From the NCBI GenBank assembly GCA_016841445.1, contig JAENZD010000001.1:744001-808000 (forward strand): a stretch of 64,000 bases of DNA, given 5' to 3'. A program made the position numbers and the translations under genes. Below are positions 1 to 64,000 of the stretch, piece after piece. This DNA is from Anaerolineaceae bacterium. Its GTDB lineage: Bacteria; Chloroflexota; Anaerolineae; Anaerolineales; Anaerolineaceae. Each line of letters begins with the position of its first letter. Positions within the stretch are counted from its first letter, which is position 1. Below the pieces are notes generated by a model. That model made no database searches, was not told the origin of the DNA, and saw only the letters and a program-made list of their open reading frames with translations.

Positions 1-231
1 TCAGTGCTGCGGTTGACGGAAAGTATGGCTGAAGAATTGAAGTCATACAACATCCAGGTGAATTGCGTACTCCCTGGGACAATTGACACACCTGAAAATC
101 GGAAAGCGATGCCTAATACAGAACGATCAGAATGGGTGACCCCAGATCAGGTGGCAGGTGTTATTCGTTTCCTGGCATCACCAGCAGCTGATGGGATCAA
201 TGGTGCAGCTGTTCCCGTTTGCGGGGGATAG
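1..231 (+). CDS. SDR-family oxidoreductase, C-terminal fragment (cut by window edge)
   Basis: The open frame enters from the left edge and ends at TAG (229–231), leaving about 76 residues. It matches the C-terminal third of a short-chain dehydrogenase: a helix following the missing YxxxK, then [18 protein letters not shown], then [26 protein letters not shown], the usual cofactor-proximal PG.I.T element and terminal V.GG. The catalytic and Rossmann parts lie outside the window, so the substrate cannot be inferred. Its stop lies 5 nt from the stop of the convergent SDR gene on the other strand. Confidence 0.85.
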
Positions 232-236
232 CTTCT

Positions 237-968
237 TTACAAGTATTGTCCGCCGTCGACTGTGAGGAAAGCGCCGGTAATGAAATCGCTTTGGATCAGG
301 TGAAGTGCATGGTGAGCGGCTATTTCTGGGCTTCCGGTGCGGTTCAGGGGAACATATTTGCTCGCATAGTTTTGCAAGTCAATATCCTCTTTACCAGCCA
401 GTGGCAGCATAACACCCAAACCGAGTGCGTTAACTGTGATCTGCGGCGCCAGCTCAAGCGCAAACATACGGGTCATTTCTACCAAAGCAAGCTTTGTCAG
501 GCGATATGCAAAGTGATCAGGGCGGTGCTGTAAGATCTGGGCATCAGCGATGTTGAGCACACGTCCCTCACGTCCTTCTGTTAGCTGCTTGGCAAATGCT
601 TTGGTGAGCAAGAATGGTGTCTCTAGGTTGATCTGGAACTGCTGTTCCCATGCCTCACGGCTGGTTTTTAAACCTTCACCGGGCAGGTAAATGGCAGCAT
701 TGTTAATCAGGATGTCAACACATTCAAAATGACGCTGAATTTGGGGAAATAATCCTTGCACTGATCCAATATGACTAAAATTTGCCTCAACTATGATGGC
801 TTTCACACCCAAAGACCTGGCTTTTCGTGCGGTTTCTTCAGCGGGTTTCTCAGAACTATTGTAATGAATGGCCAGATTGACACCTTTTTCTGCCAATGCC
901 AGCGCAAAGGCCTTTCCAAGCCGGATACCACCGCCGGTCACCAATGCAGTTTTATTCTTAAGATCCAT
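237..968 (-). CDS. Pteridine-reductase-like SDR (FolM/PTR1 type)
   Basis: This 243-residue NAD(P)H-dependent short-chain dehydrogenase probably reduces a dihydropterin or dihydrofolate. The dinucleotide motif is TGGGIRLG (11–18), the TGx3RxG form of pteridine reductases rather than the usual TGx3GxG. The strand that normally carries the catalytic Ser reads VLNIADAQ, with Asp142 where PTR1 also has Asp. NNAA is at 89–92 and the active-site Tyr155/Lys159 lie in YRLTK. I start at ATG 968 because AGAGGTGG precedes it; longer in-frame starts have no such site. It overlaps the end of the Lgt–HPPK gene by 11 nt, so it is translationally coupled to a folate enzyme. Family knowledge plus context make a pterin role likely; the exact substrate is inference. 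Confidence 0.75.
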   Translation of the reverse strand: MDLKNKTALVTGGGIRLGKAFALALAEKGVNLAIHYNSSEKPAEETARKARSLGVKAIIVEANFSHIGSVQGLFPQIQRHFECVDILINNAAIYLPGEGLKTSREAWEQQFQINLETPFLLTKAFAKQLTEGREGRVLNIADAQILQHRPDHFAYRLTKLALVEMTRMFALELAPQITVNALGLGVMLPLAGKEDIDLQNYASKYVPLNRTGSPEIAAHHALHLIQSDFITGAFLTVDGGQYL

Positions 969-2193
969 TTTCCACCTCTTCTGATAATTTAATTTCGGAT
1001 TTATCTGGACACTTCTCCGATATTTCTTGAATAGATCTTCCCGATGCCGGATGCCGAAAATCAGGGGCAATTTCTGAAAGCGGTTCAGCAATGTACCGAT
1101 ATCTTTCTATGTCCGGATCAGGGATGCTTATTGAGTGATATTTAAAAACATGTCCATCATAAGTCAGGATATCCAAATCGAGAGAAACTTTTCGTTTATT
1201 GCCCGGCAAGCGTTTGAAATTTTGTTCAATTGTTTTTAATTGTTTTATTAATTTAGGAAAGGTGTTAGCGGTTTCGATTTCAATAATTTGATTTAGAAAA
1301 TCCGCTGATTTCTCTCCAGCTTTTACATCTTTCGTTAGATAAATACTCGATAACCGGCGGACTTTGAACATGGCAGAAATTTGTTCGAGCGCAAGGACGA
1401 GGTTCTCCTGGGGATTCAAATTGGATCCCATGCTGATAAATACGCTGATATGTTTCTGCGGTTGATATCGGCGTTTATAGAAACCGAATAAACACCCTAG
1501 AAGGATAAATAAACTTAACAACTGGGGAATATCGATCATTGCGATTAATATTTTTTGCTCAATAAAAGCCCGGGTGAAAATTGTGATCAAACTGATGCCA
1601 GCTATGGTACTTAAGAATAAAAGGCCACTCTGGAAATACCCGGTCTGTTTTAATTGTGATGTTTTGAAGAAAAACCAAATCAACAAACCTATTCCCAGGA
1701 GTAAACCATAAATTTGAACTGGATGACGGTTTGTACCCCATAAAAGGATACCCCATGGAAGTTGGGTTGGCAGGCCAAATTGATCCCCGTTAGCTAGATT
1801 TGCTAGATGCAGACCACCGAACAAGAATATGATCAAAGGGGTGAGCGTATCCAGTGTTGGCCATAAAGGCAGATGGTTTCTCTGGGCGGTGATCAAAGCT
1901 GTGAGAACACCTGTTAGTAATCCAAAACTGGTATTCAACATTGTGGGGGATAAAGTAAAAATACTGAGGGGCCTGGCCAGAAAGGTTTCAGGATTCTGTA
2001 AGAAAAATCCGATCCTAGCACCTATGACACCAACCAGTAATCCGAGCAGGATACTGTTTTCTAAGACATCACCATTAGTTCCTAATGATTTTGCAAATTT
2101 ACCAGTGATCCATAGGCCAACCCAAATGCTGAGTATCAGGATCAAACCTGCAGCCTGTACCGCAAGTGGACCGATTTCAATAATTGGAAACAT
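958..2193 (-). CDS. folK: Fusion of Lgt-like membrane domain with HPPK (FolK)
   Basis: This 411-residue protein has two parts. Residues 1–240 are a polytopic membrane domain resembling prolipoprotein diacylglyceryl transferase: GARIGFF (58–64), ANLANGDQFGLPT (131–143), HPVQIYGLLLG (157–167) and a final helix pair. Residues 249–395 are 6-hydroxymethyl-7,8-dihydropterin pyrophosphokinase: ISMGSNLNPQEN, SLDLDILTYDG with catalytic DLD, and IAEPLSEIAPDFRHPASG. HPPK looks intact and would make the pyrophosphorylated pterin for folate synthesis at the inner membrane face. The Lgt part looks degenerate: by eye the positions of E. coli His103 and Arg143 carry Phe/Ser and His. A membrane-anchor role is my inference. 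It sits 13 nt after the thioredoxin gene in one operon. Confidence 0.85.
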   Translation of the reverse strand: MFPIIEIGPLAVQAAGLILILSIWVGLWITGKFAKSLGTNGDVLENSILLGLLVGVIGARIGFFLQNPETFLARPLSIFTLSPTMLNTSFGLLTGVLTALITAQRNHLPLWPTLDTLTPLIIFLFGGLHLANLANGDQFGLPTQLPWGILLWGTNRHPVQIYGLLLGIGLLIWFFFKTSQLKQTGYFQSGLLFLSTIAGISLITIFTRAFIEQKILIAMIDIPQLLSLFILLGCLFGFYKRRYQPQKHISVFISMGSNLNPQENLVLALEQISAMFKVRRLSSIYLTKDVKAGEKSADFLNQIIEIETANTFPKLIKQLKTIEQNFKRLPGNKRKVSLDLDILTYDGHVFKYHSISIPDPDIERYRYIAEPLSEIAPDFRHPASGRSIQEISEKCPDKSEIKLSEEVENGS

Positions 2194-2206
2194 TTATTTA
2201 ACCTCT

Positions 2207-2761
2207 CTAATTTTCATCTACAAGGAGCTGATCTAGCTTGCTGCGCAGCAATGCGTCGCTCATCCCGGACCCGATCACGACATCAAGAACATCCCCATCA
2301 GGACCAATCAGGACTGAAGTCGGCAGGGCGTGGGTTTTATAATCACTGGCAGTTAAACCGTCCTCATCGATCAAAAACGGAAATGTATAATTTTGTTCTT
2401 CAAAATAGTTGATCGCAGTGAGATAAGAATCCTGGTATGTCGTATTAATTGCTAAAATTTCAAATCCACGAGAGGCGTAATCCTCATAAACTGTTTGAAG
2501 CCCCGGCATCGTGCGCTTACATACGGAACACCAGGATGCCCAAAAAATAACAAGGACTGGCTGTCCTTCATAATCGGACAAGGATAAGACTTGACCTCCT
2601 GGTGTATTTAAACTGAAATTTGGCGCGGAAAAACCAGGATACGGTGCAGCTATAGTTGATTCTCCTGATGTGCTTGGGAATAATAGCGGTGTTAGCACAA
2701 ACCAGGTTAAACTTACCAATAGAACACTGATAGCGATAATGATAAAAGTTTTCTTTTTCAC
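2207..2761 (-). CDS. Membrane-anchored TlpA/ResA-like thioredoxin
   Basis: This 184-residue protein has one N-terminal membrane helix (5–27) followed by an extracytoplasmic AhpC/TSA-Redoxin thioredoxin fold. The active site is WCSVC (Cys78, Cys81), and the cis-proline loop is HALPTSVLIGPDG. Family members reduce disulfides outside the cell, for example during cytochrome c maturation or repair. No cytochrome genes are nearby; instead it heads an operon with the Lgt–HPPK fusion and the pteridine reductase. The partner is therefore unknown. An AT-rich spacer of about 140 bp separates it from the divergent transketolase gene. Confidence 0.85.
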   Translation of the reverse strand: MKKKTFIIIAISVLLVSLTWFVLTPLLFPSTSGESTIAAPYPGFSAPNFSLNTPGGQVLSLSDYEGQPVLVIFWASWCSVCKRTMPGLQTVYEDYASRGFEILAINTTYQDSYLTAINYFEEQNYTFPFLIDEDGLTASDYKTHALPTSVLIGPDGDVLDVVIGSGMSDALLRSKLDQLLVDEN

Positions 2762-2902
2762 AAATTACCTCAATTTTGTTTGAAATATTGAACTTTAATT
2801 TTTCTGATTAATTATAGATGATTAATCCAAACTATTCTATTAGGAGCATTGAAGTGTTCACGTGGTAAAATGGATTGGATTATCAATGAAAGGATTTTAT
2901 TC

Positions 2903-4921
2903 ATGACCAACGACCAACTTCAATCAAAAGCCATTAATTCAATCAAGTTCTTATCTGTGGACGGTGTTCAAACCGCCAAGTCAGGGCATCCAGGATTGCC
3001 CATGGGTGATTCGGGTATTGCTTATACTTTATGGATGCGTCAACTTCGCTTCAATCCAAAAAATCCAAAATGGTTTAATCGGGAACGTTTTATTTTGTCC
3101 GGGGGCCACGGCTCGATGCTGCTTTACACAATGCTTCACCTTACCGGCTATGATATCTCAATTGATGATCTGGCATCTTTCAGGCAATGGGAAAGCATCA
3201 CCCCGGGCCATCCTGAATACGGAATGACACCTGGCGTGGAAGTGACAACAGGGCCGTTGGGACAGGGTTTTGCGAATGGTGTGGGAATGGCGATTGCAGA
3301 ATCCCATATGGCTGCTGAATTCAACCGTCCTGGCTTTTCGATCGTGGACCATTATACGTTTGCGATAGTTACCGATGGCGACCTTATGGAAGGTGTTTCT
3401 TCTGAGGCGGCGTCTTTGGCAGGGCATCTCAAGCTTGGAAAACTGATTTATTTTTATGATGATAACCGGATTTCGATTGACGGCAGTACTGATTTAGCAT
3501 TTACAGAAGATCGAGCAGCCAGGTTCAAGGCCTACGGCTGGCATGTCTCGTTTGTTAATGATCCTTTTGATATTGAAGCGCTCTCTCAAGCAGTAGAAGA
3601 TGCCAAAGTTGATCAGAGGCCATCTTTAATTGTCGTTCGGACGACCATTGGTCATGGACTGCCGACTGTCGGCGGTACGGAAGAAGCTCACGGATCACCT
3701 CCTGGTTGGGAAGAGATTAAACAGGCGAAAGAGAATGCGGATTGGCCTGTTGAACCCAAATTCTATGTTCCAGACGATGTCAAGGAACATTTTCTGACGA
3801 AAGTTGAAGACGGCCAGGTTTTAGAGGCGGAATGGGAAGCGCTGCTTGCGTCTTATCGAGAAAAATATCCTGATCTGGCAGAAGAATTAGTGCGTCGCCT
3901 TGAGGGTGGATTACCTGAAGATTGGGAATCGGCATTGCCAGTCTTCCCTGCTGACGAAAAAGGGATGGCATCACGCGCGGCGTCAGGTGAGGTCCTCAAT
4001 GCCCTGGCGAAGAAAATTCCAGAACTTATGGGTGGTTCAGCTGACCTCGCGCCATCGAATAAGACATGGATAAATAATGAAAAAGCTTTTCAGGCAGATT
4101 CGCAAGAAGGGCGAAATATGCACTTTGGGGTCCGTGAGAATGCCATGGGCTCGATTATTAATGGGATGGCAGTGCACGGGGGATTGATTCCTTATGGCGG
4201 AACATTCCTGGTGTTCTCCGATTATATGCGCCCTGCCTTGCGGCTTTCAGGATTATCTCATTATCCCTCAATCTGGATATTCACACATGACTCTATCGGC
4301 GTCGGTGAGGATGGCCCGACCCATCAACCGGTAGAACACGCTGCAGGTCTTCGCATCATCCCAAACCTGGTCACAATCCGGCCAGGGGACGCCAATGAAA
4401 CTGCACAAGCCTGGGGGTTCGCAATAAAACACAGGGAACCTACCGCGATCTTACTGTCCCGTCAAAATCTGCCAACAATCGACCGTGAAAAGTTTGGCGA
4501 GGCAGATGGATTAATGCGTGGGGCATATGTGTTGGCGGATATGGGCGAAGGGGATCCGGAATTGATCTTGATGGCATCCGGTTCAGAGGTTGATTTGATC
4601 CTGCGAGCTGCTGGAAATTTGGCGGCTGAAGGCGTGAATGTCCGAATAGTATCTTTCCCGAGCTGGGAATTGTTTGAGCGTCAGGATCAGGCCTATCGTG
4701 ATTCGATTTTGCCGCCTTCAGTGACTGCCCGTTTAGCTGTTGAAGCCGGTACCACATTTGGATGGGAACGCTGGACAGGTGACAAGGGCAGCGTGATTGG
4801 ACTTGACCATTATGGCGCTTCAGCACCTGGGAACCTCGTCATGCAAAAGTTCGGCTTTACTGTTGCGCATGTGATCGAAGAATCCCTCGCACTATTGCGC
4901 AATCATGCAGCCAGCAAGTAG
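2903..4921 (+). CDS. tkt: Transketolase
   Basis: This 672-residue ThDP enzyme transfers two-carbon ketol units between pentose and hexose phosphates. It shows the N-terminal SGHPGLPMG segment, the ThDP/metal motif around [19 protein letters not shown] with DDN downstream, the pyrimidine domain ([37 protein letters not shown]) and the C-terminal domain. Full length is normal for the family. I use ATG 2903, which follows AAAGGA; an in-frame upstream ATG (2870) lacks a site. It begins a pentose-phosphate set with rpiB and tal–pgi immediately downstream. Confidence 0.95.
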
Positions 4922-4958
4922 GATTAAAAGTAACGAAAATAATGAAAGGTGATTATAG

Positions 4959-5426
4959 ATGAAAGTAGCTGTTTCTTCAGATCACGCTGGTTTTCCACTC
5001 AAACAAACAGTGATTGATGCATTGGAAGCGTTAGGACATACACCGATTGATTTAGGAACCGACTCACTCGAGAGTGTTGATTATCCAGATTTCGCTGAGA
5101 AGGCAGGGCAGGCGATTGTGGATGGACGCTGTGAACGCGCAGTTGTTATTTGCGGTTCTGGCGTTGGTGCCTGTATCGCTGGAAATAAGATGGTGGGTGT
5201 CTATGCTTGCTTATGTCATGATACATATTCTGCTGCACAGGGTGTAGAACATGACCAGATGAACATGCTCTGCCTGGGCGCACGTATCATCGGGTCCGAA
5301 CTTGCAAAAGAGATCGTTAAAGCCTTTGTAGCTGCTCAACCCTCAACAGACCCACGTCACCTGCGCCGAGTAGGAAAAATCAGGAAAATTGAAAATCGAG
5401 AATTGAAAGGTCCTTTAAATGAGTAG
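4959..5426 (+). CDS. rpiB: Ribose-5-phosphate isomerase B
   Basis: This 155-residue RpiB/LacAB family isomerase interconverts ribose-5-P and ribulose-5-P. Diagnostic segments are VSSDHAGFPLK near the N-terminus, CGSGVGACIAGNK (the phosphate/active-site loop) and the conserved NMLCLGARIIG. It lies 37 nt after transketolase, and its last 8 nt overlap the tal–pgi start, so the three genes are probably one transcript. RpiB members can also act on other aldose phosphates, but the transketolase/transaldolase context supports the pentose phosphate role. Confidence 0.95.
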   Translation: MKVAVSSDHAGFPLKQTVIDALEALGHTPIDLGTDSLESVDYPDFAEKAGQAIVDGRCERAVVICGSGVGACIAGNKMVGVYACLCHDTYSAAQGVEHDQMNMLCLGARIIGSELAKEIVKAFVAAQPSTDPRHLRRVGKIRKIENRELKGPLNE

Positions 5427-8193
5427 CGCTATTAAACTAAAATTATTGGGTCAATCTGTTTGGTACGACAATGTTAGCCGATCCTTGATCAAAGATGGAT
5501 CTTTTAAACGAATGATCGAGTGCCGCGAAATTTACGGGGTAACATCAAACCCATCAATTTTTATGAAGGCTATTACAACAACAAATGATTATGATGCAGA
5601 TATCCAAACCCTGACCTGGGCAGGATTGAAACCATTAGGTGTTTTTTACAAATTGGCCATCCGGGATATTCAAGACGTTGCAGATCTTTTCCGCCCGTAT
5701 TATGATGCCAGCAAGGGAACGGATGGCTTTGTATGTTTAGAAGTCAACCCGGACCTGGCGCATGATACTCAGGGGACAATCGATGAGGCTAAATGGTTGT
5801 GGTCAGAAGTGGACCGGCCGAATTTAATGGTAAAAATTCCCGGTACGAAGGCTGGACTTCCAGCGATCACAGAAGCGATTGCATCCGGAATCAATGTCAA
5901 TGTGACTTTGATATTCTCGAGGCAGCGCTATAAAGAGGTTATGAAAGCATATCTCGATGGTATCCAGAAACGGGTGGAAGCGGGTAAAGATGTCGGCCAA
6001 ATTGCTTCTGTTGCCTCATTCTTCGTGTCAAGGTTAGAATCTATTGCTGATGATCACTTGAACAAGCTCATTGATAATGGTGGGAAAGATGCTAAGAAAG
6101 CCAAACAAATCCTGGGTAAGATTGCTGTTGCTAATACCCGGCTAGCTTACAAAGCCTATGAGGAATTTTTCGGAAGCGAACAGTATAGAGCCCTTGCTAA
6201 ATCTGGTGCACAGAAACAAAGACCGCTCTGGGCTTCAACCGGCACTAAAGATCCAAGCTATGATGATATCAAATATGTGAAAGAGCTTGTAGCTGAAAAT
6301 ACCATCAACACGTTACCGCCCGACACATTTGAAAAATATCTTGACCATGGCGAACCCTCGATAACAATCTATGATAATTTAGCTCAAGCTGAAAGGGAGA
6401 TTGAACAACTTGAAGCGCTTGGGATTTCGTTGGATGACCTGACTCAAACATTAGAAGATCAGGGTGTGGAAAAATTCTCTGATGCTTTCCATAAATTGCT
6501 TTCTGCCATTCAGGACCACCAGGAGAAATTCCTGATGGGCATGGATGCGTTAAAAGAAGCGATGAAGGATCAAGTAAAAGAATTTGAAGCGGAAAAGGCG
6601 GTTTCGCGCATGTTCCGGAATGATCCGACCCTTTGGACGGATGCACCTGAGGATAAAAAAGTCATCCAAACAAGATTAGGATGGTTAAACCTCCCGTATG
6701 AAAGTGAAGCATTGATCTCTGAATTGACCCAGTTTGCTGACTCATGCAAGGCGGATGGAATCGAGCAGGTCTTACTGCTGGGAATGGGTGGTTCTTCGCT
6801 GGCACCGGAAACCCTGCAGACAGTTTTTCGAGACGCTGTTAATGGGATGTCCTTAAAGATCCTTGATTCGACTGTCCCTGGACAGGTTAAAGAAGCAGAA
6901 TCCTGGGTCGACTACAAGAGAACCCTGTTCATCGTCGCCAGCAAATCGGGGACAACTTCGGAAACGATCTCAATGTTCCAGTACTTCTGGGCAAAATCTA
7001 AACCAATTTTGGGAGATGAACGGCCAGATCATTTTATCGCTATCACGGATCCCGGCAGCAAACTGGCAGTACTTGGAAAAACATCAGGTTTCCGAGCTGT
7101 ATTCACAGCAAATCCAAACGTTGGCGGAAGATATTCTGTGCTCAGCCATTTTGGCCTTGTCCCAGCGGCATTGATGGGAATTGACCTTAAATACTTATTG
7201 AACAGAGCTCAAAACACACAAGACAGGTGTTCCAAACCTGGTGAAATCAATCTGAATGCAGGTGCATTACTGGGAATTATGCTGGGTTTAGCGGGAGCAA
7301 AAGGTCAGGATAAATTAACCATTATTGCAGACCCAACGCTTGAACCTATGAGTGCCTGGTTGGAGCAATTGTTAGCTGAGAGCAGTGGAAAAGACGGGCA
7401 CGGTATTGTCCCTGTCGCAGAAGAGCCAATGGTTGATGTCCACATCTATCAGAAAGACAGGTTGTTTGCCTATCTTCGGGATTCTGGTGGGCTTGATTCG
7501 TTTGTTGATGATCTTCGCAGCGCTGGCCATCCGGTCGTGATCCTGAATATTGAAGTTCTATATGATCTGGGCTCACAATTTTATCTCTGGGAAATTGCTG
7601 TCGCACTGGCCTGCAGCATCCTGGGTGTGAATGCATTCGATCAACCAAATGTCCAGGACAGTAAGGACCGGACGAAAAACAAGATTTCTCATTTTATTGA
7701 GAAGGGGCATCTGGAAGAATATCGACCTATTTGGGAAAAAGACCATCACCAGGTGTTTGGGCATGCCTTTGACGGGATAGAAGACTGCGCTACTCTTTCT
7801 GAGGTACTCGGCCGGTTTACTTCACTGAGTGAACCTGGAGATTACATAGCGATCAATGCCTACCTCCCGCGTAATGATGAGACGGTCACGAGCTTATCGA
7901 TCCTCAGAAAACACATTTTGGAAACAACAAAACGGGCTACAACATTGGGTTTTGGACCCCGGTTCCTGCATTCAACCGGTCAACTTCACAAAGGCGGTGC
8001 CAATAATGGTCTGTTCATCCAGATAACGCAGGATGATTCAACCGATATTGATATCCCAGGACAAGGTTTTTCCTTTGGTGTGTTGGCAAGGGCGCAGGCT
8101 CAGGGTGACCTGGATGCCTTACTGGCTAAAGATCGTCGTGCAATCAGGTTTCACCTCAAAGCAGACGATACGTTGGATATTTTGAGAAAATAA
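5419..8193 (+). CDS. tal-pgi: Bifunctional transaldolase / glucose-6-phosphate isomerase
   Basis: This 924-residue fusion joins two sugar-phosphate enzymes. Residues 1–370 are transaldolase: GVTSNPSIFMKA, the Schiff-base lysine 139 in LMVKIPGT, and ASVASFFVSRLE. From about residue 385 onward it is a Pgi/SIS-type isomerase: LLLGMGGSSLAPETL, VASKSGTTSETISMF and GGRYSVLSHFGLVPAAL. The arrangement is known from other bacteria and couples the oxidative or non-oxidative pentose pathway to glycolysis. The start ATG follows AAAGGT and overlaps rpiB. A hairpin with a T-rich tail at 8221–8257 ends the unit. A second, unrelated cupin-type PGI occurs at 44438–45013. Confidence 0.93.
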   Translation: MSSAIKLKLLGQSVWYDNVSRSLIKDGSFKRMIECREIYGVTSNPSIFMKAITTTNDYDADIQTLTWAGLKPLGVFYKLAIRDIQDVADLFRPYYDASKGTDGFVCLEVNPDLAHDTQGTIDEAKWLWSEVDRPNLMVKIPGTKAGLPAITEAIASGINVNVTLIFSRQRYKEVMKAYLDGIQKRVEAGKDVGQIASVASFFVSRLESIADDHLNKLIDNGGKDAKKAKQILGKIAVANTRLAYKAYEEFFGSEQYRALAKSGAQKQRPLWASTGTKDPSYDDIKYVKELVAENTINTLPPDTFEKYLDHGEPSITIYDNLAQAEREIEQLEALGISLDDLTQTLEDQGVEKFSDAFHKLLSAIQDHQEKFLMGMDALKEAMKDQVKEFEAEKAVSRMFRNDPTLWTDAPEDKKVIQTRLGWLNLPYESEALISELTQFADSCKADGIEQVLLLGMGGSSLAPETLQTVFRDAVNGMSLKILDSTVPGQVKEAESWVDYKRTLFIVASKSGTTSETISMFQYFWAKSKPILGDERPDHFIAITDPGSKLAVLGKTSGFRAVFTANPNVGGRYSVLSHFGLVPAALMGIDLKYLLNRAQNTQDRCSKPGEINLNAGALLGIMLGLAGAKGQDKLTIIADPTLEPMSAWLEQLLAESSGKDGHGIVPVAEEPMVDVHIYQKDRLFAYLRDSGGLDSFVDDLRSAGHPVVILNIEVLYDLGSQFYLWEIAVALACSILGVNAFDQPNVQDSKDRTKNKISHFIEKGHLEEYRPIWEKDHHQVFGHAFDGIEDCATLSEVLGRFTSLSEPGDYIAINAYLPRNDETVTSLSILRKHILETTKRATTLGFGPRFLHSTGQLHKGGANNGLFIQITQDDSTDIDIPGQGFSFGVLARAQAQGDLDALLAKDRRAIRFHLKADDTLDILRK

Positions 8194-8220
8194 GTTCCTA
8201 ACCGATTAATCTCAAGCTCC

Positions 8221-8257
8221 AATTCCCGATCTTGGTTACAAGGCCGGGAATTTTTAT
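8221..8257 (+). terminator. Intrinsic terminator after tal–pgi
   Basis: AATTCCCG (8221–8228) pairs with CGGGAATT (8245–8252) across a 16-nt loop and runs into TTTATTCTT. It lies 27 nt past the tal–pgi stop. Confidence 0.6.
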
Positions 8258-8275
8258 TCTTGCTCGAGAATAATG

Positions 8276-8281
8276 TATAAT
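8276..8281 (+). promoter_or_regulatory. Possible -10 element for ruvX–mltG
   Basis: A perfect TATAAT lies 57 nt before the ruvX start and just beyond the tal–pgi terminator. I see no convincing -35 hexamer at 16–18 nt (TTTATT is the best), so this is tentative. Confidence 0.35.
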
Positions 8282-8337
8282 TTTGATATGTATGTTTTTG
8301 GCCCCGAGAATATAAATTCATTGAATTTGGTTGAACG

Positions 8338-8769
8338 ATGAAAGTATTGGCTGTTGACCCTGGTGATAAAAGGATAGGTTTGGCGATCAGCGATCCCACC
8401 GGGACGATATCACGTCCTTTGATGGTACTCAAACATGTGTCGCGTGAAAAGGATGCTGAAAAGATCACAGAAATAGCACAGCAGGAAGCGGTTGGTTTGA
8501 TCGTTGTGGGGTGGGCGCTGGATTCCGTTGGGGAAGTTGGTCCGCAAGCCCGGAAATCTGAGCGTTTGGCTGATCTCATTCGTCGGAAATGCACAATATC
8601 TGTTAAGTTGTGGGATGAAAGTGATACAACCCAACTTGCTGTAGAAAGCAGAATTAAATTAGGTGTATCACGAAAAAAACGTAAAGGTCACCTGGATGAT
8701 TTGGCAGCCAGCATCCTGCTCCAGGATTTTTTGATTCAAAATGAGGATCTGATTTCGGAAGATGACTGA
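8338..8769 (+). CDS. ruvX: Putative pre-16S rRNA nuclease / Holliday junction resolvase RuvX (YqgF)
   Basis: This 143-residue RNase H-like nuclease has the expected acidic residues: VDPGDKRIGLAISDP with the first Asp, IVVGWALDSVGEVGPQA (the family usually has VGLP) and HLDDLAASILLQDFL with the last Asp pair. YqgF proteins process the 16S rRNA 5' end and have been linked to recombination. The VGW variant is a small deviation from VGLP. No strong ribosome site precedes ATG 8338. Its end overlaps mltG by 8 nt, so the two are coupled. Confidence 0.85.
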   Translation: MKVLAVDPGDKRIGLAISDPTGTISRPLMVLKHVSREKDAEKITEIAQQEAVGLIVVGWALDSVGEVGPQARKSERLADLIRRKCTISVKLWDESDTTQLAVESRIKLGVSRKKRKGHLDDLAASILLQDFLIQNEDLISEDD

Positions 8770-9898
8770 TCGAAAAAGAAAACCCATCATATTTTTAGCG
8801 AGCATCACAATAATTCTTATTTTGATCGTGATAGCTGTTTTTTTGTTCTTAGCGATGAGGGCAGCAGTGGTCGAGCAATTCGGACCGCCCAGCCGGAATT
8901 TAACATTGACACAAAGAGTAGTTTATCCATTTGAATTATATTTTAACCGTGAATTCCTTACTTCAGCGAACAACCCAATTGGGGAGCAGCAGAACTTCGA
9001 GGTTGAAATGGGAGAGTCAGTTTCCATGGTTTGCCTGCGCCTGGAAGGTCAGGGGTTGATCAGGGACGCAGAATTATTCAGAACTTACCTTGTCTATACG
9101 GGCTTGGACAGGCTTCTGCAATCAGGTCAGTTCGAGTTAAATCCGGGTATGTCTCCTATACAGATCGCTGAGGATATGCTTGATGCATCACCTCAAGATG
9201 CTGTGGTAAGCATCTTAGCAGGGTGGCGGATAGAGGAAGTTGCAGCCAATGTCGCTGCCAGTGGGCTTTTGGTTGATGCTGAAACGTTTATTGCAGCAGC
9301 TTATGCTCCTTCATCAGAGTACCTGGCATTTTTACCCATTGCTGATGTTCGCTCTCTTGAGGGATTCCTGTATCCCGGTACTTATGTCATCCCAAGGGAT
9401 GCTGAAATGGACTTCGTTTTCGAAACCATTCTGCGTGAATTTTCAAAGCAGATTGACCAATCCCTGTTGGACGGATTTGCGCGCCAGGGGCTGACGTTGT
9501 ATGACGCAGTCATCCTCGCATCGATTGTGGAAAAAGAAGCTGTTTTAGATCAGGAGAAACCCATCATTGCATCGGTATTTTACAACCGTCTCTTCCAGGG
9601 AATGCGGTTGGAAACAGACCCAACTGTTCAATATAGCCTGGGATACCAAACTGATACCGGATCCTGGTGGAAATCACCGCTGTCAAGCGCAGATATGACG
9701 GTCGATTCCCCTTACAACACATACCAGGTTTTCGGATTGCCACCTGCACCGATCTGTAACCCGGATATCACATCGCTGCGATCGGTTGCATTTCCTGCGG
9801 AGACACCTTATTTGTATTTCCGGGCAGCCTGTGATGGGACCGGCCGTCACAACTTTGCTGTAACTTATGAGGAACATCTTAATAACGCCTGTGAATAA
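8762..9898 (+). CDS. mltG: Endolytic murein transglycosylase MltG
   Basis: This 378-residue YceG-like lytic transglycosylase would cut nascent glycan strands at the outer membrane face. It has one N-terminal helix (about 9–31), a LysM-like segment (VEMGESVSMVCLRLEGQGLI), and the catalytic domain with ASIVEKEAV, containing the catalytic Glu, then SVFYNRL, DPTVQYSLG and SPYNTY…GLPPAPICNP. Length is normal. It overlaps ruvX by 8 nt, the common ruvX–mltG arrangement. Confidence 0.93.
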   Translation: MTDRKRKPIIFLASITIILILIVIAVFLFLAMRAAVVEQFGPPSRNLTLTQRVVYPFELYFNREFLTSANNPIGEQQNFEVEMGESVSMVCLRLEGQGLIRDAELFRTYLVYTGLDRLLQSGQFELNPGMSPIQIAEDMLDASPQDAVVSILAGWRIEEVAANVAASGLLVDAETFIAAAYAPSSEYLAFLPIADVRSLEGFLYPGTYVIPRDAEMDFVFETILREFSKQIDQSLLDGFARQGLTLYDAVILASIVEKEAVLDQEKPIIASVFYNRLFQGMRLETDPTVQYSLGYQTDTGSWWKSPLSSADMTVDSPYNTYQVFGLPPAPICNPDITSLRSVAFPAETPYLYFRAACDGTGRHNFAVTYEEHLNNACE

Positions 9899-9920
9899 TG
9901 AGTGAATTAGAGGAGCGATT

Positions 9921-10670
9921 ATGGCTGTTTTAGGAATTGATATTGGTGGATCTGGGATTAAGGGTGCCCCGGTGAACGTTGAAACCGGCGAGTTACTTGG
10001 TGATCGCTACAGGATTGCAACACCGTATCCAGGGAGCAAGGAGCAGGTAATTGAAATTATCCGGCTAATTATTGATCATTTCAATTGGGAGGGGAAGATT
10101 GGGGCGGGATTTCCAGGGGTCGTCCGCCACAACGTCATTGAGACTGCAGCTAACCTCAGCCCGGATTGGGTGGGAGAAAACCTTGCTTCTATCATTACAA
10201 ATGAAACGACATGCCCAGCACGGGTTTTCAATGATGCTGATTTAGCCGGATTGGCGGAGATGCGGTTTGGGGCAGGTAAACAGTATGAAAACGATTACGT
10301 CCTATTCCTGACCATCGGCACCGGCATTGGGTCTGCGTTTTTTGTCAAAGGACAGCTTTGGCCGAATGCCGAATTGGGGCACCTCAAGATTCGCGGTAAA
10401 GAGGCAGAACACAGGGCTGGAGATGGTGTTCGTAAGGAAAATGATCTTTCCTGGAAGAAGTGGGGGAAGAAACTACGTGAGGTTCTCCAGGTTTATGACT
10501 ATCTTTTTAGCCCGGATGTGATGATACTAGGGGGAGGGGTCAGCAAGAAATATGAAAAATTTGGAAAATATCTAAAACATATTCATGCTCGAGTCATCCC
10601 CGCTGAATTGCGTAATACAGCTGGGATCATTGGTGCAGCGATGGCAGCAGCGGAAACAATTGGCGAATAA
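9921..10670 (+). CDS. ppgK: Polyphosphate glucokinase
   Basis: This 249-residue ROK-fold kinase phosphorylates glucose, preferentially from polyphosphate in characterised relatives. Evidence is GIDIGGSGIKGAPV (phosphate 1 motif), FNDADLAGLAEMRFG, TIGTGIGSAFFVKGQLWPNAELGH and the PpgK-type ending SWKKWGKKLREVL with SPDVMILGGGVSKK. It lacks the ROK zinc CxCGxxGC motif, as PpgK does. A strong ribosome site (AGAGGAG) precedes the ATG. It would feed glucose-6-P to the Tal–Pgi system upstream. A bidirectional terminator follows. Confidence 0.9.
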   Translation: MAVLGIDIGGSGIKGAPVNVETGELLGDRYRIATPYPGSKEQVIEIIRLIIDHFNWEGKIGAGFPGVVRHNVIETAANLSPDWVGENLASIITNETTCPARVFNDADLAGLAEMRFGAGKQYENDYVLFLTIGTGIGSAFFVKGQLWPNAELGHLKIRGKEAEHRAGDGVRKENDLSWKKWGKKLREVLQVYDYLFSPDVMILGGGVSKKYEKFGKYLKHIHARVIPAELRNTAGIIGAAMAAAETIGE

Positions 10671-10676
10671 AATAAA

Positions 10677-10711
10677 AAGGACTGGTTATATTTAACCAGT
10701 CCTTTCTTGTT
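10677..10711. terminator. Bidirectional intrinsic terminator between ppgK and ferredoxin
   Basis: A perfect 12-bp stem, AAGGACTGGTTA (10677–10688) with TAACCAGTCCTT (10693–10704), has loop TATT. T-rich tails occur on both strands, so it can stop both convergent genes. Confidence 0.9.
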
Positions 10712-10724
10712 TTCTTAAGGGATA

Positions 10725-11135
10725 TCACATAACTGCAGAATATCCCGGACCTTCTGAAAAATAGTCATAGTTGGGCTGAATATCCTGGGTTAAATCGATT
10801 TCCTGGTCAGGTTCAAGCACTCGGGTATGATCAAGGTGTACTGGGTTACCCTCGTATTCAAAGTCGTCATAAGGTTGATCAAACCCCGGAGTCCCTTGAG
10901 AAGCGGATTGGACTTCGCCACCCAGAGCGATATAGTATTCGGGAACATCGTCTTCGGGAAAGATGGCATGGAAGGGGCACTGGGGGATGCAAGCGCCGCA
11001 ATCAATGCAGGTTTCAGGATCGATATAAAATGTAGGCCATTCCTCCTGGGGTATACCTGGTACGATACACTCGACAGGGCATACGGTGACGCAGCTTCCT
11101 TCTCGAACGCATAAGCTCGTTATGATATGGGTCAT
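10725..11135 (-). CDS. Two-cluster ferredoxin with acidic C-terminal extension
   Basis: This 136-residue electron carrier has one cysteine set Cys9, 15, 19, 23 (C-x5-C-x3-C-P-x2-C) and a classical second set in CIDCGACIPQCP. That suggests two Fe–S clusters of the 7Fe/8Fe type; the short first spacing makes the first cluster type uncertain. Residues after about 70 form an acidic, Pro/Tyr-rich tail without cysteines. I start at ATG 11135, preceded by GGAGAG; the frame extends five residues further without a site. An excellent promoter (TTGACA-17-TACAAT) lies upstream. Confidence 0.9.
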   Translation of the reverse strand: MTHIITSLCVREGSCVTVCPVECIVPGIPQEEWPTFYIDPETCIDCGACIPQCPFHAIFPEDDVPEYYIALGGEVQSASQGTPGFDQPYDDFEYEGNPVHLDHTRVLEPDQEIDLTQDIQPNYDYFSEGPGYSAVM

Positions 11136-11165
11136 TGTCTCTCCATCCATAATGTCAATGATGGG

Positions 11166-11194
11166 ATTGTAGTATTAGGGTTTAAGTTTGTCAA
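11166..11194 (-). promoter_or_regulatory. Sigma-70 promoter of the ferredoxin gene
   Basis: On the minus strand TTGACA (11194–11189) and TACAAT (11171–11166) are 17 nt apart. The predicted start is about 25 nt before the ATG. The -35 overlaps the -35 of the divergent transporter gene. Confidence 0.75.
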
Positions 11195-11215
11195 GAGAAC
11201 GAGATGCATTACAAT
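11188..11215 (+). promoter_or_regulatory. Promoter of the DMT transporter gene, possibly leaderless
   Basis: TTGTCA (11188–11193) and TACAAT (11210–11215) have a 16-nt spacer. Initiation about 7 nt later falls on ATG 11224, and no Shine–Dalgarno sequence precedes that ATG, so a leaderless mRNA is plausible. Confidence 0.6.
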
Positions 11216-11223
11216 TAGTCCTT

Positions 11224-12198
11224 ATGAAGAAGCTAACGAATGAAAGAAAAGGTTTCCAACCGATCCTGGGGACAGCCTTAGGGATCCTGTTTGTTTCTAC
11301 AGCGTCGATATTTATTCGGTTCGCACAGGCAGAGGCATCCTCATTGGTGATTGCAGCATCCAGGTTATTGTTAGCAAGCCTGGTCCTTGTTCCGATTGCC
11401 TGGTTGAAATATCGCCATGAGTGGCGAAGTCTATCATCGAAAGACATCTTGAAGGGAGGCCTCTCCGGGCTTTTTCTTGCAATCCATTTTGCTGTCTGGA
11501 TCACTTCACTCCAGCTAACTTCAGTTGCAAGCTCAGTGGTGCTGGTGACAACTACGCCGCTCTGGGTAGCGCTGCTTTCCCCTGTTTTTCTCAAAGAATC
11601 GATACGGAAATGGGTCATTGTTGGTTTGATTGTATCCATTACAGGCGGGGTGATAGTTGGCTTTGGGCAAGCGTGCAGCTTTACTTCATCGGGTATGGTT
11701 TGTGAGGAACAAATCTTCACTGGAAGTACTATGCTTGGAAATTTTCTGGCACTCGTTGGCGCATGGATGGCGGCCGGTTATTTATTGATTGGGCGCCAGC
11801 TTCGCAAAACGATGAGTACTGTTTCTTACACCGCGTTGGTTTATGGGATTGCGGCAGTGATCTTGCTTGTGGTTGTCCTTTTTCGATCGGAACCAGTCTT
11901 TAGCTATTCAAAACAGACATATCTATGGCTGCTGGCATTGGGCATCTTTCCACAGCTCTTAGGCCATTCTTTATTCAATTGGGCGTTAAAGTATATTTCC
12001 GCTGCTTATGTTTCATTAACCTTCTTGGGGGAATCCATCGGTACCATCATCCTGGCGCTGATCTTCTTAAAAGAGGTGCCCACACTGCTCGAAGGCGTGG
12101 GTGCTGTCTTGATCTTGATGGGTATTGTGGTTGGTTCTATTCGTAAAACTGGAGAGATTAATGGGGAGGAGTCTCACCTTCCATCTGTGCCAGGATAG
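11224..12198 (+). CDS. EamA/DMT-family permease
   Basis: This 324-residue integral membrane protein has about ten hydrophobic helices in two EamA repeats, each beginning after a charged stretch. The first repeat has FVSTASIFIRFAQAEASSLVIAA and the second LGNFLALVGAWMAAGYLLIGRQL, typical of drug/metabolite transporters. Substrate is unknown. The second repeat carries the usual SLTFLGESIGTIILALIFLKEVP. I prefer ATG 11224; a TTG frame extension to 11188 would run through the promoter. Its 3' end overlaps the convergent malQ gene by 41 bp. Confidence 0.85.
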   Translation: MKKLTNERKGFQPILGTALGILFVSTASIFIRFAQAEASSLVIAASRLLLASLVLVPIAWLKYRHEWRSLSSKDILKGGLSGLFLAIHFAVWITSLQLTSVASSVVLVTTTPLWVALLSPVFLKESIRKWVIVGLIVSITGGVIVGFGQACSFTSSGMVCEEQIFTGSTMLGNFLALVGAWMAAGYLLIGRQLRKTMSTVSYTALVYGIAAVILLVVVLFRSEPVFSYSKQTYLWLLALGIFPQLLGHSLFNWALKYISAAYVSLTFLGESIGTIILALIFLKEVPTLLEGVGAVLILMGIVVGSIRKTGEINGEESHLPSVPG

Positions 12199-13717
12199 CC
12201 TCGTGGATAGCTTCCTTAGCTTTTTGGGGCAAACGGCCATAAAGATAATTGGTTTCGTATAGTCGACTTACAAGGCTTTCATTAATCGCATCTGGATGGA
12301 TCCGCCAATCCCAGTTACCTGAAGGTGTACCCGGGTAGTTCATCCGTGCCCATTCCCCCAAACCAAGGAAATCCTGCATTGGTGCCAGGACCCAATCGGC
12401 AGTTGAACGCCATAAAACACGGATCATTGACCATGAAATATCCTCACCGGATCGCGCAAGGTAGCGGCGGCAGAGATCCTTTTCTCGTTCAGGTGCAGCA
12501 TCATACCAACCGCGGGTTGTATTATTATCGTGTGTCCCAGTATACGCCACACATTTTTCGGGATAGTTGTGGGGGAGGAAGTCATCATCGGGATCGGCTG
12601 CAAAAGCAAATTGTAAGATCTTCATTCCCGGCAGTTGGAAATCATCTCGCATCTCAATCACTGCATCGGTAATAACCCCCAAATCTTCAGCAATTATAGG
12701 AAGTTCTCCTAAACGCTCTTTGACGGCCTTGAAGAAATCCTGTCCTGGTCCTTTGACCCATTTTCCTTCTTCGGCAGTCTTATTGCCGTATGGGATTTCC
12801 CAGTAGGCTTCAAATCCACGGAAGTGATCCAATCGGACAAAGTCGACCCGGTTCAAGACAGCTTGTATCCGTTTGATCCACCATTCGTAACCGTTTTCTT
12901 GGTGGGTGTTCCAATTATAAAGAGGATTTCCCCAAAGCTGCCCGGTTTCAGAAAAGTAATCAGGTGGTACGCCGGCGACTACTTCAGGAAGCCCATCCTT
13001 ATTAAGGTAGAAGAGCTCTTTGTTCACCCATACGTCTGCGCTGTCATAGGCAACAAAAATGGGAATATCACCAATTATCCGAATTCCTTTATTATGTGCA
13101 TAATCCCGCACGGACTGCCACTGATGGCGAAATAGGAACTGCATGTATTTTTGAAATTCAATTACTTCAGCGAATTTCTCTTTGAACGTTTCCAAAGTTT
13201 CAGGGTTGCGCTTGCGAAAGGTTTCTGGCCATTGGCTCCAAGCCACATTGCCATGTTCCTGTTTTAAAGCCATAAATGTCCCAAATGATTCCAACCACTC
13301 TGCCTCCTGATCTTGGAATATCTCAAAATCGGCAATCATGCTTTTATTTGACCCCCGTTTGAAGTGTTTATATGACCGGTTCAGGAATTTGATTTTCCAA
13401 TCTATAACCGGACCGTAATTCACCCTTTCATTGGGAAAGTCGGGGCGATCAAAAAGATCTGCCTTGGTTAGAAGACCTTGATCCAGGAGCATCGTTGCGC
13501 TTATCAGGTAGGGATTGCCTGCAAATGCTGAGAAGCATTGATACGGAGAATCTCCATAGCCTGTTGGACCCAGGGGAAGCACCTGCCAAAACTGCGTTCC
13601 GGTCCGATCCAGAAAATCAATCCAGCGGTATGCTTCAGGACCGAGATCTCCGATGCCATCCGGCCCGGGCAGACTGGTTGGATGAAGTAAAATCCCAGAA
13701 GCTCGATTTTGTTCCAT
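12158..13717 (-). CDS. malQ: 4-alpha-glucanotransferase (amylomaltase, GH77)
   Basis: This 519-residue enzyme disproportionates maltodextrins. GH77 features are clear: SGILLHPTSLPGPDGIGDLG at the N-terminus, FWQVLPLGPTGYGDSPYQ, IIGDIPIFVAYDSADVW, VRLDHFRGFEAYWEIP with the nucleophile Asp, IAEDLGVIT with the acid/base Glu, and YTGTHDNNTTRGWY. Length is standard. It follows glgA by 16 nt behind a good AAGGAG site and is the last gene of the glycogen operon. No terminator is visible before the convergent overlap with the DMT gene. Confidence 0.95.
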   Translation of the reverse strand: MEQNRASGILLHPTSLPGPDGIGDLGPEAYRWIDFLDRTGTQFWQVLPLGPTGYGDSPYQCFSAFAGNPYLISATMLLDQGLLTKADLFDRPDFPNERVNYGPVIDWKIKFLNRSYKHFKRGSNKSMIADFEIFQDQEAEWLESFGTFMALKQEHGNVAWSQWPETFRKRNPETLETFKEKFAEVIEFQKYMQFLFRHQWQSVRDYAHNKGIRIIGDIPIFVAYDSADVWVNKELFYLNKDGLPEVVAGVPPDYFSETGQLWGNPLYNWNTHQENGYEWWIKRIQAVLNRVDFVRLDHFRGFEAYWEIPYGNKTAEEGKWVKGPGQDFFKAVKERLGELPIIAEDLGVITDAVIEMRDDFQLPGMKILQFAFAADPDDDFLPHNYPEKCVAYTGTHDNNTTRGWYDAAPEREKDLCRRYLARSGEDISWSMIRVLWRSTADWVLAPMQDFLGLGEWARMNYPGTPSGNWDWRIHPDAINESLVSRLYETNYLYGRLPQKAKEAIHEAILAQMEGETPPH

Positions 13718-13733
13718 GAGGCTCTCCTTAAAT

Positions 13734-15197
13734 TTAAATTTTTCTTCCTGTAAGTGCTTTATAAACTTCTATATAATCCTGGGCTGATTTTTCCCATGAA
13801 AAATCTATCTTCATTCCATTTATCTGCAATTGCTGCCAAAAATCAGGCTTATGAAAATGGGAAAGAGCTCTTTGTAGGGTACTGGCAAAGACGGATGGGT
13901 AAGGTTTTTCAAATAAATAGCCTGTGCTGCCATTAATTTTATGGGACACGTGTTTGATGGTATCAACCAATCCGCCCGTTGCCCTGGCAACAGGGATGCA
14001 GCCGTAGCGCATCGATATCATCTGTGAAAGGCCGCAGGGTTCGTAGCGGGAGGGCATCAAAAAGATATCAGCTCCCGCATAGAGTTGGTGGGCTAATGAA
14101 TTATCGAAACTAATGACACTTCGAACACGATCAGGGTATTGATTTTCGAGGGCTTTTGCCATATCTTCAATGGAGGGTGTTCCCGTTCCTAAAATGATCG
14201 CTTGCCAGGAAAGGTCTTTAAGATAGTTCAATCCCCTCAGCGCAATATCAATCCCTTTCTGAGGATCCATCCTGCTGACTATGGTCAATAATGGAATATC
14301 ATCCCTTTTTTCTAATTTAAATTGGTGTTGGAGGAAGCGTTTGTTCACCAACCGCTGCGATAAAGTGTTTTTTGAGAACTGCTGAGCAATTAAGGGATCT
14401 GTTTCTGGATCCCATTTTTCAGTATCCAACCCGTTTAGGATTCCGTCCAGAACTTTCCTGCGGGTTTTTAGAAAATCAACAAGACCGCATCCAAATTCAG
14501 GAGTAAGGATCTCCTTGGCGTAATGGGGGGAAACAGCAATAATCTGATCTGCATACCGTAACCCTAATGGTAGTGGAGAGTGGCGTGCCCATTCCGGGAG
14601 AGATTCTGTTTTTGCAGGAGGAAGACAATAGTCTGACAGTGCTTGCTGAACACCAAACCCCATGTACGGCAGGTTATGAAGCGTCAGGATGGATTTTGTT
14701 TTTTCCAGGAAAGAAACATTTTTTGAGAGTTTTTTTAATGCATAAATAGCTGTCGCAGTATGCCAATCATTTGCCTGTAAGATATCCACACGCCAATTTA
14801 GAAAGTCAGCTAATCCGAGTGCAGCGAGTGAAAAAAAGACAAATTTATAACCGTCGAGTATCGGTTCCCGCGAATACACCGGTGATTTTTCATCGATTGG
14901 ATCCCCATCTAAAAAATAGACAGGTAAGCCTGAATTTTCACTGCAATAAACCTTGCATTCAATCACACCCTGGCAGCTTTTCACCCCAAATTTGCCCAGA
15001 AGCTCAGGCTTAAAACCCTTTTGCTTAATTGCGAAGTGGAATGGTAAGACCAGCCTGATATCGACTATTTCCCCAGTTTGTATTTTCGAGGAAATTTTAT
15101 GGATGGTTTCTGGTAAAGCGCCAGCGACATCTCCCAACCCACCAATTTTAATAAACGGTTCAGCCTCTGCTGCAAGGAACAGGACATTAAGGGTCAT
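13734..15197 (-). CDS. glgA: Glycogen synthase (GT5)
   Basis: This 487-residue ADP/UDP-glucose-dependent glucosyltransferase extends alpha-1,4-glucan. The GT5 signature KIGGLGDVAGALPE (17–30) binds the donor phosphate, followed by LQANDWHTA, TLHNLPYMG, GILNGLDTEKWDPETD, SRMDPQKGIDI and the C-terminal donor loop PSRYEPCGLSQMISMRYG…RATGGLVDT. All key elements are present. It sits between the amidohydrolase–CYTH gene (17 nt) and malQ (16 nt). The ribosome site is weak. Confidence 0.95.
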   Translation of the reverse strand: MTLNVLFLAAEAEPFIKIGGLGDVAGALPETIHKISSKIQTGEIVDIRLVLPFHFAIKQKGFKPELLGKFGVKSCQGVIECKVYCSENSGLPVYFLDGDPIDEKSPVYSREPILDGYKFVFFSLAALGLADFLNWRVDILQANDWHTATAIYALKKLSKNVSFLEKTKSILTLHNLPYMGFGVQQALSDYCLPPAKTESLPEWARHSPLPLGLRYADQIIAVSPHYAKEILTPEFGCGLVDFLKTRRKVLDGILNGLDTEKWDPETDPLIAQQFSKNTLSQRLVNKRFLQHQFKLEKRDDIPLLTIVSRMDPQKGIDIALRGLNYLKDLSWQAIILGTGTPSIEDMAKALENQYPDRVRSVISFDNSLAHQLYAGADIFLMPSRYEPCGLSQMISMRYGCIPVARATGGLVDTIKHVSHKINGSTGYLFEKPYPSVFASTLQRALSHFHKPDFWQQLQINGMKIDFSWEKSAQDYIEVYKALTGRKI

Positions 15198-15214
15198 AAA
15201 TATTTTTCGCTTTC

Positions 15215-17203
15215 TTATTTATTTCCGGTGAAATTCTCAACAATTTCGGTGTAATCTTCGGTCTCAGCTTTTTCGGATGAAGCGCCCAGGTACTCAATCA
15301 GTTCCGCAATCATGCGGGATTTTCGTTCAGCATCTTCTCTACTCCAGGTTCGGCTTTTCACCTCCAGGAAGTGTCCCAGATCTGGATTGACCAAAGTATC
15401 AATGTTGATGTAAAAATCAACGCCTTTATATTGGATCTTGAAGCGAAGGCGGTCCTTCTCAATGTCCAGTTCTCGGGATGGATCGAAATATTCCCGATAG
15501 AAGCGCAGTGAATGGGTTGCCGGGGCATAATACCGGCTGCGTGAAAGCATCACGTCCTGGTCAAACTGTTCTTCTCGGGATACTCCAACGAGTGTCAATC
15601 TGCCACGCACAAACTCAGTCTCATGCGACTCATTTATGAACTCATCTTCCCTGTAACGTAGGCGTCCCTGATCTTCATCATCAAAGAAGAAGTAGGTGTC
15701 GTATTCATGGTAGTGGCGTGTATACGTGATTTTAATTTCTTCTTTATCAAGAGCCGTGATAATGGCATCCGGGTCTGTAATATGTACTTTCGCCTGGACT
15801 TCAAAACTTTCTTCCTCCATTGCACCGCCGATAGCGATCAGTTTCGAAAGCACAGATTGTTCTCTTGCGATAAGGAATTTATCGATTTTTTGTGCGTAGG
15901 TTTGTGCCTGTTCGATCAATTCCTCTTCATTAAGGGTGAGAAGCTCCGAATCGCGCATTAACCACTGGCCGTTGACCATCATGTGGCTGATGTCGGTTGA
16001 TTTTGCAGCATAGATAACCTGTGAGTAAATCCCATTCGGATCGCGTTGGAAATTCGGCGAATTATGGATCTTGTTGATCCCTAGCAAGATAATATCTGCC
16101 CGTTTTCCTGGGACGATCGAGCCAGTAAGATGATCTAAATGAACAGCTTTTGCGCCCATACTGGTAGCCATCGCCAGTGTTTGCCTGGCAGGAAGAGCCG
16201 TGGGATTGCCAGAGGCGGCTTTTGCCACCATAGAGGCTAGCCGAATCTCCTCGATCATATCCAGGTCATTGTTGGAAGCTGGACCATCGGTGCCAATACC
16301 AACATTAACCTTCAGCTCAAGCATGCGTGTTATATTCGCAAAACCTGATGCCAGTTTAAGATTGGATGAGGGGTTGTGTGCAACCCCTGTTCCGGCGTGC
16401 TGAAAGGTCCGCATTTCGCCTTCATCGATATGCACACAGTGGGCAGCGATCACTTTTGCGTCAAAAATGCCCTGCTTTTTCAGGTAAGGTACAACCGGCA
16501 TGCCAAATTCTTTACGAACATTTTCAACTTCACCTGCTGTTTCTGAAATGTGAGTGTGTATCGGAATGTCATATTTAAGCGCTAACGCTGTACAAGCCTG
16601 CCAGATCTCGTCTGTACAGGTATAAATCGCATGCGGGGCAACGGATGGGACGATAAGCGGATGGCCCTTCCAGGTTTGTATAAAGTCTTCTGCAACGGCA
16701 AGGGATTCTTCGTAATAGGTCGCGTCTGGTGTAGGGAATTTTAATATGGATTGGCTGCAAATGGCTCGCAGACCTGCTTCAGCAGTCGCTTCAGCGATAT
16801 CAGACTCATAGTAATACATATCAACAAATGTTGTCACACCACTGCGGATTGATTCGGCACAGGCTAATTTTGTTCCAAGGCGGACAAATTCTGGTGAGAC
16901 GAACTCTCGCTCGACTGGCATCATGTAACCCATTAACCATACATCCAGGCGAAGGTCATCTGCCAGACCTCTAAGAAGGGTCATCGGGACATGTGTATGG
17001 GCATTGATCAAACCCGGCAGCAGGATTTTCATCTGACAATCGAGAACTTCAGAAGCTTCATACTCTTCTAGAATTTTCTTTTCCTTACCGACTGCCAGGA
17101 TGCTGTCACCTTTAACAGCTACTGCACCGGGATTATAGATGTTATAGTCATCATCCATGGTAAGGATGATTGCATTCTTAAATATGACATCAGAGTGTTT
17201 CAT
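15215..17203 (-). CDS. Amidohydrolase (SsnA/MtaD type) fused to a CYTH domain
   Basis: This 662-residue protein has two domains. Residues 1–440 form a metal-dependent amidohydrolase of the ATZ/TRZ–SAH/MTA deaminase group: HTH at 69–71, PHAIY near 190, IHTHISE (His216, His218), His255, and GTDGPASNN with Asp306. Such enzymes deaminate adenosine derivatives or related heterocycles. Residues 466–650 form a CYTH-like tunnel domain: EVQAKV (468–473, ExQxK instead of ExExK), YDTYFFFDDEDQGRLRYRED and FLEVKSRTWSREDAERKSR. CYTH proteins hydrolyse triphosphates. The fusion is uncommon and its purpose unknown. Neighbours are cinA (11 nt upstream) and glgA. Confidence 0.85.
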   Translation of the reverse strand: MKHSDVIFKNAIILTMDDDYNIYNPGAVAVKGDSILAVGKEKKILEEYEASEVLDCQMKILLPGLINAHTHVPMTLLRGLADDLRLDVWLMGYMMPVEREFVSPEFVRLGTKLACAESIRSGVTTFVDMYYYESDIAEATAEAGLRAICSQSILKFPTPDATYYEESLAVAEDFIQTWKGHPLIVPSVAPHAIYTCTDEIWQACTALALKYDIPIHTHISETAGEVENVRKEFGMPVVPYLKKQGIFDAKVIAAHCVHIDEGEMRTFQHAGTGVAHNPSSNLKLASGFANITRMLELKVNVGIGTDGPASNNDLDMIEEIRLASMVAKAASGNPTALPARQTLAMATSMGAKAVHLDHLTGSIVPGKRADIILLGINKIHNSPNFQRDPNGIYSQVIYAAKSTDISHMMVNGQWLMRDSELLTLNEEELIEQAQTYAQKIDKFLIAREQSVLSKLIAIGGAMEEESFEVQAKVHITDPDAIITALDKEEIKITYTRHYHEYDTYFFFDDEDQGRLRYREDEFINESHETEFVRGRLTLVGVSREEQFDQDVMLSRSRYYAPATHSLRFYREYFDPSRELDIEKDRLRFKIQYKGVDFYINIDTLVNPDLGHFLEVKSRTWSREDAERKSRMIAELIEYLGASSEKAETEDYTEIVENFTGNK

Positions 17204-17214
17204 TATTCTCCAGT

Positions 17215-18384
17215 CTACTTATTACGATTAACTTCAATAAGGTGCCTTCTTAATAAATCGAACCCGACGTTTCCCGCCCATAAGGGCACATAGTCACGTG
17301 GCCCGCCATAGTAACGGGTTGTAGTAATGACACTATCGCCATCAACAAAAACAAAATGCACACCGGGTTGCTTGTTTGGGGTAAAAGCCGCACCGAAAAG
17401 GATGTGATTAGGAAGTTCCTGATGAATTCTCATCATTTTATGTTCTAAATGATTGAGATCTTCAGGCTCTTCTAAAATTGCATTCGATTGGATGCCTTCA
17501 AATCCATGTTTTTCCATTCGATGAACCATCGTACCCAAAAAACCAAATTCAACAAGGGTTAGTTTTCGCTGATTTTCCTTAAGCAATTCAATAATCTTAC
17601 TTTCGAGTGTCTCTTCATCCCGACCGTAGATTACATCACCCAGGCGAGTTTCTAATTCTTCAATGATCGGAAGGGATAAGGCACGTGCTTCTTCTTCCGA
17701 TGCTGCTTTTGCTGTTACCCGTATATCGACCTGTCCAGGGTGGGCAAGCAATCCTACAGTGGGATTTGCCAGTTCTTCAAGATCAGCAATTTTTTCATCA
17801 ATGGCTGATTCGCCCATGGAGGAGGCATGCAGGACTGTGGCTTTAATGATCTGGGTTTTTAAGGTGTACCGTTCATGAAGATATGGAATAATGTATTGGT
17901 GCAAAACATGTTCCATCTCTCTTGGGACACCTGGCAGAGAAACCACACAAGACGATTCCTGTTCAACAATGAAACAGGGTGCTGTTCCAACCTCATTTTC
18001 GATGGGGATTGCTGACTCTGGAATGTACGCTTGCCGTTTGTTGTTCGCGGTAGGCACTCGGTCAAATCGTTTAAATCGATCTTTGATCTGTTCCCATAGT
18101 TCTGGTTGGAAAACCAAATCCTGATCGACAGCATCAGCAACAGCCTGGCGCGTAGGATCATCGATCGTTGGGCCTAATCCACCCGTAGTAATGATGATAT
18201 CTGCTCTTTTGAAAGCTTCTTTGATGGTAGAAGCTATTCTGCGAGGATTATCGCCAATTGTTGTGATCCGATATATATCAATGCCGTGATCCCGTAATGT
18301 GCGTGCGATATAGGTTGAATTGGTGTCTGGAATTTCTCCCAATAATAACTCTGTTCCGATAGTAATAATTTCTAATGTAGGCAT
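17215..18384 (-). CDS. cinA: CinA-family protein with degenerate C-terminal amidase domain
   Basis: This 389-residue protein starts with a complete MoCF/CinA N-terminal domain: EIITIGTELLLGEIPDTNS, ITTGGLGPTIDDPTR, and SLPGVPREME. That domain hydrolyses ADP-ribose and related nucleotides in characterised CinA proteins. The C-terminal part has the length of the NMN-amidase (PncC) domain, but the usual ESxTGG active-site motif reads EFGFLG (279–284) and the GxxGP segment is not recognisable. The amidase activity is therefore probably lost. A strong AGGAGG site precedes ATG. It is the first gene of the cinA–amidohydrolase–glgA–malQ run. Confidence 0.85.
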   Translation of the reverse strand: MPTLEIITIGTELLLGEIPDTNSTYIARTLRDHGIDIYRITTIGDNPRRIASTIKEAFKRADIIITTGGLGPTIDDPTRQAVADAVDQDLVFQPELWEQIKDRFKRFDRVPTANNKRQAYIPESAIPIENEVGTAPCFIVEQESSCVVSLPGVPREMEHVLHQYIIPYLHERYTLKTQIIKATVLHASSMGESAIDEKIADLEELANPTVGLLAHPGQVDIRVTAKAASEEEARALSLPIIEELETRLGDVIYGRDEETLESKIIELLKENQRKLTLVEFGFLGTMVHRMEKHGFEGIQSNAILEEPEDLNHLEHKMMRIHQELPNHILFGAAFTPNKQPGVHFVFVDGDSVITTTRYYGGPRDYVPLWAGNVGFDLLRRHLIEVNRNK

Positions 18385-18445
18385 TCTTCCTCCTATTTGA
18401 TTTTAACAGATAATTCATTATTTATTCCAGTAATTGTAAAATTTC

Positions 18446-18474
18446 TTGACGCATTTGTCTCTTTAGCGTAGGAT
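18446..18474 (+). promoter_or_regulatory. Sigma-70 promoter for yraN–miaA–acyl-CoA synthetase
   Basis: TTGACG (18446–18451) and TAGGAT (18469–18474) are separated by 17 nt. The predicted start is about 17 nt before yraN ATG. Confidence 0.65.
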
Positions 18475-18497
18475 TAATCCGTTCGATTTGAGATTTT

Positions 18498-18860
18498 ATG
18501 ACTTATCAGAAAAAAATTGGCGATTTCGGAGAATTACAGGCCTCAAAATACCTTCAAAATCAAGGATATCTGCTGCTGGACGAGCATTATTCCACCCGCT
18601 ATGGAGAATTGGATCTTGTCATGCAGGCTGGGGATACCATAGTTTTTGTTGAGGTAAAGACGCGGACAACTTCAACCTTTGGTCCCCCTGAAGCCAGTAT
18701 CACGCCGGAAAAAATGGAAAAAATTCAAAATACCGGTTTGCTTTGGCTTCAGGAACATCCTGATGCTCCGGATGACTGGCGAGTGGATGCCGTTTCTATT
18801 TTACTTGATCAAAAAAATTTTATTCGGGATTTAAAACATTTTATTAATATAACCTCATGA
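18498..18860 (+). CDS. YraN/UPF0102 family endonuclease-like protein
   Basis: This 120-residue restriction-endonuclease-fold protein has the UPF0102 pattern: GDFGELQASKYLQNQGY, YGELDLVMQAGDTIVFVEVKTR containing the D…ExK core, and WRVDAVSILLD. Family function is poorly defined; a nuclease role is inferred from the fold. ATG overlap (4 nt) with miaA shows coupling. A sigma-70-like promoter lies immediately upstream. Confidence 0.88.
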   Translation: MTYQKKIGDFGELQASKYLQNQGYLLLDEHYSTRYGELDLVMQAGDTIVFVEVKTRTTSTFGPPEASITPEKMEKIQNTGLLWLQEHPDAPDDWRVDAVSILLDQKNFIRDLKHFINITS

Positions 18861-19792
18861 TTGAAAAACAAAAACTCCCACTGGTTGTGATCGTTGGTCC
18901 CACGGCAGTGGGAAAAACATCGCTTTCCATTTCTTTGGCACAAAGACTGAACGGTGAAATTGTTTCAGCTGATTCGCGCCTCTTATATCGTGGTATGGAT
19001 ATTGGTACAGCCAAACCGACTCGGGATGAAATGGCGGATGTCCCGCACCATTTGATTGATGTTGCTGATCCTGATGAGATTTGGAGCCTTGCCTTGTACC
19101 AGCGCCATGCTTACAGCGTTATCGATGCGATCCATGCCAGAGGAAAACTGCCCTTTTTGGTTGGCGGGACTGGACAATATGTGCGTTCGATCATAGAAGG
19201 TTGGCGAATCCCGCCACAAAAACCGGATCATGCACTCAGAGATTCGCTTAATCAGTGGGTAGAGAAAATTGGGGCTGATGGTCTACATCGCCGGCTAGCC
19301 ATCCTTGACGCCGAAGCTGCCAGTAAAATTGACTATCGTAATGTTCGCCGGACTGTGCGTGCATTGGAAGTTATCATGAAGACGGGCGAAAAATTCTCTG
19401 ACTTACGCCGTAAGCAAGAATGTCCGTATTTACCTATTATCTTAGGCATTGAACGTCCTCGGGAAGAGCTTTATGATCGGGTTGATCAACGCATTGATCA
19501 AATGATGGATGCTGGTTTGGTCGAAGAGATCAGAGGATTATTAGAGGCGGGATTTTCACCCGACTTACCGACAATGTCAGCAATTGGCTATGGAGAATTG
19601 ATCCAGTATTTACAGGGAAAAATAAAACTGGAAGAGGCAATCACTTTGATCAAGCGGAATACCCGGGTGTTTGTGCGGCGGCAGGCAAATTGGTTCAAGC
19701 CGGATGATCCGCGAATTAGGTGGTTTAATGGGAATGAAAATTCATTTGAAGAAATAGAAGAATATATCAGGAGTAAATTAAATGGTGGCTGA
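18857..19792 (+). CDS. miaA: tRNA dimethylallyltransferase
   Basis: This 311-residue enzyme attaches the isopentenyl group to A37 of tRNAs reading UNN codons. It shows VVIVGPTAVGKTSLSISLA (P-loop), EIVSADSRLLYRGMDIGTAKPT with the catalytic Asp-Ser pair (family DSxQxY; here DSRLLY), PHHLIDV, VGGTGQYVRSIIEG, and YRNVRRTVRALEV. The usual Gln in DSxQ is replaced by Leu, a small deviation. It overlaps both neighbours (4 and 11 nt). Confidence 0.95.
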   Translation: MIEKQKLPLVVIVGPTAVGKTSLSISLAQRLNGEIVSADSRLLYRGMDIGTAKPTRDEMADVPHHLIDVADPDEIWSLALYQRHAYSVIDAIHARGKLPFLVGGTGQYVRSIIEGWRIPPQKPDHALRDSLNQWVEKIGADGLHRRLAILDAEAASKIDYRNVRRTVRALEVIMKTGEKFSDLRRKQECPYLPIILGIERPREELYDRVDQRIDQMMDAGLVEEIRGLLEAGFSPDLPTMSAIGYGELIQYLQGKIKLEEAITLIKRNTRVFVRRQANWFKPDDPRIRWFNGNENSFEEIEEYIRSKLNGG

Positions 19793-21428
19793 AAACAAAC
19801 CCTGGTTATCTCATTATGATAAAACAGTGCCTTCTGAAATTGATATCCCTAATCACACCCTGGTTGATCTTTTTAACCAGGCTGCTGCTCAATATTCCGA
19901 TCATATTGGTGTGATTCACAACGGGGTTGAATATACCTATAAAGAGATCGATGACTGGTCAAACCGGATGGCTAGATTTTTAATCGCCCAAGGACTTGAA
20001 AAAGGTGAGCGGGTGGGTATTTTACTTCCGAATACCGTGGAGTTTGTGATCAGTTATTACGGTATTCTCAAAGCTGGTGGGGTAGTGATGGCGATCAACC
20101 CCTCATCTCGTCAACCTGAGATTGAGAATTTAGCGAGAGAATCGGGCACTAAGATCATCATATTTTCAGGATCCATTGATGGTGATATCAAGGATATTCA
20201 GAACAACACCGATATAAACTTATGTGTTGTGGTTGGGCAAAAACCGTACCATTTAACTGATTGTGATTTGACATGGGAAAAACTGATGGCTGAGTACCAA
20301 AAAGGTGATGCTATCCAGCGTATAATATTACCTGACGACCCAGCTGTTTTTCAATATTCAGGTGGTACCACTGGGACTCCCAAGTGCGCCATTGGCTTAC
20401 ACCGAAACCTCGTAGCAAATGTTCATCAGTTTGAGACCTGGTTGGTCAATACGGAGAGGGGAAAAGAAACAGTCCTGGTAGCTATTCCCGTTTATCATGT
20501 TTACGGGATGGTGTTGGGGATGAATCTTGCGGTCAAGATGGGAGCAAAGATGCTGCTGATTGAAAATCCCAGGAATTTGGACAGCTTACTTGGTGCGATT
20601 CAGGATTATCAGGCGACTATTTTCCCCGGTGTTCCCAGCTTATATGCTGCGATCAACCATTATCCCTCAGTTTTAGCAGGAAAATACGATCTATCGTCAA
20701 TTAAAGCCTGCATTTCAGGTTCAGCCACTCTTCCGCAAAGAGTAAAACAGGATTTCGAAGAACTTACAAAAGGGCACCTGGTTGAAGGGTATGGACTTTC
20801 TGAGGCTCCGACGGCGACACATTGCAACCCCATCCTGGGTGAAAACAAACCCGGTTCGATCGGTTTGCCGCTGCCGAATGTCAGTTGTAAAATTGTGGAT
20901 CTGGAAACCGGAAAGTGTGAACTTCCTGCTGGCGAAGAAGGTGAATTGATCATCAAAGGGCCGCAGGTGATGCAGGGTTATCATCTTCGCCCTGAGGAGA
21001 CCGCCCTGGCAGTTCGAGACGGGTGGTTGTTCACCGGCGATGTGGCAAAGATGGATGCGGATGGTTATTTTTACCTCGTTGACCGGAAGAAAGACGTGAT
21101 AAAAGTAGGCGGGTTCCAGGTTTGGCCTAATGAGATTGAATCCGTTTTAATGCAGCACCCACAGATACGCGAAGCTGCAGTTGCTGGTGTTATTAGTGAA
21201 GAAGAGGCAGAAGTTGCGAAAGCCTGGGTTGTCTTGCGTGAGGGGGAGTCCAGCACAATTGAAGATATTCAGTCTTTCTGTGATAAATCATTAACTCGAT
21301 ACAAGGTTCCAAAACTTATCGAATTCAGAGAATCGCTGCCAAGAACCGGAGTTGGGAAAATCTTACGTCGGGTGCTGGTTGCTGAACATTACGCAAATTC
21401 AGTAGCAAAGAAAAAGGCTGCAGATTAA
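19782..21428 (+). CDS. Long-chain fatty acyl-CoA synthetase (AMP-binding)
   Basis: This 548-residue ANL-superfamily ligase activates a carboxylate with ATP and CoA. Motifs: FQYSGGTTGTPKCAIGLH (P-loop-like), VEGYGLSEAPTATHCNP, LFTGDVAKMDADGYFYLVDRKKDVIKVGG with the hinge, and the catalytic lysine in RTGVGKILRR. FadD-type chain specificity is likely but not provable here. It overlaps miaA by 11 nt and has an AGGAG site. The last codons (KKKAAD) lie inside the ftsH terminator hairpin of the opposite strand. Confidence 0.88.
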   Translation: MVAENKPWLSHYDKTVPSEIDIPNHTLVDLFNQAAAQYSDHIGVIHNGVEYTYKEIDDWSNRMARFLIAQGLEKGERVGILLPNTVEFVISYYGILKAGGVVMAINPSSRQPEIENLARESGTKIIIFSGSIDGDIKDIQNNTDINLCVVVGQKPYHLTDCDLTWEKLMAEYQKGDAIQRIILPDDPAVFQYSGGTTGTPKCAIGLHRNLVANVHQFETWLVNTERGKETVLVAIPVYHVYGMVLGMNLAVKMGAKMLLIENPRNLDSLLGAIQDYQATIFPGVPSLYAAINHYPSVLAGKYDLSSIKACISGSATLPQRVKQDFEELTKGHLVEGYGLSEAPTATHCNPILGENKPGSIGLPLPNVSCKIVDLETGKCELPAGEEGELIIKGPQVMQGYHLRPEETALAVRDGWLFTGDVAKMDADGYFYLVDRKKDVIKVGGFQVWPNEIESVLMQHPQIREAAVAGVISEEEAEVAKAWVVLREGESSTIEDIQSFCDKSLTRYKVPKLIEFRESLPRTGVGKILRRVLVAEHYANSVAKKKAAD

Positions 21429-21440
21429 TTTCTGCAGCCT
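21411..21440 (-). terminator. Intrinsic terminator of ftsH, inside the acyl-CoA synthetase 3' end
   Basis: On the minus strand AGGCTGCAGA (21440–21431) pairs with TCTGCAGCCT (21424–21415) and runs into TTTTT (21415–21411). The stem is 10 bp and spans the stop codon of the convergent gene. Confidence 0.85.
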
Positions 21441-21464
21441 GAGTTCATTAGAAATCTTTTAGGG

Positions 21465-23321
21465 TTATACGACTTTTTCTGGAATGCCGCCGTTCTTTTC
21501 AACTGGCGTGGGGAAAATTTCGTAGAAGGCATCTGCATTCAGCGTTTCAACTTCAAGCAGCTTATTAGCAATTTGATCCAACTCACTACGATATTTACTG
21601 AGAATGGATTTGGCTTGATCATAGGCATTCTGAACGAGGGATTGGATCGAAGCGTCAATTTTCTCAGCGATATGTTCGGAGTAATCACGCTGTTCTGAGA
21701 TCTCGCGTCCCAGGAAAACAAGCTCTTCTTGCTTACCATAAACCATTGGTCCAAGTTCCTCACTCATCCCGAGGCGCATGACCATGGTGCGAGCTAACTT
21801 GGTGACCCTCTCAAGATCATTTGAAGCTCCGGATGTGATATCGTTGAAGGCGACTTCTTCAGCGGCTCGTCCACCCAGCAAAACGATCATATCGCTCATC
21901 AGTTGGCGTCGTGATTTCAAAACCCGATCTTCTTCCGGGAATGCCATTGTATAACCACCTGCTTCGCCGCGTGAGATGATCGACACTTTTTGTACCGTAT
22001 CTGCTTCAGGAAGCGCGTTGATCACAACAGCATGGCCAGCTTCATGATATGCAATGATTTTCTTCTCATTTTCGTTGATGAGACGACTTTTGCGCTCTGG
22101 CCCTGCAATAACACGCTCTATCGCTTCCATGAATTCGGACTGCTCAATGACCTTTTTATCACGGCGAGCCGCAAGGATGGCTGCTTCATTCACTAGGTTC
22201 TCAATATCAGCGCCAACGAAGCCAGGGGTTGATCGTGCAATGTCATACAAGTCCACATCGGGTGAAACAGGTTTGCCTTTGACATGAACATCGAGGATTT
22301 CCTCACGCCCTTTAATGTCAGGGCGGTCAAGTACGACACGCCTGTCAAAACGTCCGGGGCGCAATAATGCAGGATCAAGGATATCGGGGCGATTGGTGGC
22401 CGCAATAATGATTACGTTTGTGTCCGTGTCAAATCCATCCATTTCAACGAGGAGTTGGTTCAAGGTCTGTTCACGTTCATCATGACTGCCGCCCAAACCA
22501 GCACCCCGGTGCCGGCCAACAGCATCGATCTCATCCACAAAAACGATCGCTGGAGAATGGCGTTTAGCCTGCTCAAAAAGATCGCGGACACGGCTTGCAC
22601 CGACGCCGACAAACATTTCTACGAATTCAGAACCTGAAATTGAGAAGAAGGGGGTACCTGCTTCGCCGGATACAGCTTTCGCCATCAAGGTTTTTCCTGT
22701 ACCAGGTGCACCAACCAGGAGGACGCCCTTTGGAATTCGTGCTCCTAAGGCAATAAATTTTTGCGGCTCCCTTAAAAATTCAACAACTTCTTGAAGTTCT
22801 TCTTTGGCTTCATCAACACCAGCTACATCTTCAAATGTGACCGTGGGATGGTCGCCTGAGAACATACGAGCTTTGGATTTCCCAAAAGACATTGCTGCAT
22901 TGTTGCTGCCCTGGGCTTGCCGGAAGATGAACCAGAATAAACCGATCAAAATGATGAATGGCAGGATATAACTGGCGATGGAAACCAATCCAAGCAGCGG
23001 GCTTGGCAGTTGGATATCAATGATTAAACCTTCGGAAGTTAGTTCTTCCGGTGTTACACCTAATGCAACCAGCTGATCGATAAGTGGTGTGCTGGGATCT
23101 TTGGTTGATGTTTTGATATCATTATTGGTATAGGTTATCTCCAACCGACTGTCATCTTCAATGATCTGTTCAACATCACCATTTTTAATGTCTGTTGCTA
23201 ATTCATTGATGGGGATTTCTTCCTGAGCCCCAGATTGTTGATTAACTGTAAAGAATACCATCGCAATAATTGCTATAAAAAGCAATATGTAGATGATAAA
23301 CGATTGATTTCGTGATTTCAC
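21465..23321 (-). CDS. ftsH: ATP-dependent zinc metalloprotease FtsH
   Basis: This 618-residue membrane AAA+ protease degrades misfolded membrane proteins and short-lived regulators. Two N-terminal helices (about 8–26 and 111–134) flank the extracytoplasmic domain. The AAA module has Walker A GAPGTGKT (204–211), Walker B FVDEID (261–266) and second-region homology with RPGRFDR. The zinc site is HEAGH (426–430). The start is GTG 23321, preceded by GGAGG. It stands alone with its own terminator. Confidence 0.97.
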
Positions 23322-23378
23322 TTATTCCTCCAAATTATTTAATTATCATGCCATTATCAGAATTAAGACCTATCCGAT

Positions 23379-23384
23379 ATTATA
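23379..23384 (-). promoter_or_regulatory. Possible -10 element of ftsH
   Basis: TATAAT on the minus strand lies about 58 nt upstream of the GTG. The hexamer 17 nt further upstream is TGGTAA, only a half match, so this is tentative. Confidence 0.35.
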
Positions 23385-23436
23385 CCTACCTATTAAGTGG
23401 TTTACCAGTAAACTAGCTAAAAGATTAATAAAACTT

Positions 23437-24621
23437 TTAGATATTGATAATCTCATAGCATTGATGAAGTAAGGCACGATCATGTTGGGCACAATCAATA
23501 GCCAAATCGTGGAGCGTTCTCTCTGCAGTTCCAGTTTTTTGCAGGACAATAGTTAATAATCTATTGTCAAAAATTTTCTCCAACAGAATCAAAGAATGCT
23601 TGCGGTTTACAAGAAAACTGGCAAATAATTCTGATGGGTCACAGGTGCCATGATATTTTTCGGTTTTTTTATTATCTTCGATTTTTGACGAGAATTGTTG
23701 GGGACCTTGGCTCTCAATTAGGCTTTGCCACAAGGGGAGGTATACCTGTCTTTCCTTAAGGGCGAATGAACCAATAATGTCACAAAGATTTAGGTCATCA
23801 TGGGTGAATGTTCCATGCCACTTATCCTCTGGAACCATGCGAATCCAGGTGTCTAGCACGGCTGGGGTTGAACGTAAAATCGCTAACAAAATGCTTGGAT
23901 CTGAATTTAATTTTGGCGGCACCGGATCTGCCAGAAGTTTCTTTAAGAATGGTTGAACATCTGATAAGGGTCCGTGTGGCTGTCCCGGATCATGAATATC
24001 TGGGTCAACCCAGAACCTGGAATATCCAAAGGCTTCCATTGGTTGAATATCATGGTTGAAATTGTCACCTACCATCACAACTGGAGCTTCAGGCCAGCCT
24101 AAGCGTCCGAGCGCTTCAGCATAATATGCCAGGTGAGGCTTGGTGAAATGGAAGTCATCAAAAGTTGTGAAGAAAACAAAGTCTTGCGGATCCAGCCCTG
24201 CCCAATTGATTCGGTGACGTGTTGCCATTGCCGGGAATAAAGGATCGGTTGTTATCGCTGATTGAATATTTTGAGAATGGCACCATTCGATCAATGGCTT
24301 TGCAGCGGGTTTTCGAGACACTAACCGCTCGAGTTTTGGGTATTCGACATTGTAGAAATCTTTGAGGAGGGTTTTACACGCATTCTCTGTTGTTCCCAGC
24401 GGTTTATAGAAATGCTCAGCAAAGACATCTTTCAGAATCCTGCCCGGATCCTGGTTTTCAATCATTTTTTTAACTGCAAAGCGGACTTGCTGGATGATTT
24501 TCTCTTCCGGAGCCAGGAAAGAGAAGGTTTCCCCCAGCGCTTTAAAATAATAAGGAAGGAACGCAGCACCATGAGTTTGCAGCAGCGTATCGTCCAGATC
24601 AAACAGAACGGTCAGGGGCAT
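23437..24621 (-). CDS. HAD-superfamily hydrolase fused to a DinB-like domain
   Basis: This 394-residue protein begins with a HAD phosphatase: nucleophile motif DLDDT (Asp8, Asp10), a four-helix cap, TTDPLFPAM, a lysine near FTKPH, and VMVGDNFNHDIQ (acidic motif). From about residue 235 to the end it resembles a DinB/DUF664 four-helix domain: LDTWIRMVPEDKW, HDDLNLCDIIGSFALKE, and a C-terminal HDRALLHQ helix with the typical HD..HL spacing. DinB domains bind a metal and often act as thiol transferases. ATG 24621 shares one base with the TAA of the upstream gene, so translation is coupled. Substrate unknown. Confidence 0.75.
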   Translation of the reverse strand: MPLTVLFDLDDTLLQTHGAAFLPYYFKALGETFSFLAPEEKIIQQVRFAVKKMIENQDPGRILKDVFAEHFYKPLGTTENACKTLLKDFYNVEYPKLERLVSRKPAAKPLIEWCHSQNIQSAITTDPLFPAMATRHRINWAGLDPQDFVFFTTFDDFHFTKPHLAYYAEALGRLGWPEAPVVMVGDNFNHDIQPMEAFGYSRFWVDPDIHDPGQPHGPLSDVQPFLKKLLADPVPPKLNSDPSILLAILRSTPAVLDTWIRMVPEDKWHGTFTHDDLNLCDIIGSFALKERQVYLPLWQSLIESQGPQQFSSKIEDNKKTEKYHGTCDPSELFASFLVNRKHSLILLEKIFDNRLLTIVLQKTGTAERTLHDLAIDCAQHDRALLHQCYEIINI

Positions 24622-24947
24622 TAAGTTTCTTTGAATAAGTCCAGGATGGGGTGGCACTCACTGCAACCGGTGTAAGGATTTTCAACATCCTGGTGTGTTT
24701 TGGTGCAGTACGCGCTGATCTTAACTTTTTGGTTAAGTCCCAAAAAGCCTTTGGAAATTTCCCCGGATAAAACCATATGTGGACAACCGTTTGCCCTGAC
24801 GATATCCGGTACTGGACAAGTCTTGCAGTGTTTGATTTCCCATGGGGGATTTGAATCCACGATCAACCGGCATTCTTCATGGTGCCGTCCGCGGTGGTAA
24901 TCGCCATAAAAATATGGGCATTCTTTTCCTGTGGTTGGTACTCTCAC
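24621..24947 (-). CDS. Small eight-cysteine protein of unknown function
   Basis: This 108-residue protein has cysteines at 10, 26, 41, 44, 55, 81, 95 and 98, including CKTC and CSEC pairs plus several histidines (GRHHEEC). This pattern suggests two structural zinc sites or an Fe–S cluster. There is no signal peptide. I do not recognise a named family. The likely start is GTG 24947; the ribosome site is weak (GAG only). Its stop overlaps the start of the HAD–DinB gene (TAATG), so the two are likely partners. Confidence 0.7.
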   Translation of the reverse strand: MRVPTTGKECPYFYGDYHRGRHHEECRLIVDSNPPWEIKHCKTCPVPDIVRANGCPHMVLSGEISKGFLGLNQKVKISAYCTKTHQDVENPYTGCSECHPILDLFKET

Positions 24948-25025
24948 ATGAATCTCACTCTTTTTAAAACGGTATCCCCTCTCGGGGAACCGATATTAAT
25001 AAATCAGTTATTCTGTCGGGGGCTA

Positions 25026-25583
25026 TTAAACCCGAGTGATATAGTTCCCATTACGGGTATCGACCCTGATGGTATCTCCCTGTCCAACGAAAGATGGAAC
25101 CTGGACTTCCAGCCCGGTTTCTGTGATGACTTTCTTTGTGACACCTGTGGCGGTATCTCCACGAACTGAGGGTTCTGCTTTTGTAATAAGGAGATCAACT
25201 GAAATAGGCAGTTCTAAATCCAGGACCTCACTTTCGAAAAACATGAGTTTGACATCCATGTTGGCTTTCAGGTACTCAGCCTGTTCCCCGACAATACCCT
25301 TATTTACCGGATATTGTTCATAGGTGTTGTTATCCATGAAATAGAAAAACCGGTCGTCTGCATAAAGAAATTGGGCGTTATTGTAATCCAGGCGGACGTC
25401 CTGAACACGGTTGCCTGAGTTAAATGTCATCTCCAGGGTTGTTCCTTTGCGGAGATCACGTGCTTTGATGCGAATAGTTGCCTGACCCCTGCCAGGTTTG
25501 TTATGGGCATAGTCCAGAACCTTATAAAGGTCGCCATCCTGTTCAAAAGTTACCCCTTTGCGAAGTTCATTTACATCGATCAT
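25026..25583 (-). CDS. efp: Translation elongation factor P
   Basis: This 185-residue three-domain protein relieves ribosome stalling at proline runs. KOW-like domain I carries HNKPGRGQATIR, with Arg32 at the loop tip where most EF-Ps have a modified Lys (PGKG). Domains II and III follow, with MDNNTYEQYPV and the C-terminal ATGVTKKVITETGLEVQVPSFVGQGD signature. No modification gene (EpmA/B, EarP, YmfI-like) is visible in this window. The promoter is TTGTAA-17-TATAAT. Confidence 0.96.
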   Translation of the reverse strand: MIDVNELRKGVTFEQDGDLYKVLDYAHNKPGRGQATIRIKARDLRKGTTLEMTFNSGNRVQDVRLDYNNAQFLYADDRFFYFMDNNTYEQYPVNKGIVGEQAEYLKANMDVKLMFFESEVLDLELPISVDLLITKAEPSVRGDTATGVTKKVITETGLEVQVPSFVGQGDTIRVDTRNGNYITRV

Positions 25584-25624
25584 AGGTCATTATTTCCTTT
25601 TATTGTCTACAAAATAACAAAAGG

Positions 25625-25653
25625 ATTATAGCCCAGACGGGGTAGGTTTACAA
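25625..25653 (-). promoter_or_regulatory. Promoter of efp
   Basis: On the minus strand TTGTAA (25653–25648) and TATAAT (25630–25625) have a 17-nt spacer. The predicted start leaves a leader of about 35 nt. Confidence 0.6.
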
Positions 25654-25752
25654 GTCATCACAATGGCGTGAAACATGTGTGATGCCTCCGTTATTGTAAG
25701 TTATTAACGATGATCAATATAGCTTGTTTTCCTGGGGACCCATTTGATAAAG

Positions 25753-25780
25753 TTGACAGCATGGTTAAATTTATTATAGA
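25753..25780 (+). promoter_or_regulatory. Promoter of the secreted 146-residue protein gene
   Basis: TTGACA (25753–25758), a 16-nt spacer and TATAGA (25775–25780). The predicted transcript has a long leader of about 155 nt. Confidence 0.65.
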
Positions 25781-25940
25781 ATGTAAAATATAGACGTACA
25801 TAATTAATCCATCTACGCCCTCATTGCAACAACCTAATCCAGCATCTAAAACATTTTGGAGTTCTTCAGAAGGAGATGATTAATTGGAGAGAAATTTTTC
25901 CTTAAAATCAATCAATAGATGAATTAAAAAAGGAGAAAAC

Positions 25941-26381
25941 ATGTTTAAGGGGAGGATCCTTATCCTTATAGCAATTTGTGTTGGTTTTATGGCTTTGCCA
26001 TCTGCCGTGTCAGCGATTCCTCAAGGAGGAAACCCAAACCCTAAGTGGGATATGAGTTTAGTGCTGCTACATCCTTGCCCTAACGAATATTATCCTGGGG
26101 GATGGGGAGCACCTGTTTTGGTGACATTGGCAACACCATTTTCGATGACCTCTTTGCAGACAAGAGAATTAAAAGTCAATGTTTACAAAAATGGAGAATT
26201 TCACCAAAAAACGTCTTTGCTGCCTCAGACAACGCCTAATGATTATACATTTACAATTATGGAATTTGGCGAACAGCCAGAAGACCAAATCACCTATACC
26301 GTGATCCTTGCTACAGGGAAAAAGGTTTCAGAAGCGGTGACTGTAGATTGGCCTTGCGGGATCCCTTATCCTGCACCGTAG
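25941..26381 (+). CDS. Secreted protein of unknown function
   Basis: This 146-residue protein has a Sec signal peptide: a basic start, hydrophobic stretch 6–20 and an AVSA cleavage site near 25. The mature part has two cysteines (46, 139) that could bridge the ends, a Pro/Gly-rich start, and alternating beta-like segments (RELKVNVYKNGEFHQKT, QITYTVILATGKKVSEAVTVDW), suggesting one Ig-like or beta-sandwich domain. I recognise no family. It has a strong AAAAGGAG site and its own strong promoter, so it is probably real and well expressed. Confidence 0.75.
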   Translation: MFKGRILILIAICVGFMALPSAVSAIPQGGNPNPKWDMSLVLLHPCPNEYYPGGWGAPVLVTLATPFSMTSLQTRELKVNVYKNGEFHQKTSLLPQTTPNDYTFTIMEFGEQPEDQITYTVILATGKKVSEAVTVDWPCGIPYPAP

Positions 26382-26561
26382 TTTAAATTCTAATTCGTAA
26401 ATTTTTCAAAACACCGTAAACCACAAGTCACTCGTGTGGGTTTAATTTCCGCGGAGACAAATATGATTTTTTTCAGTAAACAACTATTGGATTGTAGTGT
26501 TAAGTGGTTACGAAACTAAAATTTGAGAAAGGCGTTAATCAACCAGGCAAAATTAAGTTCT

Positions 26562-28616
26562 CTATGGATGACTCTTCAGTTTAAGCTGATCTCTGAATGT
26601 TTTTAGGTCAGTTGTTGGCTGTTTGCAGGTAAATCCCCGGCAGACATATGCGGTTGGACACCCCCCAAGCGGTGACCGATTATGCAGGAGTCCGGGAATT
26701 TGGTCTTCGTTCAGGTCTTTGCCAATTTTGGCTGCAATGACATGGTTTGAACGATAGGTTTCACGATAAATCTCCAATAATTGTTCTATGGAAGAGACAT
26801 CCTCTTCACTGATCAACGCAACCTGGGTTGTGGCGTACCGGCTGAGATCCGCCAGGGACAACCAGGATCCAAAACTGGTTGGAAACTGCGTAGATTTTTC
26901 AGCAACTATATTTATCATCAACGACACCTTTTCAATTTCGTCTAGGGATTCTTGGTAATTTGCAAATAGCCAATGAACGTGTCCTGCTAAAGCATTCCCA
27001 GAGGGGACGGCATTATCAGTTATGCTTATTGGTCTTAATATCAGGTCGGTGACACTTTTTGCCGAATCATAATAGAGACCATTCGATGAGGCAAATTCAT
27101 TTTGCATGATTCTAAAAAGGTTTTTCATCTTAATAAATATCTTAGGATCAAAATCAACTTCGTACATCGCATGTAAAGCAAGGATAAATCCAGCATAATC
27201 TGAAAGGGTCGCCGGTTGCGACGCCCTGCCGGCTCCCCAGGACCGTTGCAGGTACCCAGATGCCGTTTGGATTTCTTCATGAATGAAGGCTGTTGCTTTT
27301 CTGGCTGAATTGAGGAAATCGTCTCGTTTTAGCAATAGTCCCGCCGCTGCAAAGGCTTTGATTGCCAGGGCATTCCATTCGGTGATGATCTTTTGATCTT
27401 GTTTCGGATGTGTTCGTTTTTCACGGATTGTCATTAATTGTTTGAAGATGGCGTGAATCCTCCCCAGCGGTTCCTCTACTGGGACTGCCATCTCTTTAGC
27501 AACATCTGAAGGGTTTTTCTGAAATTGTAGAACATTTTGATTGAAATCAAAATTTCCACTTTCACTGAGGTGAAGTAAAGATTTTATGATTGAGAAGTCT
27601 TCACTCGAGAGCACTTCAGTGAGCTGATTATAATTCCAGCCGTAATAACGTCCTTCACCTTCAGGTGTATCTGCGTCGAGGCTTGCATAAAAGCCGCCTT
27701 GAGGGCTTGTCATTTCTCTCTGGATGAATTCCAGGGTCTTAACGACGACATGCCGAAAATAAATATTACCGGTCAGAAAATAACCATGCAAATAAGCCAG
27801 GGCAAGCTGGGCGTTGTCGTACAGCATTTTCTCAAAATGAGGGATCAACCACTGGCCGTCGGTGCTATAGCGATGAAAACCACCTCCGACCAGATCATAC
27901 ATCCCACCTCGGGACATGTGATCTAAAATGTGATCGACGATCCGGTATGCTTTCTGACTGCCTGCGAATGCCCTTTGGATCAGGAACTCGATGATCATGG
28001 GTTGGGGAAATTTAGGCGCTTTTCCCCATCCCGCATCCTGCCAATCATAGGATTGAAATTGGGAATCTACAATTTGATCCAGATCAATTTCCTTGTTTGC
28101 AGGTTTCGAAAGTCTATATTGCTCCTTAACTGCTTGGGTGATAATTTCCGCATTATTCTTAATTGATTCAGGTCTATGTCTAAAAGTATCATTAACCGAT
28201 AAAAGCACCTGATTAAATGAAGGCCTGCCATAATTTGGTATGGGTGGGAAGTACGTGCCACCAAAGAAGGGTTTTAGATCTGGGGTTAAGAAGGCGCTTA
28301 ACGGCCAACCGCCCTGACCAGTTAGCAAGACAACAGCCTGCATATAAATCTCATCTATATCCGGCCTTTCTTCCCGATCAACTTTGATGCTGATAAAATG
28401 TTCGTTCAATATTTTTGCTGTTTCTTCATTTTCAAAAGACTCGTGCGCCATGACATGGCACCAGTGACAGGCAGAATATCCAATGCTCAGGAAGATGGGT
28501 TTATTTTCATTTTTAGCGCGAGATAACGCTTCTTCTCCCCAGGGATACCAATTGACAGGATTTTCCTGGTGCTGCTGGAGGTAGGGTGAGGTAGAACCTT
28601 TTAGATGGTTGGCCAT
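26562..28616 (-). CDS. YyaL-type thioredoxin-domain protein (DUF255, SPATA20-like)
   Basis: This 684-residue protein has an N-terminal thioredoxin-like DUF255 domain with the diagnostic [17 protein letters not shown] start, CHWCHVM (Cys50, Cys53), and [10 protein letters not shown]. It continues into an (alpha/alpha)6-barrel resembling N-acylglucosamine epimerases ([42 protein letters not shown]). Function in bacteria is unclear; the barrel suggests a sugar-related activity. A clear AAAGGA site precedes ATG. It is convergent to the secreted orphan and monocistronic. Confidence 0.9.
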
Positions 28617-28854
28617 TATGTTTCCTTTTGAAGAATCTAAGCATGAAAAACAGGAAGATATATGGATAAATTAGGCAATACATTTAGTTTACTGAAATAA
28701 GGTGAAATTATCCATCCAAGATCCCAGTGCCAAATATTTAGAAAAAGAAAGCCAGCACACTTGATATGATAAAATGAGTTAGGTTTCGCAACTCAAAGAA
28801 GAAAATTTTGTTAAACAGAAGAGATTATCCATTTTATTTTTATGAAAGGAAATT

Positions 28855-29985
28855 ATGGTTACGATTCAAAAGGTTGATTTAAATTCTAAGGGTGAGATTG
28901 AACGCTTTGTCCAATTTCCCTTTGATCTCTATGCGGGACACCCACAATGGGTGCCGCCCTTCAGGGTTGATATCAGGACAATGCTTAGCCCGGATAAACA
29001 CCCCTATTATGAGCATTCTGATGCTGAATTCTTCATTGCTGAGCGTGATGGTGAAATGGTCGGTCGGATCGCCGCACTTGAGAATAAGCCCTTCAATGAA
29101 TACCATCAATCAAAAGATGCTGAATTTTACCTTTTTGAATGCATTGATGACCAGGAAGTAGCGGATGCACTTTTTTCTACTGTTATTAATTGGGCAAAGG
29201 AACGGGGATTAACCAAGCTTATTGGCCCGAAAGGTTTCGGCCCTCTCGATGGATATGGTATTCAAATTGAAGGCTTTGAACATCGCCAGATGATGAACAT
29301 GATGAATTATAACTATCCATATTACCGGGAATTGGTAGAAAATCTGGGTTTCACTAAAATTGTTGATTTTGTTTCTAGTTATGTTGACCCCCAGGCATTC
29401 CATACGCCGGCAAAAGTTCGAAAAGCGGCTAATATTGCCATAAAACGTGGATCCTTTGAGGTCGTGAATTTTAAGAATAAGAAAGACTTGGTGCAATGGG
29501 GTGGGCGGATTGGAGAAGCTTATAATAAAGCTTTTGTAAATAACTGGGAATATTATCCATTATCCCAGCATGAGATCGATTTTGTGATTAAGAACATTAT
29601 GACGATCCTTGACCCCGACCTGTTTAAAATCATCGTCAAAGATGGTGATGTTGTGGGCTTTACGTTCCCATTCCCTGATGTTTCTGCGGCGATGCAGAAA
29701 AATAATGGCAAGCTGGGTCCTATCGCCATTCTTCGCTTGCTGTGGGAGCTCAAGCATACAAATTGGATTTCCTTTAATGGTGTTGGCATATTGCCAGAAT
29801 ACCAGGGACTGGGCGGGAACGCGATCCTGTATGTTGAACTTGAGAATGCGATGCACGCCAATAAACAATTCGTCCATTCGGAACTTACACAAGTTGCTGA
29901 GACTGCAGAGCAAATGCGTAAAGATCTAAAGAACCTTGGCGTGAGGTTTTACAAGAACCATAGAGTCTACCAGCGAAACCTGTAA
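28855..29985 (+). CDS. GNAT-fold N-acetyltransferase-like protein (YghO type)
   Basis: This 376-residue protein resembles the YghO-like group, in which a degenerate N-terminal GNAT half (AEFFIAERDGEMVGRIAAL) is followed by a second half with NGVGILPEYQGLGGNAILYVELENAM, the acyl-CoA binding motif Q-x-x-G-x-G/A and a C-terminal YKNHRVYQRNL. Substrate unknown. The AAAGGA site 5 nt before ATG 28855 supports the start. A strong terminator follows. Confidence 0.75.
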   Translation: MVTIQKVDLNSKGEIERFVQFPFDLYAGHPQWVPPFRVDIRTMLSPDKHPYYEHSDAEFFIAERDGEMVGRIAALENKPFNEYHQSKDAEFYLFECIDDQEVADALFSTVINWAKERGLTKLIGPKGFGPLDGYGIQIEGFEHRQMMNMMNYNYPYYRELVENLGFTKIVDFVSSYVDPQAFHTPAKVRKAANIAIKRGSFEVVNFKNKKDLVQWGGRIGEAYNKAFVNNWEYYPLSQHEIDFVIKNIMTILDPDLFKIIVKDGDVVGFTFPFPDVSAAMQKNNGKLGPIAILRLLWELKHTNWISFNGVGILPEYQGLGGNAILYVELENAMHANKQFVHSELTQVAETAEQMRKDLKNLGVRFYKNHRVYQRNL

Positions 29986-30002
29986 AATGATGTCCAAAAC
30001 CG

Positions 30003-30030
30003 CAGCCCCTCCTGAGAGGGGCTGTTTTTT
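30003..30030 (+). terminator. Intrinsic terminator after the GNAT-like gene
   Basis: CAGCCCCTC (30003–30011) pairs with GAGGGGCTG (30016–30024) over loop CTGA, followed by TTTTTTG. Confidence 0.93.
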
Positions 30031-30100
30031 GTCCAATACTCATATCGATGTGGTAGACTTCTAACTGAGAATAAACAAATTTAAGGTGTGAAGTAAATTT

Positions 30101-30772
30101 ATGAAAAAACAAAGTTTTACAAGCATTCTAATTATTATTTTGGTTCTAGTCCTATTGATAACCATCATTGGTTCGGTTATATTTATTGCTATCTCAGTTA
30201 ATCGAACCATCAGAGCTGCTATTTCCCCGATCCAAAACATGAACAATACGATCAGCACGCAGGTATCCCAATTATTGAACCCAACGCCAACAATCATACC
30301 GGATCCCGTCACCATTATCCGGGATATTCAATCCCTGGCTCGCCTGGAAACGATCCAATACTCAATTGAAAAAGTGATCACGGCTGAAATCAACCAGGGG
30401 GTGTTTGGACCTTTATTTGGTGACCGGCTCCTTCTTGTTGCACATGGTTATGTCCTGGCGGGGGTGGACCTGGCTGACCTTAGCGAGGAAGACCTTTGGC
30501 TCGAGGATGGTGTTTTGCATGTGGATCTTCCGCTACCTGAAATCTTTGTTGCGACTTTGGAAAATGATAAATCGTATATCTATGATCGGGAAACCGGGCT
30601 GCTTCGAAAAGGGGAGCAAGATCTTGAAACTGAAGCACGGCAAGCGGCTGAGGATGCGATCCGGGAGGCTGCAATTGAGGATGGTATTTTGACACTTGCT
30701 GAACAAAATGCAGAAACTTATATTGAGAGACTGCTTAACTCTTTGGGTTATATGAAAGTTATTTTTGAGTAA
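30101..30772 (+). CDS. Membrane-anchored DUF4230 protein
   Basis: This 223-residue protein has one N-terminal helix (7–33) and an extracytoplasmic part. LARLETIQYSIEKVITAEI, a central LVAHGYVLAGVDLADLSEEDLWLEDGVLHVDLPLPEIF and YIYDRETGLL fit DUF4230. The last third is an acidic alpha-helix rich in A/E. Function is unknown. It has its own strong terminator and no operon partner. Confidence 0.8.
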   Translation: MKKQSFTSILIIILVLVLLITIIGSVIFIAISVNRTIRAAISPIQNMNNTISTQVSQLLNPTPTIIPDPVTIIRDIQSLARLETIQYSIEKVITAEINQGVFGPLFGDRLLLVAHGYVLAGVDLADLSEEDLWLEDGVLHVDLPLPEIFVATLENDKSYIYDRETGLLRKGEQDLETEARQAAEDAIREAAIEDGILTLAEQNAETYIERLLNSLGYMKVIFE

Positions 30773-30862
30773 TTCGCGTCTTAGATATTTCTATGTGATT
30801 TCTTATTCCTAAATACCATTTCAAAAATTTAGAAATTCTAAAGAACTTATAAAAAACTTTTA

Positions 30863-30897
30863 CCCAAACACTGTTTTCCAAGTGTTTGGGGCTTTTT
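30863..30897 (+). terminator. Intrinsic terminator after the DUF4230 gene
   Basis: CCCAAACACT (30863–30872) pairs with AGTGTTTGGG (30881–30890), then GCTTTTT. Confidence 0.9.
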
Positions 30898-31040
30898 GAT
30901 TTTATAACCTCTTTAATTTTGGTTAAATTACTTTTGAAGGATTTCTAAGCCGCATTTTTATTAAAAATAAGATTTCGAACATTAAATCAAATTAATAGTT
31001 TCCAAAAAACTTTCAAAATGATGAAAATTAGGCTTTTGTC

Positions 31041-31065
31041 TACACAATTAATGTGTATAATTGTG
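31041..31065 (+). promoter_or_regulatory. Promoter with an overlapping operator-like palindrome
   Basis: TATAAT at 31056–31061 is overlapped by CACAATTA (31043–31050) paired with TAATTGTG (31058–31065), and by TACACA/TGTGTA (31041–31046 and 31052–31057). The -35 is poor, which fits a regulated promoter. Confidence 0.5.
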
Positions 31066-31091
31066 AAATTGGTCACTACGAGGAGGATTAA

Positions 31092-33038
31092 ATGAGGTTA
31101 AAGAAAAAAGGTTCAATTATAGCAGTCTTATTGGTCACCGCATTTCTTCTAACTGCGGTAACACCCGCTATGGCAGCATCCCAGGATCGGGTGCGAGTTT
31201 GGGTATCTTATCAAAGTGATAAGAAGGGTGAGGTATTCCAGGCACTTGATAAAGCGAAAGCAACATTCCATTATGATTTCCCGGAATTGGAATCATACGT
31301 GGTCAGCTTGCCAGAAGCCGCGCTGAATGGGATCGTTCGAAACCCATTTGTGGTTGATGTCGAAGCAGACCCTGCTCGCTATCCTGTTGCGACCCGGCAA
31401 AGTTCGTTAGAAAATGCGCTCGCAGCGAGCTTGAGCGAAACAGGACAAACCGTACCCTGGGGCATCGACGCGGTCCAGGCACGCGATGTTTGGGATTTCA
31501 ACCGTGATGATATGGTTGACAGCGGAGCTCCAACCGGCGAAGGAATCACCGTGTGTATCATTGATACTGGGTATTCTGCTGCACATGAGGATTTGAAAGA
31601 TGTTGGCGCTGGTGTCTCGGGTTATTCCCAGGTAGACGAAAACTGGGCCCGGGACGGTTATGGCCACGGTTCACATGTTGCAGGTACGATTTCAGCATTG
31701 AACAATGGGCTTGGTGTTGTAGGGGTAACACCCGGTACGGTGAATTTCCATATTGTTAAGATTTTCGATGATACAGGTGCATGGGTGGCAGCATCAGATC
31801 TGACCGCTGCGATTTATTCTTGCCGTGATAATGGTGCAGATGTGATCAGCATGAGCCTGGGCGGCACCAGTTCAAACCGCAGGGAACAGCGTGCTTTCGA
31901 CTCGCTCTATGCTGAAGGCATTTTGCATATTGCAGCAGCTGGGAACGAACAAGAAGATACCCCCGGCGCTTTTTCATATCCTGCGTCATACAGTTCAGTA
32001 GTCTCGGTTGCCGCTGTTGACCAGAGTATGACAGTTGCGAGTTTTTCACTTCAAAACTCAGCAGTGGAAATCGCTGCACCAGGTGTGGGTGTACTTTCTA
32101 CTATTCCCTATATCGAAAACAACGACCTTTCTGTCGATGGCGTTAGCTTCAGTGTAGGCCATATTGAATTCAGCGCCTACGGCACAACCAGCGGTGCGCT
32201 GGTTGATGGTGGTTTGTGCACGTCAACAGGAAGCTGGAGCGGAAAAGTCGTTCTTTGCGAACGCGGCGACATCAGTTTCCTTGATAAGGTCCTCAATGTT
32301 CAATCGAGCGGCGGTGCAGCAGTTGTTATTTATAACAATGAACCCGGTAATTTCCTGGGCACTTTAGGCGAAAGTACCAGCTCTATCATTGGTGTTTCAC
32401 TCTCCCAGGAAGATGGTCAATACCTGGTTGCAAACAAACTGGGATCCGTTGCTTCAATTTCAAGTACATATTCCTGGCCGGATAATGGCTATGAAGCCTG
32501 GGACGGCACCTCAATGGCGACACCCCATGTTTCAGGTGTGGCAGCGTTGATTTGGTCCGCGAATCCGAGTTGGACCAATGTGGAAATTCGTGAAGCGATG
32601 AACGCAACAGCCGTGGATTTAGGTGCTTCCGGGCGTGATAGTTTATTTGGCTATGGCCTGGTTCAAGCTGCGGAAGCTTTAGCTTACCTTGGCGGGGTCA
32701 CACCCCCACCTCCACCACCCCCCACAGGTGATCTGGTCGCGGTAATTGAAAGTCCTGCTGACGGATCAGTATTTGGGGATAAAAATACTGTTAGTATCAG
32801 CATTTCAGTGACAAGTGATAGCATTCCGGTCGAAGGTGCAGCAGTCACAGTTGTTGTAACAGGTACGATTGGCAGCCCCACAACACTTACTGGAACCACC
32901 GGTGCGAATGGTTTGGTCAGCTTCAATTACAGGATCAATGCTCGGAAAACCGGTACAGGCACATACACCCTTGATGTGACAGTGACTAAAGACGGATTTG
33001 ATCCGGTATCAACATCAGGGACATTTACTGTCCAGTAG
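31092..33038 (+). CDS. Secreted subtilisin-family serine protease (S8) with PA and Ig-like domains
   Basis: This 648-residue extracellular protease has a signal peptide ending near AMAA (29), a propeptide with an inhibitor I9-like fold (VRVWVSYQSDKKGEVFQAL), and the S8 catalytic domain with Asp158 (CIIDTGYS), His192 (YGHGSHVAGT), oxyanion Asn285 (AAAGNEQE) and Ser474 (GTSMATPHVSG). A PA domain is inserted at about 350–455. After a polyproline linker (538–544) a C-terminal Ig-like domain of the Big_1/invasin type may aid adhesion. A GAGGAGG site precedes the ATG. Likely a nutritional protease; no dedicated secretion genes lie nearby. Confidence 0.93.
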   Translation: MRLKKKGSIIAVLLVTAFLLTAVTPAMAASQDRVRVWVSYQSDKKGEVFQALDKAKATFHYDFPELESYVVSLPEAALNGIVRNPFVVDVEADPARYPVATRQSSLENALAASLSETGQTVPWGIDAVQARDVWDFNRDDMVDSGAPTGEGITVCIIDTGYSAAHEDLKDVGAGVSGYSQVDENWARDGYGHGSHVAGTISALNNGLGVVGVTPGTVNFHIVKIFDDTGAWVAASDLTAAIYSCRDNGADVISMSLGGTSSNRREQRAFDSLYAEGILHIAAAGNEQEDTPGAFSYPASYSSVVSVAAVDQSMTVASFSLQNSAVEIAAPGVGVLSTIPYIENNDLSVDGVSFSVGHIEFSAYGTTSGALVDGGLCTSTGSWSGKVVLCERGDISFLDKVLNVQSSGGAAVVIYNNEPGNFLGTLGESTSSIIGVSLSQEDGQYLVANKLGSVASISSTYSWPDNGYEAWDGTSMATPHVSGVAALIWSANPSWTNVEIREAMNATAVDLGASGRDSLFGYGLVQAAEALAYLGGVTPPPPPPPTGDLVAVIESPADGSVFGDKNTVSISISVTSDSIPVEGAAVTVVVTGTIGSPTTLTGTTGANGLVSFNYRINARKTGTGTYTLDVTVTKDGFDPVSTSGTFTVQ

Positions 33039-33079
33039 GTTTTTAGCAACAAGGGGGAGTTAGTCAAAGAATAAAAAGG

Positions 33080-33113
33080 AGGGGCTGGTCATAAAAAGTG
33101 ACCAGCCCCTTTG
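33080..33113. terminator. Bidirectional terminator between subtilisin and MFS genes
   Basis: AGGGGCTGGTCA (33080–33091) pairs with TGACCAGCCCCT (33099–33110). The minus-strand copy runs into CCTTTTTATT, so it mainly stops the MFS transcript, and also the protease transcript. Confidence 0.9.
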
Positions 33114-33144
33114 AATTTGCGAAATGGTGTTTTCTTATACTGAA

Positions 33145-34329
33145 TTATTCTATGATGGATTGTTTGTGAGACGTAGGCAGCCAAAAAATAACCGGAATTC
33201 CCAATGCAACAAAACCCGCACTGATCAAGTATGTCACCCTCATATCAATCAAATCAGAAATCAGACCAACGCCAAAGGCTGCAGCAGCGCCAATGATAAA
33301 ACTAAGCGCCATATATACCCCATTGGCAAATGAGCGGTTATCTGTGAAGTTTTCCATGACAACAGCCATTATGACCGGCACAACGGAGATCGAAGAAAAT
33401 CCCAACAGGATCAATAATGGGATGAGCCATATCCCTTCCACTTGAAGAAAAAGAAACATTAATATTGGGGTAGTGATGAATGAGATTGCCATCACCCGGC
33501 GTCGACCAATGCGGTCGCTTAATGAACCAGCTAATAATGCGCCAACCATGCCTGCAGCTTGAAAAATGGTAAGCGACGCCCCGGCAAACCACAGACTTGA
33601 CCCCTGGTTCGTAAGAAAGGTGGGCAGGAAGATCGTTAGTGATGCGGTGATCATGGATCTGGAAATCATTAACAAGGAGACCGGTATCATGATTCCGCGC
33701 ATCTGACGGAGTCCTTTCCGCCAGGGAATGGTCACCTGGAGATTATTGGTTATAGTCGTCCTATCCCTCAATTTGAAATATAGGAAGATCGATATCAATA
33801 AGCCACCCATCAACAACCAGGGGAAGTTTTCAATAGAGAAATAATTAATCGTCGTAACAGTGATCAGTGGTCCCAAGGTGCGTCCTAATTCCCCACCGAC
33901 CATCCAAAAACTCATCCCTTTCCCCAATTGCTTTCCAGAGAGAGCACTTCCCATGACCGGTCCGATGGCATGCAGGGCACCAGCACTCATACCTGCGATA
34001 ATAAGCAGGAAGACTAGAAAACCATAGCTGGGGGCGATACCTAACAAACTCATGGCACTGCCTGTGATCGCAGGTGTAATAATGATCAGTAAGCGGAGGT
34101 TTTTTCGATCAGCGATATGGCCAAAAATGGGCTGCAGCAATGATGGTATCCGCATGAAGATGGACAGCAAACCTGCCATCGTGTTGCTCATTGAAAATCG
34201 CTCGATGAGAACAGGCAGCAAAGCAGGGAAGAAACCGGTATAAGTGTCATGAAGGGCGTGAGCTGCAGAGATCATGGTGACCCCAGCTGTTTGGAATTTT
34301 TCTTGTTGGATGTCTGAATCGATGTTCAA
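33145..34329 (-). CDS. MFS transporter (FsmR-like)
   Basis: This 394-residue permease has about twelve hydrophobic helices, a loop of the GHIADRKNLR type between helices 2 and 3, the mirrored GSLSDRIGRRR between helices 8 and 9, and an N-terminal AHALHDTYTGFFPALLPVLIERF typical of fosmidomycin-resistance-like MFS proteins. Start is TTG 34329, with a GGAG site; an ATG 18 codons in is the alternative. It is the last gene of the block VOC–OYE–MFS. Substrate unknown. Confidence 0.85.
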   Translation of the reverse strand: MNIDSDIQQEKFQTAGVTMISAAHALHDTYTGFFPALLPVLIERFSMSNTMAGLLSIFMRIPSLLQPIFGHIADRKNLRLLIIITPAITGSAMSLLGIAPSYGFLVFLLIIAGMSAGALHAIGPVMGSALSGKQLGKGMSFWMVGGELGRTLGPLITVTTINYFSIENFPWLLMGGLLISIFLYFKLRDRTTITNNLQVTIPWRKGLRQMRGIMIPVSLLMISRSMITASLTIFLPTFLTNQGSSLWFAGASLTIFQAAGMVGALLAGSLSDRIGRRRVMAISFITTPILMFLFLQVEGIWLIPLLILLGFSSISVVPVIMAVVMENFTDNRSFANGVYMALSFIIGAAAAFGVGLISDLIDMRVTYLISAGFVALGIPVIFWLPTSHKQSIIE

Positions 34330-34418
34330 AGGATGCTCCGTTGAATGACAGATGTTTAGGAAGGTATCAATTTCATTGTGGAACTCAAGTGTGACTTAAA
34401 CGTTAGTTCACTTTGGAA

Positions 34419-34442
34419 GGGGCAGGCAAACTTGCCTGCCCC
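34419..34442. repeat. GC-rich perfect palindrome in the OYE–MFS gap
   Basis: GGGGCAGGCA (34419–34428) pairs with TGCCTGCCCC (34433–34442) over AACT. Neither strand has a good T-tract, so it is more likely a REP-like hairpin or mRNA-stabilising element than a terminator. Confidence 0.6.
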
Positions 34443-34467
34443 ACGAGTCTCTAAATCGTTTCTTGGT

Positions 34468-35709
34468 TTAGGTATGGTCGGTTGCCAGGCGGCCTTTTTC
34501 CTTGCGAGTTTCACGGAGGACATTGCTGTAAAACTTATTATATGTGCAGCAGCCAATAGGTGCCTGTTGAATGAGGAGCTCAAGGCAGTTGTCGCATGCT
34601 GTACAGAAATTGATCTCATCTTCACGACCTTCCTCGAATTTAAGGGGAAGCAGTGGATCAGCAAACGATTGGCGCCCAAGGGCAACCATATCGACATACC
34701 CTTTTTGGATGTTGTCGGCACCGTAGGCGAGCATAGCTTTATCTTCTGGATTGACTGCCAATAATCGATTCAGTCCATTTCCAAACACAGAATAGTTCGA
34801 ACCGACCACAACCGTTTCCGGTTTGAGGTTGTCGCGAAGCACCTTGGCAAAGTATTGATGTAGGTAAGCAAAATAGGGACGCTCGCGATCAGCTTGGGTT
34901 AGGCTGATGGTAATGGAAGGGCTGCCAGCGGACTGCACAAAGAATGCTGCGCCGCGTTCCTCCAACCCTTTAACAAGATCAATGATCTCGGTGAAGTTCA
35001 TAACAGGTGTATCAGGTCCTGCAGTGCCCATGCCGCCTGGAAAACCTTCCCAGACTGAGATCTTGGATCCGATGATAAATTTCTCATCCGGTACAGCTTT
35101 GCGGATACGTTCATACAGATCAAAGGCAAATTGACGACGGTTTTCCCATGGGCCACCATACTTCCATTTCCGGGTGTTATATGGGCGAAGAATCTGGGAA
35201 CCAAGGTAACCATGGCACATTTTCATATCGATTCCATCAGCACCAGAATCATAAGCAATCTTTGCAGCGCGAACGAAATCCTGCATAATGTTTTCAAATT
35301 CATCTTCCGTGAAAACATCACCTTCAAAACCAGGCAATAATTTTACAGACAACCGTTTTGAGAATTCCGGATTGCTTAATTCACCAGAATGAGTTAGCTG
35401 AAACAGGAAGATTGGTTTGGGATTAACTTCTTTGAGCTTGCTAACGAATTTGGTCAAGGCTGGTTGGTTTTGGGGTTTGATGAAAAGCTGGTTCATTCGG
35501 CTGCGATTTTTTTCGGTAATGGTGATCGCCTCAAGCGTGATTACGCCTGCATTGCCATTAAACAGGTTTTCATAGCGTTGATAAGTTAGGTCCGTAGGAT
35601 TGCCCTCGGGGTCTCCATCGGAACATTCCATTGCCTGAATAAAAAAACGATTCTGGCTAGTCCGGTTCCCGAATGCAATAGGTGATAATAATATTTCTCT
35701 CTTATCCAT
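34468..35709 (-). CDS. NADH:flavin oxidoreductase (Old Yellow Enzyme family)
   Basis: This 413-residue FMN TIM-barrel reductase shows the family start LSPIAFGNRTSQNRFFIQAME, FLFQLTHSGELS, the substrate-binding DMKMCHGYLGSQILRPYNTRKWKYGGPWENRRQF segment, and a final VALGRQSFADP. Near the C-terminus CTACDNCLELL…GCC has the spacing of the 4Fe–4S binding cysteines in 2,4-dienoyl-CoA-reductase-type OYEs, although the protein lacks their extra FAD domain. It may reduce an enone arising from keto-sugar elimination. ATG follows GGAGG. Confidence 0.88.
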   Translation of the reverse strand: MDKREILLSPIAFGNRTSQNRFFIQAMECSDGDPEGNPTDLTYQRYENLFNGNAGVITLEAITITEKNRSRMNQLFIKPQNQPALTKFVSKLKEVNPKPIFLFQLTHSGELSNPEFSKRLSVKLLPGFEGDVFTEDEFENIMQDFVRAAKIAYDSGADGIDMKMCHGYLGSQILRPYNTRKWKYGGPWENRRQFAFDLYERIRKAVPDEKFIIGSKISVWEGFPGGMGTAGPDTPVMNFTEIIDLVKGLEERGAAFFVQSAGSPSITISLTQADRERPYFAYLHQYFAKVLRDNLKPETVVVGSNYSVFGNGLNRLLAVNPEDKAMLAYGADNIQKGYVDMVALGRQSFADPLLPLKFEEGREDEINFCTACDNCLELLIQQAPIGCCTYNKFYSNVLRETRKEKGRLATDHT

Positions 35710-35776
35710 AAGGTTTTACCTCCAATTTATTCAGTCATAATTTGATGACAGCGTGAGACAAAAAACTGTCATCTTT

Positions 35777-36166
35777 TTAAAGATCTTCGCAAAATTCGAT
35801 CGTGATCCCATTTGGGTCCTTAAAAAGCAAAACGCGGGCATTTAGATCAGGTAAATCACATGTGGGAAGTGTAATTTCAATACCTTGTGACCTTAATAAG
35901 GCTTCGTGCGCCGCTACATCCGTCACCTGAAATGCCAGATGTCGTAAGCCTGCATCCTTGTCGTGATGTTCTGGAGAGCGGTTACTTCCATGGTAATCAA
36001 ACATCTCCAGCCTTGCGCCATTTGGTAAGGAAAAATAAGTGATCTCACAATCGCCATGATCAACAGTTTTCAGTTGAGGAAACCCCAGAATGCGGTTGTA
36101 AAAATCTCTTGATTTTTTACCATCACGAATATTGATGGCGATGTGCTCTATACCGGTAATATCCAA
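35777..36166 (-). CDS. VOC-family metalloenzyme (glyoxalase/dioxygenase fold)
   Basis: This small single VOC module has the paired babb units: GIEHIAINIRDGKKSRDFYNRILGFPQL at the front and LRHLAFQVTDVAAHEALLRSQG in the second half, with likely metal ligands in EHIA, HLAF and ITIEFCE. Function could be lyase, isomerase or epimerase. Two starts are possible: ATG 36199 lies in the centre of a perfect palindrome without a ribosome site, while TTG 36166 is preceded by TGGAG at 6 nt. I choose TTG (129 residues). Confidence 0.75.
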   Translation of the reverse strand: MDITGIEHIAINIRDGKKSRDFYNRILGFPQLKTVDHGDCEITYFSLPNGARLEMFDYHGSNRSPEHHDKDAGLRHLAFQVTDVAAHEALLRSQGIEITLPTCDLPDLNARVLLFKDPNGITIEFCEDL

Positions 36167-36186
36167 AAATGACTCCAGTTTTTTCG

Positions 36187-36212
36187 GCGGGTCAACCATT
36201 TGGTTGACCCGC
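36187..36212. repeat. 26-bp perfect palindrome upstream of the VOC gene
   Basis: GCGGGTCAACCA (36187–36198) pairs with TGGTTGACCCGC (36201–36212) across TT. It follows the Zn-ADH stop at 36228. No T-tract is present on the minus strand, so an operator, REP element or stabilising hairpin is possible. Confidence 0.7.
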
Positions 36213-36227
36213 TGGGTTGAGTTTTAA

Positions 36228-37286
36228 TTAAAGTTCTTCTCTTTCAGTTATTTCTGGTGAGACAAAGATTTTAAATAGATTGCGGTTGCTCCGCAATTCG
36301 TGTAATGCCCACTCCAAATCTTCCAGCGGGACTTTCATTGAGAAAAGGGGTTTGGGATCAATCCTGCCCCTGGAGATGAGTGTCATGGCGTCTGGCCAGT
36401 CCTGACCAACTCCGGCACATGATCCGGTGATTTTCTTTTCTCCTAATACAAGTTCAAAAGGACGAATGGTCATTTCATCATCCTCGCCGGTAATACCAAA
36501 GGATGACAGGGTACCGCCCCGCCGGAGCATGGCGAAGGCTTGTTCATAAGTTTCGACTTTTCCGGCTGCTTCAATCGCATAATCAGCACCTCTTCCACCT
36601 GTTAGCTTCATGACTTCTGCGACAGGGTCGGCAACATCATCGGTATGGAAAACATAGTCAGCGCCCATATTTTTGGCGATCTCCAGTCTTTTTCGGTTGT
36701 GCCCAAACACAATCACAGGGGCTAACCCTCTCAGGACAGCCATACGGGCGTGCAGTGTGCCTAAACCGTCACCGATAATGGCGATGCTGCTGCCCAATTT
36801 AGCATCCAGGGCTTTGGCTGCATGAATAACGCAAGATACAGGTTCGATAAATGCGCCTGCCTCAAAGCTCAGGTTGTCTGGTAGAACATGTACCTGGCCT
36901 GCAGGTGCTTTAACGTATTCTGCAAATGTACCATCCGTATGAATACCAAGCTGGGTGAACTGATCACAGAGGAGCTTTTCACCGCGCAGGCAGTAGAAGC
37001 AAGTGCCACAGCTCATGTTGATGTCTGCGGTGACCCTGTTACCAATTTCAAACCCTTTGACGTTCTTGCCAAGTTTGGCAATCTCACCCGAAAATTCATG
37101 ACCAGGGATCATGGGTAGTTTATCAGCGGAATACCAGCCGTTGTAGATGCTCCAATCAGTTCCGCATATCCCCGTCAGCTTGACCTTGATCAAGACTTCA
37201 TTCTCATTAATTTCAGGTAAAGGGACTTCCTTAACCTTGATAACACCAATTTTTTCGAATACGGCGGCTTTCATCATTTCAGTCAT
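36228..37286 (-). CDS. Zinc-dependent alcohol/polyol dehydrogenase (MDR), copy 1
   Basis: This 352-residue MDR enzyme would oxidise a sugar or polyol with NAD(P). The catalytic zinc site is in TGICGTDWSIYNG and IPGHEFSGEIAKLG; the structural zinc cysteines are in CGTCFYCLRGEKLLC. The Rossmann segment reads AIIGDGLGTLHARMAVLRG, with G-x-G-x-x-T, a slightly atypical dinucleotide loop. It follows the TIM-barrel epimerase by 25 nt and has an AAGGAG site. Confidence 0.9.
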   Translation of the reverse strand: MTEMMKAAVFEKIGVIKVKEVPLPEINENEVLIKVKLTGICGTDWSIYNGWYSADKLPMIPGHEFSGEIAKLGKNVKGFEIGNRVTADINMSCGTCFYCLRGEKLLCDQFTQLGIHTDGTFAEYVKAPAGQVHVLPDNLSFEAGAFIEPVSCVIHAAKALDAKLGSSIAIIGDGLGTLHARMAVLRGLAPVIVFGHNRKRLEIAKNMGADYVFHTDDVADPVAEVMKLTGGRGADYAIEAAGKVETYEQAFAMLRRGGTLSSFGITGEDDEMTIRPFELVLGEKKITGSCAGVGQDWPDAMTLISRGRIDPKPLFSMKVPLEDLEWALHELRSNRNLFKIFVSPEITEREEL

Positions 37287-37311
37287 TGTTTTTTCTCCTT
37301 ATTACGTTTTC

Positions 37312-38283
37312 TTAATTGAACAGGACGTCGTTTCTGCCTTCATAAGGTTTTTCAATCATTAAAGGTTTCAGGAAGGCAATGGTTTTGGTGATACCATCAT
37401 GGCGACTCATTGTTACGTCTTCATGTTCATAACTCATGACGTAATCGTAACCTATCAATGAGAGCTCAGTAATCACTTTTTTCCATGGGACTGAACCCCA
37501 GCCAGGGATCCTGAACCGGAATCCACGCCCAAGTCGCTGCCAATCACCCTGGGGGATCACACCCGATCGACCCACATTATGAGCAACGATCTCACCATCT
37601 TTGGCATGAACATGAAAGATGTGTCTGTTAAGGGCATCAATGAAGTTTTCAACATCAATACCAAGATAGATCAAGTTCGCCGGATCAAAGTTAAAACCAA
37701 ATTCTGGTCGATCACCGAAGAGCTCTACTGCTCGTAATGCAGTTTCGACATTATAAACGATCTCATTGGGATGGGGCTCATGTGCAAATTTGACGCCGTA
37801 CTCAGCGAATTTATCCAGGATCGGTGACCAACGTTCGACCATTTCAGCTTCCATATCTGCCCAGCCTTTGGAATACGGCCAGGGAAAGAATCGGCCAAAA
37901 TTCTCACATCCAAGGAAACCCGTTACAACCGGTACTTCCAGGGCGTTTGCGGCCTGGGCTGTCTTGATCATGCGCTCTGTGCCGAATTTGATCTTTTCTT
38001 CTTTTGTGCCTTTGTAGATGGCATCTGTATCTTTCCCATAAGGTCCGAGAACGATTTGACCTTCCGGGTGGTTGGCAAGAGCAGAAATGGTCAATCCATA
38101 AGACGAGGCTAATTTCTTCACTTCATCAGCGTTATTGCCTTTGATAACCTCTTCGATATCTAGGTGTGGATTGTCAGCAAAAGCTGGCATTTCAACTGCT
38201 TCATAGCCAAGGTTGGACGCTAATTCAAATACTTCTTCAAGTGATTTATCTAAAAATGTAGCTGTAAACAATCCGATTTTCAT
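37312..38283 (-). CDS. Sugar phosphate isomerase/epimerase-like TIM barrel (AP2Ec), A1
   Basis: This 323-residue enzyme belongs to the xylose-isomerase-like TIM-barrel superfamily. Metal-ligand segments are FAHEPHPNE, FNFDPANLIY, FHVHAKDGE and the C-terminal SYEHED. It shares the FDP and EHED signatures with the gene at 62690 and differs from the DTGN group. I start at ATG 38283 after AAAGGA. A 220-bp spacer before it contains an isolated AAGGAGG and AT-rich promoter-like sequence, so this block may have its own promoter. Confidence 0.85.
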   Translation of the reverse strand: MKIGLFTATFLDKSLEEVFELASNLGYEAVEMPAFADNPHLDIEEVIKGNNADEVKKLASSYGLTISALANHPEGQIVLGPYGKDTDAIYKGTKEEKIKFGTERMIKTAQAANALEVPVVTGFLGCENFGRFFPWPYSKGWADMEAEMVERWSPILDKFAEYGVKFAHEPHPNEIVYNVETALRAVELFGDRPEFGFNFDPANLIYLGIDVENFIDALNRHIFHVHAKDGEIVAHNVGRSGVIPQGDWQRLGRGFRFRIPGWGSVPWKKVITELSLIGYDYVMSYEHEDVTMSRHDGITKTIAFLKPLMIEKPYEGRNDVLFN

Positions 38284-38503
38284 TTTTTTGTCCTTTCTTA
38301 ATAAATTACTAGAAACATTGACTTTGTGAGGTAACAATATCATCAATACAATACTTTCAGTTTTGGTAAAATTCTCTTACTGAAAATCTTGGAAATATTA
38401 TTTAGTTTAGATTCAACCTCCTTTTTAAGTATTTATTATCATATTTTGTTTATCTGCAGCAACGGTTATTATTACTGTGATTCTGCTTTATACAGTGAAA
38501 CAG

Positions 38504-40048
38504 TCATAAGATATTAATGTCATGGCTAAGATCGCCAATGGTTGATTGAAATTGAACTATCCTTTCAAAAATCAGCAGGAGTTTTTCATACTTTTCGTTA
38601 TTTATGGCGGTTGGGTTGATTTCCTCTTGGGTTTGATGGATATTGTCGATCTGCAAGAAATTTGGCCAAAGATCGCAGCCCACAGCAGCCAGTGCAGCAG
38701 CACCTAACGCTGCAGCATCCTGATCGATATTTGTCTTGACGATTTTTGTGTTGAACACATCGGCAAAAATTCCCAGGTAAAAGCGGCTTTTTGCGCCTCC
38801 CCCCACAAATAAGATTTCATCTTCAAGTTTGGTGTGCTTTCGCAGGAGGTCCAGTCGTAAGCGGAGATTCATGGCGATCCCTTCCATTGCAGAGCGGATC
38901 AATTCAGGCTGTCCGTGCTTAAGATCCAACCCGATGTATCCACCGCGTATGTTTACACTGGGGTCCTGTGTTGTCCCACCGGCCAAGCTGGGGATGAAAA
39001 AAAGTTTATTTGAACCCACTGGCGCTTTAGCTGCGACATTATTCATCAAAGTGTAAACATCAATTCCTTTCCGCTCAGCTTCAATTAATAAATCCTGGCA
39101 GATATGATCTCTGATCCAATTAAAGGTCGTCCCCGCAGAAAAAATGCTGACGGCTGATGTAAACAATCCCGGAATGACATGCGCAAAGACATACGGTTTT
39201 GTTTCTTTATCCAAAACTGGCTGTTCCGAGGATACCGCAATCCAGGCAGAAGATCCCAATGAGGTATAAACCCGCCCAGATTTTGTGTTTTTAGCGCCGA
39301 GAGCCATGCAGGAATTATCAACACCCCCGCAAACAATCTTCACATTCGGATTTAATCCAATCTCCTTGGCGATCCCAGGCTTGATGGTTCCCAGTACCTG
39401 GGTTGAAGGGACAATCTCAGGCCAGACCTCTGCATCAATACCACTGGCTTCGATAAATTTTTTGTGATAAAAGTTGTTTTTTAGATTGAAAATTCCTGTA
39501 CCTGAGGCGTAGGAAGGATCAGTTTTGATGATACCTGTTAACTTCAAGTTGATGTAGTCTTTCGTGCCGAGGATTTTATCGACTTTTGAAAACATCTCCG
39601 GTTCATGGGTCTGGTACCACATGACCTTGAATATCGTGTAACAGGGAGGGGGAAAACCATTACCTGTTGTCATATACCATTCATCCGGGTCAATTATTTC
39701 GAAAAATGCTGCAGCTTCTTCCTGTGCCCTGATATCTGACCAGATAGGCGTTTGATCTCTCAGGAGGTTGCCTTCTTTATCTATAGGAACTGCACCCAGG
39801 CTGTGACCTGAAATACCCAAACCAATAATCTCGTCCACTGATGCACCACTTGTACGGATTAGCTCTTGTGTGCTTTCCACAATGGCTCGCCACCAATCCT
39901 CGGGACGCTGTTCATGCCAGCCGACTTGGGGATATTGTGTATCATAGGGGACGAATGTACTTGCCAGACATTTACCTTGGCTTGAATAAAGGGATGCTTT
40001 ATTGCCGCCTGTACCCAGGTCAAAAGAGATGATGAGTTCTTTCCTCAT
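38504..40048 (-). CDS. FGGY-family carbohydrate kinase, copy 2
   Basis: This 514-residue sugar kinase has the FGGY/xylulokinase fold: ISFDLGTGGNKASLYSSQG (phosphate 1), GLGISGHSLGAVPID, KDYINLKLTG, CGGVDNSCMALGA and FVGGGAKSRFYLGIFADVFN. Substrate is unknown but likely a ketose or polyol. I use ATG 40048 with AAGGA upstream. It lies 38 nt after deoC, suggesting that the phosphorylated product feeds DeoC. Last gene of the first minus-strand operon. Confidence 0.88.
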   Translation of the reverse strand: MRKELIISFDLGTGGNKASLYSSQGKCLASTFVPYDTQYPQVGWHEQRPEDWWRAIVESTQELIRTSGASVDEIIGLGISGHSLGAVPIDKEGNLLRDQTPIWSDIRAQEEAAAFFEIIDPDEWYMTTGNGFPPPCYTIFKVMWYQTHEPEMFSKVDKILGTKDYINLKLTGIIKTDPSYASGTGIFNLKNNFYHKKFIEASGIDAEVWPEIVPSTQVLGTIKPGIAKEIGLNPNVKIVCGGVDNSCMALGAKNTKSGRVYTSLGSSAWIAVSSEQPVLDKETKPYVFAHVIPGLFTSAVSIFSAGTTFNWIRDHICQDLLIEAERKGIDVYTLMNNVAAKAPVGSNKLFFIPSLAGGTTQDPSVNIRGGYIGLDLKHGQPELIRSAMEGIAMNLRLRLDLLRKHTKLEDEILFVGGGAKSRFYLGIFADVFNTKIVKTNIDQDAAALGAAALAAVGCDLWPNFLQIDNIHQTQEEINPTAINNEKYEKLLLIFERIVQFQSTIGDLSHDINIL

Positions 40049-40086
40049 TGAGTTAATCCTTATTAATTCATTATTTCTCAAGTTCT

Positions 40087-40782
40087 CTAAACCTCAATCC
40101 TGTCGCCGTTCTTTTTTATCTCTTCTAAAATTTCAATGCCGCTCTTCAAGTTAATCCCAAATCGCCTTGCACCTGCCTGGTACATCTTAACCAGAGTTTG
40201 TACACTGCGAATACCACCAGATGCTTTGATCTTTATCTTGTCTCCTACTAAGGATTTAACTATTAGAACGTCTTCGAGTGTCGTACCGCGATCTGCCCAC
40301 CCCGTTCCTGTTTTTACAAAGGTTGCACCGCATTCAATCGAAATTTCGCAAGCGTGTTTGATCTCCTCTTGGGATAAATACATAATTTCAATGATGACTT
40401 TCATGGGTAACGGTTGAATGATATCCCTGACGGCCTGGATATCCTCTTTGACTTCGCGTAGATATCCAGATTTTAGCATGCCGATATTCATCACCATATC
40501 GATCTCATCACATCCTGCAGCAACCATTTCTTTTGCTTGAAAAACCTTGGTGGAAGTGCTGTCAGAACCTGATGGAAAGCTGACGTTGCCAACAAGCCGG
40601 ATTTCAGGAGTATCCTGGATCAACTGCTTGGTAAAGGGAATGAAACTCTGCAGTACAGAAACCTGGCCAAAGCCATATTGTTTTGCAGCATTGGCCATTT
40701 CTTCAATATCCGCTTCGTTGGAAATGGTGCGAACACAAGAGATGTCAATCATTTTTGCGATGTCTTTACTTGTCAGATACAT
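40087..40782 (-). CDS. deoC: Deoxyribose-phosphate aldolase family (DeoC)
   Basis: This 231-residue class I aldolase has the DeoC signatures: EIDMVMNIG (Asp95), Schiff-base Lys157 in FVKTGTGW, and Lys186 in IKIKASGGIR. It normally splits 2-deoxyribose-5-P into glyceraldehyde-3-P and acetaldehyde. Near the N-terminus VSVLQSF replaces the more usual VCVxP-type segment, and the context is not nucleoside salvage, so the true substrate may be another 2-deoxy sugar phosphate. Confidence 0.9.
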   Translation of the reverse strand: MYLTSKDIAKMIDISCVRTISNEADIEEMANAAKQYGFGQVSVLQSFIPFTKQLIQDTPEIRLVGNVSFPSGSDSTSTKVFQAKEMVAAGCDEIDMVMNIGMLKSGYLREVKEDIQAVRDIIQPLPMKVIIEIMYLSQEEIKHACEISIECGATFVKTGTGWADRGTTLEDVLIVKSLVGDKIKIKASGGIRSVQTLVKMYQAGARRFGINLKSGIEILEEIKKNGDRIEV

Positions 40783-40810
40783 GAATGTATTCCTTGAAAA
40801 ATCTAAAAAT

Positions 40811-41758
40811 TTAATTGGAAAACAGAGTTTGTGGATTTTCGATCCATATCTTATCGAGGATTTCTTGAGAAATTCCTAAATCAAGCAGAAATTCGTCAAG
40901 CGAAGTAATCAAAAAGGGAAGCCCCGGTGAACCGCCATAACACGACCAGTAACCGCGTCTTGCAAGATCTCCTGCAAACAATACCGCACCGCCAAACCCT
41001 TCATCAAATAATGAGCGTATCGTGCTTGCCAATTTGGGTAGTGACGGAGAGGGACGCACCATCTCATCAAACTCAAGATAATAGCCACGACCAGCCAATG
41101 CCCGATGGAGTTCAAGATCGAGGCTTTTTCCCATATGGCAGATGATCACCCTGTTGGGATCAAATTTGATACTTTCAAGTGTATCCACCAGGGTATCAAA
41201 TGGCACACCAGGTTCAGTGTGGATCATTAGCGGGATTCCGAGCAGATTGCCCGTTTTAGCAACAGCATTTAACAGCTTTGAGCCCAACGGCGAGATGCCT
41301 TCGGCATCAACACCGATTTTGAGCATGTTGGCTTTGGTTGTACTTCTTTTGGATTGGTGGGGACGGCTATCGTTGAGCAAAACGCCTTCTTCACATTCAG
41401 CAAAAAGAATTTCAGCAATCTCAGTTTCTGATGCAGAATTCAACCAATGATCTTTCTCATAATAGCTCAACTTATGGAAACCGCTGGTAACAATAAATGG
41501 TACTTGTGAATGGACGCTGGTTTCATTGAGCAATTCAATGTTGCGCCCCGCACCAATGGGTGAACTATCAACGATTGCACCACCTCCAGCCGCTTTCCAC
41601 GCTGCGACCTCTCTTGATATCAGATCAACATCTATGTGATGAAAATCCTCAGGGATGGTTTCGTTTTTTGACCCATCCAGGATGATATGATCGTGGATGT
41701 CCACTTTTCCAAGCCGATCAATATCTATACGACCTAGCGTTGTGTTGATTTGTTTCAT
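40811..41758 (-). CDS. Phosphotriesterase-family metal-dependent lactonase/hydrolase
   Basis: This 315-residue amidohydrolase-superfamily member matches the PTE/PHP (PTER) group: HDH at 22–24, the likely carboxylated Lys147 (MLKIGVD), His180 (IHTEPG), His208 (CHMGKSLD) and Asp264 (FAGDLARRGYW). Relatives often hydrolyse sugar lactones. Its place beside dehydrogenases and KDPG aldolase suggests opening of a lactone formed by sugar oxidation, which is inference. Gap of 65 nt to the AroE-like gene. Confidence 0.85.
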   Translation of the reverse strand: MKQINTTLGRIDIDRLGKVDIHDHIILDGSKNETIPEDFHHIDVDLISREVAAWKAAGGGAIVDSSPIGAGRNIELLNETSVHSQVPFIVTSGFHKLSYYEKDHWLNSASETEIAEILFAECEEGVLLNDSRPHQSKRSTTKANMLKIGVDAEGISPLGSKLLNAVAKTGNLLGIPLMIHTEPGVPFDTLVDTLESIKFDPNRVIICHMGKSLDLELHRALAGRGYYLEFDEMVRPSPSLPKLASTIRSLFDEGFGGAVLFAGDLARRGYWSCYGGSPGLPFLITSLDEFLLDLGISQEILDKIWIENPQTLFSN

Positions 41759-41823
41759 TTTTTTAATCCACTTTAATTAACAAATAAGTTTCAACCAGTA
41801 ATTTGAGAGATGAATGTCAGTGC

Positions 41824-42780
41824 TTATTTCTTCCTGATAGTGTCCGCTGTTGCTTTTAATTTTTGTAATAATTCTGGGTTAAGATCGAAATGCAGAACCT
41901 GGGCAATAACCTGAGTCCAACCGTGGATGAAGTACAACCAACCATCTTCAACCGTCAGGTTGCGCGATTCTTTTTGTGCTAATGCCTGGTGTAAAAAATC
42001 GAGCTCGCCTCGGTAATTGAATTCCCATGCGATGCCATCCTGCGGGAAAACCCCATCCCAGGTCACCGGTGAGCCAGGTGTGTCTTTTCCCATCCCGGTA
42101 GCATTGATGACGATGCTCTTGGGCGGTAGCTTGGCCATGATCTCATCATTGATTGCAGGGGTTGAATTCTGGATATATTTGACTTCGATGTCAGTACTTA
42201 ATTCTGAAATCATTTCCTGGGCGTGATCTAATCTTCCCTGGGAGCGATTAACGAATGTGAAGACGTCAGGACGGTCAGCTTTGTTCGCTTTGTTCGCGAG
42301 ATGTAAGAAAGTCGCAATCGCCGAGCCGCCAGCCCCAAAAGAGAGTACCTCACCACCTGTTCTTGCGAAATAATCTTTACCAATGATAGCGTCCAGGCTC
42401 AGTCCGGAGGTGATGGGATCCTTGGCATGTCCTTCCAGACGACCTTCGTTCTTGGAGATGCTGGAGATTTCTCCTGTGATTTCTGCGTATGGATCCAGAT
42501 AATCGAACATATCCCGGCAGGCATTTAAGAGATCGATTTTGTGGGTTGTCACCAACGCGCCCATGGATAAAGGGTCATATTTTATTTGCGCTACAGCTTC
42601 TCGGTACTTTTCCGGTTCATCATGAATTTTACAATCCCAGCCTTCTATGATCACATCTTCTCGACCAAGATCTTTCATCCATAAGGGAAAGACCTTCATA
42701 ATCGAGGAGTGCTGGGTGGTGACTCCGATGAAATAGAATGTGGGACGATCTTTGGTTACAACACTATATCTATTTTCCAT
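41824..42780 (-). CDS. Shikimate-dehydrogenase-like oxidoreductase (AroE superfamily)
   Basis: This 318-residue protein has the AroE architecture: an N-terminal substrate domain beginning FYFIGVTTQHSSIMKVFPLW and VTTHKIDL (in place of VTxPxK), and a Rossmann domain with LSFGAGGSAIATFLHLAN, NRSQ and INATGMGK. The substrate-domain motifs differ from true AroE, and the neighbours are sugar enzymes, so a quinate, cyclitol or keto-sugar acid is more likely than shikimate. I use ATG 42780 after GAGG. Confidence 0.8.
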   Translation of the reverse strand: MENRYSVVTKDRPTFYFIGVTTQHSSIMKVFPLWMKDLGREDVIIEGWDCKIHDEPEKYREAVAQIKYDPLSMGALVTTHKIDLLNACRDMFDYLDPYAEITGEISSISKNEGRLEGHAKDPITSGLSLDAIIGKDYFARTGGEVLSFGAGGSAIATFLHLANKANKADRPDVFTFVNRSQGRLDHAQEMISELSTDIEVKYIQNSTPAINDEIMAKLPPKSIVINATGMGKDTPGSPVTWDGVFPQDGIAWEFNYRGELDFLHQALAQKESRNLTVEDGWLYFIHGWTQVIAQVLHFDLNPELLQKLKATADTIRKK

Positions 42781-42796
42781 TGTTTCCTCATTCTTA

Positions 42797-43441
42797 TTAT
42801 CGTGAAGCATTAACAACTGCTACAAATTCAGATGCGATCCTTGAAATCTCATCAAATTTACCTTCGAGGGCCAGGTTCTTGGGGCATAGGGCACTCCCTG
42901 CACCCACGGCAACCGCGCCGGCAGCGAACCAATCTTTGATATTGTCTTTGGATACGCCACCAGTTGGCATCATTTCAATATGAGGGAGCGGGCCGTGAAT
43001 AGCTTTAATGTATTTTGGTCCCGTCAATGATCCGGGGAAGACCTTGATCACGTCAACCCCAAGGGCATGGGTTTGAAAGATCTCCGTGGGCGTTAATGCC
43101 CCTGCCATTGTGACTAGACCTGTTTTGACCATGGCTTTGACTAATTTCGGTTCACACACCGGGCTGACCAGGAAGTTTGCCCCAGCTGCTTTGGCTGATT
43201 CAGCTTGTTCGGGTTTGGTGAGGGTTCCCATTCCGAGCAAAATATCCTCGCCAAATGAGGTTTTGAGAGCTGATACGACCTCCTCTGCCTGCGGTGTTGT
43301 GTATGTGATCTCAATACCAATCACCCCGCCATTGATGAGGGCTTCTACCATTTTAATCGTCAGGTCCTTTGATGGTCCTCGGATGACAGCTAAGAGACCT
43401 ACTTCTTTGATTCGCTTCAAAACTTCTTGTTTTGTTTCCAT
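42797..43441 (-). CDS. eda: KDPG/KHG aldolase
   Basis: This 214-residue class I aldolase cleaves 2-keto-3-deoxy-6-phosphogluconate (or a related 2-keto acid) to pyruvate and an aldehyde. It has LLAVIRG, GIEITYTTP (Glu44), GMGTLTKPEQ, NFLVSPVCEP and the Schiff-base Lys133 in DVIKVFPG, then MPTGGV. ATG 43441 follows GGAG; a TTG extension overlaps that site. No KDG kinase or sugar-acid dehydratase is visible in the window. Confidence 0.93.
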   Translation of the reverse strand: METKQEVLKRIKEVGLLAVIRGPSKDLTIKMVEALINGGVIGIEITYTTPQAEEVVSALKTSFGEDILLGMGTLTKPEQAESAKAAGANFLVSPVCEPKLVKAMVKTGLVTMAGALTPTEIFQTHALGVDVIKVFPGSLTGPKYIKAIHGPLPHIEMMPTGGVSKDNIKDWFAAGAVAVGAGSALCPKNLALEGKFDEISRIASEFVAVVNASR

Positions 43442-43461
43442 AATTATCTCCAACAGACTAA

Positions 43462-44430
43462 TTAATTAACTTGATATAAAGGCTTTTCACCCTGCAGAAC
43501 CCTTAGGCATTCATCCAATGCCATCCTGCCCATGTTGTTAGTAGCCCCATCGGTTTGAGCCCCAAGGTGAGGTGTGCAGATGACTTGGGACATCGATAAA
43601 AGGGGGTTGTCAGTGTCGGGTGGTTCTTTATTAAAGGCATCCAATCCTGCACCTCGTAAATGTCCGGACTGAAGCCCTTCAATGAGTGCTTTTTCGTCAA
43701 CGAGTTCACCACGTGAAGTATTGATCAGGATAGAGCCATTCTTCATTTCGCTGATGAATTTTTCGTTCACCATTCCCCGAGTTTCATCAAGCACCGGGAC
43801 ATGCAAGCTGATAACATCAGAATTGGCAATAAGCGAAGGCAAATCGACCAGGGTGATATCATATTTTTGTGCAAAGATGTGATCTGCATAAGGGTCGTAT
43901 GCCATTAAGTGACAATTAAATGCGGACAAACGTTTTACCAGGTGTTTTCCAATTGCACCCAATCCGATAATCCCAATGGTTTTATCTTCTAGAGTCCATC
44001 CGGGAAGCCGAGGCCACTCACCATTTTGTAAGGCTTTTACGGCGTAGGGAACCTTCCTGGCTAAGGTCAATATCATGCTGAGAGCCAGTTCAGCCACTGA
44101 AGCAGAATTTGCACCAGGTGTGTTCGTGACGATGATCCCTTTTTCGCTGGCAGCCTGGAGATCAACTTTATCAATACCCACCCCGTAACGAGCAATGACT
44201 TTGAGGGTATCGGCAGCCAGAAGCGCTTTTTTATCGATATCATCGAGACCTGCTATGTACCCGTCAATTCCTGGGAGAAAATCAGCTACCTGTTGGGACG
44301 AGAGCGGCTTTCCTGTCTTATTGTAGATCACTTCTTTGACCTGATTCTCAAGTTCTATCTTCAGGCTTGGATTGAATTTTCCATATGAATTTGCAGTAAC
44401 CAGAACCCGGCATTCGTTAAGTTGCTTCAT
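43462..44430 (-). CDS. D-isomer-specific 2-hydroxyacid dehydrogenase (SerA-like)
   Basis: This 322-residue NAD-dependent dehydrogenase interconverts 2-hydroxy and 2-keto acids. It has RYGVGIDKVDL, the GIIGLGAIGKHLVKRL Rossmann motif, INTSRGELVDEKAL (catalytic Arg), a Glu in GLDAFNKEPP and the catalytic His in CTPHLGAQTD. It lacks the C-terminal ACT domains of full SerA. It may reduce or oxidise a sugar acid in this pathway. ATG 44430 follows AAAGGT; the gene lies 7 nt from the cupin-PGI gene. Confidence 0.88.
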   Translation of the reverse strand: MKQLNECRVLVTANSYGKFNPSLKIELENQVKEVIYNKTGKPLSSQQVADFLPGIDGYIAGLDDIDKKALLAADTLKVIARYGVGIDKVDLQAASEKGIIVTNTPGANSASVAELALSMILTLARKVPYAVKALQNGEWPRLPGWTLEDKTIGIIGLGAIGKHLVKRLSAFNCHLMAYDPYADHIFAQKYDITLVDLPSLIANSDVISLHVPVLDETRGMVNEKFISEMKNGSILINTSRGELVDEKALIEGLQSGHLRGAGLDAFNKEPPDTDNPLLSMSQVICTPHLGAQTDGATNNMGRMALDECLRVLQGEKPLYQVN

Positions 44431-44437
44431 AGCACCT

Positions 44438-45013
44438 TTATTCCTTAAATTTTGGATTGTCAATGATTTCAATACCCTTTTCATTTTCAACAACAAGTTT
44501 GCGGAATCCCTTTTCTTCTATCGTACCGTAATTGTGCCCAGAGTTTCCAGGATAAATGAAGAATGTGACCAGATCCTCCTGTCTGGATGTGCAAACCGAG
44601 CGATGTGCCCAGCGAGGGGGCACATAAAGGACTTTACCGGGTGAGAGAGCTTCTATGAACGTTTCACCTTCCGGTGTTTCCATGACCATAAACCCTTCAC
44701 CATTCAGGCAGTAATACATTTCTGCTGTCTCGAGAATTGTGTGGAAATGGCCTTTTGTCATGAAGAATTCATTTCCGACTTTACCAGGGTGCACAATTGA
44801 TATCCCAGAAAGTAATTCACCCTCGATTTCCGGTCTTTTTATTTCATAAACTTCATAGAGGAGTGTATCCTCTTCTGAAAGCATTGTTTTATAGGCGTGT
44901 TGATCTAAAAATTGACCTCGCAAGTCCGATAGGTGACGTTCTATGTGATTATCTGCCCGAGAGGGTTTAAAGCCTGGGAAGGGGATGGTAAAAGAAAAGG
45001 GTTGATCTGACAT
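44438..45013 (-). CDS. Cupin-type glucose-6-phosphate isomerase
   Basis: This 191-residue cupin matches the archaeal-type PGI. Metal ligands fit: His89 and His91 in KGHFHT, Glu98, and His137 in PRWAHRS. The GEGFMVMETPEG and GHNYGTIEEKGF segments are typical. It would convert aldose 6-phosphate to ketose 6-phosphate. The genome already has a Pgi domain in the fusion at 5419–8193, so this copy may act on another sugar phosphate of the locus. A clear AGGAG site precedes ATG. Confidence 0.88.
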   Translation of the reverse strand: MSDQPFSFTIPFPGFKPSRADNHIERHLSDLRGQFLDQHAYKTMLSEEDTLLYEVYEIKRPEIEGELLSGISIVHPGKVGNEFFMTKGHFHTILETAEMYYCLNGEGFMVMETPEGETFIEALSPGKVLYVPPRWAHRSVCTSRQEDLVTFFIYPGNSGHNYGTIEEKGFRKLVVENEKGIEIIDNPKFKE

Positions 45014-45075
45014 TATGTCTCCTGTGAGTTAAATTCTGTTAATTATTTTTGACAAAGAAAAAGTTATCCTTTAAA

Positions 45076-46119
45076 TCAAGGTTGAATCACAATTTTTAAT
45101 GATTCTCGGTTCTCAGCAGCCTCGAATGCTTTAAGTGTGTCATCGATAGGGAACCGCTGGCTGATCAATTCGCTGAGGTCGATCAAGCCATGGTTGACAA
45201 GGCTTGAAGCCTGCCAGCAATCAGCTGTGCTGCAAGCCGTTGTGCCTGTGACGGTAAGTTCTTTATAATGAACCATGTTGGAATTGAAATTAATAAGCGG
45301 TTTGTCTTTTGGCAGTCCACCAAAAAAGTTGATCCTACCTCCAATTGCTGCTAGATCGAGGGTTGATTCCTGCGCGACATGAACCGGTGCGGCAACGATG
45401 ATCACATCTGCACCATGGTTCTTGGTTAGTTTGGCGATGTCTGCCTGCAAATCCTGCTCCATTGGGTTGATCACATGATCAGCGCCGGCATTTTTTACCT
45501 GATTAGCACGGAACGAAATCGGTTCGCTGACGATGACCATTCCAGCCCCTCGAATTTTTGCTAATTTGGTATGCATCACGCCAATTGGACCAGCACCGAT
45601 GATTAGGACTATCTCTCCGGGTTGAATGTGGAGCGCATTTTGACCGCGCAAAACACATGCGAAGGGCTCAAGCAAGGCTGCCACTGCTGCATCAACCTCT
45701 TCATTAATAGGAATGATGTTACCTTGCTGCACTGCCTGTTCGGGGACCAGCATATATTCAGCAAAGCCGCCATTGATAGTTACGCCGAGGGCGTTATAAT
45801 TTTTACACAAGTTGTTATTCCCGCTGATGCACTGTTCGCAGTGTCCGCATCCCATATTAGGTGCGACAAACACCTTTTGCCCAATGGAATATCCTTCGAC
45901 CTTGTTTCCCATTTCCGAAATCGTTCCGACGACTTCGTGTCCTGGTATCCGCCGTGTACCTTCGGTGTACATCCGATGCTTGCCATGGAAAATTCTGAGA
46001 TCAGTACCGCAGATGCTTGCACTTTGGACTTTAATCACCAAGTCACGGTCACCAGGTGTAGGCTTTGGGACTTCTTCAACACGGATATCATTTGAACCGT
46101 GATAAACTGCTGCTTTCAT
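45076..46119 (-). CDS. Zinc-dependent alcohol/polyol dehydrogenase (MDR), copy 2
   Basis: This 347-residue MDR enzyme has ASICGTDLRIFHG, IPGHEVVGTI, a four-cysteine structural zinc loop in CGHCEQCISGNNNLC, and LIIGAGPIGVMHTKLA. It is similar in style to sorbitol and threonine dehydrogenases. It is 18 nt after the Gfo/Idh gene, so consecutive oxidations of one substrate are plausible. AGAGG precedes ATG. Confidence 0.9.
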   Translation of the reverse strand: MKAAVYHGSNDIRVEEVPKPTPGDRDLVIKVQSASICGTDLRIFHGKHRMYTEGTRRIPGHEVVGTISEMGNKVEGYSIGQKVFVAPNMGCGHCEQCISGNNNLCKNYNALGVTINGGFAEYMLVPEQAVQQGNIIPINEEVDAAVAALLEPFACVLRGQNALHIQPGEIVLIIGAGPIGVMHTKLAKIRGAGMVIVSEPISFRANQVKNAGADHVINPMEQDLQADIAKLTKNHGADVIIVAAPVHVAQESTLDLAAIGGRINFFGGLPKDKPLINFNSNMVHYKELTVTGTTACSTADCWQASSLVNHGLIDLSELISQRFPIDDTLKAFEAAENRESLKIVIQP

Positions 46120-46137
46120 TTTTCCTCTTTTACTATT

Positions 46138-47175
46138 TTATTTTTCGAATATTTCTTTAAGATAGACAGGGCGTTCTTTCTGGAATGACTTCGTACCTGC
46201 AAGGACGCCAGCGACTGCCCAACGGCCATCTTCTCCGCCAACTCGTGGTTTTTCACCGTTTAAGATGCAATCAATGAAACTTTCAAGCTCATAAATGTAC
46301 CCCCAGGCAAAGCGCTGAGGCCATGTACGGTATATCGGGGAGATTAATCCCTGGTCGCGATTATTACACACCACGATAGGCTGTCCTTTCATCTCACCAA
46401 TCTGAAGAATGCCTTTGTCACCTACGATTTCCATACGGGCATCATATCCGTATTCGCAGGGGCAAACGCCTGAGAACATGCCCAGCGTATCATTTTCAAA
46501 ACGGATATTAACCAGGGCTGTATCATAAAAATCAGGTGTATCCACGTTAAACTTTTCACCCTTCAAGTTAGATACTTCAGCGTAGACTCGCTTATAATCT
46601 GAGCCCATCAGCCAGCGGACAGCATCCCAATCATGGCTTGTAACTTCGGCTAAAAGCCCATTTGACATCTGTAAATCTCGCGCCCATGCGGGAGGTAATC
46701 CCGGTCCATGCGTGAGGGATTTGACCAGGATTGGCTGCCCGATTTCGCCAGCCTCAATCTTGTTGGCTGCTTCAACAAATTCTGGTTGAAAGCGGCGCAT
46801 AAACCCTAGCTGCAGGATTACATTGTTCTTTTGGCAAGCATCAATAATCTGATCGCATTCTTCGATATTAATGGCCATTGGTTTCTCAAGGAAGATATGT
46901 TTGCCGGCATTCGCAGCTTCAACGGATAGGTTTCTATGCGTGAACGTTGGTGTAGTGATTACAACAGCATCAAACTCGACATCATTTACGGCTTGCTCGA
47001 AGGAATCGTACTGGTTTTCAATCCCAAACTCTTTCCCAGTCTGGTTTCTGACTTCAACAGCAGGGTCAACCAGGGCAACGATCTCACCGCTGGGGACATG
47101 CCTTGTGATTGCACGACCATGGTTATTACCAACTCGACCTGCGCCGATCATGCAAATTTTAATTTTTTTATTCAC
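46138..47175 (-). CDS. Gfo/Idh/MocA-family oxidoreductase, copy 1
   Basis: This 345-residue NAD(P)-dependent dehydrogenase resembles inositol 2-dehydrogenase and related sugar dehydrogenases. Evidence: MIGAGRVGNNHGRAI, VITTPTFTHRN, the catalytic Lys in HIFLEKPMA, GFMRRFQPEF and SHDWDAVRWLMGS (dHxxD-like). GTG 47175 follows AAGGAGTGAC. It probably oxidises a ring hydroxyl to a ketone. It lies between the FGGY kinase and the Zn-ADH genes. Confidence 0.9.
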   Translation of the reverse strand: MNKKIKICMIGAGRVGNNHGRAITRHVPSGEIVALVDPAVEVRNQTGKEFGIENQYDSFEQAVNDVEFDAVVITTPTFTHRNLSVEAANAGKHIFLEKPMAINIEECDQIIDACQKNNVILQLGFMRRFQPEFVEAANKIEAGEIGQPILVKSLTHGPGLPPAWARDLQMSNGLLAEVTSHDWDAVRWLMGSDYKRVYAEVSNLKGEKFNVDTPDFYDTALVNIRFENDTLGMFSGVCPCEYGYDARMEIVGDKGILQIGEMKGQPIVVCNNRDQGLISPIYRTWPQRFAWGYIYELESFIDCILNGEKPRVGGEDGRWAVAGVLAGTKSFQKERPVYLKEIFEK

Positions 47176-47203
47176 GTCACTCCTTGTCTTGATTTCTATT
47201 TAT

Positions 47204-48736
47204 CTATTTATAAAAAGTATTCAACATATCTTGCAATTTAATATAATCTTGAACAATGGATTGATATTTAAGATGATTCTCCGGGTTGGGTTGGAAAACC
47301 TCACCTGATATTTGCGCACATTGATCTGCATGACTTGCAAGATCATCTATCACACCTGCTGCTTTACCGGCGATCATCGCTGCACCCCATGTACCGAACT
47401 CATTACCTTTTAGACTTGTATAAGCAACATTTAATACATCGGCTTTGATCTGGTTCCAAACTGAACTTTTAGCCCCACCTCCCATTGCCCTGGCCTGGAA
47501 GAACGCTTGATCCGGGAGCAGATCACGCATAATTCCCAGGTAATAACCATATTCGAATGCGACGCTCTCAAGCATTGCACGAATTAAATGGGGCTGTCCA
47601 TGTGACCAGGATAAGCCCACCCATGCGCCTCGCATGCTTGGATTTGAAGGGCAGATCCGACCGCCAAAGTGCGGAGAAAAGAAAAGACCATCAGAACCTG
47701 GTGGAACATCACCAGCCAGGGAGGTCATTTCGTCATACCGGATTGAAGAGTTGTCTTGGTCTGGAATGCCATTTTCGGGTTTGAAAATTGTGTCACGCAC
47801 CCAGCGCAGGGCAATTCCACCGCCGCCGATATATGCGAGGGGGTTCCACAAGCCTTCAATTACTGAGCGCATTGTTAATAATGCTTGGTTTTTTGTATCA
47901 GCAAGAAAGGAATCCGTACATCCGGCCAGGACCGAGGCAGTACCGGCAACGTCAAACAGCAGTCCGGGTTTAACGATCCCTGCTCCCAGGGCGTTGGCTG
48001 CTGTGTCACCAGCCCCTGCTGCGATGATTGTGCCAGGTGCAAGGCCAAAATCCTTTGCCCCCTGTGGGGTCACTTCGCCGATTATATCCCAGGGTTTAAC
48101 AATCCTGGGGAGTTTTTCCATATCTAATCCAAATTGTTGGCATAGTTCTTCAGACCAGGATCCCTTGCGCGCATCAGAAAAACCAGAAAAATGAATAAAG
48201 GTGTAATCGATGAATGCCTGATCTGCGTCCAATTCTGCGAGACGACCTGCGACATAAGCGGCTGGCATTATAAATTTATTTATCTTCGAATAGGTTTCGG
48301 GCTCTTCATTCTTCCACCAAAGCATTTTTGGGCCGTGATCGCAGGTTGGTGGGCAGCCCGTCAAATCTGTGACCTTTTCACCAGCCTCTTTGGACAACCA
48401 TTTAATGAAGGGTTGGCAGCGCATATCTAACCACGAGTCAAAACGGGAGGCAGGTTCATAATTTTCGTCAATTGATCCGACACCAGCCATCTGGGAATCA
48501 AATGCGATTCCAGCAACCGCCTGGGGTTCAATACCGCTTTGCTGGATGCAAGCGCTAACCGTTTTCGCAGCAGAATTGTAAAAATCATCATTTTCTTGTT
48601 CTACAATACCTGGTTTGGGATAGTACAAAGGGACTTCTACAGATTTTTCGGCGACTAATTTTCCATCAAATGTATAAATGGCGGTTTTTGTTCCGCTTGT
48701 CCCTAAATCAACGCCGATGAGAAATTTTTTCTTCAC
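47204..48736 (-). CDS. FGGY-family carbohydrate kinase (xylulokinase-like), copy 1
   Basis: This 510-residue kinase has IGVDLGTSGTKTAIYTFDG, AGIAFDSQMAGVGSID, AAGAGDTAANALGAG, DVAGTASVLAG and MGGGAKSSVWNQIKADVLN. It shares the fold but not close sequence with the copy at 38504, so the two probably phosphorylate different intermediates. Start is GTG 48736 with GGAG upstream. First structural gene after gntR. Confidence 0.88.
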   Translation of the reverse strand: MKKKFLIGVDLGTSGTKTAIYTFDGKLVAEKSVEVPLYYPKPGIVEQENDDFYNSAAKTVSACIQQSGIEPQAVAGIAFDSQMAGVGSIDENYEPASRFDSWLDMRCQPFIKWLSKEAGEKVTDLTGCPPTCDHGPKMLWWKNEEPETYSKINKFIMPAAYVAGRLAELDADQAFIDYTFIHFSGFSDARKGSWSEELCQQFGLDMEKLPRIVKPWDIIGEVTPQGAKDFGLAPGTIIAAGAGDTAANALGAGIVKPGLLFDVAGTASVLAGCTDSFLADTKNQALLTMRSVIEGLWNPLAYIGGGGIALRWVRDTIFKPENGIPDQDNSSIRYDEMTSLAGDVPPGSDGLFFSPHFGGRICPSNPSMRGAWVGLSWSHGQPHLIRAMLESVAFEYGYYLGIMRDLLPDQAFFQARAMGGGAKSSVWNQIKADVLNVAYTSLKGNEFGTWGAAMIAGKAAGVIDDLASHADQCAQISGEVFQPNPENHLKYQSIVQDYIKLQDMLNTFYK

Positions 48737-48808
48737 TTGAAATGCTCCGTTTTTTCAGCTGGTTGGCTGCCAAGCTTCTTGGAAGGATTACAGTTGAAAA
48801 CCATTGAT

Positions 48809-49558
48809 TTATTTGTTCAACCGGATTAAATCAACCTGAAATCGAGATCGGTCTCCACGGTGAAGCGCATGGTAATATTCAATAACCTGTCCTGTTTCAG
48901 AGTAACTGACGCTGTCGAGCATGATCAGAGGGTCACCTTCGTCGATCTCTAGTAATTTTGCTTCTTCTTCTGTAGCAAGTACAGCCTCAATGAAGCGTGT
49001 CCCTCTTGCTATTTGTAAGTTATATTCTGTTTCAAGGTAATCATAGAGTGATCGATCTGATAGATCGACATTTATCAATTCAGGAGCAAGATGAAGGGGA
49101 ATATAAGTTGTCACCAACTGGATGGGTTCATCATGGATGAAGCGCAGCCGTTCAATATCAATAATTTCAGTACCAACAGATACATCGAGGTACTTTGCGA
49201 TTTGAGGTGTAGCTGAAAGTATCTCCTGATAAAGGACTTTTGTGACAGGTTTTAATCCCTTTTCCACCATATCTGAATAGAAGCCAGTTAACTTTTGGAT
49301 CAGACCTTCGTTTATTTTTGGCTTTGCGACAAATGTTCCTTTGCCTTTACGCCTGACAATAAAATTATCTGTTTCAAGTTCTCGAAGCGCTTGCCTTACA
49401 ACGGTTCTACTAACGTTATATGAGTCACAAAGTTCAAGCTCTGAAGGAATTTGATCTCCAGGAGCCCATACGCCTTCCTTAATATGCTGTTTTAAGATTT
49501 CAATTAACTGATAGTAATAGGGGATATGACTTTGAAAATCGATTGTGACACCATTCAT
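48809..49558 (-). CDS. GntR-family regulator with UTRA domain (HutC subfamily)
   Basis: This 249-residue transcription factor has an N-terminal winged helix (PYYYQLIEILKQHI, PSELELCDSYNVSRTVVRQALREL, KGKGTFVA; about 14–75) and a C-terminal UTRA effector domain (about 95–240) that normally binds a sugar phosphate or small metabolite. GGGAG precedes ATG. Its own promoter and that of the divergent operon each carry an inverted-repeat element at the predicted start site. It probably represses both arms of the locus until a pathway intermediate appears. Confidence 0.92.
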   Translation of the reverse strand: MNGVTIDFQSHIPYYYQLIEILKQHIKEGVWAPGDQIPSELELCDSYNVSRTVVRQALRELETDNFIVRRKGKGTFVAKPKINEGLIQKLTGFYSDMVEKGLKPVTKVLYQEILSATPQIAKYLDVSVGTEIIDIERLRFIHDEPIQLVTTYIPLHLAPELINVDLSDRSLYDYLETEYNLQIARGTRFIEAVLATEEEAKLLEIDEGDPLIMLDSVSYSETGQVIEYYHALHRGDRSRFQVDLIRLNK

Positions 49559-49582
49559 GACATTACTCCCTGTGTATGTATC

Positions 49583-49602
49583 TTGTAATCCTGTTATTAC
49601 AA
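49583..49602. promoter_or_regulatory. Operator-like inverted repeat 1 (gntR side)
   Basis: TTGTAAT (49583–49589) and ATTACAA (49596–49602) form a perfect dyad at the predicted gntR start. It contains ATCCTGTTATTACA (49588–49601), 13/14 identical to the reverse complement of site 2. Confidence 0.65.
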
Positions 49603-49605
49603 TAA

Positions 49606-49633
49606 ATTATAAACGGGTTTGAGAATCTGTCAA
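49606..49633 (-). promoter_or_regulatory. Promoter of gntR
   Basis: On the minus strand TTGACA (49633–49628) and TATAAT (49611–49606), both consensus, are 16 nt apart. The predicted start falls in operator 1. Confidence 0.8.
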
Positions 49634-49786
49634 TAGGGGATTAGCTCGTTATTCGATTTCAGATTAAAATTTAATTTATTTGACAGATACTGGATTCCAT
49701 ATATAATTTTATATGTTGGTATATTCCTATATATGAACGTGCCATATGGACTATTCTTAATTCTGGTTCGATTTTACTCTTTAATG

Positions 49787-49814
49787 TTGAAAGCGTGAAA
49801 ATTTCTGTTATAAT
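49787..49814 (+). promoter_or_regulatory. Promoter of the plus-strand sugar operon
   Basis: TTGAAA (49787–49792), a 16-nt spacer, and an extended -10 TGTTATAAT (49806–49814). The predicted start is next to operator 2. Confidence 0.8.
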
Positions 49815-49821
49815 GGATTTG

Positions 49822-49838
49822 TCCTGTAATCACAGGAT
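49822..49838. promoter_or_regulatory. Operator-like inverted repeat 2 (plus operon side)
   Basis: TCCTGT (49822–49827) and ACAGGA (49832–49837) flank AATC. TGTAATCACAGGAT (49825–49838) is the inverted counterpart of site 1. It sits at about +1, a repressor position. Confidence 0.65.
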
Positions 49839-49875
49839 AACAATGCCTAGATACTAAATTAAATAGGAGGTCAAA

Positions 49876-50736
49876 ATGAAAGTCGGAATTGATAGTTATT
49901 GTTACCATCGATTTTTCGGTGAGGTCTATCCAGATCAAGATCCACCGGAAAAAGAAATGACCATGGAAGATTTCTTAGATAGAGCAAAAGAATTGGATGT
50001 TGATGGCGTTTCATTGGAATCTTGTTTTTTCCCAAGCTATGACAAAGGATGGCTGGCCAGCTTGAGAGACCAGTTGGATGATTATGGTTTTGAGCGGGTG
50101 TACGCCTGGGGACATCCGGATGGTTTGGAGCGCGGTAAGAATTTTGAGGAATACGATGTGATGATCGCCAGCTTTATTCGCGCGAAAGCAATTGGGGCAG
50201 ATGTTATGCGTGTGGTGGGCAGCAGTTTGATGTTCCGCCATGAGCCACATGGACCCCAAATTGAAGCACTGACCAAGATGTTTAAGAAAGCGGTTAAAGT
50301 CGCAGAAGATTATAAAATAAAAATGGCGGTTGAAAACCATATCGACTTTACAGCAGATGAAATTCTTCAATTGATTGAAAATGTGGATTCGGAATACTTT
50401 GGGATCAATTTTGACACCGGCAATTTCTTGCGCCTTTTGGATGATCCTATCGCGGGTATGGAAAAGCTTGCGCCCTATACTTACGCTACTCATGTTAAAG
50501 ATTTGATGCCCGACAAGACCGCAAAACCGACAGATTGGCATTTCTTCGCTGGTGTTCCTGTAGGGCAGGGGTTGATCAATAATGAGAGGTTAGCCCAATT
50601 ATTAAAAGCAGCAGATTATAAAGGTTTCCTCGCCGTTGAAATTGATCACCCACATGCCGATTGGAAAGGCCGGGAGGATGAAGCCGTTGCTTTAAGCATC
50701 AAAGAACTTAAACGAATCGCTGCTTCACTTGACTGA
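49876..50736 (+). CDS. Sugar phosphate isomerase/epimerase-like TIM barrel, B1
   Basis: This 286-residue AP2Ec-fold enzyme has metal-ligand segments MAVENHIDF, INFDTGNFL, THVKDL and VEIDHPHADW, the DTGN form shared with the genes at 60821 and 61729. Family members epimerise ketoses or catalyse beta-elimination of 3-keto sugars. It is the first gene of the plus operon, behind AGGAGG, and is followed 39 nt later by a Gfo/Idh gene, a recurring pairing in glycoside and cyclitol catabolism. Confidence 0.87.
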   Translation: MKVGIDSYCYHRFFGEVYPDQDPPEKEMTMEDFLDRAKELDVDGVSLESCFFPSYDKGWLASLRDQLDDYGFERVYAWGHPDGLERGKNFEEYDVMIASFIRAKAIGADVMRVVGSSLMFRHEPHGPQIEALTKMFKKAVKVAEDYKIKMAVENHIDFTADEILQLIENVDSEYFGINFDTGNFLRLLDDPIAGMEKLAPYTYATHVKDLMPDKTAKPTDWHFFAGVPVGQGLINNERLAQLLKAADYKGFLAVEIDHPHADWKGREDEAVALSIKELKRIAASLD

Positions 50737-50775
50737 ACCAGAGCATCAGATTTATTTTTCGGGAAGGAGTAAATA

Positions 50776-51939
50776 ATGAAAAAAGTCAATGTCGCGATCA
50801 TTGGTACAAAATTTATGGGCAAAGCTCACAGCAACGCCTGGAGCAGGGTCAATAAATTCTTTGATGTTGGTTTGGAACCAGTCCTGAAAGTGGCGTGTGG
50901 GAGAGATCCTGAAGGAACAAAGGATTTCGCCAACACATGGGGTTGGGAAGAAACCTCTACAGATTGGGAAAAAGTAGTTACCAGGGATGATGTTGATATC
51001 ATCGATATTTGTACACCCACATACTTGCACAAAGACATATTTATCGCTGCGGCTGAGCACGGGAAACAAATTTTTTGTGAAAAACCAGCTGCGCTTAATT
51101 ATGCTGAGGCAAAAGAAATGTATGAGGCGGCGGATAAAGCAGGAGTACTTCACTACCTCAACCACAATTATCGTCGAACCCCAGCTATCTCATATGCAAA
51201 ACAATTAATTGAAGAAGGCAAGATTGGCCAAATTTTCCATTGGCGAGGAACCTATTTGCAGGATTGGATTACTGATCCCAATTTCCCCCTGACATGGCAT
51301 TTGCAGCGTAAATTTGCAGGCGCTGGGCCGCATTACGATCTTAATTCTCATAGTGTTGATATCGCCCGTTACCTCGTCGGTGAAGTATATAAAGTGTCAG
51401 CAATGCTCAAGACTATATTCAAACAGAGGCCGTTACCTGGTGCCGATGCAGGTACTTTCAAAGCGGGAACCAGTGCGGCAGACAAAGGTGAAGTTACGGT
51501 AGATGATGCGGCTTTCATGGTTGTAGAATTCGAAAATGGCGCTCTGGGTTCCTTTGAAGCCAGCCGTTTTGCTAACGGAAGAAAAAACTTCAATTATTTC
51601 GAGATTTACGGCAGTAAAGGCAGCTTGGCATTTGACCTGGAGCGCATGAACGAGCTTCAGTACTTGAATCTTGAAGATCCAACCGATGAGCAGGGTTTCC
51701 GCACGATCATGGTGACGAATGCAACCCATCCTTATATTTCAGCCTGGTGGCCGCCAGGACATATCATTGGGTATGAACATGAATTTGTCCATGCAGTTTA
51801 TGATTTCCTGAAAGCTATGGAGAATCAGACCAGTATTTCACCCAATATGTATGATGGTATGAAAATCATGCAGGTCCTGGAAGCCGGGATAAAATCTTCG
51901 GAGACGGGCAAACAGGTTAAGGTCTCAGATATTCAATAA
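50776..51939 (+). CDS. Gfo/Idh/MocA-family oxidoreductase, copy 2
   Basis: This 387-residue dehydrogenase has AIIGTKFMGKAHSNAW, IDICTPTYLHKD, IFCEKPAALN with the catalytic Lys, NHNYRRTPAISYA and a DLNSHSVDIARYLVG dHxxD-like site. Its length and insertions place it in a different subgroup from the copy at 46138. The GGAAGGAG site gives a firm start. A 13-bp hairpin follows before the next gene. Confidence 0.9.
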   Translation: MKKVNVAIIGTKFMGKAHSNAWSRVNKFFDVGLEPVLKVACGRDPEGTKDFANTWGWEETSTDWEKVVTRDDVDIIDICTPTYLHKDIFIAAAEHGKQIFCEKPAALNYAEAKEMYEAADKAGVLHYLNHNYRRTPAISYAKQLIEEGKIGQIFHWRGTYLQDWITDPNFPLTWHLQRKFAGAGPHYDLNSHSVDIARYLVGEVYKVSAMLKTIFKQRPLPGADAGTFKAGTSAADKGEVTVDDAAFMVVEFENGALGSFEASRFANGRKNFNYFEIYGSKGSLAFDLERMNELQYLNLEDPTDEQGFRTIMVTNATHPYISAWWPPGHIIGYEHEFVHAVYDFLKAMENQTSISPNMYDGMKIMQVLEAGIKSSETGKQVKVSDIQ

Positions 51940-51966
51940 AAAATCATCACCGTTGTGGTGAATTGA

Positions 51967-52000
51967 TCGATAAGTGGGAGAAATTTATCCCACTTATCGA
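51967..52000. repeat. 13-bp perfect hairpin between Gfo/Idh and FucI-like genes
   Basis: TCGATAAGTGGGA (51967–51979) pairs with TCCCACTTATCGA (51988–52000) over an 8-nt loop. No T-tract follows. It may set different mRNA stability, or bind a regulator. Confidence 0.7.
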
Positions 52001-52036
52001 AGATGATTAAATCCAATGAAAATCGAAAGGAATCAA

Positions 52037-53368
52037 ATGAAGGTTAACCTGACACCAATCTTCTTCAGGGAGGCTACAGATCCTGATTTTGTAAAACAGC
52101 TGAATATCCTCAAAGACTTGCTTGGCGATTACGCAGAATTTTTTGAACCGACGGAATTAGGCAAAAAACTGCCAGAGAATACGGACGCAGTTGTTTTCCC
52201 TCAGATGCTGGGAGACGCATACCGAAAAGTTGAAGATTTTCAGAAACTCCCCCAGCCGCTACTAGTGATCACATCTGAATTTGGGACAGTATCAATGTGG
52301 GATTGGGAAATAAATAATTACCTTGATTCATATGGGATTAAGATCATTGCTCCTCCAAATATTGAAAATACATATAAAGCACTTAATACAATTGCGCTTA
52401 AGAAGGAATTGAAGCAGTCGAAATTTCTTGTCATCCAGGATAACCCAGGGGAAGGTTACCAAGCTGATATTTTCAAGCGCTTTTATTGGTGGGAGCAAGA
52501 ATGTATCGATTCTCTAGAGAATAAGTTTGGCATTAAGATCGTCAAGAAAAGCTTTAAGGAATTTGGCGGGTATGCACAAAGGATTCCAGATGATCAGGCA
52601 GAAAAAGTTTGGGCAGAATGGAAAGACCGAATCCCCGTTGGCGAGGTAACACACAAGCAAATATTAAGTGCTGTAAAAGTTTACATGGCGCTTAAGGAGG
52701 AACTGGAAAAAGATCCATTGATCATTGCTTCGGGGATCAACTGCTTGAACGAATCGGACTATTCAGACTCTACGCCTTGCTTGGCATGGAATATGTTATA
52801 TGAAGAGCTCGGTCTTGTCTGGGGGTGTGAGGCAGACCTGGTTGTAATGATGACTGAGGCGTTGGTCGGGAAAGCTTTAGGCGTACCTTACATGATGACA
52901 AACCTATATCCATTCTTGATGGGTATGGCGGCTCTGAAGCATGAGAACATTCCATATTTTCCTGAAGTTGAATCTGAGCCTGAAAACCACATTCTAGCAG
53001 CGCATTGCGGTTACCTTGGTGTTGTTCCCCAATCATTTTCAACAGATTGGACCGTAAGGGACAAGGTGCTTGCTATTGTCAATGATAATGCCATTGCATT
53101 GGATGCACGAATGGCAGAGGGTGAAATCACATTGGTAAAATTAATGCCTCCATTTGATAAGCTCTCTGTGATTGAAGGACAATTAACAAAATATGCTCAA
53201 TTTAAAAATTCTGATTGTCTCAATGGTGCTGTGATGAGAGTACCCAATGGCAAGCGCATGTTGACTGAGCTTTCCTCACATCACTATATCCTGACAAATG
53301 GTCACAACCTTTCTGATCTTGAAATGGTTGCAAAGGTATTTGATTTGGAGTGCAAGGTAATAGATTAA
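52037..53368 (+). CDS. L-fucose/L-arabinose isomerase-like protein
   Basis: This 443-residue protein looks like the FucI/AraA-like isomerase fold: an N-terminal Rossmann-type part with VFPQMLGDAYRKVE, and a C-terminal part with GCEADLVVMMTEALVGKALGVPY and HILAAHCGYLG, where a Glu/Asp and His would hold the metal. It is shorter than FucI (about 590), so it belongs to the smaller poorly characterised group. Substrate unknown. ATG 52037 follows AAAGGA; an earlier ATG (52016) has no site. Confidence 0.7.
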   Translation: MKVNLTPIFFREATDPDFVKQLNILKDLLGDYAEFFEPTELGKKLPENTDAVVFPQMLGDAYRKVEDFQKLPQPLLVITSEFGTVSMWDWEINNYLDSYGIKIIAPPNIENTYKALNTIALKKELKQSKFLVIQDNPGEGYQADIFKRFYWWEQECIDSLENKFGIKIVKKSFKEFGGYAQRIPDDQAEKVWAEWKDRIPVGEVTHKQILSAVKVYMALKEELEKDPLIIASGINCLNESDYSDSTPCLAWNMLYEELGLVWGCEADLVVMMTEALVGKALGVPYMMTNLYPFLMGMAALKHENIPYFPEVESEPENHILAAHCGYLGVVPQSFSTDWTVRDKVLAIVNDNAIALDARMAEGEITLVKLMPPFDKLSVIEGQLTKYAQFKNSDCLNGAVMRVPNGKRMLTELSSHHYILTNGHNLSDLEMVAKVFDLECKVID

Positions 53369-53386
53369 CGCCGATGTACAAATAGA

Positions 53387-53417
53387 TTAACACAAAATTA
53401 ACCGGTTGTGTTATAAT
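53387..53417 (+). promoter_or_regulatory. Promoter and operator-like dyad for the ROK gene
   Basis: Extended -10 TGTTATAAT (53409–53417) with a weak TTAACA -35 at 19 nt. TAACACAA (53388–53395) and TTGTGTTA (53406–53413) form an 8-bp dyad overlapping the -10, suggesting autoregulation. Confidence 0.55.
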
Positions 53418-53586
53418 CTTGCAGACATAAAATTATAATAGGCGTACATATCATAAAATAATGATACTTATGACAATATGTGTGAAATCAAGGAATGCAA
53501 AAATTAGGTTTTTGGAATATTCACTTAGGTAAGTTGTTAAACGTGAAATCGTCGATAGAAATGTTGCCGTTGAGAATTTATAGATA

Positions 53587-54843
53587 ATGACAGCCAGTGT
53601 CCGATTAATGAGCGAAAGAATGAATCAGAAGTCCTACCAAAGCAGTATGGAAATCTCATCTGCAGAGGCAGTACTCCTGGATGGTATTCGTAGACATCAA
53701 GCACTAACCAAGAATGACCTTGTTGCGTTAACCGATTTTTCAAGATCAAAAATTGCTGGATGTGTAAATTCGCTTCTTGAAAAGAAAATTTTAACCAAGG
53801 ATGGTTATAGCGATAATACCGGAGGCAGAAGGTCTGTCCTGTATACCCTAAATGGAAAAAGGGGATTGTTGTTTGGCGCAGATATTGGTGCTACGAGTAT
53901 CGATTTGATTATTACAGATTTGAACCGCAAGGTTCTTGCTCGTTATTCCGAATCTGCGCTTGTTTCTGAAGGGCCGCAAAAAGTTCTGGACCGCGTTACT
54001 GGGCTGTTTATAGAACTCGTAGAGAAACATGGATTATCGAATCGGCCGGTCCTTGCTTTTGGGGTTGGCGTGCCCGGTCCTGTGAATTTCAAAGAAGGAA
54101 TGGTTGTCTCTCCGCCAATTATGCCCGGATGGGATCAGTTCCCGATTGTCGATTACCTAAACGAGCAATGGCCAGATACACTTATCATCATTGATAATGA
54201 TGTTAATATCATGGCACTGGGCGAATATACAAATCAAGAGGGTCGTGATCGCAAGAATATCATTTTCATTAAGATAGGGACAGGGATCGGCGCAGGGATC
54301 ATATCGAACGGAGAAATATATCGAGGTTCTTCCGGATGCGCTGGAGATATTGGGCATATTTGCGTTGACAAGAACGGTCCTATTTGTCCCTGTGGCAACA
54401 GGGGATGCCTTGAAGTCTTGGCCGGTGGTGCAGCGATTGCTGAACGGGTGATGAGAGCCGTCAGGGAAGGAAAATCCCCAATTCTGCGGAAATATTTGGA
54501 TAAAAATAGCGGCAAATTAACGGCAAAAGAGGTAGGGGCAGCGGCTAAAGAAGGTGATGAAACCTCGATAGAGATTATCCGCGAAAGTGGACGGCTGATT
54601 GGTGAAGTTCTGGCTGTATTGGTGAATTTTTACAATCCTGGAAGGATTGTGATTGGCGGTGGTGTTAGCAAATTTGGAAATCTCCTTCTCGCTTCGATCC
54701 GCCAGTCTGTTTTAAAGAGGTCGCTTCCGCTGGCAACAAAAGACTTGCCAATTGTTTTCTCAACAATCATAGATGATGCTGGTGTTTTTGGAGCGATCAA
54801 TTTAGCTTTGGATCAATTACTAATTCGACAGATAAGTGACTGA
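53587..54843 (+). CDS. ROK-family transcriptional regulator
   Basis: This 418-residue NagC/XylR-type regulator has an N-terminal winged helix (about 26–80: LTKNDLVALTDFSRSKIAGCVNSLLEKK) and a ROK sugar-binding domain: FGADIGATSIDLIITD, GVGVPGPVN, IKIGTGIGAGIISNGEIYRG, the zinc motif CPCGNRGCLE and VIGGGVSKFG. It probably senses the imported sugar and controls the downstream ABC importer. The start is uncertain: ATG 53587, 53608 or 53620, none with a strong site. It has its own promoter and dyad. Confidence 0.88.
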   Translation: MTASVRLMSERMNQKSYQSSMEISSAEAVLLDGIRRHQALTKNDLVALTDFSRSKIAGCVNSLLEKKILTKDGYSDNTGGRRSVLYTLNGKRGLLFGADIGATSIDLIITDLNRKVLARYSESALVSEGPQKVLDRVTGLFIELVEKHGLSNRPVLAFGVGVPGPVNFKEGMVVSPPIMPGWDQFPIVDYLNEQWPDTLIIIDNDVNIMALGEYTNQEGRDRKNIIFIKIGTGIGAGIISNGEIYRGSSGCAGDIGHICVDKNGPICPCGNRGCLEVLAGGAAIAERVMRAVREGKSPILRKYLDKNSGKLTAKEVGAAAKEGDETSIEIIRESGRLIGEVLAVLVNFYNPGRIVIGGGVSKFGNLLLASIRQSVLKRSLPLATKDLPIVFSTIIDDAGVFGAINLALDQLLIRQISD

Positions 54844-54863
54844 GGAGAATTTTGGAGAAATTG

Positions 54864-55709
54864 ATGAAATTTGGTATTAATACCTTTGTCTGGGTTTCAC
54901 CATTTAGAACAGAGGTTGCAGAGGAGATTGTAGAAAAAGTAAAGGGTATTGGTTTTGATATCTTGGAGATCTCCATTGAAGACCCGTCTTTGGTTAATGT
55001 CGATAAGGTTAAAGCAGTTTTAGAGGAGAAGAGCCTGGATGTGGTCGTATGTGGTGCCTTTGGATTATCGCGAAATTTATGCAGTGAAAATCCGGAATTG
55101 GTTCAGAACGCCAAGGTATATATAAAATGGTTGGTAGATGCTGCCGAGAGCCTCGGTGCTAAAGTTGTTGCTGGTCCAATGTATTCCTCAGTAGGAAAAG
55201 CTCATTATGACAATCCGTCTGAGCGTGAGAAAGAATGGAAAAGAGCTGTTGTCAATATGCGCGAGATGGCAGATTATGCTGAAAGTAAAGGCGTAAAATT
55301 GGCATTGGAAGCACTGAATCGATTTGAGACAGATATGATCAATGTCGTTTCGCAAGGATTGGATTTCATTAATGAAGTTGGCAGGGAAAATGTTGGATTA
55401 CATTTAGATACTTTCCACATGCACCTTGAAGAAAAATCTAGTGCTGATGCAATCAGAATGGCAGGAGACAGGATATTCCATTTCCATGCTTGCGAAAATG
55501 ACCGTGGTGTACCCGGAACGGGTCAGGTGCGGTGGGATGAGATATTCCAAGCCCTCAAGGATGTCGATTATCCTGGGCCCATTGTGATTGAGTCTTTTTC
55601 ACAGGATGTAAAAGAAATTGCAAGGGCTGTTTGCATTTGGCGGGAAATTGCGCCAAGTCAGGATGCAATTGCCATTGAAGGATTGAAATTTCTCAAAGCA
55701 AACATTTAA
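54864..55709 (+). CDS. D-tagatose 3-epimerase/D-psicose 3-epimerase family enzyme
   Basis: This 281-residue TIM-barrel epimerase has ligands Glu149 (LALEALNRFE), Asp182 (HLDTFHM), His208 (FHFHAC) and Glu243 (VIESFS), each offset by exactly three from the Pseudomonas cichorii enzyme (152, 185, 211, 246) as I recall them. NDRGVPGTGQVRWDEIF is also typical. It would interconvert ketohexoses at C3. ATG 54864 follows GGAG; a TTG extension (54852) overlaps that site. Confidence 0.9.
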   Translation: MKFGINTFVWVSPFRTEVAEEIVEKVKGIGFDILEISIEDPSLVNVDKVKAVLEEKSLDVVVCGAFGLSRNLCSENPELVQNAKVYIKWLVDAAESLGAKVVAGPMYSSVGKAHYDNPSEREKEWKRAVVNMREMADYAESKGVKLALEALNRFETDMINVVSQGLDFINEVGRENVGLHLDTFHMHLEEKSSADAIRMAGDRIFHFHACENDRGVPGTGQVRWDEIFQALKDVDYPGPIVIESFSQDVKEIARAVCIWREIAPSQDAIAIEGLKFLKANI

Positions 55710-55737
55710 GTAAAATATTGTTAATGAGGATAGATTT

Positions 55738-57315
55738 ATGTCAGAAGAAGAGAAACAGAAAATGGTGAATGAGCAAAAGCCTTTGATGGAAGTCCGAAAC
55801 ATTACAAAAAAGTTTCCTGGCGTTGTTGCTCTGGATGATGTGTCGGTGAAATTTTGTCCTGGTGAGGTTCATGCTGTCGTAGGTGAAAATGGTGCCGGGA
55901 AATCGACCCTAATGAAGATTATGTCAGGTGCGTATGTTCCTGATAAAGGTGAGATGTTCCTGGAAGGTGAGGAGGTTGAATTCTCCCACCCGGTACAAGC
56001 TTTTGAAAAAGGGATCAGTATAATTTACCAGGAGTTTAACTTGCTCCCCGAAAGGTCAGTTGCACAGAATATTTTCTTGGGACGAGAACCAACTGTCTTG
56101 GGGGTCGTTGATAACCGGCGAATGCGGGAGATGGCACGAAATATTCTGGCCGATATAGGTGTTGAAGGTGCAATCCCTGCTTCGAAACTGGTCGGTGATC
56201 TCTCTGTTGCTGAACAGCAGCAGGTGGAAATTGCAAAGGCAATTTCCCTGGACGCTAAGATCCTTATTATGGATGAACCGACTGCGGCTTTAACGATTAA
56301 TGAAGTGAAAATGCTCGATGAATTGATCTCACGATTGAAGGAACGTGGGATTGCCATCATTTTTATCTCACATCGATTGGCTGAGGTCTTTGAGATATCT
56401 GACAAGATCACTGTTCTTAAGGATGGAAAACTTGTTGGAACTGTCCAAACAGATGAGGTTACATCCGAAGGTATCGTAAGCATGATGGTTGGCCGTATCC
56501 TTGACCACTATTTTCCTCCGCTTGGTAGCCTCGAAGATTTTGGTGAAGTTGTATTAAGTGTAAAAAATGCATCAAATGATTTTCTGAAGAATATTAATTT
56601 TGAACTAAAGAAGGGTGAGGTTCTTGGTGTTGCTGGTCTCCAGGGATCAGGAAGAACGGAATTGGCTCAAGCCATATTTGGGGTGGTTCCTTTCAAGACC
56701 GGATCAATCTCGCTGAATGGTAAGGATCAACTGATTAAATCTCCTGCAACAGCGATCAAGAAACAAATGGGATTTGTTACAGAAGATCGAAAATCTGAAG
56801 GGCTCTGCCCTCAGCAGCCGATTCGGGATAATATTTTATTGACCGTCCGTTCAATCCAAACCATGTTGACGCCCATTTCAAAGGATGGGATTCGCAGGTC
56901 TCCGGACCTTGTTCCTCGTTTGGGAGAAGAGGTAGATATTCGAACCGATTCTTATGATCGTGAGGTTCAATTCCTGAGTGGTGGTAACCAACAGAAAGTT
57001 ATCCTTTCAAAATGGTTAGCCTCTGAAGCGTCCGTCTTTCTATTCGATGAACCGACAAGAGGGATTGATGTTCAGGCGAAGGCAAGCATACATGATATGA
57101 TACGGGACCTGACCAAACAGGGTCGAGCGGTGTTGATGATATCATCTGAACTCCCTGAAATCATCGGGATGAGCGATCGTATTCTTGTTATGCATGATGG
57201 TTCGATTGCTGGGGAGCTTCCTCCGGAATCCAGTGAATTGGATATCATGCTGCTGGCTACCGGACAGAATGGGAATAATGGGTCAATTAAATCAGGGGCA
57301 AAAGGAGAGAATTAA
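55738..57315 (+). CDS. Ribose/sugar ABC importer ATPase (RbsA/MglA type)
   Basis: This 525-residue ATPase has two nucleotide-binding domains. The first has Walker A GENGAGKST (49–57), LSVAEQQQVEIAKAI and MDEPTAAL. The second has the degenerate GLQGSGRTEL loop, SGGNQQKVILSKWL and FDEPTRGID. This layout is specific for CUT2 sugar importers. It is encoded between the epimerase gene (28 nt) and two permease genes. Confidence 0.95.
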   Translation: MSEEEKQKMVNEQKPLMEVRNITKKFPGVVALDDVSVKFCPGEVHAVVGENGAGKSTLMKIMSGAYVPDKGEMFLEGEEVEFSHPVQAFEKGISIIYQEFNLLPERSVAQNIFLGREPTVLGVVDNRRMREMARNILADIGVEGAIPASKLVGDLSVAEQQQVEIAKAISLDAKILIMDEPTAALTINEVKMLDELISRLKERGIAIIFISHRLAEVFEISDKITVLKDGKLVGTVQTDEVTSEGIVSMMVGRILDHYFPPLGSLEDFGEVVLSVKNASNDFLKNINFELKKGEVLGVAGLQGSGRTELAQAIFGVVPFKTGSISLNGKDQLIKSPATAIKKQMGFVTEDRKSEGLCPQQPIRDNILLTVRSIQTMLTPISKDGIRRSPDLVPRLGEEVDIRTDSYDREVQFLSGGNQQKVILSKWLASEASVFLFDEPTRGIDVQAKASIHDMIRDLTKQGRAVLMISSELPEIIGMSDRILVMHDGSIAGELPPESSELDIMLLATGQNGNNGSIKSGAKGEN

Positions 57316-57316
57316 T

Positions 57317-58312
57317 ATGACAACTACGACAGCCAATGGCAGGGGTCTGAAGAAATTCTTCCGCTCCGTTAGTATTCCACCCGTTTATTACTTTTTAATA
57401 GTCATTTTCTTGGGTGGTGGTTTGCTTGATTTGTTCTATGCTGGGGGCCAAATCTTTGGTAACACTGCGATCATGCTGAATATTCTTGTACGCTCAGTTG
57501 CATTGGGTATTGTGGCAGTTGGGCAAACAATGGTCATTGTGGGTGGATCTATTGACCTCTCGGTTGTATTTGTCATCAGCCTGACATCAGTGATGTCGTC
57601 CTACATCATGCAGGGTGAGACCAGCAATGTTCCCAAAGCCATCCTGTTAGTATTTCTAATGGGTGCAGGTGTTGGGTTGGTGAACGGCTTGATCATAACC
57701 AAATTAAAAGTCAACTCATTTATCACAACATTAGGCACCAGTTTGATTATTTCCGGCATCATTAACAGCACTTTTTCTAACTGGGCAGGCAGTGTCCCGC
57801 GCAGTTTTGAATTCTTTGGATATGCTACGATTGGGCCGGTTCCGTTTTCAGTGATCATACTATTCCTAATGATATTTGCGGGTTGGTTTGTACTTTCACG
57901 GACGAAATTTGGCGCTCACCTTTACGGAGTAGGCGGTAATGAAGAAGTCGCAAGGCTTTCTGGTCTGCGTACAGATCGGGTTTTGATCATTGCGCATATC
58001 ATCTGCAGTTTGACGGCTGTTCTGACTGGGTTGTTCATTGTCAGTCGATTGAGAGCAGGAGCACCATGGGTCGGTCCAGATGGCTATTATGATTTGGAGT
58101 CAATTGCGACAACGGTTGTTGGCGGAACGTTGCTTGCAGGTGGTAAGGGTGGTGTTTGGGGTACATTGGCTGGCGTTCTAATATTCAGTATATTGGATAC
58201 CACCTTCAATCAATTGGGTGTCAATCCATACCTCTCAATCGTCTTTCGTGGTTTGATCATTGTTTTGGCGGTTGCGAGTTATACGATCCGTTCGAAGAAA
58301 GAAGCGGCTTAA
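57317..58312 (+). CDS. Sugar ABC importer permease 1 (RbsC-like)
   Basis: This 331-residue membrane protein has about ten helices and CUT2 permease motifs: GQTMVIVGGSIDLSVVFVISL, NGLIITKLKVNSFITTLGT, GGNEEVARLSGLRTDR and ATTVVGGTLLAGGKGGVWGT. ATG 57317 lies 1 nt after the ATPase stop with AAAGGAG upstream; longer in-frame starts run inside the ATPase gene and are not credible. Confidence 0.93.
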   Translation: MTTTTANGRGLKKFFRSVSIPPVYYFLIVIFLGGGLLDLFYAGGQIFGNTAIMLNILVRSVALGIVAVGQTMVIVGGSIDLSVVFVISLTSVMSSYIMQGETSNVPKAILLVFLMGAGVGLVNGLIITKLKVNSFITTLGTSLIISGIINSTFSNWAGSVPRSFEFFGYATIGPVPFSVIILFLMIFAGWFVLSRTKFGAHLYGVGGNEEVARLSGLRTDRVLIIAHIICSLTAVLTGLFIVSRLRAGAPWVGPDGYYDLESIATTVVGGTLLAGGKGGVWGTLAGVLIFSILDTTFNQLGVNPYLSIVFRGLIIVLAVASYTIRSKKEAA

Positions 58313-58323
58313 GGAGAAAATTC

Positions 58324-59328
58324 ATGACAACTTCCGCAGTAACAGAAAAGAACAGTTTTATGAAAGTATTATCAAATATTTGGGAATTAGTAAAGAAGAT
58401 TCCCCCTGTATTCCCAATCTTTTTTGTTTTATTTATTATTGTAAGTCTCCTGAGCCCGACATACTCCACGGCAAATGGTGTCATGGCATTCTTACGACGT
58501 ACCGCCCCCCTTGGAATCTTGGCGATTGGCCAGATGATCGTTCTGGCTACGGGTGGCTTTGATCTGTCGATGGGTTCTATTGTAACCCTAGTGTGTCTTG
58601 TAAGTTCTTTGCTTTTGGCGAATGATGAAGCAAATACTTACCCCACAATTGGATTGATGCTTCTTCTTGGCGCCGGCATTGGACTTTTTAATGGGTTTGT
58701 GGTGACCTTTTTGAAGGTGCCATCCTTTATTGCCACTCTTGGCACGATGTTAGCCGTCAGAGGAGCCGCTTTATATTGGGTAGGCGGCGCGCCTAAAGGA
58801 TATTTCACAGATAACTTCCGTATGTGGGGGCGGGGCTATATTGAAAATGTGCCTCTAGTCGGAAGGTTCCCGATCGGATTGATCGTTTTGATTGTAGTTG
58901 GACTGATCAGCTGGTTTGCATTCCACAGGACCAATTATGGAAAGCAAATATTGGCCATAGGAGATAATGTCAGGGCCGCAAAATTATCAGGTGTCAAGGT
59001 CCGATTGGTCAGAATGTCTGCATTTATGGTCTCAGCGGTCTTGGCTGTGATTGGCGGAGTCATGATCGGCGGCTATGGTGGCGTAAACGTATCCATTGGT
59101 GAAGGGTTGGAGATGGACGCAATTGCAGCCGCAGTCGTCGGGGGTGTGCTTTTGGGTGGGGGCAAAGGCGCAGTAGTGCCCGTCGTATTTGGTGCATACA
59201 CTTTGGAAATTTTATTCAGTATGTTAAACCTTCTAGGATTGCCCAAACCTTATAAAGACAGCATCCAGGGTTTGATCATCATTGGCGCAGTGGCGTATGT
59301 GGCCATCAGCCAGAGAAAGAAACGTTAA
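58324..59328 (+). CDS. Sugar ABC importer permease 2 (RbsC-like)
   Basis: This 334-residue CUT2 permease is a paralogue of the preceding one: GQMIVLATGGFDLSMGSIVTL, NGFVVTFLKVPSFIATLGTM, GDNVRAAKLSGVKVR, and AAAVVGGVLLGGGKGAVVPV. Most ribose-type systems use one permease gene; two in tandem suggest a heterodimer. ATG 58324 follows AAGGAG, 11 nt after the previous stop. Confidence 0.93.
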   Translation: MTTSAVTEKNSFMKVLSNIWELVKKIPPVFPIFFVLFIIVSLLSPTYSTANGVMAFLRRTAPLGILAIGQMIVLATGGFDLSMGSIVTLVCLVSSLLLANDEANTYPTIGLMLLLGAGIGLFNGFVVTFLKVPSFIATLGTMLAVRGAALYWVGGAPKGYFTDNFRMWGRGYIENVPLVGRFPIGLIVLIVVGLISWFAFHRTNYGKQILAIGDNVRAAKLSGVKVRLVRMSAFMVSAVLAVIGGVMIGGYGGVNVSIGEGLEMDAIAAAVVGGVLLGGGKGAVVPVVFGAYTLEILFSMLNLLGLPKPYKDSIQGLIIIGAVAYVAISQRKKR

Positions 59329-59331
59329 GTT

Positions 59332-59340
59332 TGTTATAAT
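59332..59340 (+). promoter_or_regulatory. Secondary extended -10 promoter for the sugar-binding protein
   Basis: TGTTATAAT with no visible -35, about 97 nt upstream of the receptor gene. The same 9-mer forms the -10 at 49806 and 53409. Confidence 0.5.
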
Positions 59341-59436
59341 TTATAGTAAGGAGGTGGTGCTGTATAAAAATGAGAAGGTTCTGTTCGACCAAGTTTGTCC
59401 TTTAGAATCTATACATTAATTGGAGGAGTAAATCTA

Positions 59437-60741
59437 ATGAAAAAAAGTTTGTTGTTTGTTGTTTCTTTAATTGTTGTTATGGCGATGGTTTTAACAGCCT
59501 GTGCGAAGGAAGAAGTAGCACCCGAAGTTGAAGAAACAGAAGAAACGGTTGTTGAAGAACCGGAAGAAGAGGTAGTTGCGGAAAGCCCCGGCCTTCAGAT
59601 GGAATCAGCGGTAGTTGCAGCTCAATTCTTCAGCATGGATGATTATAATCAGTCCCTTGAATGGATGGCCAACGAACCCGTCAATCCCGACGATCCGATC
59701 TATCTACAGTATTTGTTAGAAGATCCAACCTCTATTGCGGACTATCCACAATATGAGCAAAAAGATGGTCCTTATAACATCTGCTTCTCTAATGCTGGTG
59801 TTAATAATCCCTGGCGTGTGGTTGGTTATACAACAATGGGGGAACAGGTTCTTCAGCTTCAGGATGAGGGCGTCATTGATAACTTCTATCATATCGATGC
59901 TCAGGGCAGCGATGAAAAACAGATTGCTGACATTGAAGATATCATCAGCAACCCCGGTCAATGTGACCTCCTGATCGTTTCCCCCAACACCAGTGAAGCC
60001 CTCACGCCTGTTGTTGAACAGGCTTGTGAAGTGCTGCCGGTTGTGATGTTTGACCGCTATGCATTCACAGACTGTCCAGTTGTTTCTGAGCGCCCGATCG
60101 GCGGTTATGCTTTCGGTATTTCCGGCGCGGAGTTTATTGTTGATACCCTTGGTGAAGAAGGCGGCAATGTTTTGGCCATCCGGATCCTCCCAGGTGTAGA
60201 CGTTCTTGAACAGCGATGGGGCGCAGCAAAGGTCATCTTTGAAGAAAATCCACAGCTCAACATCATTGGCGTGGAGTTCTCCGCTTATGACTCATTTGAG
60301 GTCAACACCATCGTGACAGATTACCTGGCACGATTTGGCGAGATTGATGCCGTCTGGATGGATGCCGGCGGTACAGCTGTCAGTATTTTGGAAGCATTTG
60401 AAGATGCTGGTGTAGATTACCCCAAGGCTATGGTTGGTGAAGACCAGAATGACTATTTGGGTTTCTGGAAAGAAAATGGCTTGAACGCGATTGCCCCGAC
60501 CTTCCCGACCTACCAATGGCGAACAGCTGTCTTGGCTTCAGTCATGTTCCTACAGGGTGAGATTGTTCAGCACAATTGGGTCCTGCCCCAGATCCCCGTT
60601 ACTGATGCGAATCTTGATGATTATTACAATCCCGCAATGCCACCTCTGCATTACGCACAGTGCGGCTGCGAGGATATGGTGAATTATCCGGATGCCTGGA
60701 TCAACGTGGATGTTGCCAAGTACGACAACCTCAACGACTAA
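59437..60741 (+). CDS. Sugar ABC importer substrate-binding lipoprotein
   Basis: This 434-residue receptor has a lipoprotein signal (hydrophobic 5–20, lipobox LTAC, Cys22), an acidic Glu/Val spacer (about 24–50), and a Peripla_BP_4 fold: YNICFSNAGVNNPWRVVGYTTM, DEKQIADIEDIISNPGQCDLLIVSP, VVMFDRYAF and DAVWMDAGGTAVSILEAFEDAG. Ligand unknown. The strong GGAGGAG site and a downstream protective hairpin fit high expression of a receptor. Confidence 0.92.
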   Translation: MKKSLLFVVSLIVVMAMVLTACAKEEVAPEVEETEETVVEEPEEEVVAESPGLQMESAVVAAQFFSMDDYNQSLEWMANEPVNPDDPIYLQYLLEDPTSIADYPQYEQKDGPYNICFSNAGVNNPWRVVGYTTMGEQVLQLQDEGVIDNFYHIDAQGSDEKQIADIEDIISNPGQCDLLIVSPNTSEALTPVVEQACEVLPVVMFDRYAFTDCPVVSERPIGGYAFGISGAEFIVDTLGEEGGNVLAIRILPGVDVLEQRWGAAKVIFEENPQLNIIGVEFSAYDSFEVNTIVTDYLARFGEIDAVWMDAGGTAVSILEAFEDAGVDYPKAMVGEDQNDYLGFWKENGLNAIAPTFPTYQWRTAVLASVMFLQGEIVQHNWVLPQIPVTDANLDDYYNPAMPPLHYAQCGCEDMVNYPDAWINVDVAKYDNLND

Positions 60742-60765
60742 GCCTAATAAATAACTAGAATTGAA

Positions 60766-60791
60766 TAGAGCCCGCTTATTAGCGGGCTCTA
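60766..60791 (+). terminator. Hairpin after the receptor gene (attenuator or 3' stabiliser)
   Basis: TAGAGCCCGC (60766–60775) pairs with GCGGGCTCTA (60782–60791) over TTATTA. Only AAATTC follows, so termination is probably partial, allowing reduced expression of the two epimerases downstream. Confidence 0.7.
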
Positions 60792-60820
60792 AATTCATAA
60801 TCTACTGCAAAGGAGGAAGA

Positions 60821-61696
60821 ATGTTGGAAATTGGTTTTCATACCGACGCTTTCAACAGTAGTTATTGGAATTTTGAACAAGCACTGCAGTGGGCAGAAAA
60901 GAACGATGTTCACTGGATTGAGTGTGGTGCGATTGATGGTGTAAGTTGGATTCACGGTTTAGGCTACCAACCACATATAGCACTCTGGGAAGACCCGTTG
61001 ATGTGGCGTGAAAAGGCTGAAAAATACGGTGTTAAATTCTCACAAATTGATGCAGCTTTCCCCATGTCGCTTCCGGAAGGTTCGTCTTTAGGGGTGGAAT
61101 ATATCATTAATACAACCCGCTGGGCTTACCTGGCAGGTTGCACGCACATCGACACGACGGATGATAGATTTGCTCCAAAAGGACTAACCAACGACCAGGC
61201 TATGGATATGATGAAACGTTCCTATGAACAGGTTGTAGAAGTTGCTGAGCGCTATAAGATGATCATTGATATTGAACCGCATGGCTATTACACTACAAAA
61301 CCGGAGTTCATGGAAAAGATGCTTGCTTTTGTCGACACTCCATATTTGCGCATGAATATGGATACTGGGAATACTTTTATTGCAGGGCAGGACCCTGTTT
61401 CTTTTCTGGAAAAATTCAAGGATAAAGTTAGCCATGTTCATATTAAAGATGTTAGTGAATCACTGGCTAAATCATTACGTGGAGAATTAACCGGCATTGC
61501 AGTTAGCAACTGTGCGATCGGTGACGGCGTTAACCGGGAAAATATCGAGAAGTGTGTTGATATCCTGGCTGATGCTGGATTTGATGGTGTGGTCAGCCTG
61601 GAATGTGAAGGTGCTGGTGGTCCGATGATCGAGAAAAGCCTGGCTTACGTTCGGTCTGTTGTTGATAAGGCTAATGAACGAATGACAGCAAATTAA
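60821..61696 (+). CDS. Sugar phosphate isomerase/epimerase-like TIM barrel, B2
   Basis: This 291-residue enzyme has metal segments IIDIEPHGYY, MNMDTGNTF, VHIKDV and VSLECEG, placing it with the DTGN group. The AAAGGAGG site before ATG 60821 is strong; an earlier in-frame ATG overlaps the hairpin. It precedes a close relative at 61729, suggesting that a pair of related enzymes works on consecutive steps or forms a heterodimer. Confidence 0.87.
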   Translation: MLEIGFHTDAFNSSYWNFEQALQWAEKNDVHWIECGAIDGVSWIHGLGYQPHIALWEDPLMWREKAEKYGVKFSQIDAAFPMSLPEGSSLGVEYIINTTRWAYLAGCTHIDTTDDRFAPKGLTNDQAMDMMKRSYEQVVEVAERYKMIIDIEPHGYYTTKPEFMEKMLAFVDTPYLRMNMDTGNTFIAGQDPVSFLEKFKDKVSHVHIKDVSESLAKSLRGELTGIAVSNCAIGDGVNRENIEKCVDILADAGFDGVVSLECEGAGGPMIEKSLAYVRSVVDKANERMTAN

Positions 61697-61728
61697 CGAC
61701 CTTAAAAGAAATTAATTAGGAGGCAAAA

Positions 61729-62565
61729 ATGGGAAAAATATTTCTCGGCGTGAACATGGAATTTGTTCGTGGACATGACAAGCCTTTCGCTTGGGGCGTC
61801 GAAAAAGCCGCAGAGATTGGCTATGATTACGTTGAACCGATGGTGCATTGGGGACGGGAACTGCTCAGTGAAGCAGGTTATTTCCACAGTGTGTCAATGT
61901 ATGACGATCCGTTATGGGTAAAGGATCTTTGTGATAAATTTGGCATAAAATTATCAGGTTTATCTGCCCATACCCCCTTGTGCAAACCAGAGATCAGCGT
62001 TGAATATCTCAAGCAGGCTATTCGATGGGCGGCTGATGCAGGTGCACCGGTTGTGAATACGGACGAAGGTCCGAAACCTACCTGGACATCCAAGGAGATG
62101 GATTATCAATTAATGACCTATACTTTAACGGAAGCCAGTATGGTTGCAGAACGGCATGGGATCAAGATCGGGTTGGAACCCCACCAACAATATAGCAAGT
62201 CCCTGGAAGGTTTGGACAGCATTTATGAGCTGGTTGATTCCCCTGCAATTGGTATTAATTATGATACTGGCAACAGCTATTTGGCTGGAACGACAGATAC
62301 TTATGAATGGCTCCAGCATGTCAATGACCGCTTGATCCATCTACACGCTAAAGATATCAGTTTTGAACAAAGCGGTGAGGAACGCGGAAAAGTAACTGGT
62401 ACTGCTGTTGGTTGTGCCTGTGGTGAAGGTGTCGTTGATTGGAAGCGCGTAATCAGCATTGTGAAGGATTGCCCCAACGATATCGTTTTCAGCGTGGAAT
62501 GTGGTACTGTCCCGGAAGCGATCACAAGCTATGATCATCTCAGCAAGTTGATTGCTGAAGCATAA
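61729..62565 (+). CDS. Sugar phosphate isomerase/epimerase-like TIM barrel, B3
   Basis: This 278-residue enzyme has IGLEPHQQY, INYDTGNSY, LHAKDI and SVECGT as likely ligand segments, plus GTAVGCACGEGVVDWKRV, which parallels the VSNCAIGDGVNREN region of the preceding protein. AGGAGG precedes ATG. Last gene of the plus operon; two hairpins follow. Confidence 0.87.
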   Translation: MGKIFLGVNMEFVRGHDKPFAWGVEKAAEIGYDYVEPMVHWGRELLSEAGYFHSVSMYDDPLWVKDLCDKFGIKLSGLSAHTPLCKPEISVEYLKQAIRWAADAGAPVVNTDEGPKPTWTSKEMDYQLMTYTLTEASMVAERHGIKIGLEPHQQYSKSLEGLDSIYELVDSPAIGINYDTGNSYLAGTTDTYEWLQHVNDRLIHLHAKDISFEQSGEERGKVTGTAVGCACGEGVVDWKRVISIVKDCPNDIVFSVECGTVPEAITSYDHLSKLIAEA

Positions 62566-62586
62566 AAAACCTACTGATTGAAGTGG

Positions 62587-62625
62587 CTAAACGAGGTTGC
62601 CAGGTGGCAATACTTCGTTTAGTTT
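62587..62625 (+). terminator. First of two tandem hairpins ending the plus operon
   Basis: CTAAACGA (62587–62594) pairs with TCGTTTAG (62615–62622), with an inner TTGCC/GGCAA hairpin. A short TTTG tail follows. Confidence 0.5.
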
Positions 62626-62627
62626 GT

Positions 62628-62687
62628 CCGGTTATTGATTGAATTAGAGAATTTCAAATCTAATCAATCAATAACCGGTTTTGTTTT
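62628..62687. terminator. Strong terminator between convergent operons
   Basis: CCGGTTATTGATTG (62628–62641) plus ATTAGA (62643–62648) pairs with TCTAAT (62659–62664) and CAATCAATAACCGG (62665–62678), with one bulged A (62642), then TTTTGTTTT. Confidence 0.9.
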
Positions 62688-62689
62688 AC

Positions 62690-63652
62690 TTAAGCCCAGA
62701 ACATTTCACCTGGTTTTTCAAAAGTGACAGCGTCTTGAAGCACGGACATTCCCTTTGAGATGCCTTCATCAAATGACATCAGAGCATCTTCGTGCTCAAT
62801 TGAAATGACATAATCATAACCAACCATGCGCAGTGCACTGACAATATCTTTCCAGACTTTAGTATCATGACCATAACCAATCGCCCGAAAGGTCCAGGAT
62901 CGGTCGGGAATCTGTCCATAGGGTTTATGGTCATTACAGCCATTGACCGCAATATTCAGATGGTCAACATAAGAGTCTTTGCCATGGACGTGGAATATGG
63001 CATCTCCAAGTTTTCGTACTGCTGCAACAGGATCGACCCCATTCCAGAAAAGGTGGCTGGGGTCAAAATTTGCGCCCAGGTTTGGACCTGTTTCGTTCCG
63101 CATGCGTAGAAGGGTTTCAACGTTATAGATTAACATACCCGGATGCATTTCAATCCCGATCTTCACGCCATGCTCCCTTGCAAAGGATTCAGCCTGTTTC
63201 CAGTAAGGAATTCCAACTTCATCCCACTGATATTTCAATATGTCCAGGAAGTGGGGAGGCCATGGGCAGGTGACCCAATTGGGCATGGTGTCGCCAGGAG
63301 CACCGGCTGGTAACCCGGAAAGGACATTAACTACAGGTACATCCATCAATTTCGCAAGAGTTACCGTATTTTTAAACACTTCGTCAGATTCTTCTGCGAT
63401 TTCTTTATCCGGAGAGAGTGGTTCATAATGGCAAGAAAAAGCACTGATGATCATATCCCTTGAAGAAAATATTTCGAGGTATTCATCACGTTTTGCAGCA
63501 CTCTCCAATAATTCGTCAACCGGACAATGCTGACTGCCCGGGTAACCGCCTGTTCCAATCTCGGCAGCTTCTGCACCCAATTTCCTTAGAATATCCAGGG
63601 TTTCTTCCAGTGGTTGACCTTGATACGGTGGTGTGAATACGCCAATTTTCAT
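62690..63652 (-). CDS. Sugar phosphate isomerase/epimerase-like TIM barrel, A2
   Basis: This 320-residue enzyme has IGIEMHPGM, ANFDPSHLFW, FHVHGKDS and YDYVISIEHED. These FDP and EHED signatures pair it with the gene at 37312 and separate it from the DTGN group, pointing to an older duplication. It lies directly after the SAF-domain oxidoreductase on the minus strand, whose stop is 1 nt from its ATG. Confidence 0.87.
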   Translation of the reverse strand: MKIGVFTPPYQGQPLEETLDILRKLGAEAAEIGTGGYPGSQHCPVDELLESAAKRDEYLEIFSSRDMIISAFSCHYEPLSPDKEIAEESDEVFKNTVTLAKLMDVPVVNVLSGLPAGAPGDTMPNWVTCPWPPHFLDILKYQWDEVGIPYWKQAESFAREHGVKIGIEMHPGMLIYNVETLLRMRNETGPNLGANFDPSHLFWNGVDPVAAVRKLGDAIFHVHGKDSYVDHLNIAVNGCNDHKPYGQIPDRSWTFRAIGYGHDTKVWKDIVSALRMVGYDYVISIEHEDALMSFDEGISKGMSVLQDAVTFEKPGEMFWA

Positions 63653-63653
63653 T

Positions 63654-64000
63654 TCATCCTCCTGAATGTTTGGTTAATAATTGGTCTTGTTCTCTACGTA
63701 ATTTTACAACGATTTGGCTCTCATCAAGCAGCACATCGTCCCAGGTGATGATTTCACCCTTATGTATATCCTTGGTGATCCTGGCTCCAGGTGCTAATCC
63801 AACAGGAAGGGCATTCATCGAACGGGCTTTTTCATAATGATCCATCAAGCCATGGAAAGTATAACCGCCAAAGGTATCCAATAAGTCACCCGGTTTCAAC
63901 GATTTTTTAGCGACGGTCATGACATCAGCTGTAGGTTGATCCTGGGAAATTAGTGTGATTTCTCTGTGGAGGTAAGCTCTGGCCACGGAGATTGGCGCTT
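63654..64000 (-). CDS. SAF-domain NAD(P)-dependent oxidoreductase (COG4091-like), C-terminal part
   Basis: Only the last 115 residues or so are inside the window; the frame continues past the right edge. ARAYLHREITLISQ, then ADVMTVAKKSLKPGDLLDTFGGYTFHGLM, then LPVGLAPGARITKDIHKGEIITWDDV match the SAF-containing tail of the predicted homoserine-dehydrogenase-like COG4091 proteins. These are frequent beside sugar epimerases and have an uncertain role. The Rossmann domain cannot be seen. Confidence 0.75.
   Translation of the reverse strand, partial: APISVARAYLHREITLISQDQPTADVMTVAKKSLKPGDLLDTFGGYTFHGLMDHYEKARSMNALPVGLAPGARITKDIHKGEIITWDDVLLDESQIVVKLRREQDQLLTKHSGG

Follow-up and report, generated by a model that had tools for sequence, protein, structure and literature searches.

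A putative adenosine-type deaminase fused to a CYTH-like tunnel domain with altered motifs in Chloroflexota

Results

The fusion gene and its neighbours

The window, that is, the whole stretch of DNA analysed, comprises 64,000 nucleotides from an Anaerolineaceae bacterium (contig JAENZD010000001.1, positions 744,001 to 808,000) whose genome assembly amounts to 3.35 Mb in 8 contigs. The gene under study lies on the minus strand and specifies one intact protein of 662 amino acids, read from a single frame with zero internal stops. As shown in Table 1, a deaminase domain is followed by a short linker and by a CYTH-like domain. A sequence-only reading of this DNA had proposed a fusion of this kind. 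The proposal is borne out by the intact reading frame and by the presence of the whole fusion at 159 of 165 loci with a match to the domain (many of them same-species duplicates), the remaining six being cut by a contig end. Since, in addition, frames of at least 650 amino acids were found in all the genome rows listed of a class-wide profile search, the fusion is not an artefact of assembly. A stand-alone copy of the C-terminal domain was seen at none of the 165 loci read.

Table 1. Features of the fusion gene and of the adjacent genes, in window coordinates.
Feature	Coordinates	Strand	Basis or remark
Whole fusion gene	15215..17203	-	662 aa plus stop; ORF and translation
Deaminase domain, residues 1-442	15878..17203	-	Pfam PF01979; fold Z 57.5-59.0; residue invariance
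Linker, residues 443-461	15821..15877	-	Alignment A3 of 75 proteins
Predicted CYTH-like triphosphate-tunnel domain, residues 462-640, eight strands	15284..15820	-	AlphaFold; Foldseek, VIA-align; hhalign with controls
E468-V-Q470-A-K472, ExQxK in place of the CYTH hallmark ExExK	15788..15802	-	136/136; aligned to E7xE9xK11 of canonical paralogue
R555-S-R557, arginines in the strand bearing the canonical ExE	15533..15541	-	136/136; register uncertain by one position
E614-V-K616, ExK in place of the last ExE (metal-2 glutamate to lysine)	15356..15364	-	136/136; aligned to E136xE138
cinA-like gene	17215..18384	-	11 bases upstream of fusion gene; Pfam MoCF_biosynth, CinA_KH
glgA (starch/glycogen synthase)	13734..15197	-	Downstream of fusion gene; Pfam Glyco_transf_5
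malQ (4-alpha-glucanotransferase)	12158..13717	-	Next downstream after glgA; Pfam Glyco_hydro_77

The gene had also been described as lying between cinA and glgA inside a glycogen operon. The coordinates and Pfam families of the flanking genes agree with this at the window locus. To see how far the arrangement extends, neighbours were surveyed in the window and in loci L072-L166, of which 94 (all but L166) were used, those other than cinA, glgA and malQ being named by reading their sequences. A gene of the cinA cluster lies directly upstream of the fusion at 53 of 88 loci. Directly downstream, the glgA cluster is found at 27 of 92 loci and an inositol-monophosphatase-like gene at 17 of 92. At the 14 listed loci that lie beyond the class, none of these three genes is directly adjacent, and a dephospho-CoA-kinase-like gene follows the fusion in seven. 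The operon label therefore does not hold generally and the link to glycogen is a local one. No RNA-related gene was recognised among the recurrent neighbours.

The deaminase half

Residues 60 to 414 match the Pfam family Amidohydro_1 (PF01979) with an E value of 2e-69. Scores with NCBIfam models were 445.6 bits for PRK09045 (TRZ/ATZ hydrolase; cut-off 540), 413 for PRK06038 (under its cut-off), 362.6 for PRK07228 (5'-deoxyadenosine deaminase; cut-off 522) and 289.8 for PRK15493 (cut-off 779). Thus, no model scored on the window protein reached the equivalog cut-off for an MTA, SAH or 5'-deoxyadenosine deaminase. The domain had been labelled SsnA/MtaD-like. Membership in the deaminase family stands; the closeness to SsnA needs refining, as the SsnA model scores 200 bits, below its own cut-off and far under the 446, 413 and 363 bits of PRK09045, PRK06038 and PRK07228.

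The full-length AlphaFold model (pLDDT 89.9, pTM 0.85) superimposes on the deaminase structures 4dzh, 4dyk, 4f0r, 4gbd, 4f0s and 3lnp with Z scores between 57.5 and 59.0; for the first four, 433 to 437 residues align at rmsd 1.2-1.5 (Z 57.7-59.0). In an alignment of 136 distinct full-length fusion proteins, including 14 from genomes not belonging to the class, residues H69, H71, E98, H191, H218, E221, H255, D306 and S310 are invariant, and they align to their counterparts in 4f0r and 4gbd. The claim that the metal ligands are complete is upheld by this invariance: the metal and catalytic set of the amidohydrolase subtype (HxH, H, E, H, D) is represented by H69, H71, H218, E221, H255 and D306. 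Presumably, the nine residues act as metal ligands, base and ribose contact in the manner of TM0936-type enzymes. Altogether, sequence and model suggest that the N-terminal half is probably a metal-dependent amidohydrolase that deaminates adenosine or a 5'-modified adenosine (MTA, SAH or 5'-deoxyadenosine).

The CYTH-like fold of the C-terminal half

The C-terminal half of the window protein gave no Pfam match even at an E value of 10. Searching the PDB with its sequence returned no meaningful match (the best, at E 1.7, being T-cell receptor chains), and a profile search of the PDB found nothing. Pfam CYTH matches 4 of 26 homologous C-terminal halves (searched up to E 10), with a best value of 1.6e-6; when genomes were searched with PF01928, the fusions of G037, G046, G047 and G049 scored above the Pfam cut-off of 23.2 bits and that of a fifth relative (G018) below it. 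When the fused family was compared by hhalign with 28 canonical CYTH proteins, residues 467-659 aligned with a score of 42.5 (E 7.6e-6; 1.7e-7 in global mode), as against a maximum of 23.2 over 50 column shuffles and 13.1 for a reversed profile.

The alignments used were as follows. A1 contains the window and 25 other C-terminal halves, taken from 30 references that include the gene of the window itself; the window and 74 of 77 references make up A3 and A4. The canonical set consists of 28 of the 30 loci fetched from the same clade; two were dropped because they were missed by phmmer with the organism's own canonical protein, and the set is therefore biased towards relatives of that query.

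In the AlphaFold model of the full protein, the C-terminal half forms eight strands plus helices. Modelling residues 456-662 alone gave closely the same set of strands (pLDDT 87.1, pTM 0.84), and Foldseek hits with this tunnel model begin at an E value of 2.8e-8. The best matches are PH1819 (2een; Z 18.4, rmsd 2.4, 170 residues aligned) and SaTTM (7ns9; Z 17.3, rmsd 2.3, 169 residues), followed by 1yem (Z 16.9) and 3n0z (Z 16.2), and then by plant TTM1, ThTPase, AtTTM3 and Mediator subunits. The proposal of a CYTH-like tunnel, for which structure prediction on residues 466-650 had been suggested as the check, thus survives: an eight-stranded barrel is predicted, with Z scores of 17-18 and an hhalign score above all shuffled controls. 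By the features tested in sequence and model, the C-terminal domain appears to belong within the CYTH-like fold superfamily and outside the catalytic CYTH class.

The linker preceding this domain is itself conserved. R447, E448, S450, K454 and L455 are invariant in the 75 rows of alignment A3, and G459 and G460 are present in at least 90% of them. Together with the pTM of 0.85 for the whole model, this conservation hints at a fixed arrangement of tunnel and deaminase.

Changes in the tunnel motifs

Inspection of the 136 fusion proteins revealed that E468, Q470, K472, R516, R518, R555, R557, K583, R585, R587, N600, D602, E614, K616 and R618 are fixed in all of them. At positions 533 and 535, 123 proteins have R/R and 13 have K together with T or N. 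The N-terminal ExExK of catalytic CYTH/TTM proteins is absent from every sequence of the set, where ExQxK is found instead, exactly as had been read from the window protein. Also absent from all 136 is the strand-8 ExE that serves metals 1 and 2, replaced by ExK (E614/K616). The strand-3 RxR of catalytic members is present, since hhalign maps R516-x-R518 to this motif and K583-x-R585 to KxR. The correspondence between R555/R557 and the canonical strand-5 ExE rests on spacing and on an hhalign alignment containing a one-residue gap. Finally, the substrate lysine of strand 4 (K70 of the canonical paralogue, within LTxK) has given way to I, L, V, T or M at position 539. In the 28 canonical CYTH proteins, the second glutamate of ExExK is kept in 27 (one gap), E84 and E86 of strand 5 and K70 in all 28, and the last glutamate (E138) in 27 (one K).

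These positions matter for metal binding in characterized members. In SaTTM, E7 and E135 carry one magnesium ion; when calcium is used, E5, E7 and E137 hold two ions, the second being the water-activating one, and metal 2 is contacted by the last glutamate of ExE (PMC8233210, in part). In AtTTM3, replacement of Glu-2, Glu-4 or Glu-169 by Asp or Ala led to a strong loss of tripolyphosphate hydrolysis; Glu-2 and Glu-4 are acidic-patch residues like those of ExExK, the mutants cited being changes to Asp or Ala (PMC4641920, in part).

A separate observation is that altered motifs are no proof of inactivity: plant TTM1/2, which have neither ExExK nor ExE, reportedly act on pyrophosphate (PMC8233210, in part).

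Known activities of the superfamily were compared with the fused domain. Class IV adenylyl cyclases (CyaB) require an HF motif, in the form HFxxxxExExK, along with substitutions by small residues (PMC8233210, in part). No HF precedes ExQxK in 26 C-terminal sequences, and both the small residue in place of the first R of RxR and the A in place of the last E are absent, these positions being R516 and K616 in 136/136. The W/YxRxR signature of thiamine triphosphatase is lacking in the window protein, where position 514 is R; across the family this position is variable (entropy 2.18 bits). As for VTC polyphosphate polymerase, Pfam VTC is not among the 10 families that match any of 26 members at E values up to 10, and similarity at the level of the fold is weak.

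Conservation of one strand face

Strict conservation in the eight strands is confined to one side. On the face bearing the motifs, 19 of 45 positions are invariant, as against 0 of 41 on the opposite face. Because the faces were first assigned from the motif residues, this count is partly circular; the point was addressed by shuffling with the best face chosen for each strand, whereupon 6 of 100,000 shuffles were equally clean. Conserved charges on the motif face amount to 12 basic and 6 acidic in the fused family and to 7 basic and 8 acidic in the canonical family, the latter counted on seven strands. With the inward direction taken from the TTM motifs, the conserved face would line the tunnel, and its conservation may be read as a sign that the tunnel still binds something anionic.

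Distribution in Chloroflexota

The domain search suggested for gauging the spread of the fusion was carried out at several levels, the organism's own genome being counted each time. With the C-terminal half as query, the domain was detected in 57 of 61 nearby genomes, of which four (G023, G034, G039 and G050) carry stop codons inside the match, none being seen in G034 and G039 by profile search; in these two, we think, the match simply overruns the end of the gene. The nearby genomes without the domain are G031 (complete, in a single contig), G016 (97% complete), G003 (75%) and G005 (70%). Profile searches detected it in 162 of 248 genomes of the class, a count that includes weak or double matches (G080, G137, G160, G166, G176, G185, G208 and G288), and in 83 of 350 genomes of the phylum; five families account for the 37 of these that lie beyond the class.

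A pattern search across 84,980 species yielded 589 matching stretches, and a relative is encoded by 564 of them. By their titles, the best 80 of the 564 come from Chloroflexota groups, except for one (L137) titled 'bacterium' only; they include Candidatus Aquidulcis, which we take to be a member of this phylum. The best-matching named relatives are Anaerolineaceae, some of them Brevefilum. Ornatilinea apprima P3M-1 also has an orthologue (L135). A mobile origin was considered and dropped: none of 72,556 plasmid records gave a match, and 16 pattern matches in viral contigs yielded no relative. A Pfam CYTH match outside the fusion occurs in 34 of 41 relatives, so that most of them have a catalytic copy in any event.

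Other salvage enzymes

Possible substrates were approached by asking which other enzymes accompany the fusion. The organism's own genome encodes an SAH hydrolase, an MTA phosphorylase (MTAP) and a PNP, the latter two above cut-offs, along with three matches to the adenosine-deaminase family (A_deaminase) and three other amidohydrolases at E 1e-20 or better. Two of these three amidohydrolases were scanned: one (L278) has as its best NCBIfam model a 5'-deoxyadenosine deaminase, below cut-off, and the other (L279) matches an 8-oxoguanine deaminase model above cut-off.

The salvage of SAH by way of inosyl-homocysteine (SIH) is marked by HxExK in SAH hydrolase (PMC10978960, in part). Matches to SAH hydrolase (PF05221) occur in 342 of 350 genomes of the phylum and in 39 of 41 relatives. 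The motif was read at 51 loci from 49 genomes, 39 of which have the fusion domain; 29 of the loci are the best-scoring ones of the phylum search and the rest come from a search of the relatives. All 51 have HxTxE or HxTxQ. With the predicted HxExK form found at none of them, the idea of an SAH-to-SIH pathway lost weight. A role as sole adenosine deaminase was likewise rejected. A_deaminase is present in 67 of the 83 genomes with the fusion, as compared with 153 of 267 others, and the fusion therefore does not replace it. Nor is the fusion the sole route for MTA, given the MTAP and PNP of its own genome. Since other enzymes are at hand there, SAH, MTA and adenosine seemingly do not depend on the fusion alone, and a unique need for its deaminase is not evident from the gene content. 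If a guess is to be made, the main substrate would be 5'-deoxyadenosine released in radical-SAM reactions; the best model of L278 counts against it.

Discussion

The data are, in our judgement, best accommodated by a deaminase carrying a binding tunnel that probably cannot hydrolyse and that would regulate the deaminase, a reading resting on sequence and models to which we assign a probability of roughly one half. The tunnel would grip a triphosphate-like polyanion (an NTP, tripolyphosphate or polyphosphate) through R516, R518, K583, R585 and the extra arginines. One metal might still sit at E614; the second, water-activating metal could not be placed, and the triphosphate would consequently not be hydrolysed. 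Ligand binding would then alter the activity of the deaminase, and salvage of adenosine by-products would be tied to the nucleotide or phosphate state of the cell. The sequences speak for binding rather than triphosphate hydrolysis, in that two glutamates serving as metal ligands have been exchanged in all 136 proteins. For the nucleotide-sensing or detoxifying role that had been proposed, no result points to detoxification.

Against this stands the prospect that the protein is bifunctional, with a CYTH domain that is still catalytic and hydrolyses tripolyphosphate, ThTP or an NTP at an unusual metal site. The invariance of the substrate-gripping basic residues, of D602 and of the metal-1 glutamate E614 speaks for it, and plant TTM1/2 are reported to act on pyrophosphate without the motifs (PMC8233210, in part). 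However, ExQxK and ExK in every fusion protein, the arginines of strand 5 and the loss of the K70-equivalent lysine to I, L, V, T or M all argue in the other direction, as does the CYTH match outside the fusion in 34 of 41 relatives, where a catalytic copy is usually available anyway; we regard continued catalysis as unlikely. A tunnel devoid of small-molecule ligand, serving in structure or oligomerisation like Med18 and Med20 of Mediator, has in its favour that Mediator entries, some with Med18/20 in their titles, rank among the best fold matches below the CYTH proteins (Z 10.5-13.7) and that in Med18/Med20 the TTM fold persists while activity was apparently lost (PMC4641920, in part). A scaffold, however, should conserve its outer surface, whereas invariance here is restricted to the motif face (19/45 against 0/41, matched by 6 of 100,000 shuffles), which makes this role improbable.

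Lastly, the C-terminal domain might bind the substrate or product of the deaminase, or a nucleic acid such as 5'-triphosphate RNA, and guide it to the active site. RNA triphosphatases do belong to the CYTH-like superfamily (PMC8233210, in part) and the conserved face is strongly basic, with 12 basic and 6 acidic positions; yet phosphates are absent from MTA, SAH and adenosine, and no recognised recurrent neighbour points to RNA. We consider such a function very unlikely.

Extended to the whole phylum, the regulatory reading becomes a tentative and rather doubtful one. The fusions would be nucleoside deaminases under allosteric control, their CYTH triphosphatase having been turned into a polyphosphate or NTP sensor by conversion of metal-2 ligands to glutamine, arginine and lysine, its charges becoming partly Vtc4-like, so that disposal of radical-SAM and methylation by-products would be coupled to phosphate or energy status. 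The CYTH tunnels investigated to date are for the most part metal enzymes. If true, the proposal would show that bacteria employ the CYTH fold, joined to an unrelated enzyme, for sensing a small molecule. With the fused tunnel it can be tested directly what CYTH proteins recognise in the absence of catalysis, and the fusion gives a clue to the way in which Chloroflexota regulate the salvage of adenosine by-products.

Comparison with known systems

Both the fold and the enzyme family are known. A CYTH domain joined to an amidohydrolase or deaminase was not found described in the accessible part of the open literature, a scope distinct from subscription papers and preprints; judged by titles and the beginnings of abstracts, the open literature on CYTH in Chloroflexi held no paper on the fusion, and the combination of 'triphosphate tunnel' and 'pseudoenzyme' led to no description there. 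For the pairing and the tunnel chemistry, this constitutes weak evidence of novelty. The architecture itself may already be listed in databases, because Pfam CYTH scores above cut-off in frames of 660-718 amino acids of four relatives.

The deaminase half shares its fold with the MTA/SAH/adenosine deaminases of Chromobacterium (4f0r), Pseudomonas (4gbd and 4dyk) and Xanthomonas (4dzh) and with TM0936 (1p1m and 1j6p), at Z scores of 51-59 and 32-38% identity; the catalytic residues of 4f0r and 4gbd align and are invariant in the fused family. It differs in its C-terminal extension of about 220 residues and in scoring below the NCBIfam equivalog cut-offs. DadD of Methanocaldococcus, likened from the literature, is a related deaminase of the MTA/SAH/adenosine type.

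With the CYTH/TTM enzymes (SaTTM 7ns9, PH1819 2een, YpCyaB 3n0z, YgiF and AtTTM3) the fusion has in common the eight-stranded tunnel, RxR, KxR, the aspartate and the first glutamate of the last ExE. Unlike them, it has ExQxK, ExK and strand-5 arginines, no substrate lysine in strand 4, and a deaminase as partner. YgiF/CHAD two-domain proteins are also multidomain CYTH proteins (PMC8233210, in part), but their CYTH domain is N-terminal and catalytic, whereas that of the fusion is C-terminal and rewired. TTD14 was set aside as an earlier example of GTP binding by a CYTH protein, as GTP is bound by its P-loop domain (PMC4624897, in part).

In Vtc4, the positions of the AtTTM3 acidic patch (Glu-2, Glu-4, Glu-90 and Glu-171) are basic and the metal-1 site is kept (PMC4641920, in part). 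The counterparts of these four places in the fusion are E, Q, R and K, so that three of four are changed (Q470, R555/R557 and K616). The likeness has limits: the fold match with Vtc4 (3g3r and 8i6v) reaches a Z of only 8.8-9.0, no Pfam VTC match occurs among 26 members, and the fusion keeps the first glutamate, E468. Plant TTM1/TTM2 (7z67; fold Z 14.9) are alike in that a CYTH domain without ExExK and ExE is joined to an enzyme (PMC8233210, in part). Their partner, however, is of the kinase type (PF00485; PMC8233210, in part), and they keep W/YxRxR, whereas position 514 of the fusion is variable.

Genes around the fusion and elsewhere in the genome

The cinA-like protein encoded 11 bases upstream of the deaminase-CYTH fusion gene was not matched by the CinA C-terminal family (NMN deamidase) at E values up to 0.001. 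Outside the class Anaerolineae, the gene directly after the fusion is putatively coaE-like (dephospho-CoA kinase; neighbour-gene cluster 24), a label taken from sequence reading, in 7 of the 14 listed loci (L156, L157, L158, L160, L162, L164 and L165).

Also in the window, transaldolase and phosphoglucose isomerase are fused in one 924-aa protein. The C-terminal extension of a HAD-like hydrolase had no Pfam match at E up to 0.001.

Features in the window and at locus L001 (contig C6, same genome)
Feature	Position	Strand	Domains or motifs
Transaldolase-isomerase fusion	window 5419-8193	+	TAL_FSA (1.6e-78), PGI (5.2e-17); Pfam
cinA-like protein	window 17215-18384	-	MoCF_biosynth, CinA_KH
HAD-like hydrolase	window 23437-24657	-	C-terminal extension, ~180 residues
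Canonical CYTH protein	L001 1306-1920	-	ExExK, ExE

The genome also encodes, separately from the fusion, a canonical CYTH protein; close to its gene lies one that reads as NUDIX-like.
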